From positions 79,501 through 143,500 of the forward strand of contig JAFCIZ010000011.1 in NCBI GenBank assembly GCA_017871115.1: a stretch of 64,000 nucleotides of DNA, given 5' to 3'. A program made the translations under genes and the position numbers. The DNA comes from Cunninghamella blakesleeana. Its lineage: Eukaryota; Mucoromycota; Mucoromycetes; Mucorales; Cunninghamellaceae. This document shows positions 1 through 64,000 of the stretch, piece by piece. Positions within the stretch are counted from its first letter, which is position 1. Every line of letters begins with the position of its first letter. A model generated the notes under the pieces. That model saw only the letters and a list, made by a program, of their open reading frames with translations. It was not told where the DNA came from and did not search any database.

Positions 1-191
1 ATTATTGCTGTTATTAGGTTCGGTCATAACAGATGGTAACAGCCCTAACTTAACCTTCCCTTTCTTACATTATAATCCGGAAATAAATGCTTGGAAAACA
101 TTCCCTTTACTACCTTCAAACACTTATTCGTAATCTACCTTTAATTTCTATATACCTATTTATATATACATTTTCTGTGTGGCTCATCCTG

Positions 192-226
<35 letters not shown>

Positions 227-781
227 GGACCAAAATTGTTAATCTTGGTAATGACTCGATTTGGATATGGGGTGGTAGATTGTAAATTATTAAAAAAATA
301 TACATGGCCATTTTATTTTATTTTATTTTATTTTTTAAAAAATAAAATGATTAAAATAATAATCTCATATTATATACATATTTATTAATATAGATATTCA
401 AGTAAAAATTTATATTCAGCCGATTTTGGTATATTTAATTATAATTCTGTAAGTTTATAGTTATATATATATGTAAATTATTTATTTAGTTACTTATTAA
501 TTTTTATTAGGAATCTTGGGCAAATGTATTTCCTGATACAGGGGCAATTAAAGCAGATCATACTGCCACGTTAGGTAGTAATGGGTTAATTTATATCATT
601 GGTGGATATTATAAAGCAAATGCAACGGATGACTCTTCACTCTCTCAATTTAGCAGAATGTTTTCTTTTAATACTCGTAGTTTAAGTTGGGGTTCTATAG
701 ATGCTAAAGGGAAAGTTCCATCAGATAGAGGTCTTCATACAACAACAGCAAGTAAGTTTTAACAAAAAATTATTATTATTA

Positions 782-856
<75 letters not shown>

Positions 857-1973
857 ATGTACCATTTAACTAAATTAAAAAATAACATTGATATTATTTT
901 TTTTAGCTGCTGATGGTAAATATTTTTTGATTTATGGTGGTGCTGTAGTTATAACTTCTGGATGTAAGATATAAATATATATAAGCAAATACGTATTTAT
1001 AATTGATATTATTTTAATATGGCTTATATTTTTTATGTTTAATTTTATAGTATTGGTTTCCGAAGACGTTTATTATGTATACGATATTTCTAACAACTTT
1101 TTTACCGAAGTTCCATTACCTAAAAACGAATTATCTAATACCCGCAATAATGCTCGATATGGTCATTTTGGTATATATATAGCCATAAAAATAATACTAT
1201 TATATTTATACAAACATATACAGACGTATATAAAAAGAAATCAACGATTTACTCGTATCATCGTTTTTACTTATTTTATTTTATGAATTTTTATTTATTT
1301 AGCTACTCTATATAATTCAACTTATCTTATTTTATCATTTGGGTATAATGATGCTACTGTTCCAGCCGAAAGTTTATCTATATTAAATATTGCTGATCCA
1401 ACAAAACCTGTTTGGGCTACAGCTTTAAGTGAACCAGATACACCAAAAGATAATGGAGGTGGTGGAAATGGACCTGATTCAAAAATATTAATACCTGCTA
1501 TTGTTGTTCCTGTCGTCGTTGTATTATTGGTAAATAAATAAAAACATAAAAACAATAATAATAGTGATGATAAATAATAATACTAGCAATAATATATATA
1601 TATATATATATGAATATAGGGTGCTGCTATTGGATTATTCTTTTTCATACGTCATCGTAAACAGCAACGTAAAAATGCATTTGTATTAGAACAAGAAGAT
1701 CCTCGTAAAAAAAATACCAATCCTCTTGATTTTACAGACCCTTCAACCGAGATAGCAACAACTGTAGCCAATTCTAATTCTTTAGGTAAACAAAGCATCG
1801 AAATAACAAAACCTTTCATGATGGAGGAATACGATTATCAAACCACAGCGTTTAGAAGTAATAATAGCCACGTCTCCAATACTAGTTATCAACAACAACA
1901 TCAACAAAATTGGTCAACTGGGATTGGCCACACTAATATAGATTCTACCAAACCATTTGATGCTGGCCAGTAG
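1..1973 (+). CDS. Kelch-repeat membrane protein, copy 1 (5' end outside window)
   Basis: Partial gene with eight visible exons: 1-129, 222-281, 394-448, 511-751, 907-963, 1051-1170, 1303-1529 and 1620-1973. The joined frame (from base 2) is open for 413 codons and ends in TAG. It encodes Kelch/galactose-oxidase-type blades (motifs such as DSIWIWGG, LIYIIGGY and SLSWGSI), then a single hydrophobic segment encoded across exons 7-8 (ILIPAIVVPVVVVLL followed by GAAIGLFFF), a basic stop-transfer patch (RHRKQQRK) and a cytoplasmic tail ending KPFDAGQ. I infer a type I membrane protein with an extracellular beta-propeller, like attractin-type fungal Kelch proteins. Ligand and role are unknown. Every exon boundary matches the downstream paralogue at 3951-6284, which supports the splicing model. 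The N-terminus and signal peptide lie outside the window. Confidence 0.8.
768..851. repeat. (ATT)n microsatellite in an intron of Kelch copy 1
   Basis: A long, almost pure ATT/TTA trinucleotide run inside the intron between the exons ending at 751 and starting at 907. Read through it gives a spurious poly-leucine ORF. The paralogous intron of the second Kelch gene lacks a comparable run, so the expansion is copy-specific. Confidence 0.9.
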
Positions 1974-3950
1974 TAATAATAATAGTAACCATCCAACTTA
2001 TATGTATGTACTATCACGTTTTATAATATATTGTATTACTATCATTATCAAATTATTTTTCTTTTATACTTTGTACCCATAATTTATTTTTTCATAAGCA
2101 ATATGTATAACTTGTATTAACTTTAATAAAAACTGAGCTGTTTTTAAATAATAATAAGAATTATAAATAAAATATGTAATAGATACTATGTATAGATAAA
2201 TATAAAGATCAATAAAATAATTAATATTTTATTATTACCAAAGTGAACCATACATTTGTAGATACCAATGTAAAAATGAATCAGATACTACTTATTAGCA
2301 AATAAAGTAAACTAAAAAAAAAGGTATCCGTATATAGCTGCTCTTTTTAATTCAACTCATTTTATCATTTTGATATAATGGAAATAATGTACCAACTGAA
2401 AATTTATTCATATTAAATGTTGTTGATTCTAATAATTCAAGTTAGGCTACAAATTAAAGTAACCTGATTACACTCCAGAGTCTAACTCAAAAATATTAAT
2501 ATCTACTATTGTTATTTTTTTTTTATTATTATTATATTATTTGTAATTAGATTCATGAAAAAAAAATTTTAAAAATAAAAGAAAAAATAAATAATATAAA
2601 TGTAAATGTACATATTAATATAAAGTATTGTTGGATTGATCCTATGTATATATATATATATATATATGTGTATGTGTGTGTGTCATTATAAAACAAAACA
2701 AATAAACCTTTTGTATTACAATAAGAGGATCCGCATAAAAAAAATAGTGCTTTAGGGAATACTGATAATAATTCTTTAGATGGAAAAAGTACAAATCATC
2801 AAAAAATATAGCTGGATTAGCTAACAGAGGTCAAACAAGTTGATATACCAAACTATAGTATCAAATAATCATTAAGTTTGTAAATGAAAAATATTCTCTT
2901 TTTTTTTATTTACTTTATAAAATCACCAGATATATTAATAAATCAATTGTTTTGTTTTGATACTTCTTTTTACGAATATAGATCTATCCATGATGACATA
3001 TTATTTATTTTTATGTAGATCAAATTAAGCTCATCAGTAACGATCTAGAATAAGTAAAGTTTGTAAGCAGAAAATAAAGATAAATGGCTATTGTTAATTA
3101 TATAATTGATAAAATAAAAATATGCTTATTAAGGTATTGTATTTATATTTTTTATTTATGCAAATATTATTTTTTCTTTTATTTTCTTAGATAATATATT
3201 AATTAATTTGGTATAGTTTTACTATTGGATAAGTGAACTTCATGAATGTATATCATCATCTAAAACTATCAACTACTTGTAGTAAGAAGAATCCAAAAAG
3301 AAGTATTTATTTAATTGCCTTTTTGGGAAGTGGCCATGATTGCCTTTTGGGAAAAAAAGTCCATTGGATTAATATGGTGATTGGCGGATTTATTTATTTG
3401 TTTACTTTTTTACAAGATGTTTTCAACTTTAAAGTACATAAAAAGATAGCTATCTAAAAATAAATAAAAAAGGTACACAAAAAATAATAAAATTGACAAA
3501 TATTTTGAAACTGTTTTTATTTACTTGTCTTTTTTTTTTTTTTAATTTGATTTTAGTGAATAGAGATCGAAAGATGGCATTCAACACTATATAGACAGTA
3601 CTGTTTTTTTTTTTTTTTTTTTTTTTTTTTCAATATAAAAAAATCAAACAAAATATATATACTTATTACCCAACAATGTCGCTTCAAAATAAGATTAAAG
3701 ATAGTGAATATATAAAGTAATCAAAAGTTCAAATAAAAAAACAAACAAAGCTTGCATAATCTCCAGCTTTTTTTTTTATTCATAAAAAATATAAACAATA
3801 CAAAAAAGGTAATGATACTTCCGGGCTTAGGACACGGAATATCATAAAATGAGCTTTGATTTTTTTTTATTGATATATATTTATTTTTCTTCCTCTTTCC
3901 TTTTAGTATTTTTATTATTTAGGCCATTTTTTCATTTTCTATATCATATA
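1974..3950. other. Intergenic region between Kelch copies
   Basis: Very AT-rich, with homopolymer T runs. The only recognisable content is a decayed Kelch-gene 3' end at about 2334-2775, annotated separately. A 74-codon open frame at 3233-3457 shows no signal peptide, domain or homology I recognise and is not called. Confidence 0.6.
2334..2775 (+). pseudogene. Relic of Kelch-gene C-terminal exons
   Basis: Bases 2334-2515 align by eye to the exon encoding the end of the propeller and the membrane segment of the two neighbouring Kelch genes: the acceptor plus GCTCTTTxTAATTCAACT, the LNVxD stretch and the AAAATATTAATA before the membrane segment. The reading frame is destroyed by stops and indels. 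Bases about 2700-2775 retain traces of the tail exon (AAGAGGATCCGCATAAAAA). No upstream exons are visible. It is a dead third copy or a broken duplication product lying between two live copies. Confidence 0.7.
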
Positions 3951-5867
3951 ATGGCTAAAATATCAATTATAAGCAAACCAATATTGTTTTTCTTGGTTTT
4001 TTTCTGCATAATTGTAAATACCAATGGGCAAGAAAATCAAGTGAAACCTAGAGTTAGTCCAGGTAAAAAAACATAAGATAATAATATTAGTGTTAATAAA
4101 CTGTATATGTTGTTATTAATATCATTAACATATAGGATGTGCACTTATTCAATCAAAGGTATATTGTTTTGGAGGTTATACTGGTTTCAGATTGGGCGAA
4201 TTTGGACCATATTTTGCATCTTCATTTAATGAACATATAGTATTGGATTTACAAACCATTGGGAATTTATCACAATTCAATCAGTCGAATATTCAATGGA
4301 AACCAGTATCAAACACATATAATGGAAATAATTTAACAAGTATTGGTGATCCTGCTACTGTGAAATTAAACGATGATTCATACGTTATGTATGGAGGTGC
4401 TGCTACTACTAATATTAATAATCCAAATATAGCTTATCCTTTCTTACATTATAATCCACAAACTGATAGTTGGAATGCATTGCCATTGATGTCCAACAAT
4501 AGTTATTCGTAAGATATATATAAAAGCATATTACTTGGTTCATTAGTTGTATTTATTTATTTTGCTTATCATTTACGTATCTATTTTTTTTTTTAGAACA
4601 CAAACTGAAATTGTCAATCTTGGTAATGACTCAATATGGATATGGGGTGGTACATTGTATGTTATTTGATATGATTTTCTGTTATATAACGATATCTCAT
4701 ATTTTATACTTATTTATTTAATTAAATAGAAACTCAACTAATACTGGATATATCCCTGAGCTTGGTGTATATAATTATCAAACTGTAAGTTTATCATATA
4801 TATATATATACCTATTGTTATTATTTTTTTTTATATTCATTTTCTTCATATCTATATTTTATTATTATTTATTAGGCAGCTTGGTCAAACATGGGGGCTA
4901 GTAGTAGAATAGTTAGACTTGAACATACAACCACTTTAGCTAGTAATGGATTACTTTATATCATTGGTGGATATGATAATACAAGAAATGCCGAAACAAT
5001 GTTTCTTTCTGATTTTAATTTAATAATTACTTATGATACAAATAGTTTAACTTGGGGTAATATTAACGCTACTGGTCAAATTCCTTCTGATAGAGGACTT
5101 CATACAACAACAGCAAGTAAGTTAAATAAATTGGCTCCATACTCATTTTAATTTACTATAATTAAAAATATTGATTTAATTTTATTATTATTATTTTTAG
5201 CTGCCGATGGTAAATCTCTCTTGCTCTATGGTGGTGCTGAAGTCATAACAACTGGATGTAATATATAAATAAATATATTAATAGATATGTGTGTATATGT
5301 GTATGTCTTTAGAATATATGTTTAATTTAATCAATGTTTTATTATTATTTTTATTTATAACAATACAGTGTCGGTAGCACAAGAAGTTTATTTTATATTT
5401 GATACTAGTAGCAATCGTTTTACGAAAATTCAACTACCTGCTGATGAATTGTCCCCTCACGGTAACAATGGTCGATTTGGACATTTCGGTATAAATTTAT
5501 ATATATGTATATAAACTAAAATGTAATATATATAATAGTTGGCTAAATACTTTTTTTATTTTTTCTTTCTCTTTTTCTTTTTTCTTTTCTCTTTCTATTT
5601 TTTATTATAGCTGCTCTTTATAACTCAACTTACCTTATTTTGTCATTTGGATATAGAGATTCTAATGTTCCTGCTGAAAGTTTATCTATATTAAATGTTG
5701 CTGATCCAACAAAACCAATTTGGTCTATAGGTTTAATTAATACAGATGTACAAAGTAGTAATAATGGGACAGACCCAAAGATATTAATACCTGCTATTGT
5801 TGTTCCTGTTGTTGTTGTATTATTGGTAAATGAATATAAAAAAATAAAACAAACAATAGTAGCAAGA

Positions 5868-5905
<38 letters not shown>

Positions 5906-6284
5906 TATAAATATATATATATAAATATAGGGTGCTGCTGCTGGATTATTCTTTTTTATACGTCATCGTAAACAACAACGCCAAAATGAATTTAGATTAG
6001 AAGAAGAGGATCCACGTAAAAGAGATTCTACTCCACTTGATTTTACAGATACTGCGACCGAAACAGCAACAACTGAAATGGGAACAACAGCAATAAATTC
6101 TGATCCTTCCAGTAGAAAAAGTGTCGAAATAATTAAACCCTTTATGATGGAACACGAGAATCAAACAGCAGGATTTGATGATAACAACAAGCTTGTCATC
6201 GAATCTAATTATCAACATGATTTGGCAACAGAGACTGAACTACCCGATACAGTTCCTGTTAAACCGTTTGATGCTGGACACTAA
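3951..6284 (+). CDS. Kelch-repeat type I membrane protein, copy 2 (complete)
   Basis: Nine exons: 3951-4062, 4136-4508, 4597-4656, 4730-4784, 4876-5116, 5201-5257, 5369-5488, 5611-5825 and 5931-6284. Together they give 1587 nt, or 528 aa. The ATG at 3951 was chosen because it opens a clean signal peptide (MAKISIISKPILFFLVFF, cleavage near NTNGQ). An upstream in-frame ATG at 3849 only adds hydrophobic low-complexity sequence. The ectodomain has Kelch-like blades (VYCFGGYTG, YVMYGGA, SIWIWGG, LLYIIGGY, LTWGNI, LLLYGGA). One transmembrane segment follows (ILIPAIVVPVVVVLL-GAAAGLFFF), then RHRKQQRQ and a roughly 100-aa tail ending KPFDAGH. Family knowledge supports a beta-propeller ectodomain; function is unknown. 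It is a tandem paralogue of the gene ending at 1973. Confidence 0.87.
5866..5905. repeat. (TAA)n microsatellite in the last intron of Kelch copy 2
   Basis: A short TAA trinucleotide tract lies between the donor at 5826 and the acceptor at 5930, followed by an ATATAT run. Confidence 0.85.
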
Positions 6285-7247
6285 TATATAAAAATAAAGA
6301 ATAATTATGCATGTATATATTTAAATATATATTACTTATTATTTTAATTTCATATGATTTTACCCTTATTTATTTATTTATTTTTATACTTGTACAACTT
6401 TTACTTATTGTTATGTCATAATACTATGCTTTTTAACATGATTAAAATTTGAGCCCGATAAATCATAACGTAACGTTATATTGCGCTTAGACTTTAGTTT
6501 AGCATGTTATTGTTATATTTTTAAAACCAGCCTTAAAATATATAAAATGAATTCTTTTTTTTTTAATATATATATGTAAATATACTAATAATAAAAAAAA
6601 AAGAAAATTTGTAAATACACTTTCTTGATATCATAAATATATTACTATCTAAAAAAAAAAAAAAAAAAAAAAAACTATTATCAATAAACAATGGGAAGAA
6701 AAAAATAGTGGTGTGCAATTATTTAGCATGTATAGTGTTTTTTTTTTTAAAATAAAAAAGTCGGGTATTTGATTTAGAGTTTGGAACCAGTGATTTTTAT
6801 TTTAAGTCCTTGTAAATATTTTATTTTTTGTATAAATTCCTGGATCTTATTAGCCACACATTTTGCATAGAGGTGTAACGTGGGCTATTTTTTAACTAAT
6901 TGAAAATACAGAATATAAAAAAACTAGAAATTTTTATTTTCTGTAGTTATTTTTAAGTATACCTTCCCACATTTGCAAAGAAAAAAAAAAAGCAATTACT
7001 TTGTGAAAATTATTTAAATAAAACAATTAATAATAACAAGTAGGTAGGCTGAAGGAATTAAATATTAGCACTTGTGTAATTTTTATTTCTTCCCAAATTC
7101 AACTTTTTTGATACGTGTGTACAATTTTTTTCAATTTTTATTAAGCATAAATTTATTTTTATTTTATTATAAAAGGGCTCTTTTCTTTTAATATTTTTTT
7201 TTTTAAAATAATAGTAATAATAATAATTAATTAATATACTAGTCGAA
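6285..7247. other. Intergenic
   Basis: AT-rich spacer with poly-A and poly-T runs (for example around 6652-6674). I see no gene, RNA gene or recognisable repeat. The last 60 bases before the next ATG probably hold its promoter and 5' UTR (TATAAAAGGG near 7170). Confidence 0.5.
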
Positions 7248-7526
7248 ATGAAGCGTGCCTTGCTAATGATAATGTTGGTCTCAAGCGTTTATGGTCAAAG
7301 TGCTTACTGTAACAATGATCAAAAAGCCGAAGTATTAAAGTTTTGTGCAAATCATGATGGGTTATCCTGTGGCAAAAAGCCTCTCTATTGTAAAAACATG
7401 AACGAAGCTCATAGCTGCAGAGAAAATGAATTGAATGATTGTAAAGCGTTCCACGATAGTCACCCATATATTCATAGATTACAATGCAATGGTGGATGGG
7501 ATATTACCTGCGTGCAAATGGATTAA
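7248..7526 (+). CDS. Small secreted cysteine-rich protein (92 aa)
   Basis: Intronless frame starting MKRALLMIMLVSSVYG, a convincing signal peptide with cleavage near YGQS. The mature part, about 76 aa, has eight cysteines, compatible with four disulfides: YC, FC, SC, YC, SC, DC, QC and TC. A TATAAAAGGG sequence about 75 bases upstream is a plausible TATA box. I do not recognise the family. Size, secretion signal and even cysteine count fit the general class of small secreted fungal proteins (effector-like, antimicrobial or wall-associated), but no specific function can be assigned. A shorter antisense frame over the same bases is considered a shadow. Confidence 0.72.
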   Translation: MKRALLMIMLVSSVYGQSAYCNNDQKAEVLKFCANHDGLSCGKKPLYCKNMNEAHSCRENELNDCKAFHDSHPYIHRLQCNGGWDITCVQMD

Positions 7527-9375
7527 ATTTATATTAATATATTTATTTTTCTCTAATAAAAAATATATTTTCTTTTGTTTTGTTAACTTTTGTAATCGAT
7601 CAAGGCTTCTATATATATTTTTTTAAATTGTTACAATCAAAGTTAATGTTTTTATCCAGTTTTGATTTTAAAAAAATCAAGTATAGTTAAATTTATTTTG
7701 ATAAGGAGGTGTGCTTAAATTTTATTTTTAAATTGAAAGAAAAGGTTATTTTTTTACTTCTTTCCATTTTTTTTTTATCTCAAACTTGATTCTAACCAAA
7801 AAAAAAAAAAAAAAAAAATTAATAAAATAGATATGATATAATAATGAGAAATCTTTCAGTGAATTATACTGCTAATGAATTTAATGGAAAGTAGTTTTAT
7901 AGTCCTTAGATAATATGTTATTGATGAACGAATTATTTGTTAGATTTGGTTCTGCTTTTAATAACTTTGTCTATTTTTGGCTACTTACTCTAAGTTTCTC
8001 TATATATCAATGATATAAGCTTTTTATTAATCGATACATATATCATTTTTAGTTTTCACGCTAGTCCTGAAAGAAAGCCGATATTTTTTGTTGTTTATTT
8101 CAAACTCTCTAATAATAATTTTAAGATGCTGACGTTGAGCTATTCTTTTTTATACATCATCTTAAATGGCAATAGCGACAGCAAAGAAAAATGATATTAT
8201 AATAGAACAAGATCCATATAAAAAGTAATATGATCATTTAGATAGAGCTAGTAATTAATTGATCAACCCTTTAATTGTAAAAGGTGATGGTCTATCGTCA
8301 AGGGCAGTAAATTATCAAAAATCACAAGGTTAATATACAGAAATTAGATCCATTGATTTAGTTCTACAAAACTATTTGATTCCATTAAAAATTATATCAA
8401 GCTATTTAAAGTTCTTCAAAATTGAACAGTAAAGATTTAACTTTCTGGATCAAATCATAACAAGTCATTTGATTCTGGGCAGTAATATATATATATACTC
8501 TATCTATTGCTCTTTTTTTTTTATATCGTGCGATTACTATTCTATAACAATTTCATTTTCGTATAGATTTATTTTATCATGTTATAATGATTTTTTTACT
8601 ATGTCGTTACTCTTTATTTTTATTGACTAAAATAGTTATACATTAAAATATCATATTGAATGATCTTTTTTTTTAATGATCGCTCAATGAATGATGATCT
8701 TTTTGTAATTTTTTATTTTTCCCAATTAGTTTTTTCTAGTAGAGCGGAGGATATAATCTGGCTATAAATAATTTTGACACACCAGTAATTTTTTTTTTAT
8801 CCATCTTTCTCTTTTTATTTTTTAAAAAATAAATAAATCAATAAAACATTAAATATATTTATTACGAATATATGTAAAATGAAAGCATCTATAAAAGTAT
8901 TATTTAAATATATTGCTAGAAATTATTCAACCAGAAATAAACGCAAAGTAATCTGGTTATGGTTTTTCTCTTTTTTAATACAAACTGAAAAATAATAATA
9001 ATGAAAAATAGGAGGAAAGAAAGAATTGTTCGTATTTTAATCAGTGCTCGATATTATCAATATGCTTTTTAAAACAAATTATAAACCAATATACTTATTT
9101 GGATTAATTATTATAAATGCAAGCTTAGACATTTTATCACGGATTTTAAAGTACTTGTAGAAATAATATTTGTATGACATATAAAGATGTGTAACATCAT
9201 CGAAAAAAAAAATCAGTGATATGTATAGATAAATTTTAACTCATGTATGTGTAACATTTTTTTATTTTTTTATTTTTTTATTATTATATAAAGCACTTGG
9301 GACATTGCTGTTTTGTTTTGCTTTCTTTTTGCTTTCCTTTTTTTTTTTTCTGAAAAAAATATCAGCCCTCTTGCT
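7527..9375. other. Intergenic with a Kelch tail relic
   Basis: AT-rich spacer. The only recognisable content is the decayed Kelch tail at about 8124-8486, annotated separately. The stretch just before 9376 is the likely promoter and 5' UTR of the HET gene. Confidence 0.5.
8124..8486 (+). pseudogene. Relic of the Kelch-gene final exon
   Basis: Starts with bases close to the tail exon of the two Kelch genes (GATGCTGACGTTGAGCTATTC against GGTGCTGCTGCTGGATTATTC), followed by the equivalent of ATACGTCATCGTAAA. It ends with GATTCTGGGCAGTAA, matching the GATGCTGG(C/A)CA(G/C) stop region of the live copies. Between these the frame is broken repeatedly. It lies downstream of the live pair, so the family once extended across about 8.5 kb. 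Confidence 0.65.
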
Positions 9376-11749
9376 ATGCTGGCAGTATCAAATGAAATAA
9401 ATAAACGTAAGCCATGTATTAAGTTGTATATATATATGTGTGTGTATGTGTGTGCGTTAAAGAAAAAGAAAAAAAACACTTTAAAGAAGCTCATATATAT
9501 ATATTTATATTAATATAGCGGAGCCAATAGTGCCACCATCAACACCAAAAGAAGAGAAGTATTTTGAAGTAGTGCTTGTAGATATAGAAAATTTTGCGAA
9601 AACTAATAATATCACTTGTATCAAAAGAAATTTATATGATAAAGAAAGAGAGAAGTATATATGTATCTCCTATCGATGGGGTGAAGTATCTGAATGGATT
9701 ACGCAGGCAACAGATTATATCGCACAGATTACCTCATTTGCCAAGATGGATTTATGGGCACTCTGCACAGCTATCTTGAAGGAACCAGATTTGAAATCTA
9801 TCAAGTATTTATGGGTGGATGCTATTTGCATTGATCAACCAAACATTGAAAAAAGAAAAGCAACTATTCAACACATGAGTAGTATCTATGAATTTTCTGC
9901 TTATATATTGGCTGTACCTGATTTGCATCGGGCCCATTTGGAAAAGAATCCTTCTAATTATGTATCTTTAGATACCACGGTTGTTTATGGAAGACATATT
10001 CATTATGAATTAGTGAAAAAAAGAAAAGAAAAAACGGAAAATAAAGAAGACTTAGACAAAAGCATTGACGATCCTTATGATATATGGAAAAAGGATTTAG
10101 ATAGTCAATTATTAGTCACTTGGATACTTACTTATCTACATCCTGATTTACATAAAACTCATTTTCATCCTCCCTCGTTTTTAAAACAATTGATAGATTT
10201 AAAAGAATCATCTCCTGATTTTCGTGCTTTATTGACTTTATCTGAAGATGCCAATGATTTTTATAATTTCCTAACATCTTCTCTGGAATACATTGTAGCT
10301 CGTGCAAAAGATGGAAAAGAAGAAGAAATGGATTGGTATAAAAAAAATTATTTTTTCGATCATATCAAATACACCCCACATTCGAATTTTGCAGAACAAA
10401 TGGATACCTTTTATGGCATGGCGGGGCAAGAATATCATTCTGAAATGCCCGATATCAAGTTGCTATTCATGAAATGGGTTTTTAAATATAATGAATTCAA
10501 AAAGGATATAGACAATGCTTTGTATTTTTTGGATTATTTAGTGGATGATTGGGCTAATAGGGCATGGGTTATAAGTGAATATCATATTGCAAAAAAGAAA
10601 ACACAACCAATGAAAATGACCTTTGTTACGTTGTTGAAAAATATACATTGGCAATTCGAACAACCACGATGCATGGAAGAAAATATTTATCATCGATTTA
10701 TTGATATTAAAATATCTTCTGAAAAAATTAAGAGCAATGGTGTTGATGAAAAAAAAGAAATAAAAATAGAAAGTTATAGTGAAGATAATCAAGTACCAGA
10801 AGACGAAGAACAAGAACAAAAGGAAAGTGAATATAATGAGAATAATGAAGATGAACAAAAACAAATAAATGAAGAGCAAGAAGATGAAGAATTTTACTTT
10901 ATTGAAACAGTGAAGGAAAGATTAGGGGACGCACCCTTTTTGTCTCTCATGTTAGAAAGTAAAGCATCAAAAAGTGAAGATAGATTTTATGCTATTTTAA
11001 AAGCATCAGATAAATATGGACATCTCATTCAAAGCAAGGATACCGTATCTTCATGGGGTATTAAAGGTATGGTATCAGTTCGGCTTCAATTATTTAAAAT
11101 TATGGACCTGGAGGATAAAACGGCTCTATTACATGCTTGCTCTGATAGTAATGGGACCCTATTTCCTACTTTTGCTTCAATCTATACAGAACTTTGGACC
11201 AAAGTTGAAGATATACATTTCGGAAATTACAGTGATACACTTGGTTCTTTAGCAATACCTAAATTAGAATTGAACTTTTTTGAAAAAAAAGATGAGGACC
11301 AAAACAGCGAATCTACATTAACAACGAGCCGAGTTGATACTAAAAATATGAAGAAAGAAGATTATACATCCAATATCACCTCCATTGAATTCAGTAAAGA
11401 TGATGAAGAAAATCAATTAGATTTACAATGCGATATGTATTATCAACTTGATGGTACTCGCAACAAAGGTCCCACACCATACACTATTGATTTTAGATCC
11501 TCAACCTATAAATTTGAATGGGTTGTTATACCATTATATCGATTTAAAAATATGGAACGTAATAAAACCTATACTCCAAGTGATTGCTATGTTTCCCTTT
11601 CAAGACAAAAAGAACCAAGTGTGACTTATTGGAAAGTGGCAAAAGTATTTACATTTGATGAAATCACAGTGGATGATAAATTTACCGTTAGCTCTTTCGA
11701 TGTAGGATTGGATGGAATGAAATTAAATGGACATTTTACTATTAAATAA
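9376..11749 (+). CDS. HET-domain (heterokaryon-incompatibility type) protein
   Basis: Two exons, 9376-9406 and 9519-11749, giving 753 aa. The first exon (MLAVSNEINK) has a perfect GTAAGC donor and a TAATATAG acceptor, and the frame closes exactly. HET signatures are visible: YICISYRWG at about 57-65, YLWVDAICIDQ at about 107 with the following E..KAT..HMSSIY helix, and NRAWVISE at about 353. In ascomycetes HET domains trigger incompatibility cell death; in this lineage the role is unproven. A glutamate/asparagine-rich stretch at about residues 400-475 separates the HET region from an uncharacterised C-terminal part. No membrane segment or secretion signal is seen, so a cytosolic location is inferred. 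It is flanked by a Kelch relic and the Fcp1-like gene, with no obvious partner. Confidence 0.85.
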
Positions 11750-12426
11750 TTAAGGGATGGGAGTTTGCAGATAACAATCGCTTTGAACCTGACAATAAGA
11801 TAAAAAATAAAAGCCATGTTTTAAATAAAGTATTTACATAAATTTAGTTAAAATGACGACCGTTTAATTTTCAGATTTTTTTATGCTACTACTTTATAAA
11901 AATATATATGTATATGAGATATATATACATTTACTTTTTTATTTCTTTCTAAAAAGTGATATGATATTCTATTGATTTATTTTCGTTATTTATCATCAAT
12001 CAATATGACATGACTTTTTTTTTCTTATTAAAAGTGCGCGTGGTGTCATGCAACAAAAAAAAAAAAAAAGCGAAAACCAATATAAAGTTAATCTCCACTG
12101 ATTGGTTGATATTATTTTGGTTTTTCTTTTTTTCTTTCTCTTTCTCTCTCTCTCTTTTTTTTTTTTTTTATATTTTTATTTTAGAAAAACCTTTTTGTTA
12201 TTATAAAGTTACTAATATTTTTATTTTTGTTTTATTTTTTTAAAAAAAAGAAACTCTTTTGTATAAACTACTTATATCACTATTTTAATAAGGTATAGTA
12301 AATATATATGTATGAAGATAGCTTATTTTTTCATATTGTTATTATTAATATTATAATAAAAACCTAACTAAAAAAATAAAAAATATTCTTTCTTATTTGA
12401 AAATATATAAAAAAGGGAATAAAAAA
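11750..12426. other. Intergenic
   Basis: AT-rich spacer containing a pyrimidine tract near 12120-12170. I see no coding or RNA signal. Confidence 0.5.
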
Positions 12427-14516
12427 ATGATAGAAGCAACTAGTTCTCAGCCTGCTTTCAAGTTACCATTATGTATTCACTTAGCTTCATTGTTTCATAA
12501 AAGTACTACACCTTTACATATACCTAATGAATTACTGTAAGTTCGTTTTAATACCTACATACATATCGGCGTTTATAAATAAAATAGTATATAAAAATAC
12601 TCTCACACTAACAAAAAATAAAAATTAAAAAATAATAATAATTTTCGGCATATTTTTTTTCTATTTTTTTAATATAGATCATCTATTACATTATTTTTAA
12701 AAACAATATCTATATATTATAATATCTATTCTGATATAAATGAAGAAGAGCTAGAAACAGAAGAAGAAGAGGAAGAAAGGGAAAAAAGTGGAAATAGTCA
12801 ATCATATAGGAAAACGATACTTCATCTTATAGACCCACATCATCTTTATTTTGAACCATGTAAGCTGAATAAATAAGATATAATAAATAAATAAATAAAT
12901 AAATGATTAATTATATATATAAATAGTAAATATTAATACTAAATAGGAATGATTGTATGATTTTTTACTGTTTACATTCATTTAATAGATGGACAAATAC
13001 CTACTTGTAAAAATAAAACCATTCATATAGGGGATGATTTAGATGATTATTTAAGTAATCAGAATTTTATTTATTTACGGCCTTGTAAGTAAATCTTTTT
13101 TTTTTTATTTTATTTCGTTAATGCAAAACGGGGTTTCAATGTCAACTAAGTAGCATATAATTTTTTTATTAGTTAAACTCTCTAGTGTTAATAATTCTCT
13201 TTTAACTATTCCTCCTCCAACATCACCAACATATAAAAATAGTAAAGTATAGTTTTTAATTTTTATTTAATTGTAAAGTTTTTCATTTTTATTTATTTTT
13301 ATTTTTTATTAAAAATAGATACCCAATCATCCGACGAAGAAAATTTACAAGCATTAGCCAAGGTAAAAAAAAAAAAAAAATTATAATAGTGATAATAGTC
13401 AATTGTATGTTTACCTTTATCTCATTATTTTTATTTTTAGACATTAATATCCATTTATCAACAATACGAAAATGAAAAAGACATTGGAAAAATTATTCAA
13501 GAAAAGAAAAAAAAGGTATTATCCAACATTATCTGTACATTTTCTGGCGTTATACCTATAGAACAAGAAGCGACACAGCATCGTTTATGGAAATTAACTC
13601 AACATTATGGTGCAACTTTATCATACGATTTAACAGGAAAAGTGACACATTTAATCGCAACTAGAACAGGCACCACCAAAGTCAATAAAGCCAGTCATTA
13701 TGCGAAAATTCATATAGTGACATTATCATGGTTGTTGGATTCTTTATCTCGTTGGCAAGTTCAAAATGAATCATTTTACCCTTTAGTTTCCTCAGTCCCA
13801 CCTTCTACTGTCGTAACACCTGTTTCTACACCTCTAGGAAATGATGATGATATAGATGATGATGATGATGATGATGATGATCGTGACGAAAAGGATAAAG
13901 AGAATAAAAAAATAGATCAATTATCACTACTGCCTCCTCTACCATCTATGACAATGTTTCATGAAAAGAATAATGATGTTGATGAAGACGAAGAAGAAAT
14001 AACACCTTTACAATCAAATGAAATACATGATATTGATAAAATTGATTGGGATGAAGCTGATAAAGAAGTGAATGATTATATTTACGAAAGTGGAACGGAT
14101 GATTATCTTTCTTCTGGTCCGGATAGGTAAAATATAAATAATAATAATAATAATAATAATACTATAATACCATACTCTATGTTTTTTATTTTCATTTTTG
14201 TCTCATTACTTTTTCTAATTTTCTATTTTATTTATTTATTTATATCTCTTTTAAAAGTCCATTACCTGAATCTAATCGAAAAAGGAAACAAGTACTGTTT
14301 TCGAATTCAAGGAAAAAGAATAAACCCCTACATTCATGGTCACTCCGACAATCTAAAGAAAGAGGTCCTTCTAAATTGTCAACTACTACCTTATTTAATA
14401 ATAATATGGATCGACTTAGTAATAGCAGTAGTTTAAGTAGTGATGAAGATGATGAAGATGATGATACTTCTTTTTTAAATACACTAGCTGGTGAATTAGA
14501 TAATGAAATTGAATAA
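12427..14516 (+). CDS. Fcp1-like BRCT-domain protein lacking the phosphatase signature
   Basis: Seven exons: 12427-12536, 12678-12859, 12989-13084, 13173-13241, 13319-13362, 13441-14126 and 14258-14516, giving 481 aa. The frame closes at every junction. The clearest domain is a BRCT at about residues 180-250 (IICTFSGVIPI, WKLTQHYGATL, VTHLIATRTGTTKVNKA, IHIVTLSWLLDSLSRW). It is preceded by a helix (LAKTLISIYQQYENEKDI..IIQEKKKKVL) that resembles the segment before the BRCT of Fcp1, the RNA polymerase II CTD phosphatase. The acidic, Ser/Asp-rich C-terminus ending LAGELDNEIE also resembles Fcp1. The DxDxT catalytic signature expected upstream is absent from all exons found. I infer a diverged, catalytically inactive Fcp1 relative. 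A missed exon is the main alternative. Confidence 0.72.
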
Positions 14517-14761
14517 AAAAAAGTGAAAATGAAACATTGAACACAATATGGAAGGATAATCATTGCTTAAAAAAATATATGCGCGGGGATTTAATTTTTT
14601 CTTTTATTTTAAAAAAAAAACGTTTTTTTCACTCTCTTTCTCTTTTTTTTTCTTTTTTTAAAAAAAAAATAGTATTTGTTTTTATTTGTTGCCATACATA
14701 AAAAAAAACTATTCGTGTATGTTATATCAATAACGCAAATATAATAAATTAAATAAATACT

Positions 14762-17700
14762 ATGTCTAGTGAAGAAAGGCAACCATTATTAAATGGGCAA
14801 CAAAAAAAATATGAAAATAATTATTTTAATATTTCGGCCGAAAAGTTAACAGAATTAGTGGATCCTAAAAACCCTGCTTTATTAAAAGAACTTGGAGGTA
14901 CTAATAAATTATGTCAGCTTTTAAAAGTCGATCCTTCTAAAGGTTTATCTAGTGATGAAGATAAAGATACTTCTGATGCTACTCCCTTTTCTAAACGTCA
15001 ACAAACCTTTGGTAAAAATGTTTTACCTGAAGCTACTTCTAAATCCTTTTTACAGCTTTTATGGGCAGCTTATAATGATAAAACACTTAGTAAGTGGGCT
15101 ATATATTGTTATTATTATTATTGTTATTATTGTTATTATTGTTGATACTAAAAAAATTATGACAACTTGTATTTTTAAACATACATACTAATTATAACAA
15201 TACCACTAATATTTTTATTATTTTAATTTTTTTTTTTAATTTTATCTAGTTATGTTAACTATTGCTTCCATTGTTTCTTTGGCTATTGGTATTTGGGAAG
15301 ACTATTCACCTTCACATAACCCTGAAGAACCACGAGTTGGATGGTAATAATAATAGCGATAATAAATATCTTTACTAGGAAATAGAGAGTGATTTAAAAA
15401 AGATAGACGGGTATATACTCTAAAAAGGGAAGGTGGCTAAATGACAACTCTCTTTATTTTTTTTTTTACTGAGCTAAATTGTGTAACAACTTCTAATTTT
15501 GTATACTAATTTTAATCATGTTTATTATAATTATTATAATTATCATTTTATTTATTTTTATTTATTTATATTTCCAGGGTGGAAGGAACGGCTATTTTAG
15601 TCGCTGTCTTAGCTGTCATTTTAACCAATGCTATCAATGATTACCAAAAAGAAAAACAATTTAAAAAATTAAATGCTAAAAAGGAAGATCGTACTGTCAA
15701 ATTAATACGCAACGGAAGAGAAAAAGAAATTAGTGTTTATGAAATCCAAGTCGGTGATATCTTGATGCTGGAGCCTGGTGATATTTTAGCTGTAGATGGT
15801 ATTTATTTAGATGGTGGTCATAATATTGCTTGTGATGAATCGTCTGCTACAGGTGAATCGGATACAATGAAAAAGAAACCTTTTCCTAGTGATCCAAATG
15901 CGTTATCTGAAAGTGAATTGGAAGATATAGATTGCTTTTTATTATCTGGGTCAAAAGTCTTAGAAGGTGTAGGTAAATGTGTAGTCATTGCTGTTGGAGA
16001 AAACTCTTTCTTTGGGAAAACAATGATGTCCATGCGCGGTCAAGAAGTCGAAGGAACTCCCTTACAAATGAAATTGGATACTTTGGCTGAACAAATTGCC
16101 AAAATGGGTTTTGCTGCTGCTTTATTGATGTTGATCACCTTGATTTTGAAATATATCATCACCTCTGCTGTTCGAGATGAATGGCCCGAAGGAGATCAAA
16201 TTGCTGCTACCTTAGTAAGTATTGTTATTCAAGCCATCACTATTATTGTCGTTGCTGTTCCTGAGGGGTTACCTATGGCTGTTACAATGGCACTGGCATT
16301 TGCTACTACTCAAATGTTGAAAGAAAATAATTTGGTCCGTGTCTTATCTGCTTGTGAAACTATGGGAAATGCAACTGCTATCTGTTCTGATAAAACTGGC
16401 ACATTGACACAAAATGTCATGTCTATAGAACACGGTACATTAACAGGTTATAATTCTTTCGAAACTCAAAAGTCTGGATCTTTAAAATCATGGGAATCTA
16501 AAATAGATAAAGATACTACTGAATTAATTTTTGAAAGTATTTGTATTAATTCCACCGCATTTGAAAGTACTGATAATGGCAAATCTGAATTCATTGGTTC
16601 CAAAACAGAATGTGCTTTATTGGCTTGGGCTCAAAAATTAGGATGTGATTATGAAACCCTACGTCACAATAGTAAAAAAGTTCAAGTCTATCCTTTTGCT
16701 TCTAAACGTAAATCCATGTCTACTATTATTGAGAAGCACAGTCATCACAACCACCGTCTTTCTCCTTCAACAGATTATAGAATGTATACAAAAGGTGCTT
16801 CAGAAATCATTTTGGGGCAATGTACTCAATATATTGATGCAAAAGGCAAAGTTCAAAAATTGGATAAAGAAGCTTTAGTAAAATGGCAAAGCATTATTGG
16901 ACAATATGCTAACCAAGCTTTACGTACCATTGCATTGGCTTATAAAGATTTAAAACACTGGGAAAAGGACGACCATCAAAAAAGTGATAATGAAAACGAA
17001 GAAGAAGATGAAGATAAAGGAAGTGAACCTCCTCTAGATGATTTGATTTTAATTGGTATTGTTGGTATTATGGATCCTTTAAGAGAAGGTGTGGTAGACT
17101 CTGTCAAACAATTCCGTCAAGCTGGTGTTTTTGTTAGAATGATTACTGGAGATAATATTGATACAGCTAAAGCTATTGCTCGTAAAGCTGGTATTTTGAC
17201 AAAGGGTGGTGTAGCAATTACAGGACCTGAATTAAGAGCTATGTCTGTAGAAGAACAACGTGCTGTTATTCCTAAATTACAAGTATTAGCTAGATCTTCA
17301 CCTACTGATAAAACAATTGTAGTAACAAGATTACAAGAACAAGATCAAGTGGTTGGTATGACTGGGGACGGTACAAACGATGGCCCTGCTCTTAAATTGG
17401 CTGATGTTGGATTTAGTATGGGGATCACTGGTACCGAAGTAGCTAAGGAAGCTTCTGATATTATTTTAATGGATGATAACTTTAATTCTCTTTTGAAGGC
17501 ATTATTATGGGGTAGAGCTGTGAATGATGGTGTACGTAAATTCTTAACTTTCCAATTAACAGTCAATATTGCTGCTGTGGTATTATCTTTTACTAGTGCT
17601 TTGACATCTGATACATCTGAAAGTATACTTAGTGCTGTTCAATTATTATGGGTCAATTTAATCATGGATACATTAGCTGCTTTAGCCTTAGCTACAGAAC

Positions 17701-18671
17701 CACCTAGTTTGGATTTATTATCAAGAAAACCTATTTCTAAATACGCTCATTTAATTAATTATCCTATGGCCAAAATGATTTTAGGACAAGCTATTTTCCA
17801 AATTGCCATCAATTTAGTCTTATTATATTGCGGATTTGCTATTTTCCATTTGGACCCTGAGCATGATCAACAAGTCTTACGTACCATGGTCTTCAATGTA
17901 TTTGTGTTTTTACAAATCTTTAATGAAGTGAACTGTCGTCGTATTGATGCACACACATTGAATGTATTTAGTAATATTCACCGTCATGGTCTTTTTATCA
18001 TTGTTCAAGTATTTGTAATTTTTGGCCAATTCTTCATCGTTACTTATGGTGGCATCGCTTTCAAGACAGTCCCCTTAACTGGTGAACAATGGTTGATTAC
18101 TGTATTATTAGGTTCTTTGTCTTTACCTGTGGGTACTATCATTCGATTGATTCCCGATTGTGGTTGTGAACGTAAATTCAATGAAGAAGCCGAACCTTTA
18201 GCTTCATACTCAAGAATGAATTGGGAAGGTGCTATTGGTGATATTAGAAAAGAAATCAAAATTTTAAATTTATTACGCCGTAATGTTCATGGCCAAAAAC
18301 ACTATCAACACCAAGATACAAATCCATCTCATAGATATCATGAAAGAAGACAAAAATTAAAACAAAAATTATTCCATCGTAAATCAAGATCTTTACATCA
18401 TCCTATTACAACACCAACAGCAAATGATTCTCCTTCTTCATTCCTTTCGAATAATAATAACGATAATAATAATAAAAAGAAAGATACACCTCAACGTTCT
18501 TCCACTTTACCTCATGATGATGCTACTTCTCAACAACAAGATCATGAATCAACAACATCAGCATCTACTCATAATCGATTTGCAGATTTGGTTAATAGTG
18601 CAAAGGAATATCATAGAGCTGCAGATGAAGCACTCCAACGTCAACAAGATAAAGATTCCGGAAAGAAATAG
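14762..18671 (+). CDS. PMC1: P-type Ca2+-transporting ATPase (PMCA/Pmc1 type)
   Basis: Three exons, 14762-15089, 15250-15343 and 15578-18671, giving 1171 aa. It pumps Ca2+ out of the cytosol at the expense of ATP; fungal Pmc1 proteins act at the vacuole, so that location is inferred. Visible P2B features are the actuator motif TGES near 232, the membrane motif PEGLP, the phosphorylation motif SDKTGTLT with the acceptor Asp near 412, and the hinge motif TGDGTNDGPALK near 738, followed by C-terminal membrane helices. The C-terminal tail of about 150 residues is basic, then rich in His/Gln/Asn/Ser. I do not see a clear calmodulin-binding helix. Exon 2 restores the first transmembrane helix, and the tryptophan codon split across the last junction is consistent with correct splicing. 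Confidence 0.95.
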
Positions 18672-19821
18672 TAATAGCAATAAAATAGTAATTGTATTTT
18701 TATTTTTGAATGAAAGAGGTTGTTTATTAAATTATTTTTTTTATAAAAATCGTAATAAAATCGTAATAAATTTATTTAATTTTTAAATAAGGCTGTTTAA
18801 TTATTTATTCTTGTGTATGTATAAAAATAAATATAAAATCACGGTATTAAAAAAAAAAAAAAATAATAATAAAAATTCCCTTATTTTTTAGCAAGGCTCA
18901 TATACTTTAATATTTTCAACTTTTACAATATGAGTATATTTATATACGACTATATTTTTATTTTAGTACAATTTTATCCTAAATAGTAATAAGTACATTT
19001 TTTTAGTCCATAAGTAATTAGTAAAATGCAGTATGTATAAAAATCATCCATTTCGAAACATATTTTTTTAAAGCGACAAACATGATATATACATACATAT
19101 TTTTTTTATAATGCAAACGACTCCATTCTTTTCTAAGATATCCAGCTCCAATATTTTATTTAGCTCATATGTAGATATTCTGTTATAATATGTATAAAAA
19201 GCGTTTAATTTGGAAGGTTTGAAAGAATAGGATAGCAGAAGAATGAAAAGGAGTGGGTATTATTTTTATTTTGAAGAAAAAAAAAATATTAAACACAATA
19301 CCTTTATATATACTTATATATATGTACAGAATGACTACGTCCTTGATCTATTACAATTTCAAGTCAATTGATTTATTACCTAAGATAAATGAATATTTAA
19401 CTTGAAGTGTCATCAAGTTTTGAATAATCTTCAAAAAAAGTAAGAGTATATAGAGATTTTATTCCGTGCTCAGGTATATTGTTTGTTTATTGGAGAATAT
19501 ATCCAAATAATTAGTAACTTATTTTTCTTAATATACAAAATAAGAATGATGTCAAATAAAAAGAGTAAGATTATTTTATTAAGTATAATTTCAAAATAAT
19601 TATTTATTTTAAAAAATAAATACTGGTACGTAAAACCTAAAGATTATAATAATAAAGCTATTTTTTCTGAAAAATTAGAGTTTATATTTCATATCAAATC
19701 TATATTCGCTGTTTATACAATTATTAATTATTTTGCTATAGTTTTACTATTTATATATTTTTTTTTCCTTGATTCCAGTATTTTTCTTACATACAAGTTA
19801 AAGCACCAGTGGTTTGATAAA
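18672..19821. other. Intergenic between the Ca2+ pump and the hairpin array
   Basis: AT-rich spacer with TA-rich and homopolymer runs. I see no gene. The last 60 bases (about 19760-19821) show weak similarity to the spacer that precedes each later array unit (TTTCTTACATA.AA.....AA..ACCA). Confidence 0.5.
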
Positions 19822-20190
19822 CAATAATATCATGCTCTTCCAGTCTTCAATGCAGACCTAAAGACTTACAGATATTATTGTCTCTTTTATGCCAGAAAAT
19901 AGAATTTATTTACAATACATGCTCTTCCAGCCATCATACTGACCTAAAGACTTAAAGATATCGTAAATATGCTACTATATTCATACTCTTCCAGCTGTAT
20001 GAAGCCTAAAGTTTTACAGAAATAATAGCACTGATAAATCCTATTTCAGAATAATATGTATCTATGTATATAAATTTATGAAAATGTTAATTAGTTAACT
20101 GATACACATATGGTTAATATTTTTTATTTTATTAATATTCCTATTTATTCTTTCCTTACATATAAACCAAAGAACCAACAAATTGATAGA
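19822..20190. repeat. Array unit 1 (hairpins 19822-19880, 19908-19968, 19972-20028)
   Basis: Hairpin a is closed by CAATAATATC / GATATTATTG, a perfect 10-bp stem, with apical GTCT..AGAC. Hairpin b is closed by ATTTAC / GTAAAT, extended with one mismatch and one bulge. Hairpin c is closed by CTACTATATTC / GAAATAATAG with one mismatch and one bulge. The unit is 369 bp; the two following units are 360 bp. Confidence 0.85.
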
Positions 20191-20550
20191 CAATATTATC
20201 ATGCTCTTCCAGTCTTCAATGCAGACCTAAAGGCTTACAGATACTACTGCCTCTTTTATGCCAGAAAATAGAATTTATTTACAATACATGCTCTTCCAGC
20301 CATCATACTGACCTAAAGACTTAAAGATATCGTAAATATGCTACTATATTCATACTCTTCCAGCTATATGAAGCCTAAAGTTTTACAGAAATAGTAGTAT
20401 GGACAAACTCTATTACAAAAATAATGTATATAACATTACAAAAATATTAGTTAGTTAACTGATACACATATGGTTAATATTTTTTATTTTATTAATATTC
20501 CTATTTTTTCTTTCCTTACATATAAACCAAAAAACCAGCAAATTGATAGA
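20191..20550. repeat. Array unit 2 (hairpins 20191-20249, 20277-20337, 20341-20397)
   Basis: A 360-bp unit. Hairpin c is closed by CTACTATATTC / GAAATAGTAG, which pairs fully apart from one bulged A. Hairpin a has two mismatches in its closing stem (CAATATTATC / GATACTACTG). Apart from hairpin a, the unit is almost identical to unit 3. Confidence 0.85.
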
Positions 20551-20910
20551 CAACATTATCATGCTCTTCCAGTCTTCAATGCAGACCTAAAGACTTACAG
20601 ATATTATTGTCTCTTTTATGCCAGAAAATAGAATTTATTTACAATACATGCTCTTCCAGCCATCATACTGACCTAAAGACTTAAAGATATCGTAAATATG
20701 CTACTATATTCATACTCTTCCAGCTATATGAAGCCTAAAGTTTTACAGAAATAGTAGTATGGACAAACTCTATTACAAAAATAATGTATATAACATTACA
20801 AAAATATTAGTTAGTTAACTGATACACATATGGTTAATATTTTTTATTTTATTAATATTCCTATTTATTCTTTCCTTACATATAAACCAAAGAACCAACA
20901 AATTGATAGA
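20551..20910. repeat. Array unit 3 (hairpins 20551-20609, 20637-20697, 20701-20757)
   Basis: A 360-bp unit. Hairpins b and c appear identical to those of unit 2; hairpin a is closed by CAACATTATC / GATATTATTG with two mismatches. Confidence 0.85.
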
Positions 20911-21292
20911 CAATATTATCATGCTCTTCCAGTCTTCAATGCAGACCTAAAGACTTACAGATATTATTGTCTCTTTTATGCCAGAAAATAGAATTTATTT
21001 ACAATACATGCTCTTCCAGCCATCATACTGACCTAAAGACTTAAAGATATCGTAAATATGCTACTATATTCATACTCTTCCAGCTGTATGAAGCCTAAAG
21101 TTTTACAGAAATAATAGCACTGATAAATCCTATTTCAGAATAATATGTACCTATCTATATATATATCAATATATCTATATATAAACTTACAAAAATATTA
21201 GTTAATCGATACACACGGTTATTATTTTTTATTTTATTAATATTCCGATTCTTATTTTCCTAACATATAAACCAAAGAATCAATAAAGTAAT
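20911..21292. repeat. Array unit 4 (hairpins 20911-20969, 20997-21057, 21061-21117)
   Basis: Hairpin a is closed by CAATATTATC / GATATTATTG with one mismatch. Hairpin c has the unit-1 version (GAAATAATAG, apical GCTGTATGAAGC). The downstream spacer diverges and leads into the single fifth motif. Confidence 0.85.
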
Positions 21293-21357
21293 AATCAAAT
21301 TCATCACGCTTTTCCACCATTTTGTAAAAATGCCTAAAAGCTTATAGACATATGATT
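21293..21357. repeat. Diverged fifth-unit hairpin
   Basis: The internal-loop strands read GCTTTTCCA and CCTAAAAGCTTATAG, still recognisable. The apical part is a new hairpin (CATTTT / AAAATG) and the outer stem is again different (AATCA / TGATT). This copy keeps the architecture while changing most paired bases, which argues for selection on structure. Confidence 0.75.
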
Positions 21358-21862
21358 AAAATTCAAAAACTAAATAAGTAAATAAATGATAATCTTTGAG
21401 AAATATAAAAATAAAAAAAAAAGTTATAAAAAAGTTATATAGCTTGATTTATGGCAAAAAATTAAATAAATAAAAGTCAGATAAAAGGGCCAAAATTCAA
21501 ATAAGTAGAAATACGTTGTTTAGATATAAAATAGAATTAAAATAAAAATTACGATGAGAGCCCTGAAAACGAAAAAAGCTTCTTTTATTTTATTGAATTA
21601 GAAATAAAATCGAATTTATATGATTATTAAGATACACAAAATATCATTATAGTTGTTAAACAAAAAAATTGATGAAAATTATAATAAAGTTACTACAGGC
21701 AAATTGATAAAATAGTGATTAAGAATTATTTCATTCTCAGATTAAGTTTTGAGGATTAAAATTCCGACATTGTTTCAATTTCGAGGATTTTTTTTACCTC
21801 TCCAACTTCTTTTACTTAAAAAACTTCAGTTTTATATATACCTCTACTGATAACATGTCAAA
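21358..21862. other. Intergenic
   Basis: AT-rich spacer between the hairpin array and the next gene. No further copy of the hairpin motif is seen. Confidence 0.5.
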
Positions 21863-23458
21863 ATGGAAGAATTTTTTTTAGATTACGGAAAAAATAAGAA
21901 AAAGATAAGACTATCAGATTTTATTGTTTCCTATGAAAACGCGATAATACTTTATTGTTTTAATTGTAATTTAATGAAATGGGATAGTATTAAAGATAAT
22001 TTAACTACGAAATTCAAAAAGCTCTCAAAAAATGATAATAAAGTACGTTTTAGCCAATTATGTACTTTATAATCTTTAATATTAATATTAAGATTAATAT
22101 ATGTATTTATCTATAGAAATATATTAATGATAAAAATCAAATTGATTGGATTGATATTAGTAATAAAGTGAAAAGAGTACGCGTTTAATAAATTATATCC
22201 AATAAGAATATAAATTTAATGATTAATAAATACAATATTATTAATAATATCCTCATTATAATTTATTTTGTTCATTTAGTATCGAGCTTTTCAAATAGTA
22301 TCTGAAGCTGAAGGTAGTAAAACTATTAAGGAAGCCATCTTTTATACTGCAAATAATAATTTAAGTTCTAAATCTCAGCATATATCACCTTTAACATTAA
22401 AAGATAATATAAAACAATGGAAAAAAGAGAATAAATATCAAGAAAAAGTGCACCTCCAAGATTTATTATATTTCAATATCCTTGATTTTGTTACAGATGA
22501 TCAAACAAATGGAACTCATCAAGTATTGAAATTACATTATGAAAATGAAAAAAGCCGATATTTAATTAAACATCGACCATCCCAACATATTAAATATTTA
22601 ACAAAGGCACTGTTAAATTTTGAAAAATCATCATATAATCAAAATGACGAAATGAAATTAATATTAAAGCAATCAAAAATATTAATAAGACAGAATCATG
22701 ACGATGGTGACAGAAGCACCAAAAAAATTATTATTAAGATTTGCAAAACTTATTTATCGTTGGAGGATGAAAAGTATTATCTTTATGAAAAAAATATGAA
22801 CGAAAGTACTTATACAATGATATTCCTTCGACCAATTATTATATTAATATTCAAACCATTAAGCAATATTTTTAAATTTTTATGGGGCGAAGTGTCATTA
22901 CAATGCAAAAATGAATCGGACAATAAAATTCTTACAACAACTGATCGATCTGCCAGTAGTTCAAAAGTTGATGGAGTTATTATTGATGATGTATATAATA
23001 TGGAAGTTGGAATTATAGAAGTTTCAGGTCCTAATTATAAAGTTAACAAAGTTCATTATTTAGAAGATAAAAATAAGATTGCAAAAAATTTAAGAATAAT
23101 ATACAAATCTATCGAAGTAATAAAATCAACAACAAGTATGGTCATGATGAAGGATTTAAAGGTTTATGGTATTCAAGTGTATTTAAATGAATTACATGTT
23201 TATAGTTGTCGTCGTGCTTACTCTGGTCATTTTGTTTTCAATCGTGAACTTTCAATAGATATCCCATATAAAAAATCATACATTCACGGATTACCAAAGT
23301 TTCTATCACAACTTTGGACCATAAAAGAGCTATTTTATAACTTACACTTATCACTTACTCATATTATGAATGATCAAACTAGTTCAGAATCCAATTGTTC
23401 TTCTGATTCCAATGAATCGATTGTGTATACTCCTTTTTCAAAAAAACAAAAAATATAA
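21863..23458 (+). CDS. Unknown 472-aa protein, possible nuclease-like family
   Basis: Three exons, 21863-22042, 22117-22176 and 22280-23458, all phase 0, giving 472 aa. The N-terminal region has a short helix-rich segment ending DWIDISNKVKR that loosely recalls a SANT/Myb helix. The middle carries a KVDGVIIDD segment, then MEVGIIEVSGP, a pattern I associate with large Mucorales families of hypothetical proteins that may share a PD-(D/E)XK-like fold (D...ExxxEVS). The C-terminal part has a beta-rich stretch (VYGIQVYLNELHVYSC) and ends in Ser/Asn-rich sequence. No signal peptide or transmembrane helix is seen. It sits just downstream of the hairpin array and upstream of the eIF4A-like gene, same strand. 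Function unknown; the nuclease idea is a weak inference. Confidence 0.68.
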
Positions 23459-23971
23459 TATATAATATTGCCATTATTATAATCATACTTGATCATATTT
23501 CATAAATTTATATTCGTATAAATTTTACGCCTATGAACAATATTACTATACTTTATTTTGTAATGTTATATATATATTATTAATAACTCTAAGCTATTTT
23601 TAGTGAATTAAAAGGATATATACGAATATAAAGGAACAAGAATATAAAAAAAAAGAAATTTTGAGTAATTCTATTAATCACTTTTCTTTTTTCTAAAGAA
23701 AATCGCGGAGAGTGAAATTCATTTATATAAAAATGGGATGAAGTGTATATTTTTTTTACTTTTTCTTTTTAAAAAATAATAACCCCCACCTACAATAATT
23801 TATTCAATAGTAAATATACAACTACCGCTAAGGAAATGAAAGTAAGATAATTTGAATTAGAAAAAAAGAATACTATTTTTTTTATTAAAACAATCAACTA
23901 AAACATTATATGGTCATTCTTATTCTTATTACTAGCGCAGTTGGAATAAAGTAGTAAATACATGTACTGAA
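23459..23971. other. Intergenic
   Basis: AT-rich spacer. If the next gene has an additional upstream coding exon it would lie here; a GCAG acceptor at 23937-23940 precedes an in-frame extension of the downstream exon, but I could not identify a first exon. Confidence 0.4.
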
Positions 23972-25299
23972 ATGAACCTGAAGAATGATCTCTTGCGTGG
24001 GATACATGATTACGGGTAAAATAAATAAATGAGTAAATATAATAAATAAAAAAGAGATAAAGAAGAATATTTATGAATAAATTATTGTATTAAATATAAG
24101 AAATCAACAACCTTGCTCACTTTATCAACGTATGATAGCACCAATTGATAAAGGTCATGATATCTTGGTTCAAGTTTCATCTGGGTTTGAAAAGGCTTCT
24201 ACTCTTTGCATATTAGCTCTTCAATTACTGGATGATACTATTAAACAACCTCAAGTAATTATTCTAACTTCTACATATGAAATGGCTTATGTTCTTCAAA
24301 ATAATATGAATATATTTGGTAAATATATGAATATAAAATGTTATATTTGTACTAATATGAGGAAATCAAACGACAATACAATACAGCAGCAACTACATGA
24401 ACAAGAATATCAAATAATAGTGGGTACACCTGGTCATATTTACGAAAGAATAAGACGTCGTGCTCTTAAAACTGATTTAATCAAACTGTTGATATTAGAT
24501 GAAATGGACGAAATGATATTATCTTATCAATTAGGTGATATTATTAATAGTATATTTCATTATTTACCTAAAGATCATCAAATAATTGCCTTTTCTACAT
24601 CGGTACCTGCCGCTCTCACTGATATAATGAAGAACCAATGGATGCGTGATCATATCCATATTTTAAAACAACAACAGCTACAATCACGGCAATTGCAACT
24701 GGAAGGAGTAAAACAATATTATATTTTAATAGATAAAGAGGAATGGAAGTTGGAAACATTTTTTGATTTATGGAATGAAATAACACTTCCACCACGTGTT
24801 ATTATATTTTGTAATACTTCTAAAAAGGTAGACTGGCTTATTGAGCAACTTGGTCAACTTCATATTCGTATTATTACTTTAAATAATACAAATGATAACC
24901 TTCACAATGAACACGATAATAAAATAAACGAGTTTTATACAGGATCTAATTGTTTATTGATTACTACGGATACATGGGTTAAACATATTGACATCAAAAG
25001 GATACCACTTATCATCAAGTAATATACGAATATAGATATAAATTTATATAGATAATTATAAATAAGAAAATATTAATGAAGGTGACAACAATTGTTTTTT
25101 ATCTTTATTTTATTTTTTTTCTCCAACTAGTTTTGATTTACCTTTAAGCTGCGAAGCTTATATTCGTCGTATTGACGGTGGACATAAATGTGTGATTATT
25201 AATTTTATTATCAATGAAGATGTACAAATAATACGCAATATTGAAAGACTTTATAATATTGTTATGGAAGATTTACCAATGGACATTAGTAATATGTAA
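23972..25299 (+). CDS. Degenerate eIF4A-like DEAD-box protein (probable pseudo-helicase)
   Basis: Three exons, 23972-24015, 24101-25018 and 25131-25299, giving 376 aa. It aligns without gaps to the eIF4A pattern from LKNDLLRGIHDYG through to the C-terminal MEDLPMDISNM. Key motifs are altered: Walker A reads SGFEKAST instead of SGTGKTAT, motif Ia STYEMA instead of PTRELA, motif II DEMD instead of DEAD, motif III STS instead of SAT, and motif VI RRIDGGHK lacks the arginines of HRIGRxGR. The frame is nevertheless intact across three exons. The core of both RecA domains is kept, so I infer an expressed but ATPase-dead paralogue; early pseudogenisation is the alternative. The ATG at 23972 removes about 25 residues compared with eIF4A, and an upstream first exon is possible. 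Confidence 0.78.
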
Positions 25300-26520
25300 G
25301 CTTCAGGAACCGTAAAATTCATTTTTTACCAAGAAATTTTAGAAGTAATGGAGTTTGAAATTATTACTACACTAGCTTAACTGGCTCTAACTCCAATCCT
25401 AAGTTAAAGCAATGAAGCTAGGAATATGATATTACAGTTGTTTATATTATCCAAATTATACGACTGTAACACTGATTACATATATAATGAACATAGAAAT
25501 TTGATTTTTAATATAGCTGCCTAACGCTATTCAAATATAAATTTAAAAAAATTAATAAGAAACAAAAAAAAAAAAAAAAAAATAAGAATAGTTTATTAGA
25601 TGCTATATCCTTCTCCCCCAATAAATAATTATCATTTTCATACATAAAAAAACTAAATATTTTTGTCCACAATTATAATTTTATATTTGTGGTTGAAAAT
25701 TATTTATTAAAGAATAATGGAATTATAAATATGTTTGCTTTAAAAATAATAAGATATAAAAGTAAAAAACAGATAAATAGAGAAATATCAAAACAGTAAC
25801 TTTTTTTTTTACCAAAAGTATATAAATATGATAAATTTCTCGATTTTAACATTTTATATTTTGGAATTTATAATAATATAATAATAAAAATATAACAAAG
25901 TTAATTGTAACAATTTTCCTACAATATATTTTTCTTCAATTATTGCTTTGTACAAAATAAACATTCTCTAGCTCTAGTATTTTCTTTAATTTTTTTAGAA
26001 ACCTTAGCATTGTTTGTATGCTTGAGTTTACTTCATTTATTGTGATCTCCTAAGGAAATAACATTAAAAAAAGTGTACGTATTATTATTTTATTAAAAAA
26101 TAAAAAGATATAATTTACAGCGAATAGCTATTATTGATACCAATAGTCTGTTACCATATAGTTTCAAGGAATATAAAAATACAATAAACGTTATTTTTCT
26201 ACAATATTAAAACATGAAGAGAAAAAGTTTTTTAAAATAAGATAACGTCCTCATATTTAAAAAGCATTTTTTTTTGCTTTTTTTTTTTTAAAAAAAAAAG
26301 TACAATGTTTTATTTATGCAAAAAATTTTTTACTAGCAAAAAAATTAAAAATAATAATAACAAACAAATAAAAAAAATTGACCGAAACAATGATAATAAA
26401 ATTAATGGAATAGTTATTATAATTATATTTATTAAAAAAAAAAAATACTACACTTTTTTTTAAAGGTTGTTATTCATTTGATATAAAAATAAGTATACGT
26501 AAATTCAGCTACTATTATTA
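25300..26520. other. Intergenic
   Basis: Very AT-rich spacer with several poly-A runs. No coding or RNA signal recognised. Confidence 0.5.
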
Positions 26521-26853
26521 CTATTGATTTGCTTTGCAAAGAAAATATTGACAAACACCGTCCACAATTTTAGAAGAACCATTAATGGTTTGTTCGAATT
26601 TACAAGGGGTACCATCAGGAACAACAACGCCTTTAAATTTACCTTTTGAATCTTTACAAGATACACCAAGACATTTTTCAACATATTTATTATCTTTCTT
26701 AGGGTTATCCAGTACTAATTTATAACCTTCTCCACACTGTCTTTCCGCAACTTCTAACCATTTAGCATTGATGCTTGGTATTTGACTTTGTGATGCTTGA
26801 ACTACAAGTTGATAAGTGAATAAACAACAAATAGTGTAAACATATAATTTCAT
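26521..26853 (-). CDS. Small secreted cysteine-rich protein (110 aa)
   Basis: Intronless minus-strand frame. The start MKLYVYTICCLFTYQLVVQA is a signal peptide (cleavage near QAS). The mature part carries six cysteines (RQC, EKC, VSC, TPC, GVC, FLC) and a DGTPC...VDGVCQ pattern reminiscent of the cysteine-rich modules that follow metalloprotease domains, or of small knottin-like proteins. No catalytic motif is present. It lies about 1.3 kb from the I36-type array and, like it, is on the minus strand. It is probably secreted; partner and function are unknown. Confidence 0.72.
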   Translation of the reverse strand: MKLYVYTICCLFTYQLVVQASQSQIPSINAKWLEVAERQCGEGYKLVLDNPKKDNKYVEKCLGVSCKDSKGKFKGVVVPDGTPCKFEQTINGSSKIVDGVCQYFLCKANQ

Positions 26854-28167
26854 TTTACTACGAATACTATTATTAAGAAAAGAAATAGAGTAAAAAAAAG
26901 AAAAAAAATGAAAAAAAAGACATTCATTTTTTATATGAAAGATATTGATAATCTCCTTTGGGACATTACTTTTGTATTTGTTTATTCTTTAATTTAACAT
27001 AAGAAAGGAAGGCGCCCTTCTTATCAAGTCACAATATATAATGAAGTTTAACTATTTTCATATTTTGATTGATTATAATCAAATTTTAAAGAGATAAATT
27101 ATGAAACATGATAGAAGTAAAACAGTGTATTACTATTTTTTATTATTGTTTGTTTGTTTGAATAAAGAATATATATATATAATAAATCCTAGCTTTTTTT
27201 TAATAAAAAAATTATGCCAACTAAATAAAATAATCATATATATATTATGCATAGTCGCATAGTTATTATTAACTTTATACATACAACCATACCTTAATAA
27301 AGCCCATCATATGTACTATCTATTTCTTTCTTATACTATGTTCCCTTATCCCTTTTTTAAAAATAAAATAATGGCAAAAAAAAAGATATAATTATCAACA
27401 ATTTATACCAATAAATGTACTTGAATAAAATAAATATTTTACTAGAAACGACTAATTTAGCATGTTATAACCACTTTAAAAAAAAAGGATTTTATAAAAA
27501 AAGCTATGTATTACATTATTTAATTTATTTAACCTGACACCAATATTTTACTAATTCATGTATATATATCAAATTAAAATGTTAATACAAGTTGATAATT
27601 CCAGACGATTTTTTACATATCTTGCATTTATCCCTATTAATCGATTTTTTTTTTTTTTTTTTTTTTTTTACTAGCTCGTAGGTAAATAATTATCCATAGT
27701 ATACACAAGCATCGCTCATTCTTGAATACTTTACGTTTTATTTTTTATTTTAGCTGCGACCATGCTCATTTTTTTAACTTTGTAAATATATTTTACCTAA
27801 TAATATGCTACCCTGCTTTACTATTTTTACCAAATAAAATTAAATACGAACTTGTAATATATATGAAGATCATTTAATTTTTATTTTTTTTAATTTTTTC
27901 TATTTTGTATAGCCAATGCAAATAGGTTGCTTCTTTTTTAGTAGCCTTAATTTGTGATATAAACATAATTATATTTACTTTCTTTTTTTTTCATTAGTAA
28001 ATTTATGTTGGACTGCAGCATTGAAATTGTTTAAATATTTATATCTTATTTTACTTTTTTTTGTATTAGAACTGAGATGCAATAACAAAAAGGCTACCTA
28101 AACCATATGTATATTTTATTAAATGGGGTAAGCTTTTAAGTACGAGAAATACAATAATAATATTATA
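26854..28167. other. Intergenic, including the 3' flank of the first I36 duplicon
   Basis: AT-rich. From about 27670 to 28160 the sequence is a diverged copy of the 3' flanks of the neighbouring I36-type genes (for example TAATATGCTACCCTGCTTTACT against TAATATGCTACTTCACTCTA near 28980), so the duplicated unit extends well beyond the coding region. Confidence 0.6.
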
Positions 28168-28524
28168 TTAACAATTCATAACCCATTTATGTGAAGCACC
28201 ACTGTCATTTGCAAGACTATTAGATGCAACTTCTTGTCCAGGTCCCAAACAAAGAACAACTTTCCCTCCAAAATGTGGCTCAGAGTATATCTCAACATGA
28301 TCCTTTATACCCGGACCCGATATACCATGATTTGCCCATGAACTATCGTTATCAGTTATAGGATCCTCCCACCATTCATCGTCGCCACTCCAATTGGTTC
28401 TTTGACCTTCAAAATTTGCATCTGTCCATGCACAAAATTCACCTGGTGGGCAATCAGCTGCTAAACTTGCTCTTACAAAAAAGAGAGTGGATAGTACTGT
28501 AATGCTGATTAGTTTGGTGAACAT
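28168..28524 (-). CDS. Secreted peptidase-inhibitor I36-like protein, copy A (118 aa)
   Basis: Signal peptide MFTKLISITVLSTLFFVRASLA, then a domain of about 96 aa with the layout of peptidase inhibitor family I36 and related beta/gamma-crystallin-like small proteins: CPPGEFCAW, FEGQ, W...WWEDP, NDSSWANHGISGPG, VEIYSEPHFGG, CLGPGQ, ASHKWVMNC. Four cysteines fit two disulfides. In bacteria I36 members inhibit metallopeptidases; whether this one inhibits a protease is inferred only from fold similarity. It is the first of four tandem units, and the 5' flank is nearly identical to that of copy B, so regulation is probably shared. Confidence 0.8.
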   Translation of the reverse strand: MFTKLISITVLSTLFFVRASLAADCPPGEFCAWTDANFEGQRTNWSGDDEWWEDPITDNDSSWANHGISGPGIKDHVEIYSEPHFGGKVVLCLGPGQEVASNSLANDSGASHKWVMNC

Positions 28525-29291
28525 TATTTTTTTAATTAAAAAAGAGTGTATTTTAAACTATATTGAAGTAGAAGAAATAAAAAATAAAAAATAAAAATGT
28601 TTTTTTATACTTTTTTTTTTTTTTTTTGGTTATCGTAAGAGTAACTGCCACCTGCGTTTATTTTTTATATTTTTTATATTTTTGAGGGGTAAATGCATAC
28701 TTATTTTAAAAAAAAAAACAAGCATTACAAATAATTCTCCTTATTAAATTTTTTAGAGTATACTTGTCTAGTTTTTCTGATGCTATATGTAGATAATGCT
28801 TTTATCTGTAGAAATATCAACTGATATTTTGGTATATGTGTAGTGGATTCTTATTATTATTATATATCAAAAAATAGGAATAAAGATAAACCATTCTAAA
28901 ATTGGGCATATTAATATAACTTTTTTTTAAGCTGTAGTCATACTGGTATTTTAATTTTTTAAATTCCTTCACTTTATAATATGCTACTTCACTCTAATGT
29001 GTTTACTAGGTAGTAAGCTAATACCAAACTACAGTAAATATATACAAATCATATATTTTTTTATTTTTTTACAATTAACATATAGTAATCTCTTTTTGAT
29101 CATCTTAACTTGTAATATATAAGCAAATTTGAATATATTAACTTTTTTTTTTTCGTTAATAAACATGTGTAAGTTTGAGGTACAACGATAAAATAATTAT
29201 TAAATACGTATGTATATTTTATTAAATGGGGTAAACTTATAGTTTGAAAAATAAATAATATAATATTAAGCTAAAAGATAGTGATGCTATA
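28525..29291. other. Spacer between I36 copies A and B
   Basis: Part of the tandem duplicon: the 5' flank of copy A (28545-28680) and the 3' flank of copy B (28700-29290). Both are alignable to the corresponding flanks of the other units. No separate gene. Confidence 0.6.
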
Positions 29292-29648
29292 CTAACAACT
29301 CATAGCCCATTTATGTGAAGCTCCTTTTTTGCTTGCACCTATATTACTTGCAACTTCTTGTCCAGGTGCTAAACAAAGAACGGGTTTTCCTACCCAGTTT
29401 GGCTCAGCGTATATTAAAACATGATCCTTTACACCTGGACCTGATATACCATGGTTTGCCCATGAATTATCGTTACCAGCTATAGGATCCTCCCACCATC
29501 CATCGTCGCCACTCCAATTGGTTCTTTGACCTTCAAAATTTTCATTTGTCCATACACAAAACTCACCTGGTGGGCAATCAGCTGCTAAACTTGCTCTTAC
29601 AAAAAAGAGAGTGGATAATACTGTAATGTTGATTAATTTGATAAACAT
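29292..29648 (-). CDS. Secreted peptidase-inhibitor I36-like protein, copy B (118 aa)
   Basis: Same length and architecture as copy A (signal peptide MFIKLINITVLSTLFFVRASLA; CPPGEFCVW, FEGQ, WWEDP, NDNSWANHGISGPG, VLIYAEPNWVG, CLAPGQ, ASHKWAMSC). Differences cluster in the loop after VxIY and before the final ASHKW, consistent with a conserved scaffold and variable contact loops. The four cysteines are conserved. Its 5' flank (29660-29740) repeats that of copy A. Confidence 0.8.
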   Translation of the reverse strand: MFIKLINITVLSTLFFVRASLAADCPPGEFCVWTNENFEGQRTNWSGDDGWWEDPIAGNDNSWANHGISGPGVKDHVLIYAEPNWVGKPVLCLAPGQEVASNIGASKKGASHKWAMSC

Positions 29649-30434
29649 TTTTTTTTAACTAAAAAAGAGTGTATTTTAAACTATATTGAAGAAGAAATAA
29701 AAAATAAAAAATAAAAATGTTTTTTTATACTTTTTAACTTTATTTTTTTTTTTTTTTGGTTAATGAAAGAGTAACTGCCACCTGCATTTATTTTTATTTT
29801 TTTGAGGGGTAAACACACATATTTTAAAAAAGCTAGTATTACATAAAAACCAATTTTTAAATTTCTAAAACATACATGGTGAGTTTATCCTGATGATAGC
29901 ATGTATAAAGTAAATTATCTGTAAAAGCATCGATTATTGTTTTGATATCAATGCATTCAATTATTATTATTTATCAAAAAAGGGGAGTGAAGATGATCCA
30001 TACTCAAATTGGATATATTAATAGTTTTTTTTTTTTTTATTTAGCCCTGCCCATGTTAATTTTTTTAATTTTGAAAATATCATTACTTTATAATATGTTA
30101 TTCTAATATTTTTGCTGGTTAGAATTAACTAATAAACTATCATATATATATTCACTCAATTTTTTTAATAAACAGGACGTTTTTTTAAACTACCTCAATT
30201 TGAGTATAAATATATTTTAGTTGACTTTCTTTTTTCATTAATAAATATGTGTCAAGTTGAAGTGGATTAAAATTATCTAAAAATTTTAGTCGTACACTTT
30301 TTTCTTTTTTGGTAAAGGAAATGAGGCATAGTAATAAAAAATTATTAAAAATGTATATATATTTTATTAAAAAAGATAAACTTATAGTTTAAAAAATCAA
30401 TAATATATAATAAAAAGTTAAGAGATAATAATGC
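29649..30434. other. Spacer between I36 copy B and broken copy C
   Basis: Continuation of the tandem duplicon flanks (5' flank of B, 3' flank of C), with long T runs. No separate gene seen. Confidence 0.55.
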
Positions 30435-30760
30435 TATATTAACAACTGGTAGTTCATTCATATATATCCCCATAATTATCTGCATTTTTTTACTTGTAAC
30501 TTCTTGTCCAGGTGCCAAACAAAAAACAAGACTCCCTTTAAGACTTGACTCATAGTATATTTTAACATAGTCCTTTGCACCCGAAGATGGCTTACCATGA
30601 TCTGCCCATTAACTACTCTGTCCAACTATATTATCACTACATCATATTATCTCATTATCAAAATTGGCTCTCCAATCTTGTTAATCTGGTTCCGATCATA
30701 CACAAAGAGTCTTCTGGGCAATCAGCTGTTAAGCTTTTTTTTCATAATTTTACAATAATA
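30435..30760 (-). pseudogene. I36-like pseudogene, copy C
   Basis: Minus-strand relic that still shows the equivalents of the CLAPGQ region, the DHV/GPG region (near 30560-30600), the NWSG region and the CPPG/signal-peptide junction (near 30715). Start codon and reading frame are lost. The downstream flank keeps the unit-typical GTAG.TGC.ATCTGCATCTA sequence near 30785. Confidence 0.75.
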
Positions 30761-30904
30761 AATCTTATTTTTCAATTATGCAAGGGGTAGTTGCTATCTG
30801 CATCTATTTTTTTTTATTTTTTTAAATGACACACAAATGTACCTTAAAAAACTGGTATTACATTAAATTCTTCCCTTTTGGATTTTTTAAAATGCATTTT
30901 TAAC

Positions 30905-30936
<32 letters not shown>

Positions 30937-31059
30937 GGTAAATGAAATGAAATACAACAAAAAAAAAACTTATTAAGAGCATATGTATACTTCATTAAAT
31001 AAAATAAACTTATATTTTAAAAATTCAATGATATTATATAAAATTAAAAGATAACAACG

Positions 31060-31410
31060 CTATACCAGCATTTTTCAACCAACATATGTGAGGCCCCTCT
31101 ATCCTTTGCAGCGGTCTCTCCCAAATTTTCCACCTAGTGCTAAAAAAAACAGTGACATTGTCATCCTCATCGAATATTTTAACGTAAGGCACTGTACCTG
31201 GACCTTCTATAAATGTATTTACTCATGTGCTATCTTTACCATTTATATCATTCTCTCAATGGTCCTCTCTACCACTAAAAACGGCTCTATAACCTTAAAA
31301 ATTTGTCTCAGTCCATACACAAAGGCAGTCTTCCAGGCAAGACGTCTGCGCTAAACTTGTTCTAGTAAGAGACCAAATAATACTGTAACACTCATTAATC
31401 TAGTTAACAT
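31060..31410 (-). pseudogene. I36-like pseudogene, copy D
   Basis: The start codon (31408-31410) and the beginning of the signal peptide are kept (MLTRLMSVTVLFG), but a frameshift brings a stop codon after about 19 codons. Downstream, parts of the domain are recognisable in different frames (AGTCCATACACAAA region, GGACC and CCTGG.ACCTTC regions, ACATATGTGAGGC at the C-terminal end). Fourth and last unit of the tandem array. Confidence 0.75.
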
Positions 31411-32047
31411 TTTATTTTTTATAAAAAGGATAGATTTTAAAACATATTAAAGAAAGAAAAAAATAGAATAAAAAAAAAGTGCCTTTTTTTTGCATTTTTA
31501 TAATAATAAACCTTATTTATCAATTATGCAAGGAGTAGTCACCATCTGCATCTATTTTTTTATTTTTTTACGTACACGTAAGCGTACTTTAAAAAAAACT
31601 AATATTACGTTAAATTCTCCTCATTGAATTTTTAAACTTCATCTGATTAGTTTATTCTGACGAGCACATTTACCCTTAGCAGCTTCAGCAAATGATTTGA
31701 TAACAATGTACTGATATTACTCTTATTACTATTCAAAAAAGAGAAAGAAAGATAAAATAGACTAAAACTGGGTATATATACGTAACTTTTTATTTTTTTT
31801 TGGTTGATAAAGCGATTTACCTTGCTATATATTATTTATTACTAGTACATTTAAAAATTAAATTCCGAAACATCTTTTCTATATACAGCAGCTATGATAA
31901 AAAAAATACTAAAATAAAATAGAACTAAAACAACTAAAAATTAAGAACATTACTCTATATAAAGATATCATCAATGTATTTTTGAAAAAAACTTGAATAT
32001 ATGCTTCTTCTTTCATTTATTTTTTGTATTTTGTAATAAAAAAAAAA
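31411..32047. other. Intergenic
   Basis: The first 200 bases are the duplicon 5' flank of copy D (conserved promoter-like sequence near 31425-31480 and the GTAGTCACCATCTGCATCTA end). The remainder is an AT-rich spacer before the CVNH gene. Confidence 0.5.
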
Positions 32048-32365
32048 ATGTCATTATCTTTAAATGATGCAAAAGATTTTAAAATAGTAGATGGTCGTTT
32101 ACTAAGTGCTGATCTTAAAAATAATCAAGGTGAATATGTGAAAGCATCAATTGAATTAAATCTTATTACTGGTAATCTAAATAGTCAATGCGAATGGGAT
32201 GGGAATCCTTTTACTAAAGCTATTCAAAATCCAGAAGTAGTCTTGGAAGGTGGATTACCTTATCTTAAAGCAACGTTTACATCTAATGATGGTAAACCTT
32301 CTCCTATACGATTGATGTTGTCTGAAAAAATAACAAACGATGGTGGAAAATTTAGAGTCTTATAA
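32048..32365 (+). CDS. Cyanovirin-N homology (CVNH) domain lectin-like protein (105 aa)
   Basis: Intronless. The ATG at 32048 is preferred over 32024 because the domain starts directly at MSLSLNDAKDFKI. The sequence has the two-repeat CVNH pattern: AKDFKIVDGRLLSADLKNNQGE...SIELN....NGNL-like, then NPEVVLEGGLPYLKATFTSNDG..SPIRLMLSEKITNDGGKF. Length, about 105 aa, is right for a single fungal CVNH domain. Fungal CVNH proteins bind mannose-type glycans; sugar specificity here cannot be judged. No cysteine pair of the cyanobacterial type is present (only one Cys) and no signal peptide is seen, so a cytosolic location or unconventional export is inferred. Confidence 0.85.
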   Translation: MSLSLNDAKDFKIVDGRLLSADLKNNQGEYVKASIELNLITGNLNSQCEWDGNPFTKAIQNPEVVLEGGLPYLKATFTSNDGKPSPIRLMLSEKITNDGGKFRVL

Positions 32366-32659
32366 AATACAATACATCATCATTCTTGTATCTCGATTGT
32401 GTAATATAATTAAAATAAAATCAATTTATTTATTTATTGGAAAATAATAATTATAGTAATAATAATAATAAAAATGTTTATATAAATATATATTTAAAAT
32501 GTATATACAGTTTTCATGTATTAAAAATAATATATATATATATATATATATATGTAGAGAAAAAAGGAAATCAAAATCAATATAGGTTGAATGTATACAA
32601 TAACAAAAAAAAAAAAAAATATGTTTGTATTTATATATGTATATGTATATATTTATATA

Positions 32660-34452
32660 TTAATCAGAAGCTAGTAAAGGTGCACGTTCATCTTCTTCAA
32701 TTTCATCTTCAGTAGTGAATGGCCATTTTAATACACCATTAAAGTAGAAAGTACCAATTACCATCACAGTAAAACCAACGACTTGAATCCATGAGAAATG
32801 CTCCCATCCCAAATAAAGAGAAACCATCCAAATAAACAATGTACTATATAGATAATAGATTAAAATATTATTATTATTATTCAAATCCTATTATATCTTT
32901 TATTCTTTCCCTTTATTTTCATTTTTTATTTACTTACCGAGATGTATCAATGGTAGATCTTGCTGTAGCAGAGATGGTATCAGTAATAGTAAGCCCAAAC
33001 CAATTAAAGAAAGCAATAGTAAAACTAATAGCAATACCCGTTTGCCAAACACCGGGATGATCAAAGAAATCATGGAACCCTTGATACATATTAAAGAAGA
33101 TGGATTGATCACGGAATAAAACATGTAAAATAGGTAAAGCAGAAAGAACTGAAATTACACCAAACGAACCTTCCAATCCAACAGCTTTTAAAGGAGTCAC
33201 TTGATAATGTGCTAAAATCTTTTCTTCCACAACAAATTGAGTGGCAGTAAAAATTTGTGCACCCAAAACCAATAATACACCAATAAAGGAATGCCAATCC
33301 AATTCACCATTATCGCCTTCAATCATGTCACCATTTTCATTCATACTAGGTTGCTTTTGGGGAATTAAAACAGAAGATAAGCCAACAATTCCAACCCCTA
33401 AAACTACCATAAATAAGGAAAACCACTCAAAAACACGTAATTTACGATGTAAAAATAAATAACTAAAAATCCCTGTAAAGATCACCACAGCACCACGTAA
33501 CATTTGATAAATACTTGCTGATGTTAAAATTAAACCTACATTCATCAACTATTATATATATAAAGGAAAGTGGAGGAAGTTAAAGATGACAGATTAGTCA
33601 CATATTTCCTTTTTAAGAATATATCCCTATATATATAACTATGTCTCTATCTATATGTCCATTCATCTATTATTATTATTTTTATTATTATTATTGTTAC
33701 ATACAGTAGTAGCGGTTAAATCACATAATGTTGGAATCCAAAATAATAAACTTTTAATACCACGTAATGGAGGTAAATGATTTGTTGTACTATTAGGTTG
33801 TTGATGGTGAATAGTTTGATAGGATATATCATCTACGATCACAGAAGCATCTAATTGTTGAACAGAAGAAGGTGGAGCAATCTTTTTTTGCTGTTTTTCT
33901 AATTGATGTCGTCTATTTCTTTGCCATTTTTGATAAAGATAAACGGACCATACTAACATTTCACCAATAAACATATTTAATCTACAAAATCAAAAAGAGA
34001 GTAAGTGTACGGAATTCTATCACTTAATAATACCATTATTGTTGCTAATTTCTCTTATTCTTGCCCTTTTTATTTATTCCTTTTTCCTTTTTGCTCTTTT
34101 ATTTTTTATTTATAACAATAATAGTAATATTAACTTACGTTTGCCATACTGGTTGTTCAAAATATCTTCTTTGTTTAGGATCTGGATCTTGACAATTCTC
34201 TACACATTGCATATCTTGGTATTTATTTAAAATGGTATTACAGACACCTTTTTTAAAATAAAACATAATAAAATAGTAATAATTATTATTATAATACTAT
34301 ACTAATACTAACATTCAATGACAAATATAATCTATTATTTTTATTATTATTATTATAGTGTACTTACCAGAAATTAACATCCCAACAACGAGGATTAATG
34401 TCGTAGTAGATTTACTCGTTTTTGCATTAGTTGGAGCTGATGACGAAGGCAT
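32660..34452 (-). CDS. SLC35F6-like drug/metabolite-superfamily transporter
   Basis: Five exons on the minus strand: 34368-34452, 34139-34247, 33705-33981, 32938-33548 and 32660-32843. The frame closes and yields 421 aa. About ten hydrophobic helices are visible, with the SLC35F-type signature around DLTATT-LMNVGLILTSASIYQMLRGA (exon 3/4 junction), then FTGIFSYLFL and the second repeat FSYLF...GLSSVLIP. A polar loop rich in Gln/Ser sits between helices 2 and 3, and the C-terminus carries acidic residues and ends APLLASD, possibly a lysosome/vacuole sorting type signal. Human SLC35F6 is an endolysosomal/mitochondrial membrane protein of unsettled substrate, so substrate is not assigned. Confidence 0.88.
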
Positions 34453-35646
34453 AATTGTATATTAAAAAAAAAAAAAAAATAAAGAAAGAAAAGAAATATA
34501 TTTATATACTACCGGTCAATTTATTTTATTTTATCTTTTTTAAATAAAAAAAGCTCCTATTTTTTAAAAAAGGAAATAAAAAATAGGGTTCGCCAATCAC
34601 CAATAAAATTACATCATAATGAATTCATTTCACACAAAATTATTAAAAACCAGCCACATACACGAAGAGCAATCGCTATTATAATGAAATGATTATCAAA
34701 ATATTACATTTAAAAAAGATTCATTTTTTTATATTTCTTTATAATTTTCAATCGTTATAAACACAAAAACTAAAATATTTATAAAGAAAAAAGAAGATCA
34801 CTGGCATAATTGAATACCTTAAAAGGTAATAGATAATGAAAATAAAAATATTTGTTTCTTTTAAAGTTTGCATGAGTTTACCAATCATGTTAATGGCGTG
34901 ATCATGTGAGATATCATTCTTTTTTGAACTACTATTCATTTATTTATTAAAATCACTAAAAACATAATAATGATAATAGTAATAAATAGAATGATAGTAA
35001 TAACTATAGTAATAAATAGAATGATAATAATAAATAAATAAAGATATGCAGTTATATATATGCTATGTAATGATAATAGAAAATTATTTCGTGTGCATAC
35101 AACTAAAAATAAAACCAGCGTGTGTAGAACTATTTTTAAACCCCATCCCTTTCCGCTTAATCTTTTTTGTTCATCGTCATTAAAAAGTGCCCCTTTCGAG
35201 GGTACTAATTGTTCATTCATGTAACCTACCCAAGTCTATAAAACTAAAGCCAATACAATTTTCATTTATAGAACCAGTAATGTATTTATAAAATTTGTGC
35301 CTACTGCATAATAATAATCATCCTGGTTCATTTAAATAACATTAGATATGTAATCTTCCATTTTGTATGAACTTTTATTGGTATTATCGCATTAAATATT
35401 TTTTTTGATCTATCATTTACCTAATAAATGATCCAATTTCGAACTTGTTTTCATTATTATCCCACCATCATCGTATATATCCAAATAAATAAAAACAACA
35501 ACAGTAAACAATAAAAAGTTAATGATTTATCCTATTCTTTATTTACATAAATAATGCTAAAAAAAAAGAGAGAAAGAATGGGAAAACACCGTCCTTCTTC
35601 ATCATCTTCTTCCTTTTGTATTCATTATATATATATCGTCACACTT
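34453..35646. other. Intergenic between the transporter and TAF9 genes
   Basis: AT-rich. Two short minus-strand frames start at 35220 (MNEQLVPSKGALFNDDEQ) and 34939 (MNSSSKKNDISHDHAINM). Their first 30 codons look protein-like, but each runs into low-complexity hydrophobic sequence and I could not join them by valid splice sites. A small unrecognised gene is possible; I do not call one. Confidence 0.4.
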
Positions 35647-36415
35647 TTAAAAATCATAATCATCATCCTCCATTTCTTCTCTTCTTCTTTTTTCTAGGGG
35701 AACAACATTCGTAGTATTTGCTGTTGCTGAAGATAATTGAGGTGGAGGAGGTGGAGGTACAGTTGTTGGTACAATATTGAAATTTAATCCAGTTAAACAA
35801 TATTTATCGGATGGTAATCTATTTCCATATTTTTCAGGGATCAATGGTAATGGCACTTTATTCTTTTCTTCCGCTAGCTCTAATAAAAACTATTTATATG
35901 CATATGTATGTATTAATAAATAAATTTATACCTATTTCTCTATTTTCTTTCTTTCTTTCGTTTTATCTGTCTATATATAATTACTCTTATTAAAGTACTT
36001 TACCTCTTTTGGTGGTGGGGTAGTAAAAGAATGATTTACTCTACCTTGAATTGCCAATTGAATATCCTCAAGATCAATATCTGGTTTATTAGCGTGTTCT
36101 GCATAGACTAAAGCATCTTGAAATACATCAACAGTATATCCTATTTGTTTATTTATTTATAAAATATAAAATAACAACAATAATAGTAATAATAGTTCAT
36201 TAAATTATTTGTACATATATACATAATCATTACATGTGTATAGATCTATATTAAATCTTACTATGTGCAAATTCTAATAACTGTTGGACAACTTTTGGAT
36301 CATATTCTTGAACACCAAGTGACTGTAAAACAAGAGAAATAATAGTAGCATCTTGTGGTTGGATTTGAGTAGTTTCTCTTTTTTTCGTTGTATTATTTGT
36401 TGTAGATGCCGACAT
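35647..36415 (-). CDS. TAF9: TFIID/SAGA subunit TAF9 (histone-fold)
   Basis: Three exons on the minus strand, 36262-36415, 36004-36140 and 35647-35889, giving 177 aa. TAF9 is a histone-fold protein that pairs with TAF6 in TFIID and SAGA in the nucleus. The N-terminal histone fold is clear ([30 protein letters not shown], then [31 protein letters not shown]). It is followed by the diagnostic TAF9 linker [20 protein letters not shown] and LIPEKYG.RLP.DKYCLTG. The second acceptor was chosen to restore [11 protein letters not shown]; the alternative AG nine bases downstream gives an immediate stop. The C-terminus is short, proline-rich then acidic ([10 protein letters not shown]). Confidence 0.95.
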
Positions 36416-37164
36416 TGTATTTATTTTATACTTTTATAATAGAAAAAAAAGAAAAAAGAAAAAAAGAAGTGGTATAATAATTTATTTACAAAATATAAAA
36501 GCTAAGTGGAAAAAAAAAAAATAGTTGAAAAAAAAAAATAGTATTTTTTTATTTGTATTTTTATTTGTAACGCCAGCATTTTTAAAATTCCGACATATTT
36601 CCTTTGATCCCATATTATTTTTTTCAAAAAAAAGTGTATTGTATTAAATAAAATGAACATTTTTCTTATTATTCTTAAATATATAAACTACTTGATTATA
36701 CTTTATATAAAATTCTCTTTTTTTTATTATTATTAAAATATACTTCTAAGAGAAGAATCAAAGTATTTTATGATTTGGAAACGCGTTAAAAAAATCATCA
36801 CACACACATTTTTTTTCTCTCTCTCTCTCTCTTTGTTCCATAATCAACATAGCATATATATTATACTACTTTACAATAATATACAACTTGTATGATTTTG
36901 ATTAAAGATACTCATGACAACCAAGAGTAACCGTTATATATATTTGAAAAATAGTAAAAAAACAATAAAAAGCAAATTACCTTGTGTAATACCAGGGCAC
37001 TTCTATTTTATTTAAATATGTGGACGTTTATTAACAAAAAAAATCTATTGATATAAATATGTATAAAGTAATTATATTATTTCTATTTGCTAGTATTTAT
37101 TTATGTTTATATAGTATTATTATTAATTTTGGATATTTTTTTTTTCTAGTAACGATTATTATAT
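36416..37164. other. Intergenic
   Basis: AT-rich spacer with a CT-dinucleotide run near 36815-36832. It holds the TAF9 promoter and the 3' end of the next minus-strand gene. Nothing else recognised. Confidence 0.5.
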
Positions 37165-38328
37165 TCAGAATACAGTAAGCACTCTAGAAGAAGTGAGTTC
37201 AGTAGCAAATAAATTGGTTGGTGTAGAAAGTAATCGATGAGCCCAACAAGCTTGTGTAGGAATTTTGATCACTTCTTCATGAAGAATTGTTGTCCAATCA
37301 TCATCAAACGTCACCTTAAAAACAGCATCAACAGCGTCATTTTTAATAATAGAAGAGCTCAGTAACCATAATACATGATTATTTTCGGTATTATTATCAA
37401 AGGTTAAATGCAGTAAAGAAGCTGTAGCGCCAATTTCAGAAGATAAATGAAAGAATTCGAATTGATCGTTACCATTTAAAAGCCCAAATGTACCTGTTCC
37501 AGCTGTATCTGTACCTAATAAAGCAAACCAAAGCCCTCTGGGGCCAGCAATTAAACCCACAGGCGTTTGACCCCCCGCCGTTTCAGGAACTGAATACTGA
37601 GATGTTATGTTATTTACAGCATCAATTTTTAATATTTGATTGTGTTTATCTTCACTAGCATAAAACTGGTGATTAATTGGATGTTGTGCAACAAAGACAG
37701 GGTGTTGGGAAGTAGGAAAGATTTTGAAATCTGTTGGATCATCAAAGCTCATTCTTAAAACCCCATCACTATTTTGAAGACTAGACCATACTTCATTATT
37801 ATATTCACCGACATAATGAGGACCAATACCACCAGTGTTTTCTGGGATAGTCAAAACCTTTTCAATTACTGGAAAACCTTCCACAGTATTCATGCTATCT
37901 ACTTTGGGATCAACCAATAGGATTTCGTTACATTTTTGTAAAGTGATCCAGACTTTACCAGGGAATTGTTTGGAAACAAATAAACCATGAATACCTGATC
38001 CCTCACCACCAAATTGATATGATTTCAATTTTTGAATGATACCTTGATCGTCCACTTTAGCCTTCACCAATACACCATTACTCATTTGGGAAATTAGGAT
38101 CACATCTTCTATTTTGACAATTTCATGAGTTTGGTCGGCTTTGGGTAAATGGTTTTCAACCAGACGGTAGGTAGTTCCTTCAGGTGTTGTCACTGTTTCC
38201 TCTAGTACTTCTTTTGATACAGTAAAGTTGGTATTAACTTCAGTAATTGTAATCACTTCTTGTGGAAAACTACTACCAACAAATAAAATGACAAGAGCCA
38301 AGATAAATATTAAATTTGTACTTGTCAT
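37165..38328 (-). CDS. Secreted Vgb-like beta-propeller protein (387 aa)
   Basis: Intronless. Signal peptide MTSTNLIFILALVILFVGSS with cleavage near FPQ. The mature protein is made of repeated four-strand units with motifs such as GIHGLFVSKQFPGKVWITLQ, GGIGPHYVGEYNNEVWSSLQ, HPVFVAQHPINHQFYASE, TPVGLIAGPRGLWFALLG and NNHVLWLLSSS, as in virginiamycin-B-lyase-like (Vgb) propellers, where a xPxGI...G.(L/V)W pattern marks each blade. Bacterial Vgb is a streptogramin lyase with a catalytic histidine; fungal homologues are mostly uncharacterised secreted propellers, so no enzymatic activity is assigned. It neighbours a secreted protease on the same strand. Confidence 0.8.
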   Translation of the reverse strand: MTSTNLIFILALVILFVGSSFPQEVITITEVNTNFTVSKEVLEETVTTPEGTTYRLVENHLPKADQTHEIVKIEDVILISQMSNGVLVKAKVDDQGIIQKLKSYQFGGEGSGIHGLFVSKQFPGKVWITLQKCNEILLVDPKVDSMNTVEGFPVIEKVLTIPENTGGIGPHYVGEYNNEVWSSLQNSDGVLRMSFDDPTDFKIFPTSQHPVFVAQHPINHQFYASEDKHNQILKIDAVNNITSQYSVPETAGGQTPVGLIAGPRGLWFALLGTDTAGTGTFGLLNGNDQFEFFHLSSEIGATASLLHLTFDNNTENNHVLWLLSSSIIKNDAVDAVFKVTFDDDWTTILHEEVIKIPTQACWAHRLLSTPTNLFATELTSSRVLTVF

Positions 38329-39128
38329 CTTTTCTATTATTATTATTATTTAAAAAAAAGAAAAAGAAAAAATAAATACTAATAGCAGTAAAAGGAGAAA
38401 ATAGAGATATTAAGTTTTTATACAAGAAGTATTTAAATAAAGTTTAAATGGGAACATAAACTGGGTTCCTATTTTTATTTACAGTTATTTTTATTGGATA
38501 GTCGGAAAGGGGGTACTTCTCCCTATGAAACATTTTACGTGATAGTGGGTTTTTTTTTTGTACGAGTTAAATCTAAAGAGATACTGGTTTTTTAGGTAAG
38601 TGAAGATTGTTTTAAATGGATTGCATATTGAACATACTTTTAACTGGTGAAAAAAAAAAAAAAAAATCTCACGCACACGTACACGTTTCAGATTAATGAT
38701 CTAATTCTTCTCTTTATTATTATTATTATTATTATTCATAGCTCACATGTACTACTTTATACATGCTCTTTTTAAATCATCAAGCTTTATTTGACTTGAA
38801 CTCTTCTTTCATCCAAATAGGTATAAGTGTATAAAAGTATATGTTTAAACAATTTTTATAAATATATAATAAGAATATAGTGATAAAAACAATGGATACT
38901 GCAAGTTTAGTGTTTATACTCATAGTGTACTTTTTTTTTTTTGTCATTCCCACTCTAATAAAGATAGGAATATATTTTATTTAATATGATTACAGACATG
39001 ATAAAAAACAAAACAAAACAATATTTCTTATTATTTTATTTATTTAAAAAACATCATATATATAACCATTAAAAAGATATTATATAGTTGTTTTTTTTTT
39101 TTTTTTTTACTTTATCTAATTTAGTATT
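38329..39128. other. Intergenic
   Basis: AT-rich spacer with poly-A and TTA runs. No gene recognised; a 61-codon minus-strand frame at 38491-38676 is low complexity at its start and is not called. Confidence 0.5.
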
Positions 39129-40181
39129 TCAGACTAAATCAGCAAATCCAATCCGTGATCCTCCAATATCAAATATTGAATAGACGTTTTGTAAAAATAC
39201 ACCACCTAAAATCAAAACATTGGGGTTATTACTAGAACCCATCAATGCACCAACACAATTACTACTGCCCTCTTCTACTTGCCCAAGATTAAAAAGAGTG
39301 GGATCGATAAGAAAATCTCTACCACTGATTGCAATTGATATGGAAGGAATATTATCACAGGGAACTGTATACATACCTGGTAGAGGACCATTTAATTTAG
39401 CACCAGGAACATTACTATAAATAGCTTCAGCAGTTTGTGGATCTGTTAAAATAGCCGTAGTTCCTGAATCGATAATAGCAATCAAATCACTTACAGCCAC
39501 AGTACTACTCACTTTAACATTATTGACGCCAATTTTCCAAAAGCCTTCTTTTGTTATAGGAGAATATGTAACTTCGCCTTTATACCCATCTAAATCCGTG
39601 CCACCTAGAAATAGGCTTGCACCAGTTTTTTTAAACGATAAACCAAATACAGCAGCATCCAATACACCATTTGAATATAAACTTTGAAAAAAGGGACGTT
39701 CTTGGATTTGGCTTAGTTGTTGAAAACCTAACCCAAGGATACCATCTGCAGGGAATTGACTAGCAGCTAAAGAAGAAGGGTAGGAAGTAGCAGAAACAAG
39801 ATGTTGATTTTCTACAGTTAAGCCTGCCATGCTAACAGTATTCGTGTAAGAGTCACCAGTAACCTCTTCTCCATTATCAAATTGGATAGTTGCTTTTTTG
39901 TGTACATCAGAAGAAGGGGGCTGGCTTTCATCGTATAAAGTATGACCATCGCAATTTATGGAACATTTGGTAGATGGTAATATAAGATCAGAGGATCCAG
40001 TATCTATCATAACAGTAAAATCCTTTGGAGGTGCACCTACACTAATAGTTCCGTACCACAAATTTCCATTATCATCTGTTAGTGGTGCTTGTCCTGTTGA
40101 TCTTTTCTTTATTAGAGGTATTTTATACCCATCAATAATAGTAATAGCTAATAATAAATTAAATATAATGATCTTCATCAA
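39129..40181 (-). CDS. Pepsin-family (A1) aspartic protease, secreted, short propeptide
   Basis: Intronless, 350 aa. Signal peptide of about 18 residues (MMKIIIFNLLLAITIIDG). The two catalytic triplets are intact: DTGSS with Asp near 60 and DSGTT with Asp near 238. Other A1 hallmarks are LWYGTISVGAPPKDFTVMIDTG, ADGILGLGF, and the C-terminal LILGGVFLQNVYSIFDIGGSRIGFA. A cysteine pair (KCSINC) follows the first active-site loop. Two oddities: only a dozen or so residues (YKIPLIKKRSTG) separate the signal peptide from the mature-like start, far shorter than rhizopuspepsin-type propeptides, and the flap tyrosine position reads Phe (TIQFDNGEE). Role: extracellular proteolysis inferred from the family. 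Confidence 0.9.
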   Translation of the reverse strand: MMKIIIFNLLLAITIIDGYKIPLIKKRSTGQAPLTDDNGNLWYGTISVGAPPKDFTVMIDTGSSDLILPSTKCSINCDGHTLYDESQPPSSDVHKKATIQFDNGEEVTGDSYTNTVSMAGLTVENQHLVSATSYPSSLAASQFPADGILGLGFQQLSQIQERPFFQSLYSNGVLDAAVFGLSFKKTGASLFLGGTDLDGYKGEVTYSPITKEGFWKIGVNNVKVSSTVAVSDLIAIIDSGTTAILTDPQTAEAIYSNVPGAKLNGPLPGMYTVPCDNIPSISIAISGRDFLIDPTLFNLGQVEEGSSNCVGALMGSSNNPNVLILGGVFLQNVYSIFDIGGSRIGFADLV

Positions 40182-41497
40182 TATACACGTAAATAAATAA
40201 AATAAAATTTCCGTCTATTTTAGAAAGGAAATAGAATATATATATATAAAAAAAAGAAATGAAGAGAAGGAGAAAAGAGTAAAAACTAATAAACAAACAA
40301 AAAAGATAATAAAGTGAAAGGATAGAAATGGAAAGTCAGCACATTTTTTTTTTTTTTTTTTTGTGATCATCTTATATAATAATATATTTCTCCTAAGAAT
40401 TTTAAAGGAATAAAATAATGATTTTTGCTTGCAATCAGGGTTAACTGGGTATGCATCAAGTTTTTTTAAAAAAATAAAATAAAATATTTAATCAAGAGTA
40501 AAGCTATTATCGTGCTCAGTAATAATAAATTAAATTAAATAAAAACAAGAGAAGAAACCTTAATAACATTTATAGTTTTGATTAACTATTAAAATATTAA
40601 CTTATATTTTATCTTTATTTCATTTGTTTATATGTTAAAATAAGATGTTAAAAAAAATCAATCTTAAAAAAAGGGAAAAGGAGAGAGAGATTAGACTCAA
40701 AGACTCCAGTTTTTTTCTGTTTAATTTATATATATATATATATATATGATTGTTATTAGACGCCTATTTGATAGATTATAACGAAAAATGTATTCATTTC
40801 TCTTTAAAAAAAAAAAAATTGTTACAGCATATTTTTATATTAATTTTTTCATGAAAAAAAAAAAAAAAAATTGAAAATGTAAATTTAAGTCTTAACTCCA
40901 AAAATGGAAAAAATATTTCTAGAAGATTAATTGGAGCATCGTCAGTGTATGTAAAAATGCATGTATTTCCAATTCAGATAGTTTAACTCGTTATTATACA
41001 TTTTACTAATTTGGTATACACATAATACTAAATAGGCTGTTTAAGTAATGTAAAAATAAATACCTCTTTATAAAATAAAATTTTAAGGGGAAAAATACAA
41101 AAAAAAAAAAAAACAAAAAACCAAGTTACCTAAACCGACTAATTCATCTTATTGTGACTAGACGGCGATCTATTGCTTGTAGTTTATCAGCACTCTATAC
41201 ATTTTGTTATTTGACGTGCTTTTTTAGATATTGACAATGGCGATGTACTATTAACATTGTTACTTGATATATTTATTGTCGCTGTTATGATGCTGATTTT
41301 TATATATAGTGTCGGTAATGGTCAATGGTTTTTATTTTTGTTTTTCGTTTTTGACATTGAAAAATAATTTTCTTGCTTTCATTTGCTTACCCTGATTATA
41401 ATATATTTTTATTCTAATTATATTAACCCAAGTTAAAAAAACTGTTTTTTTTTATTGATCGTTTTTATTTTTATTTGTTTTTTTTTTTTTTTTTTTT

Positions 41498-41702
41498 TTT
41501 TAGCTTTTTTATAGAATAGACCATTTATATGTAATTGTTTATTTCTCTTTTTTCTAGAGACTACTTGCTAAATAAAGATAAAATGGCCGATAGATAGTAT
41601 AAATAATAATAATAATAAAATAGAATGTACACTCCCGTATACCTTAAAATATGTAAATACTGAAATGCCTGCTTAATTAATAAAACAATCAAAACATTCA
41701 AA
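41498..41702 (+). repeat. Dispersed repeat, copy 1
   Basis: About 200 bp with a diverged direct copy at 56493-56694: shared landmarks are ATAGACCATTTATATG / ATAGATCATTTATACG, AGACTACTTGCTAAATAA / AGACTATTTACTAAATAA, and ACTCCCGTATACCTTAA / TCTCCCATAAACCTTAA. It has no ORF and no terminal repeats I can see, so it may be a fragment of an old element or of a larger segmental duplication. Confidence 0.7.
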
Positions 41703-43410
41703 GTTAAAAGTGAAAAAAAAAACCAGATAATGAGCAATTATCATTTTTATTATAAATATAAAATATTTTAAAGGCTTATTTTATTTCTTGCATGAATACT
41801 GCCCCAAAACATCGGTTATTAAAAAAAAATTTAGTGCTTTTATTTTATTATTATATTTATTTAAAATCATCTTAATAGTATTTAATAAAGCAGAAAAAAT
41901 ACATCTTTTTAACTTACTGATCTTCTAACTTTTCTCTCTCGTTTTTTATTTTTACTTTAATAATGGTAAAAAAAAAAACTAGATGGAGTAGATTAAGAAA
42001 TTATCGGATTTTGAGTTCTTTATACCACTTTTTTTTTTTTTTTTAGTTCTACTTCTTATTTTATTTTATTATACTCTTGTTAAAAAAACGCTATTGCAAG
42101 AAAGATGAATACATATCTTGGTTTTAATCTATCAATCTGACAGCTTTTAAAAAACTTATATATTATTTTTCGATGTTTATATAAGTAGTTGAAATATATT
42201 AATATTTATACATTTGGTTCTGACTACTTAATGTTAAATAAAAAAAAAAAATTACTTATTAACTTATTCATTCCCTTCTATTATATTAACCTCTTGATAA
42301 GATAACAAAATATAGCACAATGTCTACCAAATTTAGTATTTAATGTTGGAAACTTACCAAAGCCAATACAAGGCCTTTTTGAGTATGATCCCAGCCATCA
42401 AGGTATACCTTCTCAAATTTAGCAATTGTATTCCATGATCAACAATAAAAAACGGATGAAGCGTAACAAATATATCAGCTAAATTACACTTAAAGCCTTC
42501 ATAAAGTAAAATGCATACGTTTAGTAAAAGAAAGTAAATCTCTAAAGTCGAGATGAGGAAAGGTTATTTGGTTTTTTTTTATCCCTGGAATTAACTAGTT
42601 ATATAGTTATGGTTACAACAAGCAAATCCATTGGAAACGTCAATAATTAAGGTTTTTCATCATTATTCCTCTCCAAAAGTTTCCAACAACTCTTTTGAAA
42701 GTTTGAAATATACACGTATTTTTACAAATTCATATATGATCTTTATAACTGCAATATTTATTGATACAAAATTCAAGATGGATCGTCATTATACTAGGGA
42801 TTTCTCAAGAGAAGTATTACTATCTTAAACCACACCCCGAGACTTTACGTTATAATCAGTTAAATAAATTAAAAAATACAAAGTTAATATTGAAAATATA
42901 GATACTTATATCAATCAATACATTACTATTCTTATCTAATTTTATTATTTTAAAATTATCTGTAATAATTAGTTCAAAAATAATAAAGACAAAAAAAATA
43001 ATAATTTAAACATATTATATAAAAAGCAATTTATTAAAATTATTATCATTAGTTCGAATAATATGAAATGGCAAATACTGTTATCAAAAATAATAATCTA
43101 TGGTGGAAATAAATATATTACATAAATAAGATTCATATTTAAGGAATACAAAACTTCTTTACTTCTTTTTATTACATATTACTATTATTATTTGATTATT
43201 ATTTTCGTTGCGATTGTGTTTTTGTTTTATTATAGTATATATTAAATATACAACTAATTGAACAAAGTTAAAATAAGTAGTAGTATAATTGATAGTTTTT
43301 TTCTAACAGTTTATTTATTTATCAAAATTATTGGCTAAATAAATGTGAAAACCTTGTTTCATATATTTTAGGTGGTATATAATCATCAAAATAGTAAACT
43401 TTGTATTAAA

Positions 43411-43463
43411 TAAAATATTAATGATAAAAAGAAACATATATGTGTCTTAATATTTATAGAATC
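43411..43463 (+). promoter_or_regulatory. Conserved promoter block of the 330-aa family, copy 1
   Basis: The sequence from TAAAATATTAATGATAAAAA through GAAACATATATGTGTCTTAA to TATTTATAGAATC recurs almost unchanged upstream of the genes at 45267 and 59273 while surrounding sequence differs. It ends 78 bases before the start codon and includes a TATTTATAG (TATA-like) element and the palindrome ACATATATGT. Confidence 0.75.
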
Positions 43464-43540
43464 TCATTTCAGAACTAAAAGGGTTTTTTTTAAAAAAAAT
43501 TTTATGCCCTTTTTTTACTCATTATCTTTATTTTTTTAAT

Positions 43541-44524
43541 ATGGTCTCTTTCTTACCTACATCGTCCGATAAAATAAAAAAATATAAAAAAAAAATTCCT
43601 TTTATTTTTAAACAAGCTTCACCACTATCTCTCCTTTACCTTGAAGCAAGACTTATTAATAGTGCAGTATGGAAGGCAAGTGCTGACTGGCAGCCATGTG
43701 ATTTAAATTATTTTAAAATAAAATTCGAAAATGTTACCAATTTTAAAGACTTTTTCAACGAAGAGATGCCATCTTATAACGATTTTAATGAACAAATAAA
43801 AGAATTTATAAATTGTGGTCTTATTATCCATGCTAATTCTCTTACCCAGCTGAAAATAGATTGGTCAGTGGTAATCAAGTCATCACTTGCTAGAAATGTG
43901 ATTAAAAATTTAATGATGATAGATTTTTATAAAAATGATCTATCAGTTGTGGATGATTTATCTCATTCTCTACTTCAGTTATTTGACTATGATGCAGATG
44001 ATCGTGTGATTCATTACCATAAAGATGTTATTCCTGAACCATTTGTTATGGGGCAACAATATTTATATGCATTCGTTCCTAATATATCTATTAGATGTAT
44101 GCACAAAAATCATGTTAAATTTGTACAGGAAAATAATGTCAACGACTATAAACACCTAGAACATGATTTCTCGGATCCATATATACACCCTGAAAGAATA
44201 AAGCTTGTTGCTGATACCATAGCAGCATGTGTAAACAACTATAATAAGGGTTTCAGCTATAATAAATCAGAAAATTTTAAATATGGACACTTGGTGCCCG
44301 GCATTGTTATGTTTAAAACTCGTCCCATGTTTTTATTGTTGAATATGACAGAAGATCTATTATTTTCTGTAGGAAAAGGTGAACCACCATTAAAGGAAAC
44401 AATAGTAAAACAATACCTTGTACCTCCACCAGAATATTATTCTTCAGAAATAGCCAAGGGACTCAGAGATCAAAGATTGCATATTGCTTCTTGTTATAAA
44501 GCATTTAGGAAATTTGTGATGTAA
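43541..44524 (+). CDS. 330-aa fungal family protein, copy 1 (327 aa)
   Basis: Intronless. It starts MVSFLPTSSDKIKKYKKK. The central region has DLSHSLLQLFDYDADDRVIHYHKD, then VPNISIR...HVKFVQENN, then IKLVADTIAA and GIVMFKTRPMFLLLNMTEDLL, and a C-terminus ending SCYKAFRKFVM. It resembles a broadly distributed family of fungal hypothetical proteins whose central PD...QE(D/N)K-like pattern suggests a PD-(D/E)XK-type fold. Here the positions read PN...QENN, so catalysis would be lost if that relationship holds (weak inference). No signal peptide or transmembrane helix. Four relatives lie in this window, and flanks are duplicated with them. Confidence 0.72.
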   Translation: MVSFLPTSSDKIKKYKKKIPFIFKQASPLSLLYLEARLINSAVWKASADWQPCDLNYFKIKFENVTNFKDFFNEEMPSYNDFNEQIKEFINCGLIIHANSLTQLKIDWSVVIKSSLARNVIKNLMMIDFYKNDLSVVDDLSHSLLQLFDYDADDRVIHYHKDVIPEPFVMGQQYLYAFVPNISIRCMHKNHVKFVQENNVNDYKHLEHDFSDPYIHPERIKLVADTIAACVNNYNKGFSYNKSENFKYGHLVPGIVMFKTRPMFLLLNMTEDLLFSVGKGEPPLKETIVKQYLVPPPEYYSSEIAKGLRDQRLHIASCYKAFRKFVM

Positions 44525-45266
44525 ATATTTTTAAAAAGTCTTCGTTCTCTTCTTTTTTAAAAAAAATATTATTTTTTACTTTTTTTAAAATATATAAATA
44601 TATAAGTATAGGCATTTCTTGAAAAAAAAAAATAAAGTACACTATTTCTTATCTTTTTTCTTAAATAAATAAGTACGACGTTTTTATAAAGATAAATAAC
44701 TATTTGACATAAATATTAATTTTTAAATAGTTTAGTAAACAATAAAGATCACTTCATGAAAATTAATTCACTAATCATTTATTGAAATATCAAGTAAATT
44801 GATTTATTATTGATAATACTAAGTAGTTATTTAGCATAAAATGTCATTCTTAAAAATAATATTTTCAACCTTATAAAATTAATATAAAATAACGAATAAC
44901 TTGATTTTATTTGCCAATAATCATTTATTTATTTGTTCGTTTAAATTTTTATATATTTAAAATAAATTTAATACATATAACTACAAAGTAAATAGAAATA
45001 AAAATACTTTTTTTATTATTATTCATATATTAAACGAAAAACATGAATTGATTATTTTTTTAAATTGAAATTCCAATAATTTTAATAGATGAATTGGTTG
45101 CTTTTATTAAGCTGACATTCTAATCTAAAATATTAATAATAAAACGAAACATATATGTATCTTAGTATTTATAGAACCATATTTTGAAGTTAAAGATAAA
45201 ATCATTTTTAGTTTCTCTTTTTTTCATTTTTTTTTTACTCATCTTTTATTTTCCTTTTATTTTTTT
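44525..45266. repeat. Duplicated 3' flank of family copy 1 and promoter of copy 2
   Basis: Bases 44525-45118 are alignable over their length with 46248-46840 and, in inverse orientation, with about 63050-63656 (landmarks: AAAGTACACTATTTCTTAT, TATTTGACATAAATATTAAT, AAAATAACGAATAACTTGAT, TATTAAACGAAAAACATGAA). Bases 45126-45178 are the conserved promoter block. No other gene is present. Confidence 0.85.
45126..45178 (+). promoter_or_regulatory. Conserved promoter block of the 330-aa family, copy 2
   Basis: Same block as at 43411-43463 (TAAAATATTAATAATAAAAC, GAAACATATATGTATCTTAG, TATTTATAGAACC), ending 89 bases before the start codon at 45267. Confidence 0.75.
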
Positions 45267-46247
45267 ATGGTTTCTTTCGTGTCAACTTTATCTAATAAAA
45301 TAAAAAATTATAAAAAGAAATGTCTTTTTATTTTTAATGACCCACCACTGCCACCATCTTACCTTGAAGCAAGGCTTATTAATAAAGCATTATGGAAATC
45401 GAGCACTGACTGGCAATCAAGCGATTTAGATTATTTTAATATAAGAGTCAAAAATGCCAATTTTAAAGACTTTTTCAACGAAGAAATCCCATCTTACGAA
45501 GATTTTAATGAACAAGTAAAAGAATTTATGAATTGTGATCCTTTCATTGGCAATAATTATTTTTCTCGACAAGAAATAGATTGGTCAACAGCAGTCAAGT
45601 CATCACTTGCTAGAAATGTGATTAAAAATTTAATGTTGATAAATTTTTATAATAATAATTCATCAGTTGTGAATGATTTATCTTTTTCTCTACTTCAGTT
45701 ATTTGATTATGATGCAGATGATCGTGTGATTCACCGCAACAAAGATATTTTTTTAAAACCATCATTTATTTTAGAGCCACAGTATCTATATACATTCATT
45801 CCTAATCTATCTATTGAAAGTATTCATGAAAAACATATTAAATTTGTACAGGAAAATAGTTTCAACGATTATAACCAAATAGGGTGTTGTTTTCCAAATT
45901 CAAGTATACGTCCAGAAGAAACAAAATTTGTTGCAGATGCCATAGCAGCCTTTCTGCACAATTTTCGAATGCATCATTATTACAAAAAATCAGAGACTTT
46001 TAAATCTAAACAGTGGATACCTGGTATTATTATGTTTAAAACTCGTCCCATGTTTTTATTGGTGAATATGACAGAAGATCTATTATTTTCTGTAGGAAAA
46101 GGCGAACAGCCATTAAAAGAAACGATAGTAAAACAATACCTTGTACCTCCACCAGAATATTATTCTTCAGAAATAACCAAGGGACTCAGAGATCAAAGAC
46201 TGCATATTGCTTCTTGTTATAAAGCATTTAGGAAATTTGTGATGTAA
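45267..46247 (+). CDS. 330-aa fungal family protein, copy 2 (326 aa)
   Basis: Intronless tandem paralogue of the gene at 43541-44524. It starts MVSFVSTLSNKIKNYKKK and has the same layout: LLQLFDYDADDRVIH, FIPNLSIESIHEKHIKFVQENS, FVADAIAAF, GIIMFKTRPMFLLVNMTEDLL and SCYKAFRKFVM. The last 75 codons are nearly identical at nucleotide level to copy 1, whereas the first 230 residues have diverged considerably, with scattered substitutions and small indels. That pattern suggests gene conversion of the 3' part. Function unknown. Confidence 0.72.
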   Translation: MVSFVSTLSNKIKNYKKKCLFIFNDPPLPPSYLEARLINKALWKSSTDWQSSDLDYFNIRVKNANFKDFFNEEIPSYEDFNEQVKEFMNCDPFIGNNYFSRQEIDWSTAVKSSLARNVIKNLMLINFYNNNSSVVNDLSFSLLQLFDYDADDRVIHRNKDIFLKPSFILEPQYLYTFIPNLSIESIHEKHIKFVQENSFNDYNQIGCCFPNSSIRPEETKFVADAIAAFLHNFRMHHYYKKSETFKSKQWIPGIIMFKTRPMFLLVNMTEDLLFSVGKGEQPLKETIVKQYLVPPPEYYSSEITKGLRDQRLHIASCYKAFRKFVM

Positions 46248-49200
46248 ATATTTTTTAAAAAAATCATCATTCTCTTCTTTTTTTAAAAAAAAATTACTTT
46301 TTACTTTTTTTAATATATATAAATATATAAGCATAGGTATTTCTTAAAAAAAAATAAAGTACACTATTTCTTATTTTTTTCCTTAAAAAAATAAGGGTTT
46401 TTATAAAGATAAATAATTATTTGACATAAATATTAATTTTCAAAGAGTTTAGTAAGCAATGAAGATCACTTCATGAATATTAACACACTAATCATTTATT
46501 AAAATATCAAGTAAATTGATTTATTATTGATAAAACTAAGTAGCTATTTAGCATAAAGTGCCATCCTTTAAAATAATATTTTCAACCTTATAAAATTAAT
46601 ATAAAATAACGAATAACTTGATTTTATTTGCTAATAATCATTTATTTATTTGTTTGTTTAATTCTTTATATATTTAAAAAAATAATTATATAACCATAAA
46701 GTAAATAGAAATTAGAATGCTCTTCTTTTATTATTATTCATATATTAAACGAAAAACATGAATTGATTGTTTTTTAAAATTGAAATTCCGATGATTTTAA
46801 AAAACGGAATGATTGCTTTTATTAAGCTGACATCCTAACTTATGTTTTTGCATAATTGTTAAAATCCCACTCCATATTATTATTCATACTTTTCTAGTTG
46901 AAACATTTAGTATTTATTTTATTCTTTTAAATTTCTGTTTATTTTTTATTCATTAAAAAAAAATGCTACTGAATAACGTTGTAAGACAAACCTGTTTCAA
47001 GACTTTAGTTTACTATTAATTTAACGTGCAAATTAATCAGTTAGCATGGTCTATTACAATATTTTTATATTGTAAGTAAAAATATTTTATTGACACTAAT
47101 AGTTTACTGCAACAATTGTAAAAGGAAAAAAAGATTTGTAGATAAAAATCTATTTTGATTTTAAACTTTTTTAATTTTTCATTACATAATTATCGTTTTT
47201 AGTCTTTCTTTTAATCGAAAGTAATTAAATAAATAAAAATTCAATTTCTGTATTCCTAATTGGTGTAAAGTAATAGGCATGGGTATAATTCAATTCTATA
47301 AAAACAATCACCTATTACAACCAATTCGATTCTTATATAGTTTATTTTCATAAAGAAAATAAAAAGACATCTTAGATAATTAGTTAGATATAGTAGACTT
47401 TTTTATTTTTTTTCTCACCCTTTAAATAATTTTTTCATGATGTATAATTTTAAAATATATTACCACAAAACCTTAGACGGGATCTTCAAGTGAGGTTAAT
47501 GGCAGTAGTAATAACCCATTCATCCCTTTTTCAATATGTAAAATTAATTTTATTGACTATTTTATTAAGAAAATGTGAACCAATAGAATAATAAATCAAT
47601 TTCGGAAGAAAAATACTTAAAAAAACATAAAAGATTAAATATAAGAAATGGTAATAAATGTATTTGAACACTATTGCTCTTCATTTATTGACAATTATAC
47701 TCTATTTTTATTTTTTATTTTCTTTATATGTAAGTAAAAGTGTAAGTTGAGTGTTAGTTTTCTTTTATTCTATTACATCATGAACGACAAATTGTAAATA
47801 ACTTAGAAAACATCGATGTATCCATTGAAAGTCAGAGTTTATTAATATATGATAAATGTATATTGTAATGAATTTATTATTACTATTTTTTTCTTTTTTA
47901 TTTTTTTCACGATAGACAATAAGCAATTTTAAAGCTTTAATTGATTTAAAAGAGTTAATTCAAATGTAATCTATTATTAATTTATATCTCCTACTTACAT
48001 TCCCAATCAATTTAAAAATTTTCTAAACACATAACATTACAACTATTTCTGAATTTTGTGTATTTAAAAATGCAAATACTGATAATTACTTGCTGAATGC
48101 GCAAATAAAAAATTAGTAATTTTATAAATATATATAATTTATTTTAATTTTATAAATACTATTATTTAGAATTAAAATTCATATTATTAATGGATTAATA
48201 TATACTTTATTATTCCTCACTTACTAGTCATGAAAAATAAACAATATAAAATAGAGCTTAAGTTTAATTATTATTATATACGCTTATTATTGGCAATTCA
48301 TTAAAAGAAAAATTTAAAGTATATTATATAATAAAAAGTAATAAAGTAATAAAAAAATTAAAATAAAACAAAATAAAACGTCCATATTCATTTTACTAAT
48401 AAAAATATATTTCTATATTATCTCAAAATGTCTAGAGTTTAATTAATATACCCTTCACAATCAAAAACTTTTTATCTTGCTTTATTGAAATAACTTGCCA
48501 AGTTAACGGCTGTATTTCTATAATACATATAAATAAAATCTTCAATATTCAATACCTTTGATGTATGTTATTTTAAGCCATATACTGTATAGAATAAATG
48601 AAATGTATGATGATAGGAACAAATAAAGAAAGAGATGATAAGTATAGATTAAATTAGAGATTTTTCATTACCTACCGCTGAAACTACTACTACAGTATTC
48701 AAAGAAGGTAAAAAAAATGATATATCATTCCCATTATTTAGTAATTATTAGTGAATACTCTTTAAATATAATTCTGGTACATTTGATGGACCAACCATCA
48801 TTTAATTAGTCAAAAGTCACTCAATAAAATAAAATAAATACCATTAATCCAACCATTATACCAAGAATAGGTCAAAATATAAACCGCTCTGTTGGTTTTA
48901 TCATCAATACTAATTAACAGGTGGCTGCTATACATTTATTCACTTTGCCTATATTTTAGTTAATTTACATCTAAAATTAATAATTATCTTATCCTATGGT
49001 TATTATTACCATTACTATAGTTATTCATATATATACACATATATAATTGTTATACTATTGCATATTAACAAAAATAGGAATAAGAAATAAGGAAAATACA
49101 AAGTGTATAAATTTTATATATTAGGTTTATAAAATGACTCTATAAAATTTACTTGAATTCTTTATCTTTTTGAAATATGGATATAAAATAATAAAAAATA

Positions 49201-49352
49201 ATAATTTTATCCATATAAATCAAATTTTTATTATATGAATAGTTGCCAAATAGTTATTTTGTACTTTGAATTGTTATTACCATTATTTTTTTTTAAAAAA
49301 AAACATTAAATTAATAAATAATGGTCATCATGTTTTATTTCTATAAAAATAC
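46248..49352. other. Duplicated 3' flank and intergenic region up to the DIRS element
   Basis: About 46248-47130 matches the inverse of about 62760-63656, beyond the part shared with copy 1 (for example CTACTGAATAACGTTG near 46968 and its inverse near 62900). From 47130 to 49352 I see AT-rich sequence with no gene. A small GC-richer patch near 48665-48950 might be a decayed exon but is not identifiable. Confidence 0.6.
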
Positions 49353-49526
49353 AATATGATGTAAATACGAATTTATGAAGTATTAACAATATTACACGAG
49401 CTAGTGATATTAGTTGTTATCATTCTTTTCCTTTATTTAGATCGAACAATTTTACTACTGAGTTTTAAAAATTATTATAAAATAAAATTTTTTTCCTTTT
49501 TTTTTTTTTTTTTTTTTATCTTCTTT
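49353..49526. repeat. DIRS terminal repeat, 3' end of element (with outer extension)
   Basis: Bases 49403-49526 are the inverse complement of 53611-53737 (through AACAATTTTACTACTGAG, a T run and ATCTTCTTT). Bases 49353-49418, including the outer extension absent at the other end, are the exact inverse complement of 49654-49719 in the internal complementary region. Confidence 0.92.
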
Positions 49527-49546
49527 GGAGACTAATACTAAAGTCA

Positions 49547-49554
49547 TAATAATA

Positions 49555-49636
<82 letters not shown>
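49547..49636. repeat. (AAT)n microsatellite inside the DIRS 3' region
   Basis: Long pure AAT/ATT trinucleotide run between the terminal repeat and the internal complementary region. On the minus strand it gives a meaningless poly-leucine frame. Confidence 0.9.
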
Positions 49637-49653
49637 GAAGGTGGGTGGGCGGG

Positions 49654-49748
49654 AACAACTAATATCACTAGCTCGTGTAATATTGTTAATACTTCATAAA
49701 TTCGTATTTACATCATATTACACTTCGCTTTCCGTGATATTAGTTGTT
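49654..49748. repeat. DIRS internal complementary region
   Basis: The 95-bp stretch is the complement of both element ends: 49654-49719 pairs with 49353-49418, and 49716-49748 pairs with the other end (about 53719-53752), overlapping by four bases (TATT). It also contains the end of the recombinase coding frame (stop at 49708). Confidence 0.95.
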
Positions 49749-50757
49749 CATTCAGAGTTTCTTCTGTTATATTAGATGACCCATAGGAAGATACACGATA
49801 GAAGTGTTCGAAAATATCTTTAGAGGACCAAGACCCATGGGCTACAATATCATCCACTGAAATGCCTGCTTGGGCAGCTAAGGTGGCCGCTAATGCTCTT
49901 GCACTTGGAATTGGAGCACCTTCTTCTTTATTAACCTTTGACATTATTTCCCTAATATATTTAGCTATTCTGTCTTTCGACAGAGGCATACTAAGATCAT
50001 TCACATATCTATATAATCTATTTATTTTTATGTCTTGGAAATTAGGATGTGGAGTATAGCACGGAATGTCAACAATTAAATTGTGGTAGTGTTGGTAAGC
50101 TTGGACTGGACATAAAAGTTTATTTGAGTGTGGGTGGATAGCCACTCTTTTATGTATATGCTTACCCTTCCTTTTTTCTTTTGGTGCTATAACCAATAAA
50201 TGTAGGATTCCTTTGTTGTCGATACGGTTTTTGTCCATATCGATACGAGCAATATCCGATGGACGAAGGAAACCTGCCATAGCTAATAACCAGATAGATT
50301 TTATAGTGATCATAGTAGTGGTAAGTGATGAATTATTTCCTAGGTTAGAAATATAATGTAAAGCAGGATGTATGTCGTAATCCCATTTTTTGTTAGGTTG
50401 TATAGTATTATTATCTATAGCTTTTAGTAAAGTAATAAAACTCTCATTATTTTTAATTAATTGTTGAGTTTTTTTATTATATAGTTGAAGTAAAGCTGTG
50501 GAGTATACACGAATTGTACTTGTCGAATATCTTCGACTGTGATAAATATCGGAGAGGAAATTAACAATGTGGATATGTGGATCAGTATTATAATCAATGG
50601 ATTTATCTTCACACCATTGTTTAAATTTTTGTTGGTTGTTGTTATAAGTTTTGCATACTTTATTTTTGTGTTGGTCAATTATTGTTGTTGCTGTTTTGGA
50701 AAGTTGATTTAATTTTCTCTTTTTGGATGGTTGATGTTCCACGCTAGCATTGTCCAT
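49708..50757 (-). CDS. DIRS tyrosine recombinase
   Basis: Frame of 349 aa from an ATG at 50757 (MDNASVEHQPSKKRK, a basic segment that may act as a nuclear signal). The N-terminal helical SAM-like part (KQWCEDKSIDYNTDP, NFLSDIYHSRRYSTSTIRVYSTAL) binds DNA in this family. Catalytic-domain hallmarks are GFLRPSDIARI (first Arg), a KEKRKGKHIHKRVAI beta segment, SARALAATLAAQAG (second Arg), VAHGSWSSKDIFEHFY (His/Trp and the nucleophilic Tyr). Mobilisation step: integration of the circular cDNA. The same frame stays open upstream to 53544 through the pol and gag regions; I regard that extension as fortuitous. The C-terminal codons lie in the internal complementary region. Confidence 0.88.
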   Translation of the reverse strand: MDNASVEHQPSKKRKLNQLSKTATTIIDQHKNKVCKTYNNNQQKFKQWCEDKSIDYNTDPHIHIVNFLSDIYHSRRYSTSTIRVYSTALLQLYNKKTQQLIKNNESFITLLKAIDNNTIQPNKKWDYDIHPALHYISNLGNNSSLTTTMITIKSIWLLAMAGFLRPSDIARIDMDKNRIDNKGILHLLVIAPKEKRKGKHIHKRVAIHPHSNKLLCPVQAYQHYHNLIVDIPCYTPHPNFQDIKINRLYRYVNDLSMPLSKDRIAKYIREIMSKVNKEEGAPIPSARALAATLAAQAGISVDDIVAHGSWSSKDIFEHFYRVSSYGSSNITEETLNEQLISRKAKCNMM

Positions 50758-52688
50758 TGATCGTTTTTTTGTATTTTTTGTTGAAGGTGTTGGATGGGAT
50801 ATTGTTGAAGATGTAGTTGATGGTGATTCTGGTGTAGAGTTGATAATGATTGTTGAATGGGTTGGTGAATTAATTGATATTGGTGAAGAAGTATTGGTGA
50901 TTGGTTGGTCAATTGTCTTAGGAGAGGAAACCAAGGGGCTGATGGCCAGTTCGGTGTCAAAAGTGTTGCTTTTGTCGGTTGTAACCAAAGTCTCTGTATT
51001 ATTTTGGATAATAGGTTCCAAGGAGGTGCTATGTATAAGCGACCTGTTATTGTTGACCAGTCCTTGGAAAAAGCATTGATCCAAGTTGCTTGATGATGAT
51101 ATTGAAGGGAAACAAATTTCTTGAGTTGGCTGTTGTTGTGTGTCGCAAAAAGATCTATTGAATGAGGTCCCCATAATTGATCTATCATCTGAAATGTGTT
51201 CTTTGGTAGTGTCCATTCTATTTCTTATTGAAGTTGGCGTGATGGTGCATCCGCAGGGTTTAGTTTGGACGGAACATATAGGGTGGATAGGTATATGGAT
51301 TGATGGAAGCATAGTTTCCAGATAGACATCGCTATTTGGTTCAGTATCAATGAACGAGTTCCCCCGTAATGTTGTACATAAGCAATTGCCGAACGGTTGT
51401 CTGAGCAAATCTGTATATGTTGAAAACGTTGGAATTGTAGATGTTGAAATATCTTTTTGATTGTCAATAATTCCTTGACATTGATGTGGTATTTCAGTTC
51501 CTGTTTGGACCATCGACCCTGTATTTTCTGTTGGCCCCATACTATAGCCCATCCTTTGTCTGATGCATCCGTGAAAATCTGAATTGTCGGTAGATTGTTG
51601 ATAATGTGGTGTCCATTCCATTTCGTTAGTTGAGAGATCCACCAAATTAATTCTGCTTTCATTTGTTGATTGATCTGGCAATGGGAATGATGTCTGAAAC
51701 GATTTAGAATTTGAACCATGGATCTCGTCCGAAGTCTTGCTTGTTGATTGCCCAGTTGAGTGGCTAGAACTGTGCCTATGAATCTCGATAGGTTGGTCCA
51801 AGTTGTTGTTGTCTTTTTCAATAACTGGTAGGCCATGCGTCGTATCGATCTGATCTTCTTTCCTGGAACTGATATCATCATATCTTTTGAATTTATAATC
51901 ATCCCTAAGTGTTGAATGTGTTGTTGGGGATTTAGAGAAGACTTTTTGATATTTATCATCCATCCTAATTGTGTCATTTTTTCTATTACTTGTTTGGTTT
52001 GAAGATTTGCTTGTGCTTTGGAAGATGCCATTATCAACAAATCGTCTAGGTAAGCTGTAATCCTTATACCCTTTCTTCTTGCCCAACGAAGTATTGGTTT
52101 TAATATTTTTGTGAATATAAGTGGAGAAAGGCTGAGGCCGAATGGTAAAACTTTGTATTGGTATATTTGGTCTTTCCATTTGAATTGTAGTAGATGTCTT
52201 GAAGAAGGGTGGATTGGGATGTGATGAAAGGCGTCCTGAAGATCTATGGAGGTAAGGTAATCTCCTTGTTGTAGGATTTTGGTTATTGTCGTCATTGATT
52301 CCATCTTGAAGTGATAAGTTGGTAAATAATTGTTGAGTTGTTTTAAATTGAGAATGGTGCGAAGGCCTCCATCTTTCTTTGGAATCACGAAGATGTTGGA
52401 GTGGAAACCTATTGAGTGTGAAGGGATTGGTTCTATGGCTTGTTTTTGTAATAAGGTTTGTATCTCTAATTCTATGGTGTTGGTGGAAGTCTGATTGTGT
52501 AGTTGTGGTTGATGATGAAATAGGTATGGAAAGGTGAGAGGAGGTTGGTGGCGAAGAGGAATTTTGTATCCTTGATGAATTATTTGATGAATCCATGAAG
52601 GTAAAGGAGAAGGTAAGGAAGAAGACCAAAAGGAAGAGAAATAAGAAAGACGACCTCCTACAGGTATTATATCCTTTTGTTGGAATGA
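50709..52688 (-). pseudogene. DIRS reverse transcriptase/RNase H (pol), interrupted by one stop
   Basis: The pol frame runs on from the end of gag, overlapping it in the -1 frame. Reverse-transcriptase motifs are visible: KKDGGLRTILNLKQLN, LTSIDLQDAFHHIPI, YKVLPFGLSLSPLIFTK and the catalytic YLDD. RNase H follows (IFTDASDKGWAI, VKELLTI, SDNRSAIAYV, then VPSKLNPADAPSR). A TAA codon at 51225-51227 breaks the frame, but the same frame continues immediately to 50709 with the family-typical DQLWGPHSIDLFATHNN and PPWNLLSKIIQRL segment. The stop could be a point mutation in a recently active copy or a readthrough site. The downstream part overlaps the recombinase start by about 50 bases. Confidence 0.85.
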
Positions 52689-53566
52689 TGGCGTGAATGA
52701 AATTTTTGAAAAGAATTTTTAATAAAAGGGTTGTTAGAATTAGTGTTAGAATCTTTTGAATTATTAAATTTGTTGGATTGTTTAGCGTCGTATGAATTAT
52801 TAGAATGTGGAAATCTCGATTGTGAATAATCTTCATTAGTGACCCCTGAATTAATGTCGTTATTAAAGGAGGATTTATGTCGGGGTTTATTACGCATGAA
52901 TTTTTTATTTGTAGTTTGTTGGATAGACTGTTGAAGTTTGATGTGATCAGCCAATTCTTTTGGATCCATAAGAAGGTTATCATCAGCGGAAGGAGGAGAA
53001 ACTCTTGTAGGTAGTCCTTTACAAACATTTTCTTGTCGAAGTGTGGTAAGGTGAGATGCCAAATCTGATAAAAGAGCATCGATATTTGCCAGAAAGTCCA
53101 AGGTATGTTGTTGTTGTTGCTCCGGTGTCCAATTATTATAAAGAAGTTGATAAGTGAACCAATCCATTGGACGAGTGATACCTGATAATCGGTATTGGAT
53201 ATCATAAAGATGGTTATTAATAATCTTTGCTTGTGTTGATTGACTAACTTTGATCGATTTTGGTGGTTCATATGTGCGAAGAGTATTTTTAGGACAATCG
53301 AATATAAAGCGGCGACGATCTGTATCCAGCAAAGTATGACGAAAGAAATCTTTTTGTATATAAGGGCATTGTTGTAACATATCGGCTGTAGGTGTGAAAT
53401 CTGCACCAGGAAAACGGATTTGTACATTAGGATCATCATTATGGAAAGGATGATTGGAAGAAGAAGAGGCTTCCAATTGCTCGATTCTTTGGAGAAGATT
53501 AATGGCCCATTGTGGAGCTTGTTCATTAGAATTATTAGGAACATTAGTAGATTCGTTAGTAGACAT
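52667..53566 (-). CDS. DIRS gag-like protein
   Basis: Frame of 299 aa. The ATG at 53566 (MSTNESTNVPNNSNEQAP) was chosen because the upstream part of the open frame crosses the terminal repeat and a poly-T run. A short coiled-coil-like segment (INLLQRIEQLEASSS) precedes the conserved-looking region (FIFDCPKNTLRTYEPP, IQYRLSGITRPMDWFTYQLLYNNWTPEQQQQHTLDFLANIDALLSDLASHLTTLRQENVCKGL). It ends in a basic Asn/Ser-rich tail without zinc knuckles. The role is presumed to be packaging the element's RNA. The stop at 52667 overlaps the pol frame. Confidence 0.8.
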   Translation of the reverse strand: MSTNESTNVPNNSNEQAPQWAINLLQRIEQLEASSSSNHPFHNDDPNVQIRFPGADFTPTADMLQQCPYIQKDFFRHTLLDTDRRRFIFDCPKNTLRTYEPPKSIKVSQSTQAKIINNHLYDIQYRLSGITRPMDWFTYQLLYNNWTPEQQQQHTLDFLANIDALLSDLASHLTTLRQENVCKGLPTRVSPPSADDNLLMDPKELADHIKLQQSIQQTTNKKFMRNKPRHKSSFNNDINSGVTNEDYSQSRFPHSNNSYDAKQSNKFNNSKDSNTNSNNPFIKNSFQKFHSRHHSNKRI

Positions 53567-53610
53567 AATCAACGACGGAAGTCCAGTGCGTAGTAAAATA
53601 GTCGAACGAA

Positions 53611-53752
53611 AAGAAGATAAAAAAAAAAAAAAAAAAAAAAAGGAAAAAAATTTTATTTTATAATAATTTTTAAAACTCAGTAGTAAAATTGTTCGATCTA
53701 AATAAAGGAAAAGAATGATAACAACTAATATCACGGAAAGCGAAGTGTAATA
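53611..53752. repeat. DIRS terminal repeat, 5' end of element
   Basis: Inverse complement of 49403-49526 up to 53737, plus a short outer extension (GGAAAGCGAAGTGTAATA) that is absent from the other terminal repeat but is complementary to the internal region at 49716-49748. Confidence 0.92.
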
Positions 53753-53789
53753 ACTATATCAATATATTAATGTAAATAAATAAATAAAT

Positions 53790-54320
53790 TTAAGTAATGA
53801 CCTGTTTTATATTAAGATTTTTTGGCCAAAATGGAGTGTCAGACCCATTTGAACGTGTTGGAATATCAAACTGAGGTATTACTTGATCATTACTAAAACG
53901 GACCACAGGTTTAATGGTATATAGTTTCACATTATGTTTATCACCATTCAAAATATCTCTTTTTTCAAAAAAGTCAGGATTCCATAATTGAGGAGAATAT
54001 TGTTGAAGTAGGTTATTATAGAGACGTAAACTGTAAAGCATATTATGATAGTGTCTTAATTTAGGTTCTCCTTTTTGTTTCCAAAGATCCAACCAAAGCT
54101 CTTGATCATATGTACCAATTTGATCAACTAACCACATGGAATAATAATTTAATGCTGAATCAATTACGTAGGAGCCACCTTTTGTTGAACGAGCAATAAT
54201 TGCTTGAATTACACCTGTAGCACCTGAAGAACCAGTACAATAATCACTGTTTGGAAGGACAGGGGTAACTAGTAACATATGTTTTTTATATTTTTAAAAA
54301 GAATAGAATTTAAATATTCG

Positions 54321-54351
<31 letters not shown>

Positions 54352-55745
54352 AAGTTAATGTGGTCATTACTACCACCAGTATTTTTTTTTTTAAAAAAAA
54401 TGAAAAATGAAAAAATGAAAAAAGAGTATGTATTAACAAACTTACCAGCTTCACCTTTCTTCATTTCATGATTACCAGTAGCTAATGCTAAAGCCTCAGC
54501 AAACTTCATAGAGACACCACAACAAGCATCACTAATAGGTTGCCAACCAATTCGACCTTGCCAAGGTCCATGCCATCCATAGGTATTTTCTCTTACATAG
54601 ATAACTCCTTTTCCACGTTCTTTGGCCATTTTTAAAATATTTTCCTTTCCTAGTCCATATTTATCTAAATGGTAAGGTCGATACCCTTCTACAATCACAT
54701 CAGCTTCTTGCATTAATGATAATAGCTTTTTTCTATCTTCTTCATCATGGAAATCTAACTCAGTACACCATTTTCCATTGTTTGTATCAGCAACCACTTT
54801 TGTAACATCGGGTAAATGAGGACTTGTAATTCTTAATACACTTGCACCATATTCAGCTAATGTTCTTGTAATCACAGGAGCTGCAATGACACGAGTAATA
54901 TCCAATACTTTCAATCCTTTTAATGGTCTTTTCACATCAGCTTTATCATTGTCATCATCAATCCACCATTGAGCAGGTGTATTATCATCTATAAAATGAG
55001 TTTCAAAAAGATTAACATGTTGTGTCGCTTTATATTGTTCAGTTTGTTTGAATTCTTCAGGACTATAGCAAATGGTACCAGCTTGACCATGTTGATCATT
55101 GGATAAAGTATCTAATTCTTCAGCTGTGTACTTTAAGCATTTTTCTTGATAAAGCGGCCATATTTTTTCATAAGGTGCTTTTGCTAAGGATTCATCTTGA
55201 TCTGCAAGTGGCATACCGATGGCTTTTTGAATGATTTGTGGTTGCATGGACCCATAAAGGTGATAGAACTTCCCATCTTTCGTTTCATAAATAGTAGAGG
55301 CAGAAAAATTATATATAGAATTATATTTAAAATAATCTTGATTTTTAAATACTTTATCATGAAGAGAATGATAGTTTGGATGGTATATATCTAAAAACTC
55401 TTCATCATTTTTATCTTTATTTTGTGTAGTGATCATTAATCGATTAGTAAATGCTGACGTAATAAACATCTGAGCATGATCTGTATTAATGGTAATATGG
55501 TCTATGGTTTTATTATATTTCTTTTGTACCAAGTCAAGGATACTAAGACCTTCAAACGCTTTCAATACACTGACAGACTCAGCAAAACGCCAATTAATGG
55601 GGATCCCAGGTTGTTTATTTCCTTCAAAACGAAGCTTTGTACTTGCTAGTTGTTTTAAATCACTTGAATAAGTCACTTTATCATTGTTTATAACAGATGA
55701 ATGAAACAAGCTCATACATTCTTCTTGTAAATTATATTTATCCAT
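53790..55745 (-). CDS. Family III (CaiB/BaiF-type) CoA-transferase
   Basis: Two exons on the minus strand, 54446-55745 and 53790-54268, giving 592 aa; the split Val codon and both splice sites fit. Family III enzymes move CoA between carboxylic acids through an aspartyl intermediate. Recognisable here are LKGLKVLDITRVIAAPVITRTLAEYGASVLRI, DFHDEEDRKKLLSLMQEADVIVEGYRPYHLDKYGL, the GIIYVREN-like strand and, in exon 2, YCTGSSGATGVIQAIIARSTKGGSYVIDSAL. The N-terminal 240 residues form a second, more diverged half, as in the long fungal members of the family. No targeting sequence is evident; substrate is unknown. The DIRS element ends 37 bases beyond the stop codon and may now supply its transcript terminator. 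Confidence 0.9.
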
Positions 55746-58286
55746 TATTATTTTAATAGGTGGCGAAAAAAAAAAAAAAAAGAGAGAGAAAAGAAAATGC
55801 AGCTAATTTTTTTTACAAATTTTAAACTCACGCCGAGTAAACTTTAGCCCGCCATGTGAATTTTAGTTTATTTTTTATTTGCATATATTAAATCATAAAC
55901 AAATAATACATTTAAAGTATAAAAGTAACGCAATAAATACAATATTTAAAAATAATAAATGGGGTAGCAATGGCAATGAGTTTAAATAGAAAAAATATAT
56001 ACAACCGAACCTTTTTATATTTGCTATAGTATTTTATTTTATTTTATTTTACTTTATATTTTCATAAAAAAAATTTCATAAAACGGTATTTTTTATTTCA
56101 TTACATATGGAGTGGGAAAAAGGATGATATAATATGTTTTTTTAGAAAATTTTGAATGATACTATTATTTTATTATTACTTTTGATCTCCATTAGTAGCA
56201 GGTTTATTTTCCTACTTTCCTAATTTATTTATCCAGCCACGATCGTATGTACTATAAATTGTTTATCCAATGTATTTATCCAAATAAAAAAGACTAGTAT
56301 TTTTCTTTATATTCCTTTTTTTTAGATATGATCATAATATTATTAAACGAATTCAAAGAATTACTATTTTTGATAATTTCCAAGCAACAAATAAAAAAAT
56401 GGCATTAATTATTAATAATTTGATCCTCTTTCGTTTTGTATACTTTTGGCTAACAGCAGTGTAAGCTGATTATTTTTGTTTTGATTTGATTTTTTAGCTG
56501 TTCTTATAAAATAGATCATTTATACGCGATTATGTATTTCTCTTTTTTTTGAGACTATTTACTAAATAAGAATAAAAGAGCTGACAGATGGTATAAATAA
56601 TAATAAAAAATAGAATGTATTCTCCCATAAACCTTAAGACGCGCAAATGCAGAAACTCCTACCTAATTAATAAATAAATCAAAATATTCAAAGCTAGCTA
56701 TTATTAGTCTTATATAATCTTTTGTCAACTGCTTTCCTGCTCTTTCATTATATTATACTTATTACCTTTTTCTATTTTAGTAATCAACCATCTTTTGAGT
56801 TGTATCTTCAAATATTAATTCAATAAAGCATTTTACATTAATGCCATGCTCTTATTGCAAATGGGTATATATCATTTATGAATTGCTGATTGTTTTTAAA
56901 AAATATAGAAATAAAAATACATTGTTAATTTATATATCCTCTTTTCTATTGCCATTATTAATTTATATATTTTTTATATTATAATCCTACCTTTGAGAGA
57001 TTGTATAATGTTCATGTACAACAAGCCGATATATTTACAAAACTGATGAATAGCCATTGTTTATTAAAGAAAAAATAGCAAGTTTATATTAATATTTATA
57101 TAAATCCAACAGTCGTTTATTGTCATTATTATTTCTTTGTTGTTACTGTTGTATAATTGAATATATTATTTTCCTAGTATAAATTTTTCAATGCTGTTAT
57201 CTATTTTCACTTTCAACCGTAGATATTGAAGACATTATTATTACTGCTATTTTTTAAATAGAAAAAAAAAAAAAAAGTTAAAGAGAAAGTTAAAATTGGC
57301 AGTAATATTTTTTATTTTGTGCTGAGTTAAAAAAATTTTAAAATCAAACTTCTATATTTTCGCGATCAACCGTTTTCCAATATTAATCTTTTTAACGTTT
57401 ATTTGATTATACAATTATTATTGTAAAATCACCTTTTATTCTTCATTTTTTCACTATAATAAACTCTTTATCTGTATCTTACTAAATTTTTGTAATTTGA
57501 ATCTCTTTAGGATTTCCACACAATTTCCTAAAATGGATATAGTTTTCAAAAAACAATCCACTTTAAAAAAAAAAATCTAATTTTTTAATGTACAAATCAT
57601 TAATTAAAATGAATAATAGATCCACTAATCTATTAGGTCATTGTTAATATGAGTTTCACGTTGAAATTTATTAGCATAATGAAATAGCAAATAATTATAT
57701 GAATTCATAAAACTTCTTTTATAAATATTAACATATAAATTTAAATAATAATATGAGATTATAAAAAATACTATAAAAATGATCATGATAACAATGATAA
57801 GGTAATAAAAATAATATTGATATAATGACAATAATAGTAAAGATAAATATGAACACGATAAAGGTGTTACTAACAATGATAATTTATTTAGTGATATTTT
57901 CTTTAAGCAATGGTTTTTTGTAAATAATAGTAAAATAGATTAAATGGTAGTAAAGATAATGATAACTATGATGTTAGTAATAGAAAGAAAAACTTGGTAT
58001 GTTACAATTATTGATAGGATAGATATGATAAAAGCCCTTTTGAAAATATGGTTAATTATTTAACTTTACCAATAATAAATTAACTTGATATTTTAATAAA
58101 CCTTTAGCATATTCATTTTCTTTTGATTGTCTAATTTTTAAAAAATAATCTTAAATATTTGTTAAGCTATTTAAAGAGTCATCTTCAAACTATATATATT
58201 TATTAATTTTTACGAAAAAATATATTTTTTTTATTTTTAAAAAAATGTAAAAACAGAGTATTTAATTATTTATTTTTTAAAAAGAT
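55746..58286. other. Intergenic with a dispersed repeat
   Basis: AT-rich. It contains the second copy of the 41.5-kb repeat (56493-56694). From about 58000 to 58286 it is a diverged version of the 3' flank of the 330-aa family (TATTAAAATATCAAGTTAAT pattern, inverse). A low-complexity minus-strand frame at 57625-57876 is not a credible gene. Confidence 0.5.
56493..56694 (+). repeat. Dispersed repeat, copy 2
   Basis: Direct, diverged copy of 41498-41702 (see that entry). Similarity stops at about the same positions on both sides. Confidence 0.7.
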
Positions 58287-59273
58287 TTATACCACAAATT
58301 TTCTAAATGCTTTATAACAAGAAGCAACGTGTAATCTTTGATCCCTGAGTTCCTTTATTATTTCTAGAGAATGATATTCTGGAGAGGGTACAAAGTATTG
58401 CTTTATTACTGTTTCCTTTAATGGTGGCTCACCCTTTTCAACAGCATGTAGTAAATCCTCCGTCATATACATCAATAAAAACATGGGACGAGTTTTAAAC
58501 ATAACAATACCGGGCATCCATTGTTCAGCTTTAAAAATTTCAGATTTTTTGTAATAGCGATACATACGTGAATTATGCTGAAAGGCTGCTATGATATCTG
58601 CAACAAATTTTATCTCTTCAGGATGTATATATGGATTAGGAAAACTATGTCCTAGATGATTGAAACAGTGAATTCTATTTTCTTGCACAAATTTAATATG
58701 TTTTTCACGCATGGTTTCAATAGACAGATTAGGAATGAGTACCTTTGGGTCTCGTGGTTCCAGCATATATGATGGTTTTAGCGAAATATCTTTACGATAA
58801 TGAATCACACGATCGTCTGCATCATAGCCGAATAATTGAAGTAATGAATGAGATAAATCATCCACAACAGGTAATTTTTTTTTATAAAAATTTACCATCA
58901 TTAAATTTTTGATCACATTTCTAGCAAGTGGTGAATAGACCATTGTTGACCAATTAATTGACGATTTAGTAAGAGAGTCAGTATGAATAATATGGTCACA
59001 ATTTATAAACTCTTTTACTTGTTCATTAAAATCGTCATAAGATGGCATCTCTTCGTTGAAAAAGTCTTTAAAATTAGTAACATTTTCGAATTTTATTTTA
59101 AAATAATCTAAATCGCTAAGCTGCCATTTAGTACTTGTTTTCCATAGTGCTCTATTTACAAAATCTGCGCCGCTATAAGATGAAGCTACTTGTGGGTCTT
59201 GTTTAAAAAGAAAAGGGTGCTTCTTTTTATAATTTTTTATTTTGTCGGACAATGTAGGCAAGAAAGAAACCAT
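58287..59273 (-). CDS. 330-aa fungal family protein, copy 3 (328 aa)
   Basis: Intronless minus-strand paralogue. The ATG at 59273 (MVSFLPTLSDKIKNYKKKHP) matches the start of copies 1 and 2; an upstream in-frame ATG only adds poly-Phe sequence. It has LLQLFGYDADDRVIHYRKD, LIPNLSIETMREKHIKFVQENR, FVADIIAAF, GIVMFKTRPMFLLMYMTEDLLHAV, and ends SCYKAFRKFVV. The C-terminal part is more diverged (QYFVPSPEYHSLEIIKELRDQRLHVA), so it did not share the recent homogenisation seen between copies 1 and 2. The promoter block lies 98 bases upstream. Confidence 0.72.
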   Translation of the reverse strand: MVSFLPTLSDKIKNYKKKHPFLFKQDPQVASSYSGADFVNRALWKTSTKWQLSDLDYFKIKFENVTNFKDFFNEEMPSYDDFNEQVKEFINCDHIIHTDSLTKSSINWSTMVYSPLARNVIKNLMMVNFYKKKLPVVDDLSHSLLQLFGYDADDRVIHYRKDISLKPSYMLEPRDPKVLIPNLSIETMREKHIKFVQENRIHCFNHLGHSFPNPYIHPEEIKFVADIIAAFQHNSRMYRYYKKSEIFKAEQWMPGIVMFKTRPMFLLMYMTEDLLHAVEKGEPPLKETVIKQYFVPSPEYHSLEIIKELRDQRLHVASCYKAFRKFVV

Positions 59274-59370
59274 TTTAAAAAATAAAAAAAATGGAAAGAA
59301 AAAATATAAGTAAAAAAGAAAAAAAAACAAAAAAATTAAAAAAAAAATTACCTTTTAAATCCAAAATGTG

Positions 59371-59424
59371 ATTCTATAAATACTAAGACACATATATGTT
59401 TCTTTTTATTATTAATATTTTATT
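59371..59424 (-). promoter_or_regulatory. Conserved promoter block of the 330-aa family, copy 3
   Basis: The minus strand reads TAAAATATTAATAATAAAAA, GAAACATATATGTGTCTTAG, TATTTATAGAATC, nearly identical to the blocks upstream of copies 1 and 2. Confidence 0.75.
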
Positions 59425-59943
59425 TAATGTTAATTTGATAATTGTATACCCTATAGTGTATGACAAGATTATACTTTTCTCTCTCATTATATTGCACGTT
59501 TTAAAATGCAATTTCAAGTGAATGACAAAAATTCCAAATAATAAAATAATCAACTCAATTAAACAGAATAAGAAAGGTTCAAGGATATCTTTTCAAAATC
59601 AAAGAGCATATGTTTTGGTTACGCATTAATCAATACTATTAAGCCCTATTTAAGTATTATTCAACTAATTAGTTTTAAGTTTTATTCAATTTTAATTTCA
59701 TAAAATAAAATTTATTAATAAATAGTATATTATATATACTAATTTTTAGCCATTATAAATATTTAAAATGTATTTGAAATTTGTATAATTTTTGCTAATA
59801 TTATTATATTTTAGATAGTTATAGTATTTACCAATAGTAAAAGTAAGTTAATGAAATTGGTTAAATTTTTAAAGAATGCCAGGACAGAATATAACCAAAA
59901 TCCAATCATTCAAAAAGAAATATTAATTAACGTTATAGAAAAT

Positions 59944-59992
<49 letters not shown>

Positions 59993-60701
59993 GCACTCTT
60001 TATTTATAAGTATATGGAACATCTAAAAAATCTAACCAATAAAATATAATAATTAATCAAGTTAATACATTTATAGTATAGTAATAATTTTAATAGATTA
60101 ACAGAGCTTACTCTAACGTAGTAAACATAGATATTTAAACTGTACCGTGTATTTAGTATGTATCAAATTACAATGAGGTTTATAACCAATGCTATTTTTA
60201 TTTGGCATATTTAATACTATTACTATTATATACTTAAAAAGATAGATAAGGAATGGGGTAAAAAAAGTGCTTTTTTTTCTTTTTTTTTAAAAAAAAGGAA
60301 GGGAGAGAGAAAAGAGAAATATATATATAAGACTTAAATTGGCTTAGTTATTTTCTTTTGTTTCAGCCACTACCATTAGTACCACCTTTACTACCCTTTC
60401 TATCTCTGGAACCTCTAGTAATAATAATGTCAATACTAGAAAGGAAATCGTATATTGTGGTAATATTTACGGTGTGCTAAAAAGACTTGAATAAATAATA
60501 TCCAAACAATTTTGTAATTTTAAGTATTCCAACATTTAAATATCTGCGAATACAAACCAATAATGAAAGAATATGGAAAAAGTACTTTGTAAAATTATTA
60601 TATGCCTTCTATCACATGCATTTAGGTAAATATTTAATAATATATCTAGTAGATGTTTGCGTTAATCAAAATACTCTGATTAAAAGTTTAAATCCATTCA
60701 C

Positions 60702-60734
<33 letters not shown>

Positions 60735-61083
60735 GATTGTTGTGGATTCCTCATGGTTGAATAGTAGTGCTACATATATAGAACTATCTAATTCTGTTGA
60801 TAATATCTAAGAATCAAGAAATTGATATTATATCCTGGAATGAAAAGGTGTATATTTGATATTGAAGGCTATCCTGAATTATTATATTATTTTTATTAAT
60901 TTATTTATTGTTATTTTCAAATTATTATAGTAGTAATATTAAGTAAAAATATGACAACAACAAAAAATATATGGGTTATAATTTTTTTGCAACAATAATT
61001 TTCTTTTTTAAAAATGATTGTATCATTATATACTATTTTATTATTAAAAAAAAAATGAGCACAAACCTATATTTGCTAAAAAT
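59425..61083. other. Intergenic
   Basis: AT-rich with two long poly-A runs (59946-59991 and 60703-60733). A short plus-strand stretch at about 60366-60494 is open after a TTTCAG acceptor-like site and reads Ser/Thr-rich, but no gene can be built around it. Confidence 0.45.
59946..59991. repeat. Poly-A tract of 46 bases
   Basis: Uninterrupted A run, the longest homopolymer in the window. It may be the scar of a retroposed sequence or a slippage product; no flanking element could be identified. Confidence 0.9.
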
Positions 61084-61610
61084 TTAGTCTTTTTCAATAG
61101 GCACTTTAAATCCATTTACTATAGTGATGACATCTAGTCTTGTACCAATTCTTACTGCTTCAATCAATGCTAGTGTCATATAAATCAAATAGAATGTAGG
61201 TTGAGTCCAAAGCATAATTATTGCAGGGAAAGCTTTACCTTGGTGACTGATAATATTATTTTTAAAATTAGAGATCATCGCAGCTATCAGTCTTTCTTCA
61301 AAAAGAAATGGATTGAAATCTACATTGAAGCTTTTATTTTCTTGAAGAAGGCGAATATTGAGGGAATTGTCTAGTAGTAATATGCATATGTTAGAGGTAG
61401 CTGTTAGGTCATGACCCGACATGGTCAAGGGGAGTCTTAATTTTGAGGTAATTGCATTATTTTCATGATCATATCGGAATAGTATTAACAAATACGTACA
61501 CGTGACTCATGGTCATTATTTATTATAGCTACTTTAATTATAACGTTTATTACTTTCTTGACTAATGGAGGTTCAGCTGGAGACCATTCTATTCTATAAT
61601 TATTATTTTC
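61084..61610 (-). pseudogene. Diverged, frameshifted member of the 330-aa family
   Basis: The frame 61084-61491 keeps the family layout in diverged form: LILFRYDHENNAIT (compare LLQLFDYDADDRVI), RLLQENKSF (compare FVQEN), LIAAMISNF, AIIMLWTQPTFYLIYMTLALIEAVRIG (compare GIVMFKTRPMFLLMYMTEDLL). Upstream, in another frame, 61500-61610 encodes EWSPAEPPLVKKVINVIIK, equivalent to the DWS....SSLARNVIKNLM region, so one frameshift near 61490 separates the parts. The C-terminal 35 residues of the family are missing. It is much older than copies 1, 2 and 5. Confidence 0.6.
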
Positions 61611-63656
61611 AGCAGTTCAAATAATTCACAAAAAATCGTTGGATTTAGGACTAAAGATAATTGGGTCAACTAAATAATTTTCATTAAAAAAAAAATGTGA
61701 AAATTTGAATTGTTAATTATTATTTTTTTTAAAATAATTTAATTCTTTAGATTACCGTTGATTTGCACCTTTCGATGTGGCTGTTGTGTTTACCATAAAA
61801 TAGCAATATTGAATGACTTCATAATTATAATCCACTTATAATCCGCATGAAATATTTAATATTTATTATAAAACCACTACTGTGTACCTGATACGAAATG
61901 AACCAAATCTATTAGCTTATTCTTTGTTATGACTTTAAATCTTCTAGTCCTGCAGATTCTTTACCATATACATACTTTAAACTTCATTCTAATTCGCGTT
62001 ATCTTTACTAGATAGCACAGTAATTTTATTTTATACTATATAATATATAGTTTTAGCCTATTGTCATTAATTCACCAAAAAGTATAAATATAACACTTAT
62101 TTTAAACATTTGAATAAAGGTTAACCAAAAGTTTCACAATACTTTCTTTGTTTTTCTTAACTTTTATAATTTTAATTTGATAAATTCAACAGTGATATAG
62201 CGAGATTTCCAAAATAGTAAATTATACGCCATGATAATAAGAATAAACAAAAAAGAGTAACTGAAATATTGAGTAATAAAAAAGAAGAGATAGAAATAAA
62301 AATAAAATAAAAAAGAGTGAATTTGATAAAAAGAATACTGATATTTTAGATAAATAGATTGAATAATAATAATAAGAAAAAGTTGCTAAAATAGCATGAT
62401 TTTACCATTGTCATTATTTATTTGCTTATTGTTATTGTTTTATATATACTATATTTATGGGTTATACAGTAATTAGTATTTTCTTCATTGTTAGTTTCTT
62501 TTTATTTCATCTTTTTTTTAATTAAACAATAAACTATATATAAAGATCGAGTTGGTTGTATAAGTGGTTAATTCTATAAAACTGAATTTTATATATTTCT
62601 ATTGCTTTATACCAATTGAAAAACATAGATATTGATTTTTTATTTATTTACTTATTTATTTTTGACTAAAGGAGATATTGAAAATGATAAATAAGTAATG
62701 ATAATTTAAAAGTACAAGTATAAAACAAGTTTATATATATATATATATATATTTTACAAGGACTAGAATAATTTATCAATAGCAATGAAATACTTTTACT
62801 TATAATAAAACAGTAATATAATAAGCCATGATAATAGCTGATTGTTTTATATATTAGATTAATAGTAAACTATAGTCATGGAACGAGTTTGTCTTGCAAC
62901 GTTATTCAGTAGCATTTTTTTTTTTTAATGAATAAAAAGTAAATAGAAATTTGAAAGTGTAAAATAAATACTAAACTTTATAATTGGAAAAGTATGAATA
63001 ATAATATGGAGTAGGGTTTTACCAATTATACAAAAATATAGGTTAGGGTGTCAGCTTAATAAAAACAATCAATTCATCTATTAAAATCATCGGAATTTCA
63101 ATTTAAAAAACAATCAATTCATAATTTTCTTTTAATATATGAATAATAGTAAAAAAAACATTTTTTTTTTCTATTTAATTTGTGGTTATATATATTAATT
63201 TTTTTTAAAATATATAAAATAAATAAATAAATAAATAATTATCGGCAAATAAGACCAAGTTATTCGTTATTTTATATTAATTTCATAAGGTTGAAAAAAA
63301 TACTTTAAAGGATGACATTTTAAGCTAAATATATACTTAGTTTTATCAATAATAAATCAATTTACTTGACATTTCAATAAATGATTAGTATGTTAATTTT
63401 CTACTTATAAGCTAATTTCATGAAATAATCTTTATTCTTTGCTAAACTATTTGAAAATTAATATTCATGTTAAATAATTATTTATCTTTATAAAAACATC
63501 GTACTTATTTATTTAAGAAAAAAGATAAGAAACAGTGTACTTTATTTTTTTTTTTTTTTAAAGAAATGCCTATACTTATATATTTATATATTTTAAAAAA
63601 AGTAAAAAATAATATTTTTTTAAAAAAAGAAGAGAATGAAGACTTTTTAAAAATAT
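61611..63656. other. Intergenic, with a duplicated flank at its right end
   Basis: From about 62760 to 63656 the sequence is the inverse of the 3' flank of family copy 2 (46248-47130). The rest (61611-62760) is AT-rich without a recognisable gene. Confidence 0.6.
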
Positions 63657-64000
63657 TTACATCACAAATTTCCTAAATGCTTTATAACAAGAAGCAATAT
63701 GCAGTCTTTGATCTCTGAGTCCCTTGGTTATTTCTGAAGAATAATATTCTGGTGGAGGTACAAGGTATTGTTTTACTATTGTTTCCTTTAATGGTGGTTT
63801 GCCTCTTCCTACAGAAAATAGTAAATCATCTGACATACTCAGTAATAAAAACATGGGACGAGTTTTAAACATAATAATACCAGGTATCCAGTGTCCATAT
63901 TTAAATGATTCTGGTTTATTATAACAGAGGCCCCTATGGCAGTCATTTAAATATACTGCTATGGTATCAGCAACAAACTTTATTCTTTCAGGATGTATAT
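63657..64000 (-). CDS. 330-aa fungal family protein, copy 5 (C-terminal part; continues past the window)
   Basis: Minus-strand frame open from the right edge to the stop at 63657: PERIKFVADTIAVYLND, YNKPESFKYGHWIPGIIMFKTRPMFLLLSMSDDLLFSVGRG, then a C-terminus almost identical to copies 1 and 2 (YLVPPPEYYSSEITKGLRDQ, SCYKAFRKFVM). The start and promoter lie outside. Its 3' flank is the inverse copy of those of copies 1 and 2. Confidence 0.75.
   Translation of the reverse strand, partial: IHPERIKFVADTIAVYLNDCHRGLCYNKPESFKYGHWIPGIIMFKTRPMFLLLSMSDDLLFSVGRGKPPLKETIVKQYLVPPPEYYSSEITKGLRDQRLHIASCYKAFRKFVM

Follow-up and report, generated by a model that had tools for sequence, protein, structure and literature searches.

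A tandem array of look-alike hairpins in Cunninghamella blakesleeana as a candidate undescribed structured RNA

What is a tandem array of look-alike hairpins, standing between two genes of the fungus Cunninghamella blakesleeana, and on which strand would it work? The window considered here, i.e., the whole stretch of 64,000 nucleotides that was analysed (C11:79501-143500, from an assembly of 31.9 Mb in 12 contigs), has a G+C content of 26.1%. Tandem Repeats Finder reports a single tandem array at 19814-21117, with a period of 360, 3.6 copies, and 95% matches. Thirteen motif anchors, every one written on the plus strand, span 19835 to 21309: they lie at 19835, 19922, 19986, 20204, 20291, and 20355 in units 1 and 2, and at 20564, 20651, 20715, 20924, 21011, 21075, and 21309 in units 3 and 4 and the thirteenth copy. 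The four tandem units contain three hairpins apiece, and their anchors are spaced by 369, 360, and 360 bp. Both the anchors and the repeat finder thus agree with the preliminary description of this DNA, which had claimed four units of about 360 bp with three hairpins each plus one diverged copy, and the array of look-alike hairpins is confirmed as real and above chance. The features are given below; the hairpins of units 1 to 4 were placed from the motif anchors and the folding of the minus strand.

19820..19882, minus strand: unit 1, hairpin 1 (the limits are the stem ends)
19907..19969, minus strand: unit 1, hairpin 2
19969..20031, minus strand: unit 1, hairpin 3
20189..20251, minus strand: unit 2, hairpin 1
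20276..20338, minus strand: unit 2, hairpin 2
20338..20400, minus strand: unit 2, hairpin 3
20549..20611, minus strand: unit 3, hairpin 1
20636..20698, minus strand: unit 3, hairpin 2
20698..20760, minus strand: unit 3, hairpin 3
20909..20971, minus strand: unit 4, hairpin 1
20996..21058, minus strand: unit 4, hairpin 2
21058..21120, minus strand: unit 4, hairpin 3
21191..21316 (C11:100691-100816), no strand: spacer and the start of the thirteenth hairpin, 79% identical to the matching part of unit 3
21288..21357, minus strand: diverged thirteenth hairpin of a truncated fifth unit, unformed in the whole-strand fold

Among the 13 copies, eight distinct hairpin sequences are found (62 bases compared). 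The claim that all copies share a motif on both sides of an internal loop holds for CCTAAAG, which is exact in 12 of 13 copies and reads CCTAAAA in the thirteenth. On the other side, there is no one common word: GCTCTTCCA is exact in only eight copies, namely, hairpins 1 and 2, and its place is taken by ACTCTTCCA in the four copies of hairpin 3 and by GCTTTTCCA in the thirteenth. Hairpin 2 is identical in all four units (72 bases compared), and the stretch from hairpin 3 through hairpin 1 is nearly the same in units 1 to 4, the outer flank of unit 1 having drifted. This near-identity could result from selection or from gene conversion. Since hairpins 1, 2, and 3 have only the core in common, they probably split long before the units were duplicated, and hairpin 13 appears to be part of a truncated fifth unit that has retained its spacer. 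The hairpin 1 of unit 2 (20189-20251) differs from that of unit 4 by four transitions (three A to G and one T to C), all in the 5' half as read on the minus strand. The array contains no long open reading frame, as had been stated before, the six frames over 19800-21360 staying free of stops for 58 codons at most. A small peptide common to the hairpins on the minus strand was also considered, one frame being open for 43 codons, and was rejected: the distance from TTTAG to TGG, read by eye, is 15, 14, 12, and 17 nt in hairpins 1, 2, 3, and 13, and a distance that differs between hairpins allows no common reading frame.

On the minus strand, the repeated module of about 63 nt has an outer stem that varies freely; inwards of it come an internal loop, an irregular helix that is conserved, and a free tip. 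The outer stem of 11-13 bp closes on a C-G pair and is followed by 5'-UNUAA facing AU, an internal loop that represents one of two possible pairings. The inner helix starts with G-C (A-U in hairpin 3), Y-G (unpaired in hairpin 3), and a bulged A, continues with C-G (U-A in hairpin 13), U-A, U-A, U.G, an A.G mismatch, and G.U, and ends with G-C (unpaired in hairpin 13) before the free tip. In most copies, this irregular helix is made of GYCUUUAGG and CUGGAAGAGC, with the A.G mismatch between U.G and G.U. The inner part was proposed by RNAalifold, unguided, from the minus alignment. The alternative inner pairing joins column 24 with 54 and columns 18-20 with 57-55. Of three hairpin-1 copies tested, two have a lower model energy with this alternative, and so, by a small margin, do the two hairpin-3 copies, in which that test misaligns the outer stem; hairpin 2, the hairpin 1 of unit 2, and hairpin 13 favour the bulged-A form. 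Conserved bases, some of them unpaired, occupy both sides of the loop and of the irregular helix. When the minus strand is folded as a whole (1671 nt), 12 of the 13 hairpins form with core pair probabilities of 0.62-0.97, and hairpin 13 does not (0.32); this stretch folds at -385.2 kcal/mol on the minus strand and at -237.3 kcal/mol on the plus strand.

The strand that would be read is probably the minus one. The hairpins had been drawn on the plus strand, which turns out to be the poorer-folding one, and energies, shuffle z-scores, and variable sites point to the minus strand instead. The predicted energy is lower on the minus strand for all 13 hairpins, with sums of -215.9 vs. -96.2 kcal/mol on the plus strand. 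The z-scores against 500 dinucleotide shuffles each, obtained for six hairpins, are -4.07, -2.35, -2.10, -2.13, -1.45, and -1.88 on the minus strand and, in the same order, -2.76, -0.69, +1.44, -0.58, -2.00, and -1.11 on the plus strand, so that the minus value is better in five of six. At the nine variable paired sites, a standard pair is retained only on the minus strand in seven, only on the plus strand in one, and on neither in one; the 7-to-1 count gives 0.035 in a one-sided sign test under the bulged-A inner pairing, and the alternative inner pairing, counted by hand, moves one site and yields 6 to 2, which is not significant. G.U outnumbers A.C by 22 to 8, in a composition-sensitive count that covered six of the eight distinct hairpins, two hairpin-1 copies being merged with others. 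Over 1543 bases of the array, the minus-plus energy difference is -147 kcal/mol, against -46 to +118 in 39 control tiles; the value of 118 is reached by strongly skewed tiles, and the GC skew of the array itself is -0.29. As GC skew explains part of the gap, the difference of -147 kcal/mol supports the minus strand without settling the matter. RNAalifold gives both alignments equal consensus energies (-2.96 kcal/mol on plus and -2.93 kcal/mol on minus), and the own outer arms of type 1 pair slightly better on the plus strand (-12.2 vs. -11.2 kcal/mol on minus).

The preliminary description had named a covariance test without support beyond the tandem duplication among the outcomes that would speak against it. 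This is not what was found: the outer arms of types 1 to 3 are unrelated, and each pairs well only with its own partner. On the minus strand, own-partner arms give -11.2, -10.4, and -10.5 kcal/mol for types 1, 2, and 3, whereas partners taken from other types give -4.4 kcal/mol or weaker; type 13 reaches -2.4 kcal/mol with its own arms, the 5' one of which was truncated for this test. Under the bulged-A structure, which was chosen for scoring after the unguided minus fold, 82.5% of 143 cells pair, both sides have changed at 9 of 21 pairs, where shuffles average 4.7 and 0 of 500 reach that number, and the covariation score of 0.327 compares with a shuffle mean of 0.180 (0 of 500) and with 0.215 for the best slid version. 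The alternative structure gives 81.5% paired cells, 8 of 23 pairs changed on both sides (6 of 500), and a score of 0.269 (0 of 500). The count of further pair types is not striking, with 64 of 500 shuffles as high for the bulged-A structure and 41 of 500 for the alternative. The pair counts took seven of the eight distinct hairpins, with hairpin 1 of unit 4 omitted and the outer stem of hairpin 3 off by one column. The hairpins are paralogues of one locus, hence the covariation counts have limited independence.

Is such a module known? Rfam 15 gave 0 matches at the gathering score in the whole window. At E<=10, the region 19600-21500 gave one match, to LPR10 (19.7 bits vs. a gathering score of 69, E 1.7), which was rejected as a chance-level match far under the gathering score. 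ARAGORN, run in its bacterial setting, found 0 tRNA or tmRNA genes in the window, in accordance with the earlier statement that no tRNA is matched. No H/ACA or C/D snoRNA family of Rfam was matched, and the boxes, sought by eye only, gave none that is convincing. The earlier proposal of an undescribed RNA or a ribozyme-like satellite is therefore to be divided: covariation in the inner and outer helices and the lack of an Rfam family make an undescribed structured RNA well supported, and the ribozyme part has found no positive evidence. Class I RNAs of dictyostelid amoebae were also entertained, from a UUACAG likeness on the plus strand. They resemble the hairpins in their length of about 60 nt and in the varying end-to-end stem with a conserved motif beside it (PMC7919456). 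However, the published definition, as far as given in this source, does not fit: Class I RNAs begin with AAG, end with CUGU, are closed by a terminal stem of 6 bp, and are preceded by a DUSE element about 60 nt upstream (PMC7919456), whereas the array hairpins, judged by eye, have other ends and outer stems of 11-13 bp. No comparable array was found in the literature among the matches listed.

Pattern and BLAST-type searches of its own genome, which strongly diverged copies may escape, place the array at one locus. A 66-base hairpin-1 query matched four places genome-wide and a whole-unit query five, all of them within the array, the fifth with 79% identity over 132 query bases. The pattern CTTCCAN{4,30}CCTAAAG gave 38 matches, 12 of them in the array, vs. 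41 for the reversed control, and the 26 matches outside the array are thus background; cmsearch over these 26 loci gave three matches up to E 10, the best at 0.26. The covariance models used with cmsearch, R1 and R2, each list 9 of the 13 hairpins, probably as hairpins 2 and 3 adjoin, and the matches of R2 arise by construction. More specific patterns return to the array: of the 14 matches that CTYTTCCAN{4,34}CCTAAANNNTTA has in the 31.9 Mb assembly, the array accounts for 13 (reversed control 1), and all matches of CCTAAANNNTTANAGANAT (12; control 2) and of TAAGNYTTTAGGN{6,30}TGGAA (9; control 1) lie there. Two matches in viral contigs, near-identical to one another and folding unlike the array hairpins, are taken as chance, and the prokaryote collection gave 0 matches.

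The best of the mechanisms considered for the array is that of a multivalent RNA. It is proposed, with a probability of about 40%, that a noncoding RNA transcribed from the minus strand would show many copies of one protein-binding module, working in the manner of roX or CsrB. The minus strand would be transcribed across the array, and one structural module would be repeated thirteen times in the resulting RNA. The two-sided conservation, including unpaired bases and lying between freely varying stems, suggests that the conserved loop and the irregular helix may serve as the recognition motif for a protein or a ligand, and a dozen such sites on one RNA could gather or sequester an RNA-binding protein, by sequestration or by scaffolding. 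The structured motif was observed in 13 copies, with covariation, 12 of which form in the whole-strand fold, and these would lie in a single transcript. Against this reading stand the equal RNAalifold energies on both strands, the one hairpin of six with a better z-score on plus, and the poorly formed hairpin 13. The roX RNAs of Drosophila provide a parallel, with several linker-joined stem-loops in one RNA as repeated binding sites; exon 3 of roX2 contains eight stem-loops with flexible linkers between them and is bound by MLE (PMC6451107). In the bacterial CsrB and CsrC, one RNA sequesters a protein through many copies of a small site (PMC5027483). The likeness to both is one of working only: the roX RNAs have a known binding protein, and CsrB and CsrC are bacterial and use a short GGA motif, whereas the fungal array has a long motif on two sides of an internal loop. 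It is doubtful, though conceivable, that the array represents a new eukaryotic class of multivalent structured RNA, present at a single locus and perhaps confined to Cunninghamella or Mucorales, with a new loop motif that would bind a dedicated protein or a small ligand or be catalytic.

The main rival is a cluster of Dicer-processed, microRNA-like precursors, in which each minus-strand hairpin would be cut and release small RNAs with a shared seed, e.g., from the 3' arm starting UGGAAGAG. Minus hairpins of about 63 nt with few bulges, arranged as tandem paralogues with a common core, would suit such processing, and Mucor possesses endogenous Dicer-dependent small RNAs (PMC4395119). The complement of the 3' arm, CATGCTCTTCCA, has 151 matches with at most one mismatch, 12 of them in the array, vs. 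90 for the reversed control, which is a modest excess. However, for the 5' arm, CCTAAAGACTTACAGA gives no target excess (18 matches with at most two mismatches, 12 in the array, vs. 23 for the control), the conservation is centred on the tip-proximal half and not on one 21-nt arm, and a single guide strand does not need conserved unpaired bases on both arms. We consider this explanation unlikely. A DNA-level element, i.e., a satellite with no role as RNA or a set of palindromic binding sites, homogenised by tandem duplication and gene conversion, seems rather improbable. It is consistent with the single locus in genome searches, with the near-identity of units 1-4 from hairpin 3 to hairpin 1, as conversion would yield, and with a spacer that is partly conserved too (79%). 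DNA would not be expected to retain G.U-type variants more on one strand, and the pairing that types 1-3 keep despite unrelated outer arms also argues against it.

Two further explanations concern how the RNA would be read and what it would do. A structured RNA on the plus strand, as drawn in the preliminary description, has a slim chance: RNAalifold gives both inner helices on the plus alignment (8 pairs, 4 of them changed on both sides), the outer arms of type 1 pair slightly better there, and hairpin 3 of unit 2 has the better z-score on plus, yet energies, shuffle z-scores, and the variable-site count favour minus, and hairpin 2 on plus is weaker than its own shuffles (z +1.44). An array of small self-cleaving ribozymes, perhaps twister-sister-like, is unlikely to a degree that we hardly expect it. 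Twister sister was entertained from a C-A/AAG likeness on the minus strand, where the internal loop of hairpins 1 and 2 has a C-A step facing an AAG run. In twister-sister-like (lantern) ribozymes, such a loop lies between two stems and the cut falls between C and A; they share with the array an asymmetric conserved internal loop between two varying stems and, in 8 of 13 hairpins, the C-A step (PMC11620745). This step is not conserved among the hairpins: the presumed cleavage site reads CA in 8 of 13, UA in 4 (hairpin 3), and CG in 1 (hairpin 13). The loop pairs C8-G40 and U9-A39 given in that source (PMC11620745) are without counterpart, by eye, when the C-A steps are overlaid, and a cleaving satellite would not be expected to hold three different hairpins with uneven spacing. 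No ribozyme family was matched in Rfam at E<=10, and twister sister was set aside.

The array is of interest as an RNA candidate that combines covariation within a single genome with the lack of an Rfam match and with a strand that can be named as probable. Should it gather a protein, roX and CsrB would have a counterpart among fungi in its way of working; if it is cut by Dicer, it would be an unusual cluster of paralogous hairpins in an early-diverging fungus.

The array lies between two genes on the plus strand. Upstream is a gene for a P-type cation-ATPase (Ca2+-ATPase-like), whose last open reading frame ends at 18671, and downstream is a gene at about 21.86-23.46 kb, the earlier exons of which were read by eye. 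The 3' open reading frame of the downstream gene has no Pfam domain. The protein encoded by 22448-23455 has eight matches, including one in Cunninghamella echinulata that is 86% identical over 80% of the query; the others named are in Mucor circinelloides, Choanephora cucurbitarum, Pilaira anomala, and Parasitella parasitica. A minus-strand transcript of the array would head towards the ATPase gene, leaving the gene at 21.86-23.46 kb behind it. The two U6 genes of this genome have a common upstream element, read by eye as CCACAATTTGRCWTGAAC, together with a TATA-like word. The element has one match with three mismatches in the window (26562-26582, 0.01 expected by chance), and since this sole match is away from the array, a U6-type promoter of this form is absent from the array. 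At such a G+C content, little can be read into the TATA-like and AATAAA-like words seen by eye around the units.

Several other features were observed in the window. On the minus strand, 49708-53734 contains overlapping open reading frames that by eye resemble a retroelement in which a reverse transcriptase is combined with a tyrosine-recombinase-like end; we presume that it is of the DIRS/Ngaro type. Three paralogous open reading frames of 326-347 aa lie at 43541-44524 (plus), 45267-46247 (plus), and 58287-59330 (minus), and in the first of them no Pfam domain was found at E<=0.01. Around AAATTTCCTAAATGCTTTATAACAAGAAGCAATATGCA, a near-identical stretch occurs three times, at 44509 (minus), 46232 (minus), and 63672 (plus), and two of its copies overlap the 3' ends of the frames that begin at 43541 and 45267. 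A pair of similar, secreted-looking open reading frames of 118 aa is located on the minus strand at 28168-28524 and 29292-29648, and the one at 28168-28524 matches Pfam Inhibitor_I36 with E 9.5e-15.
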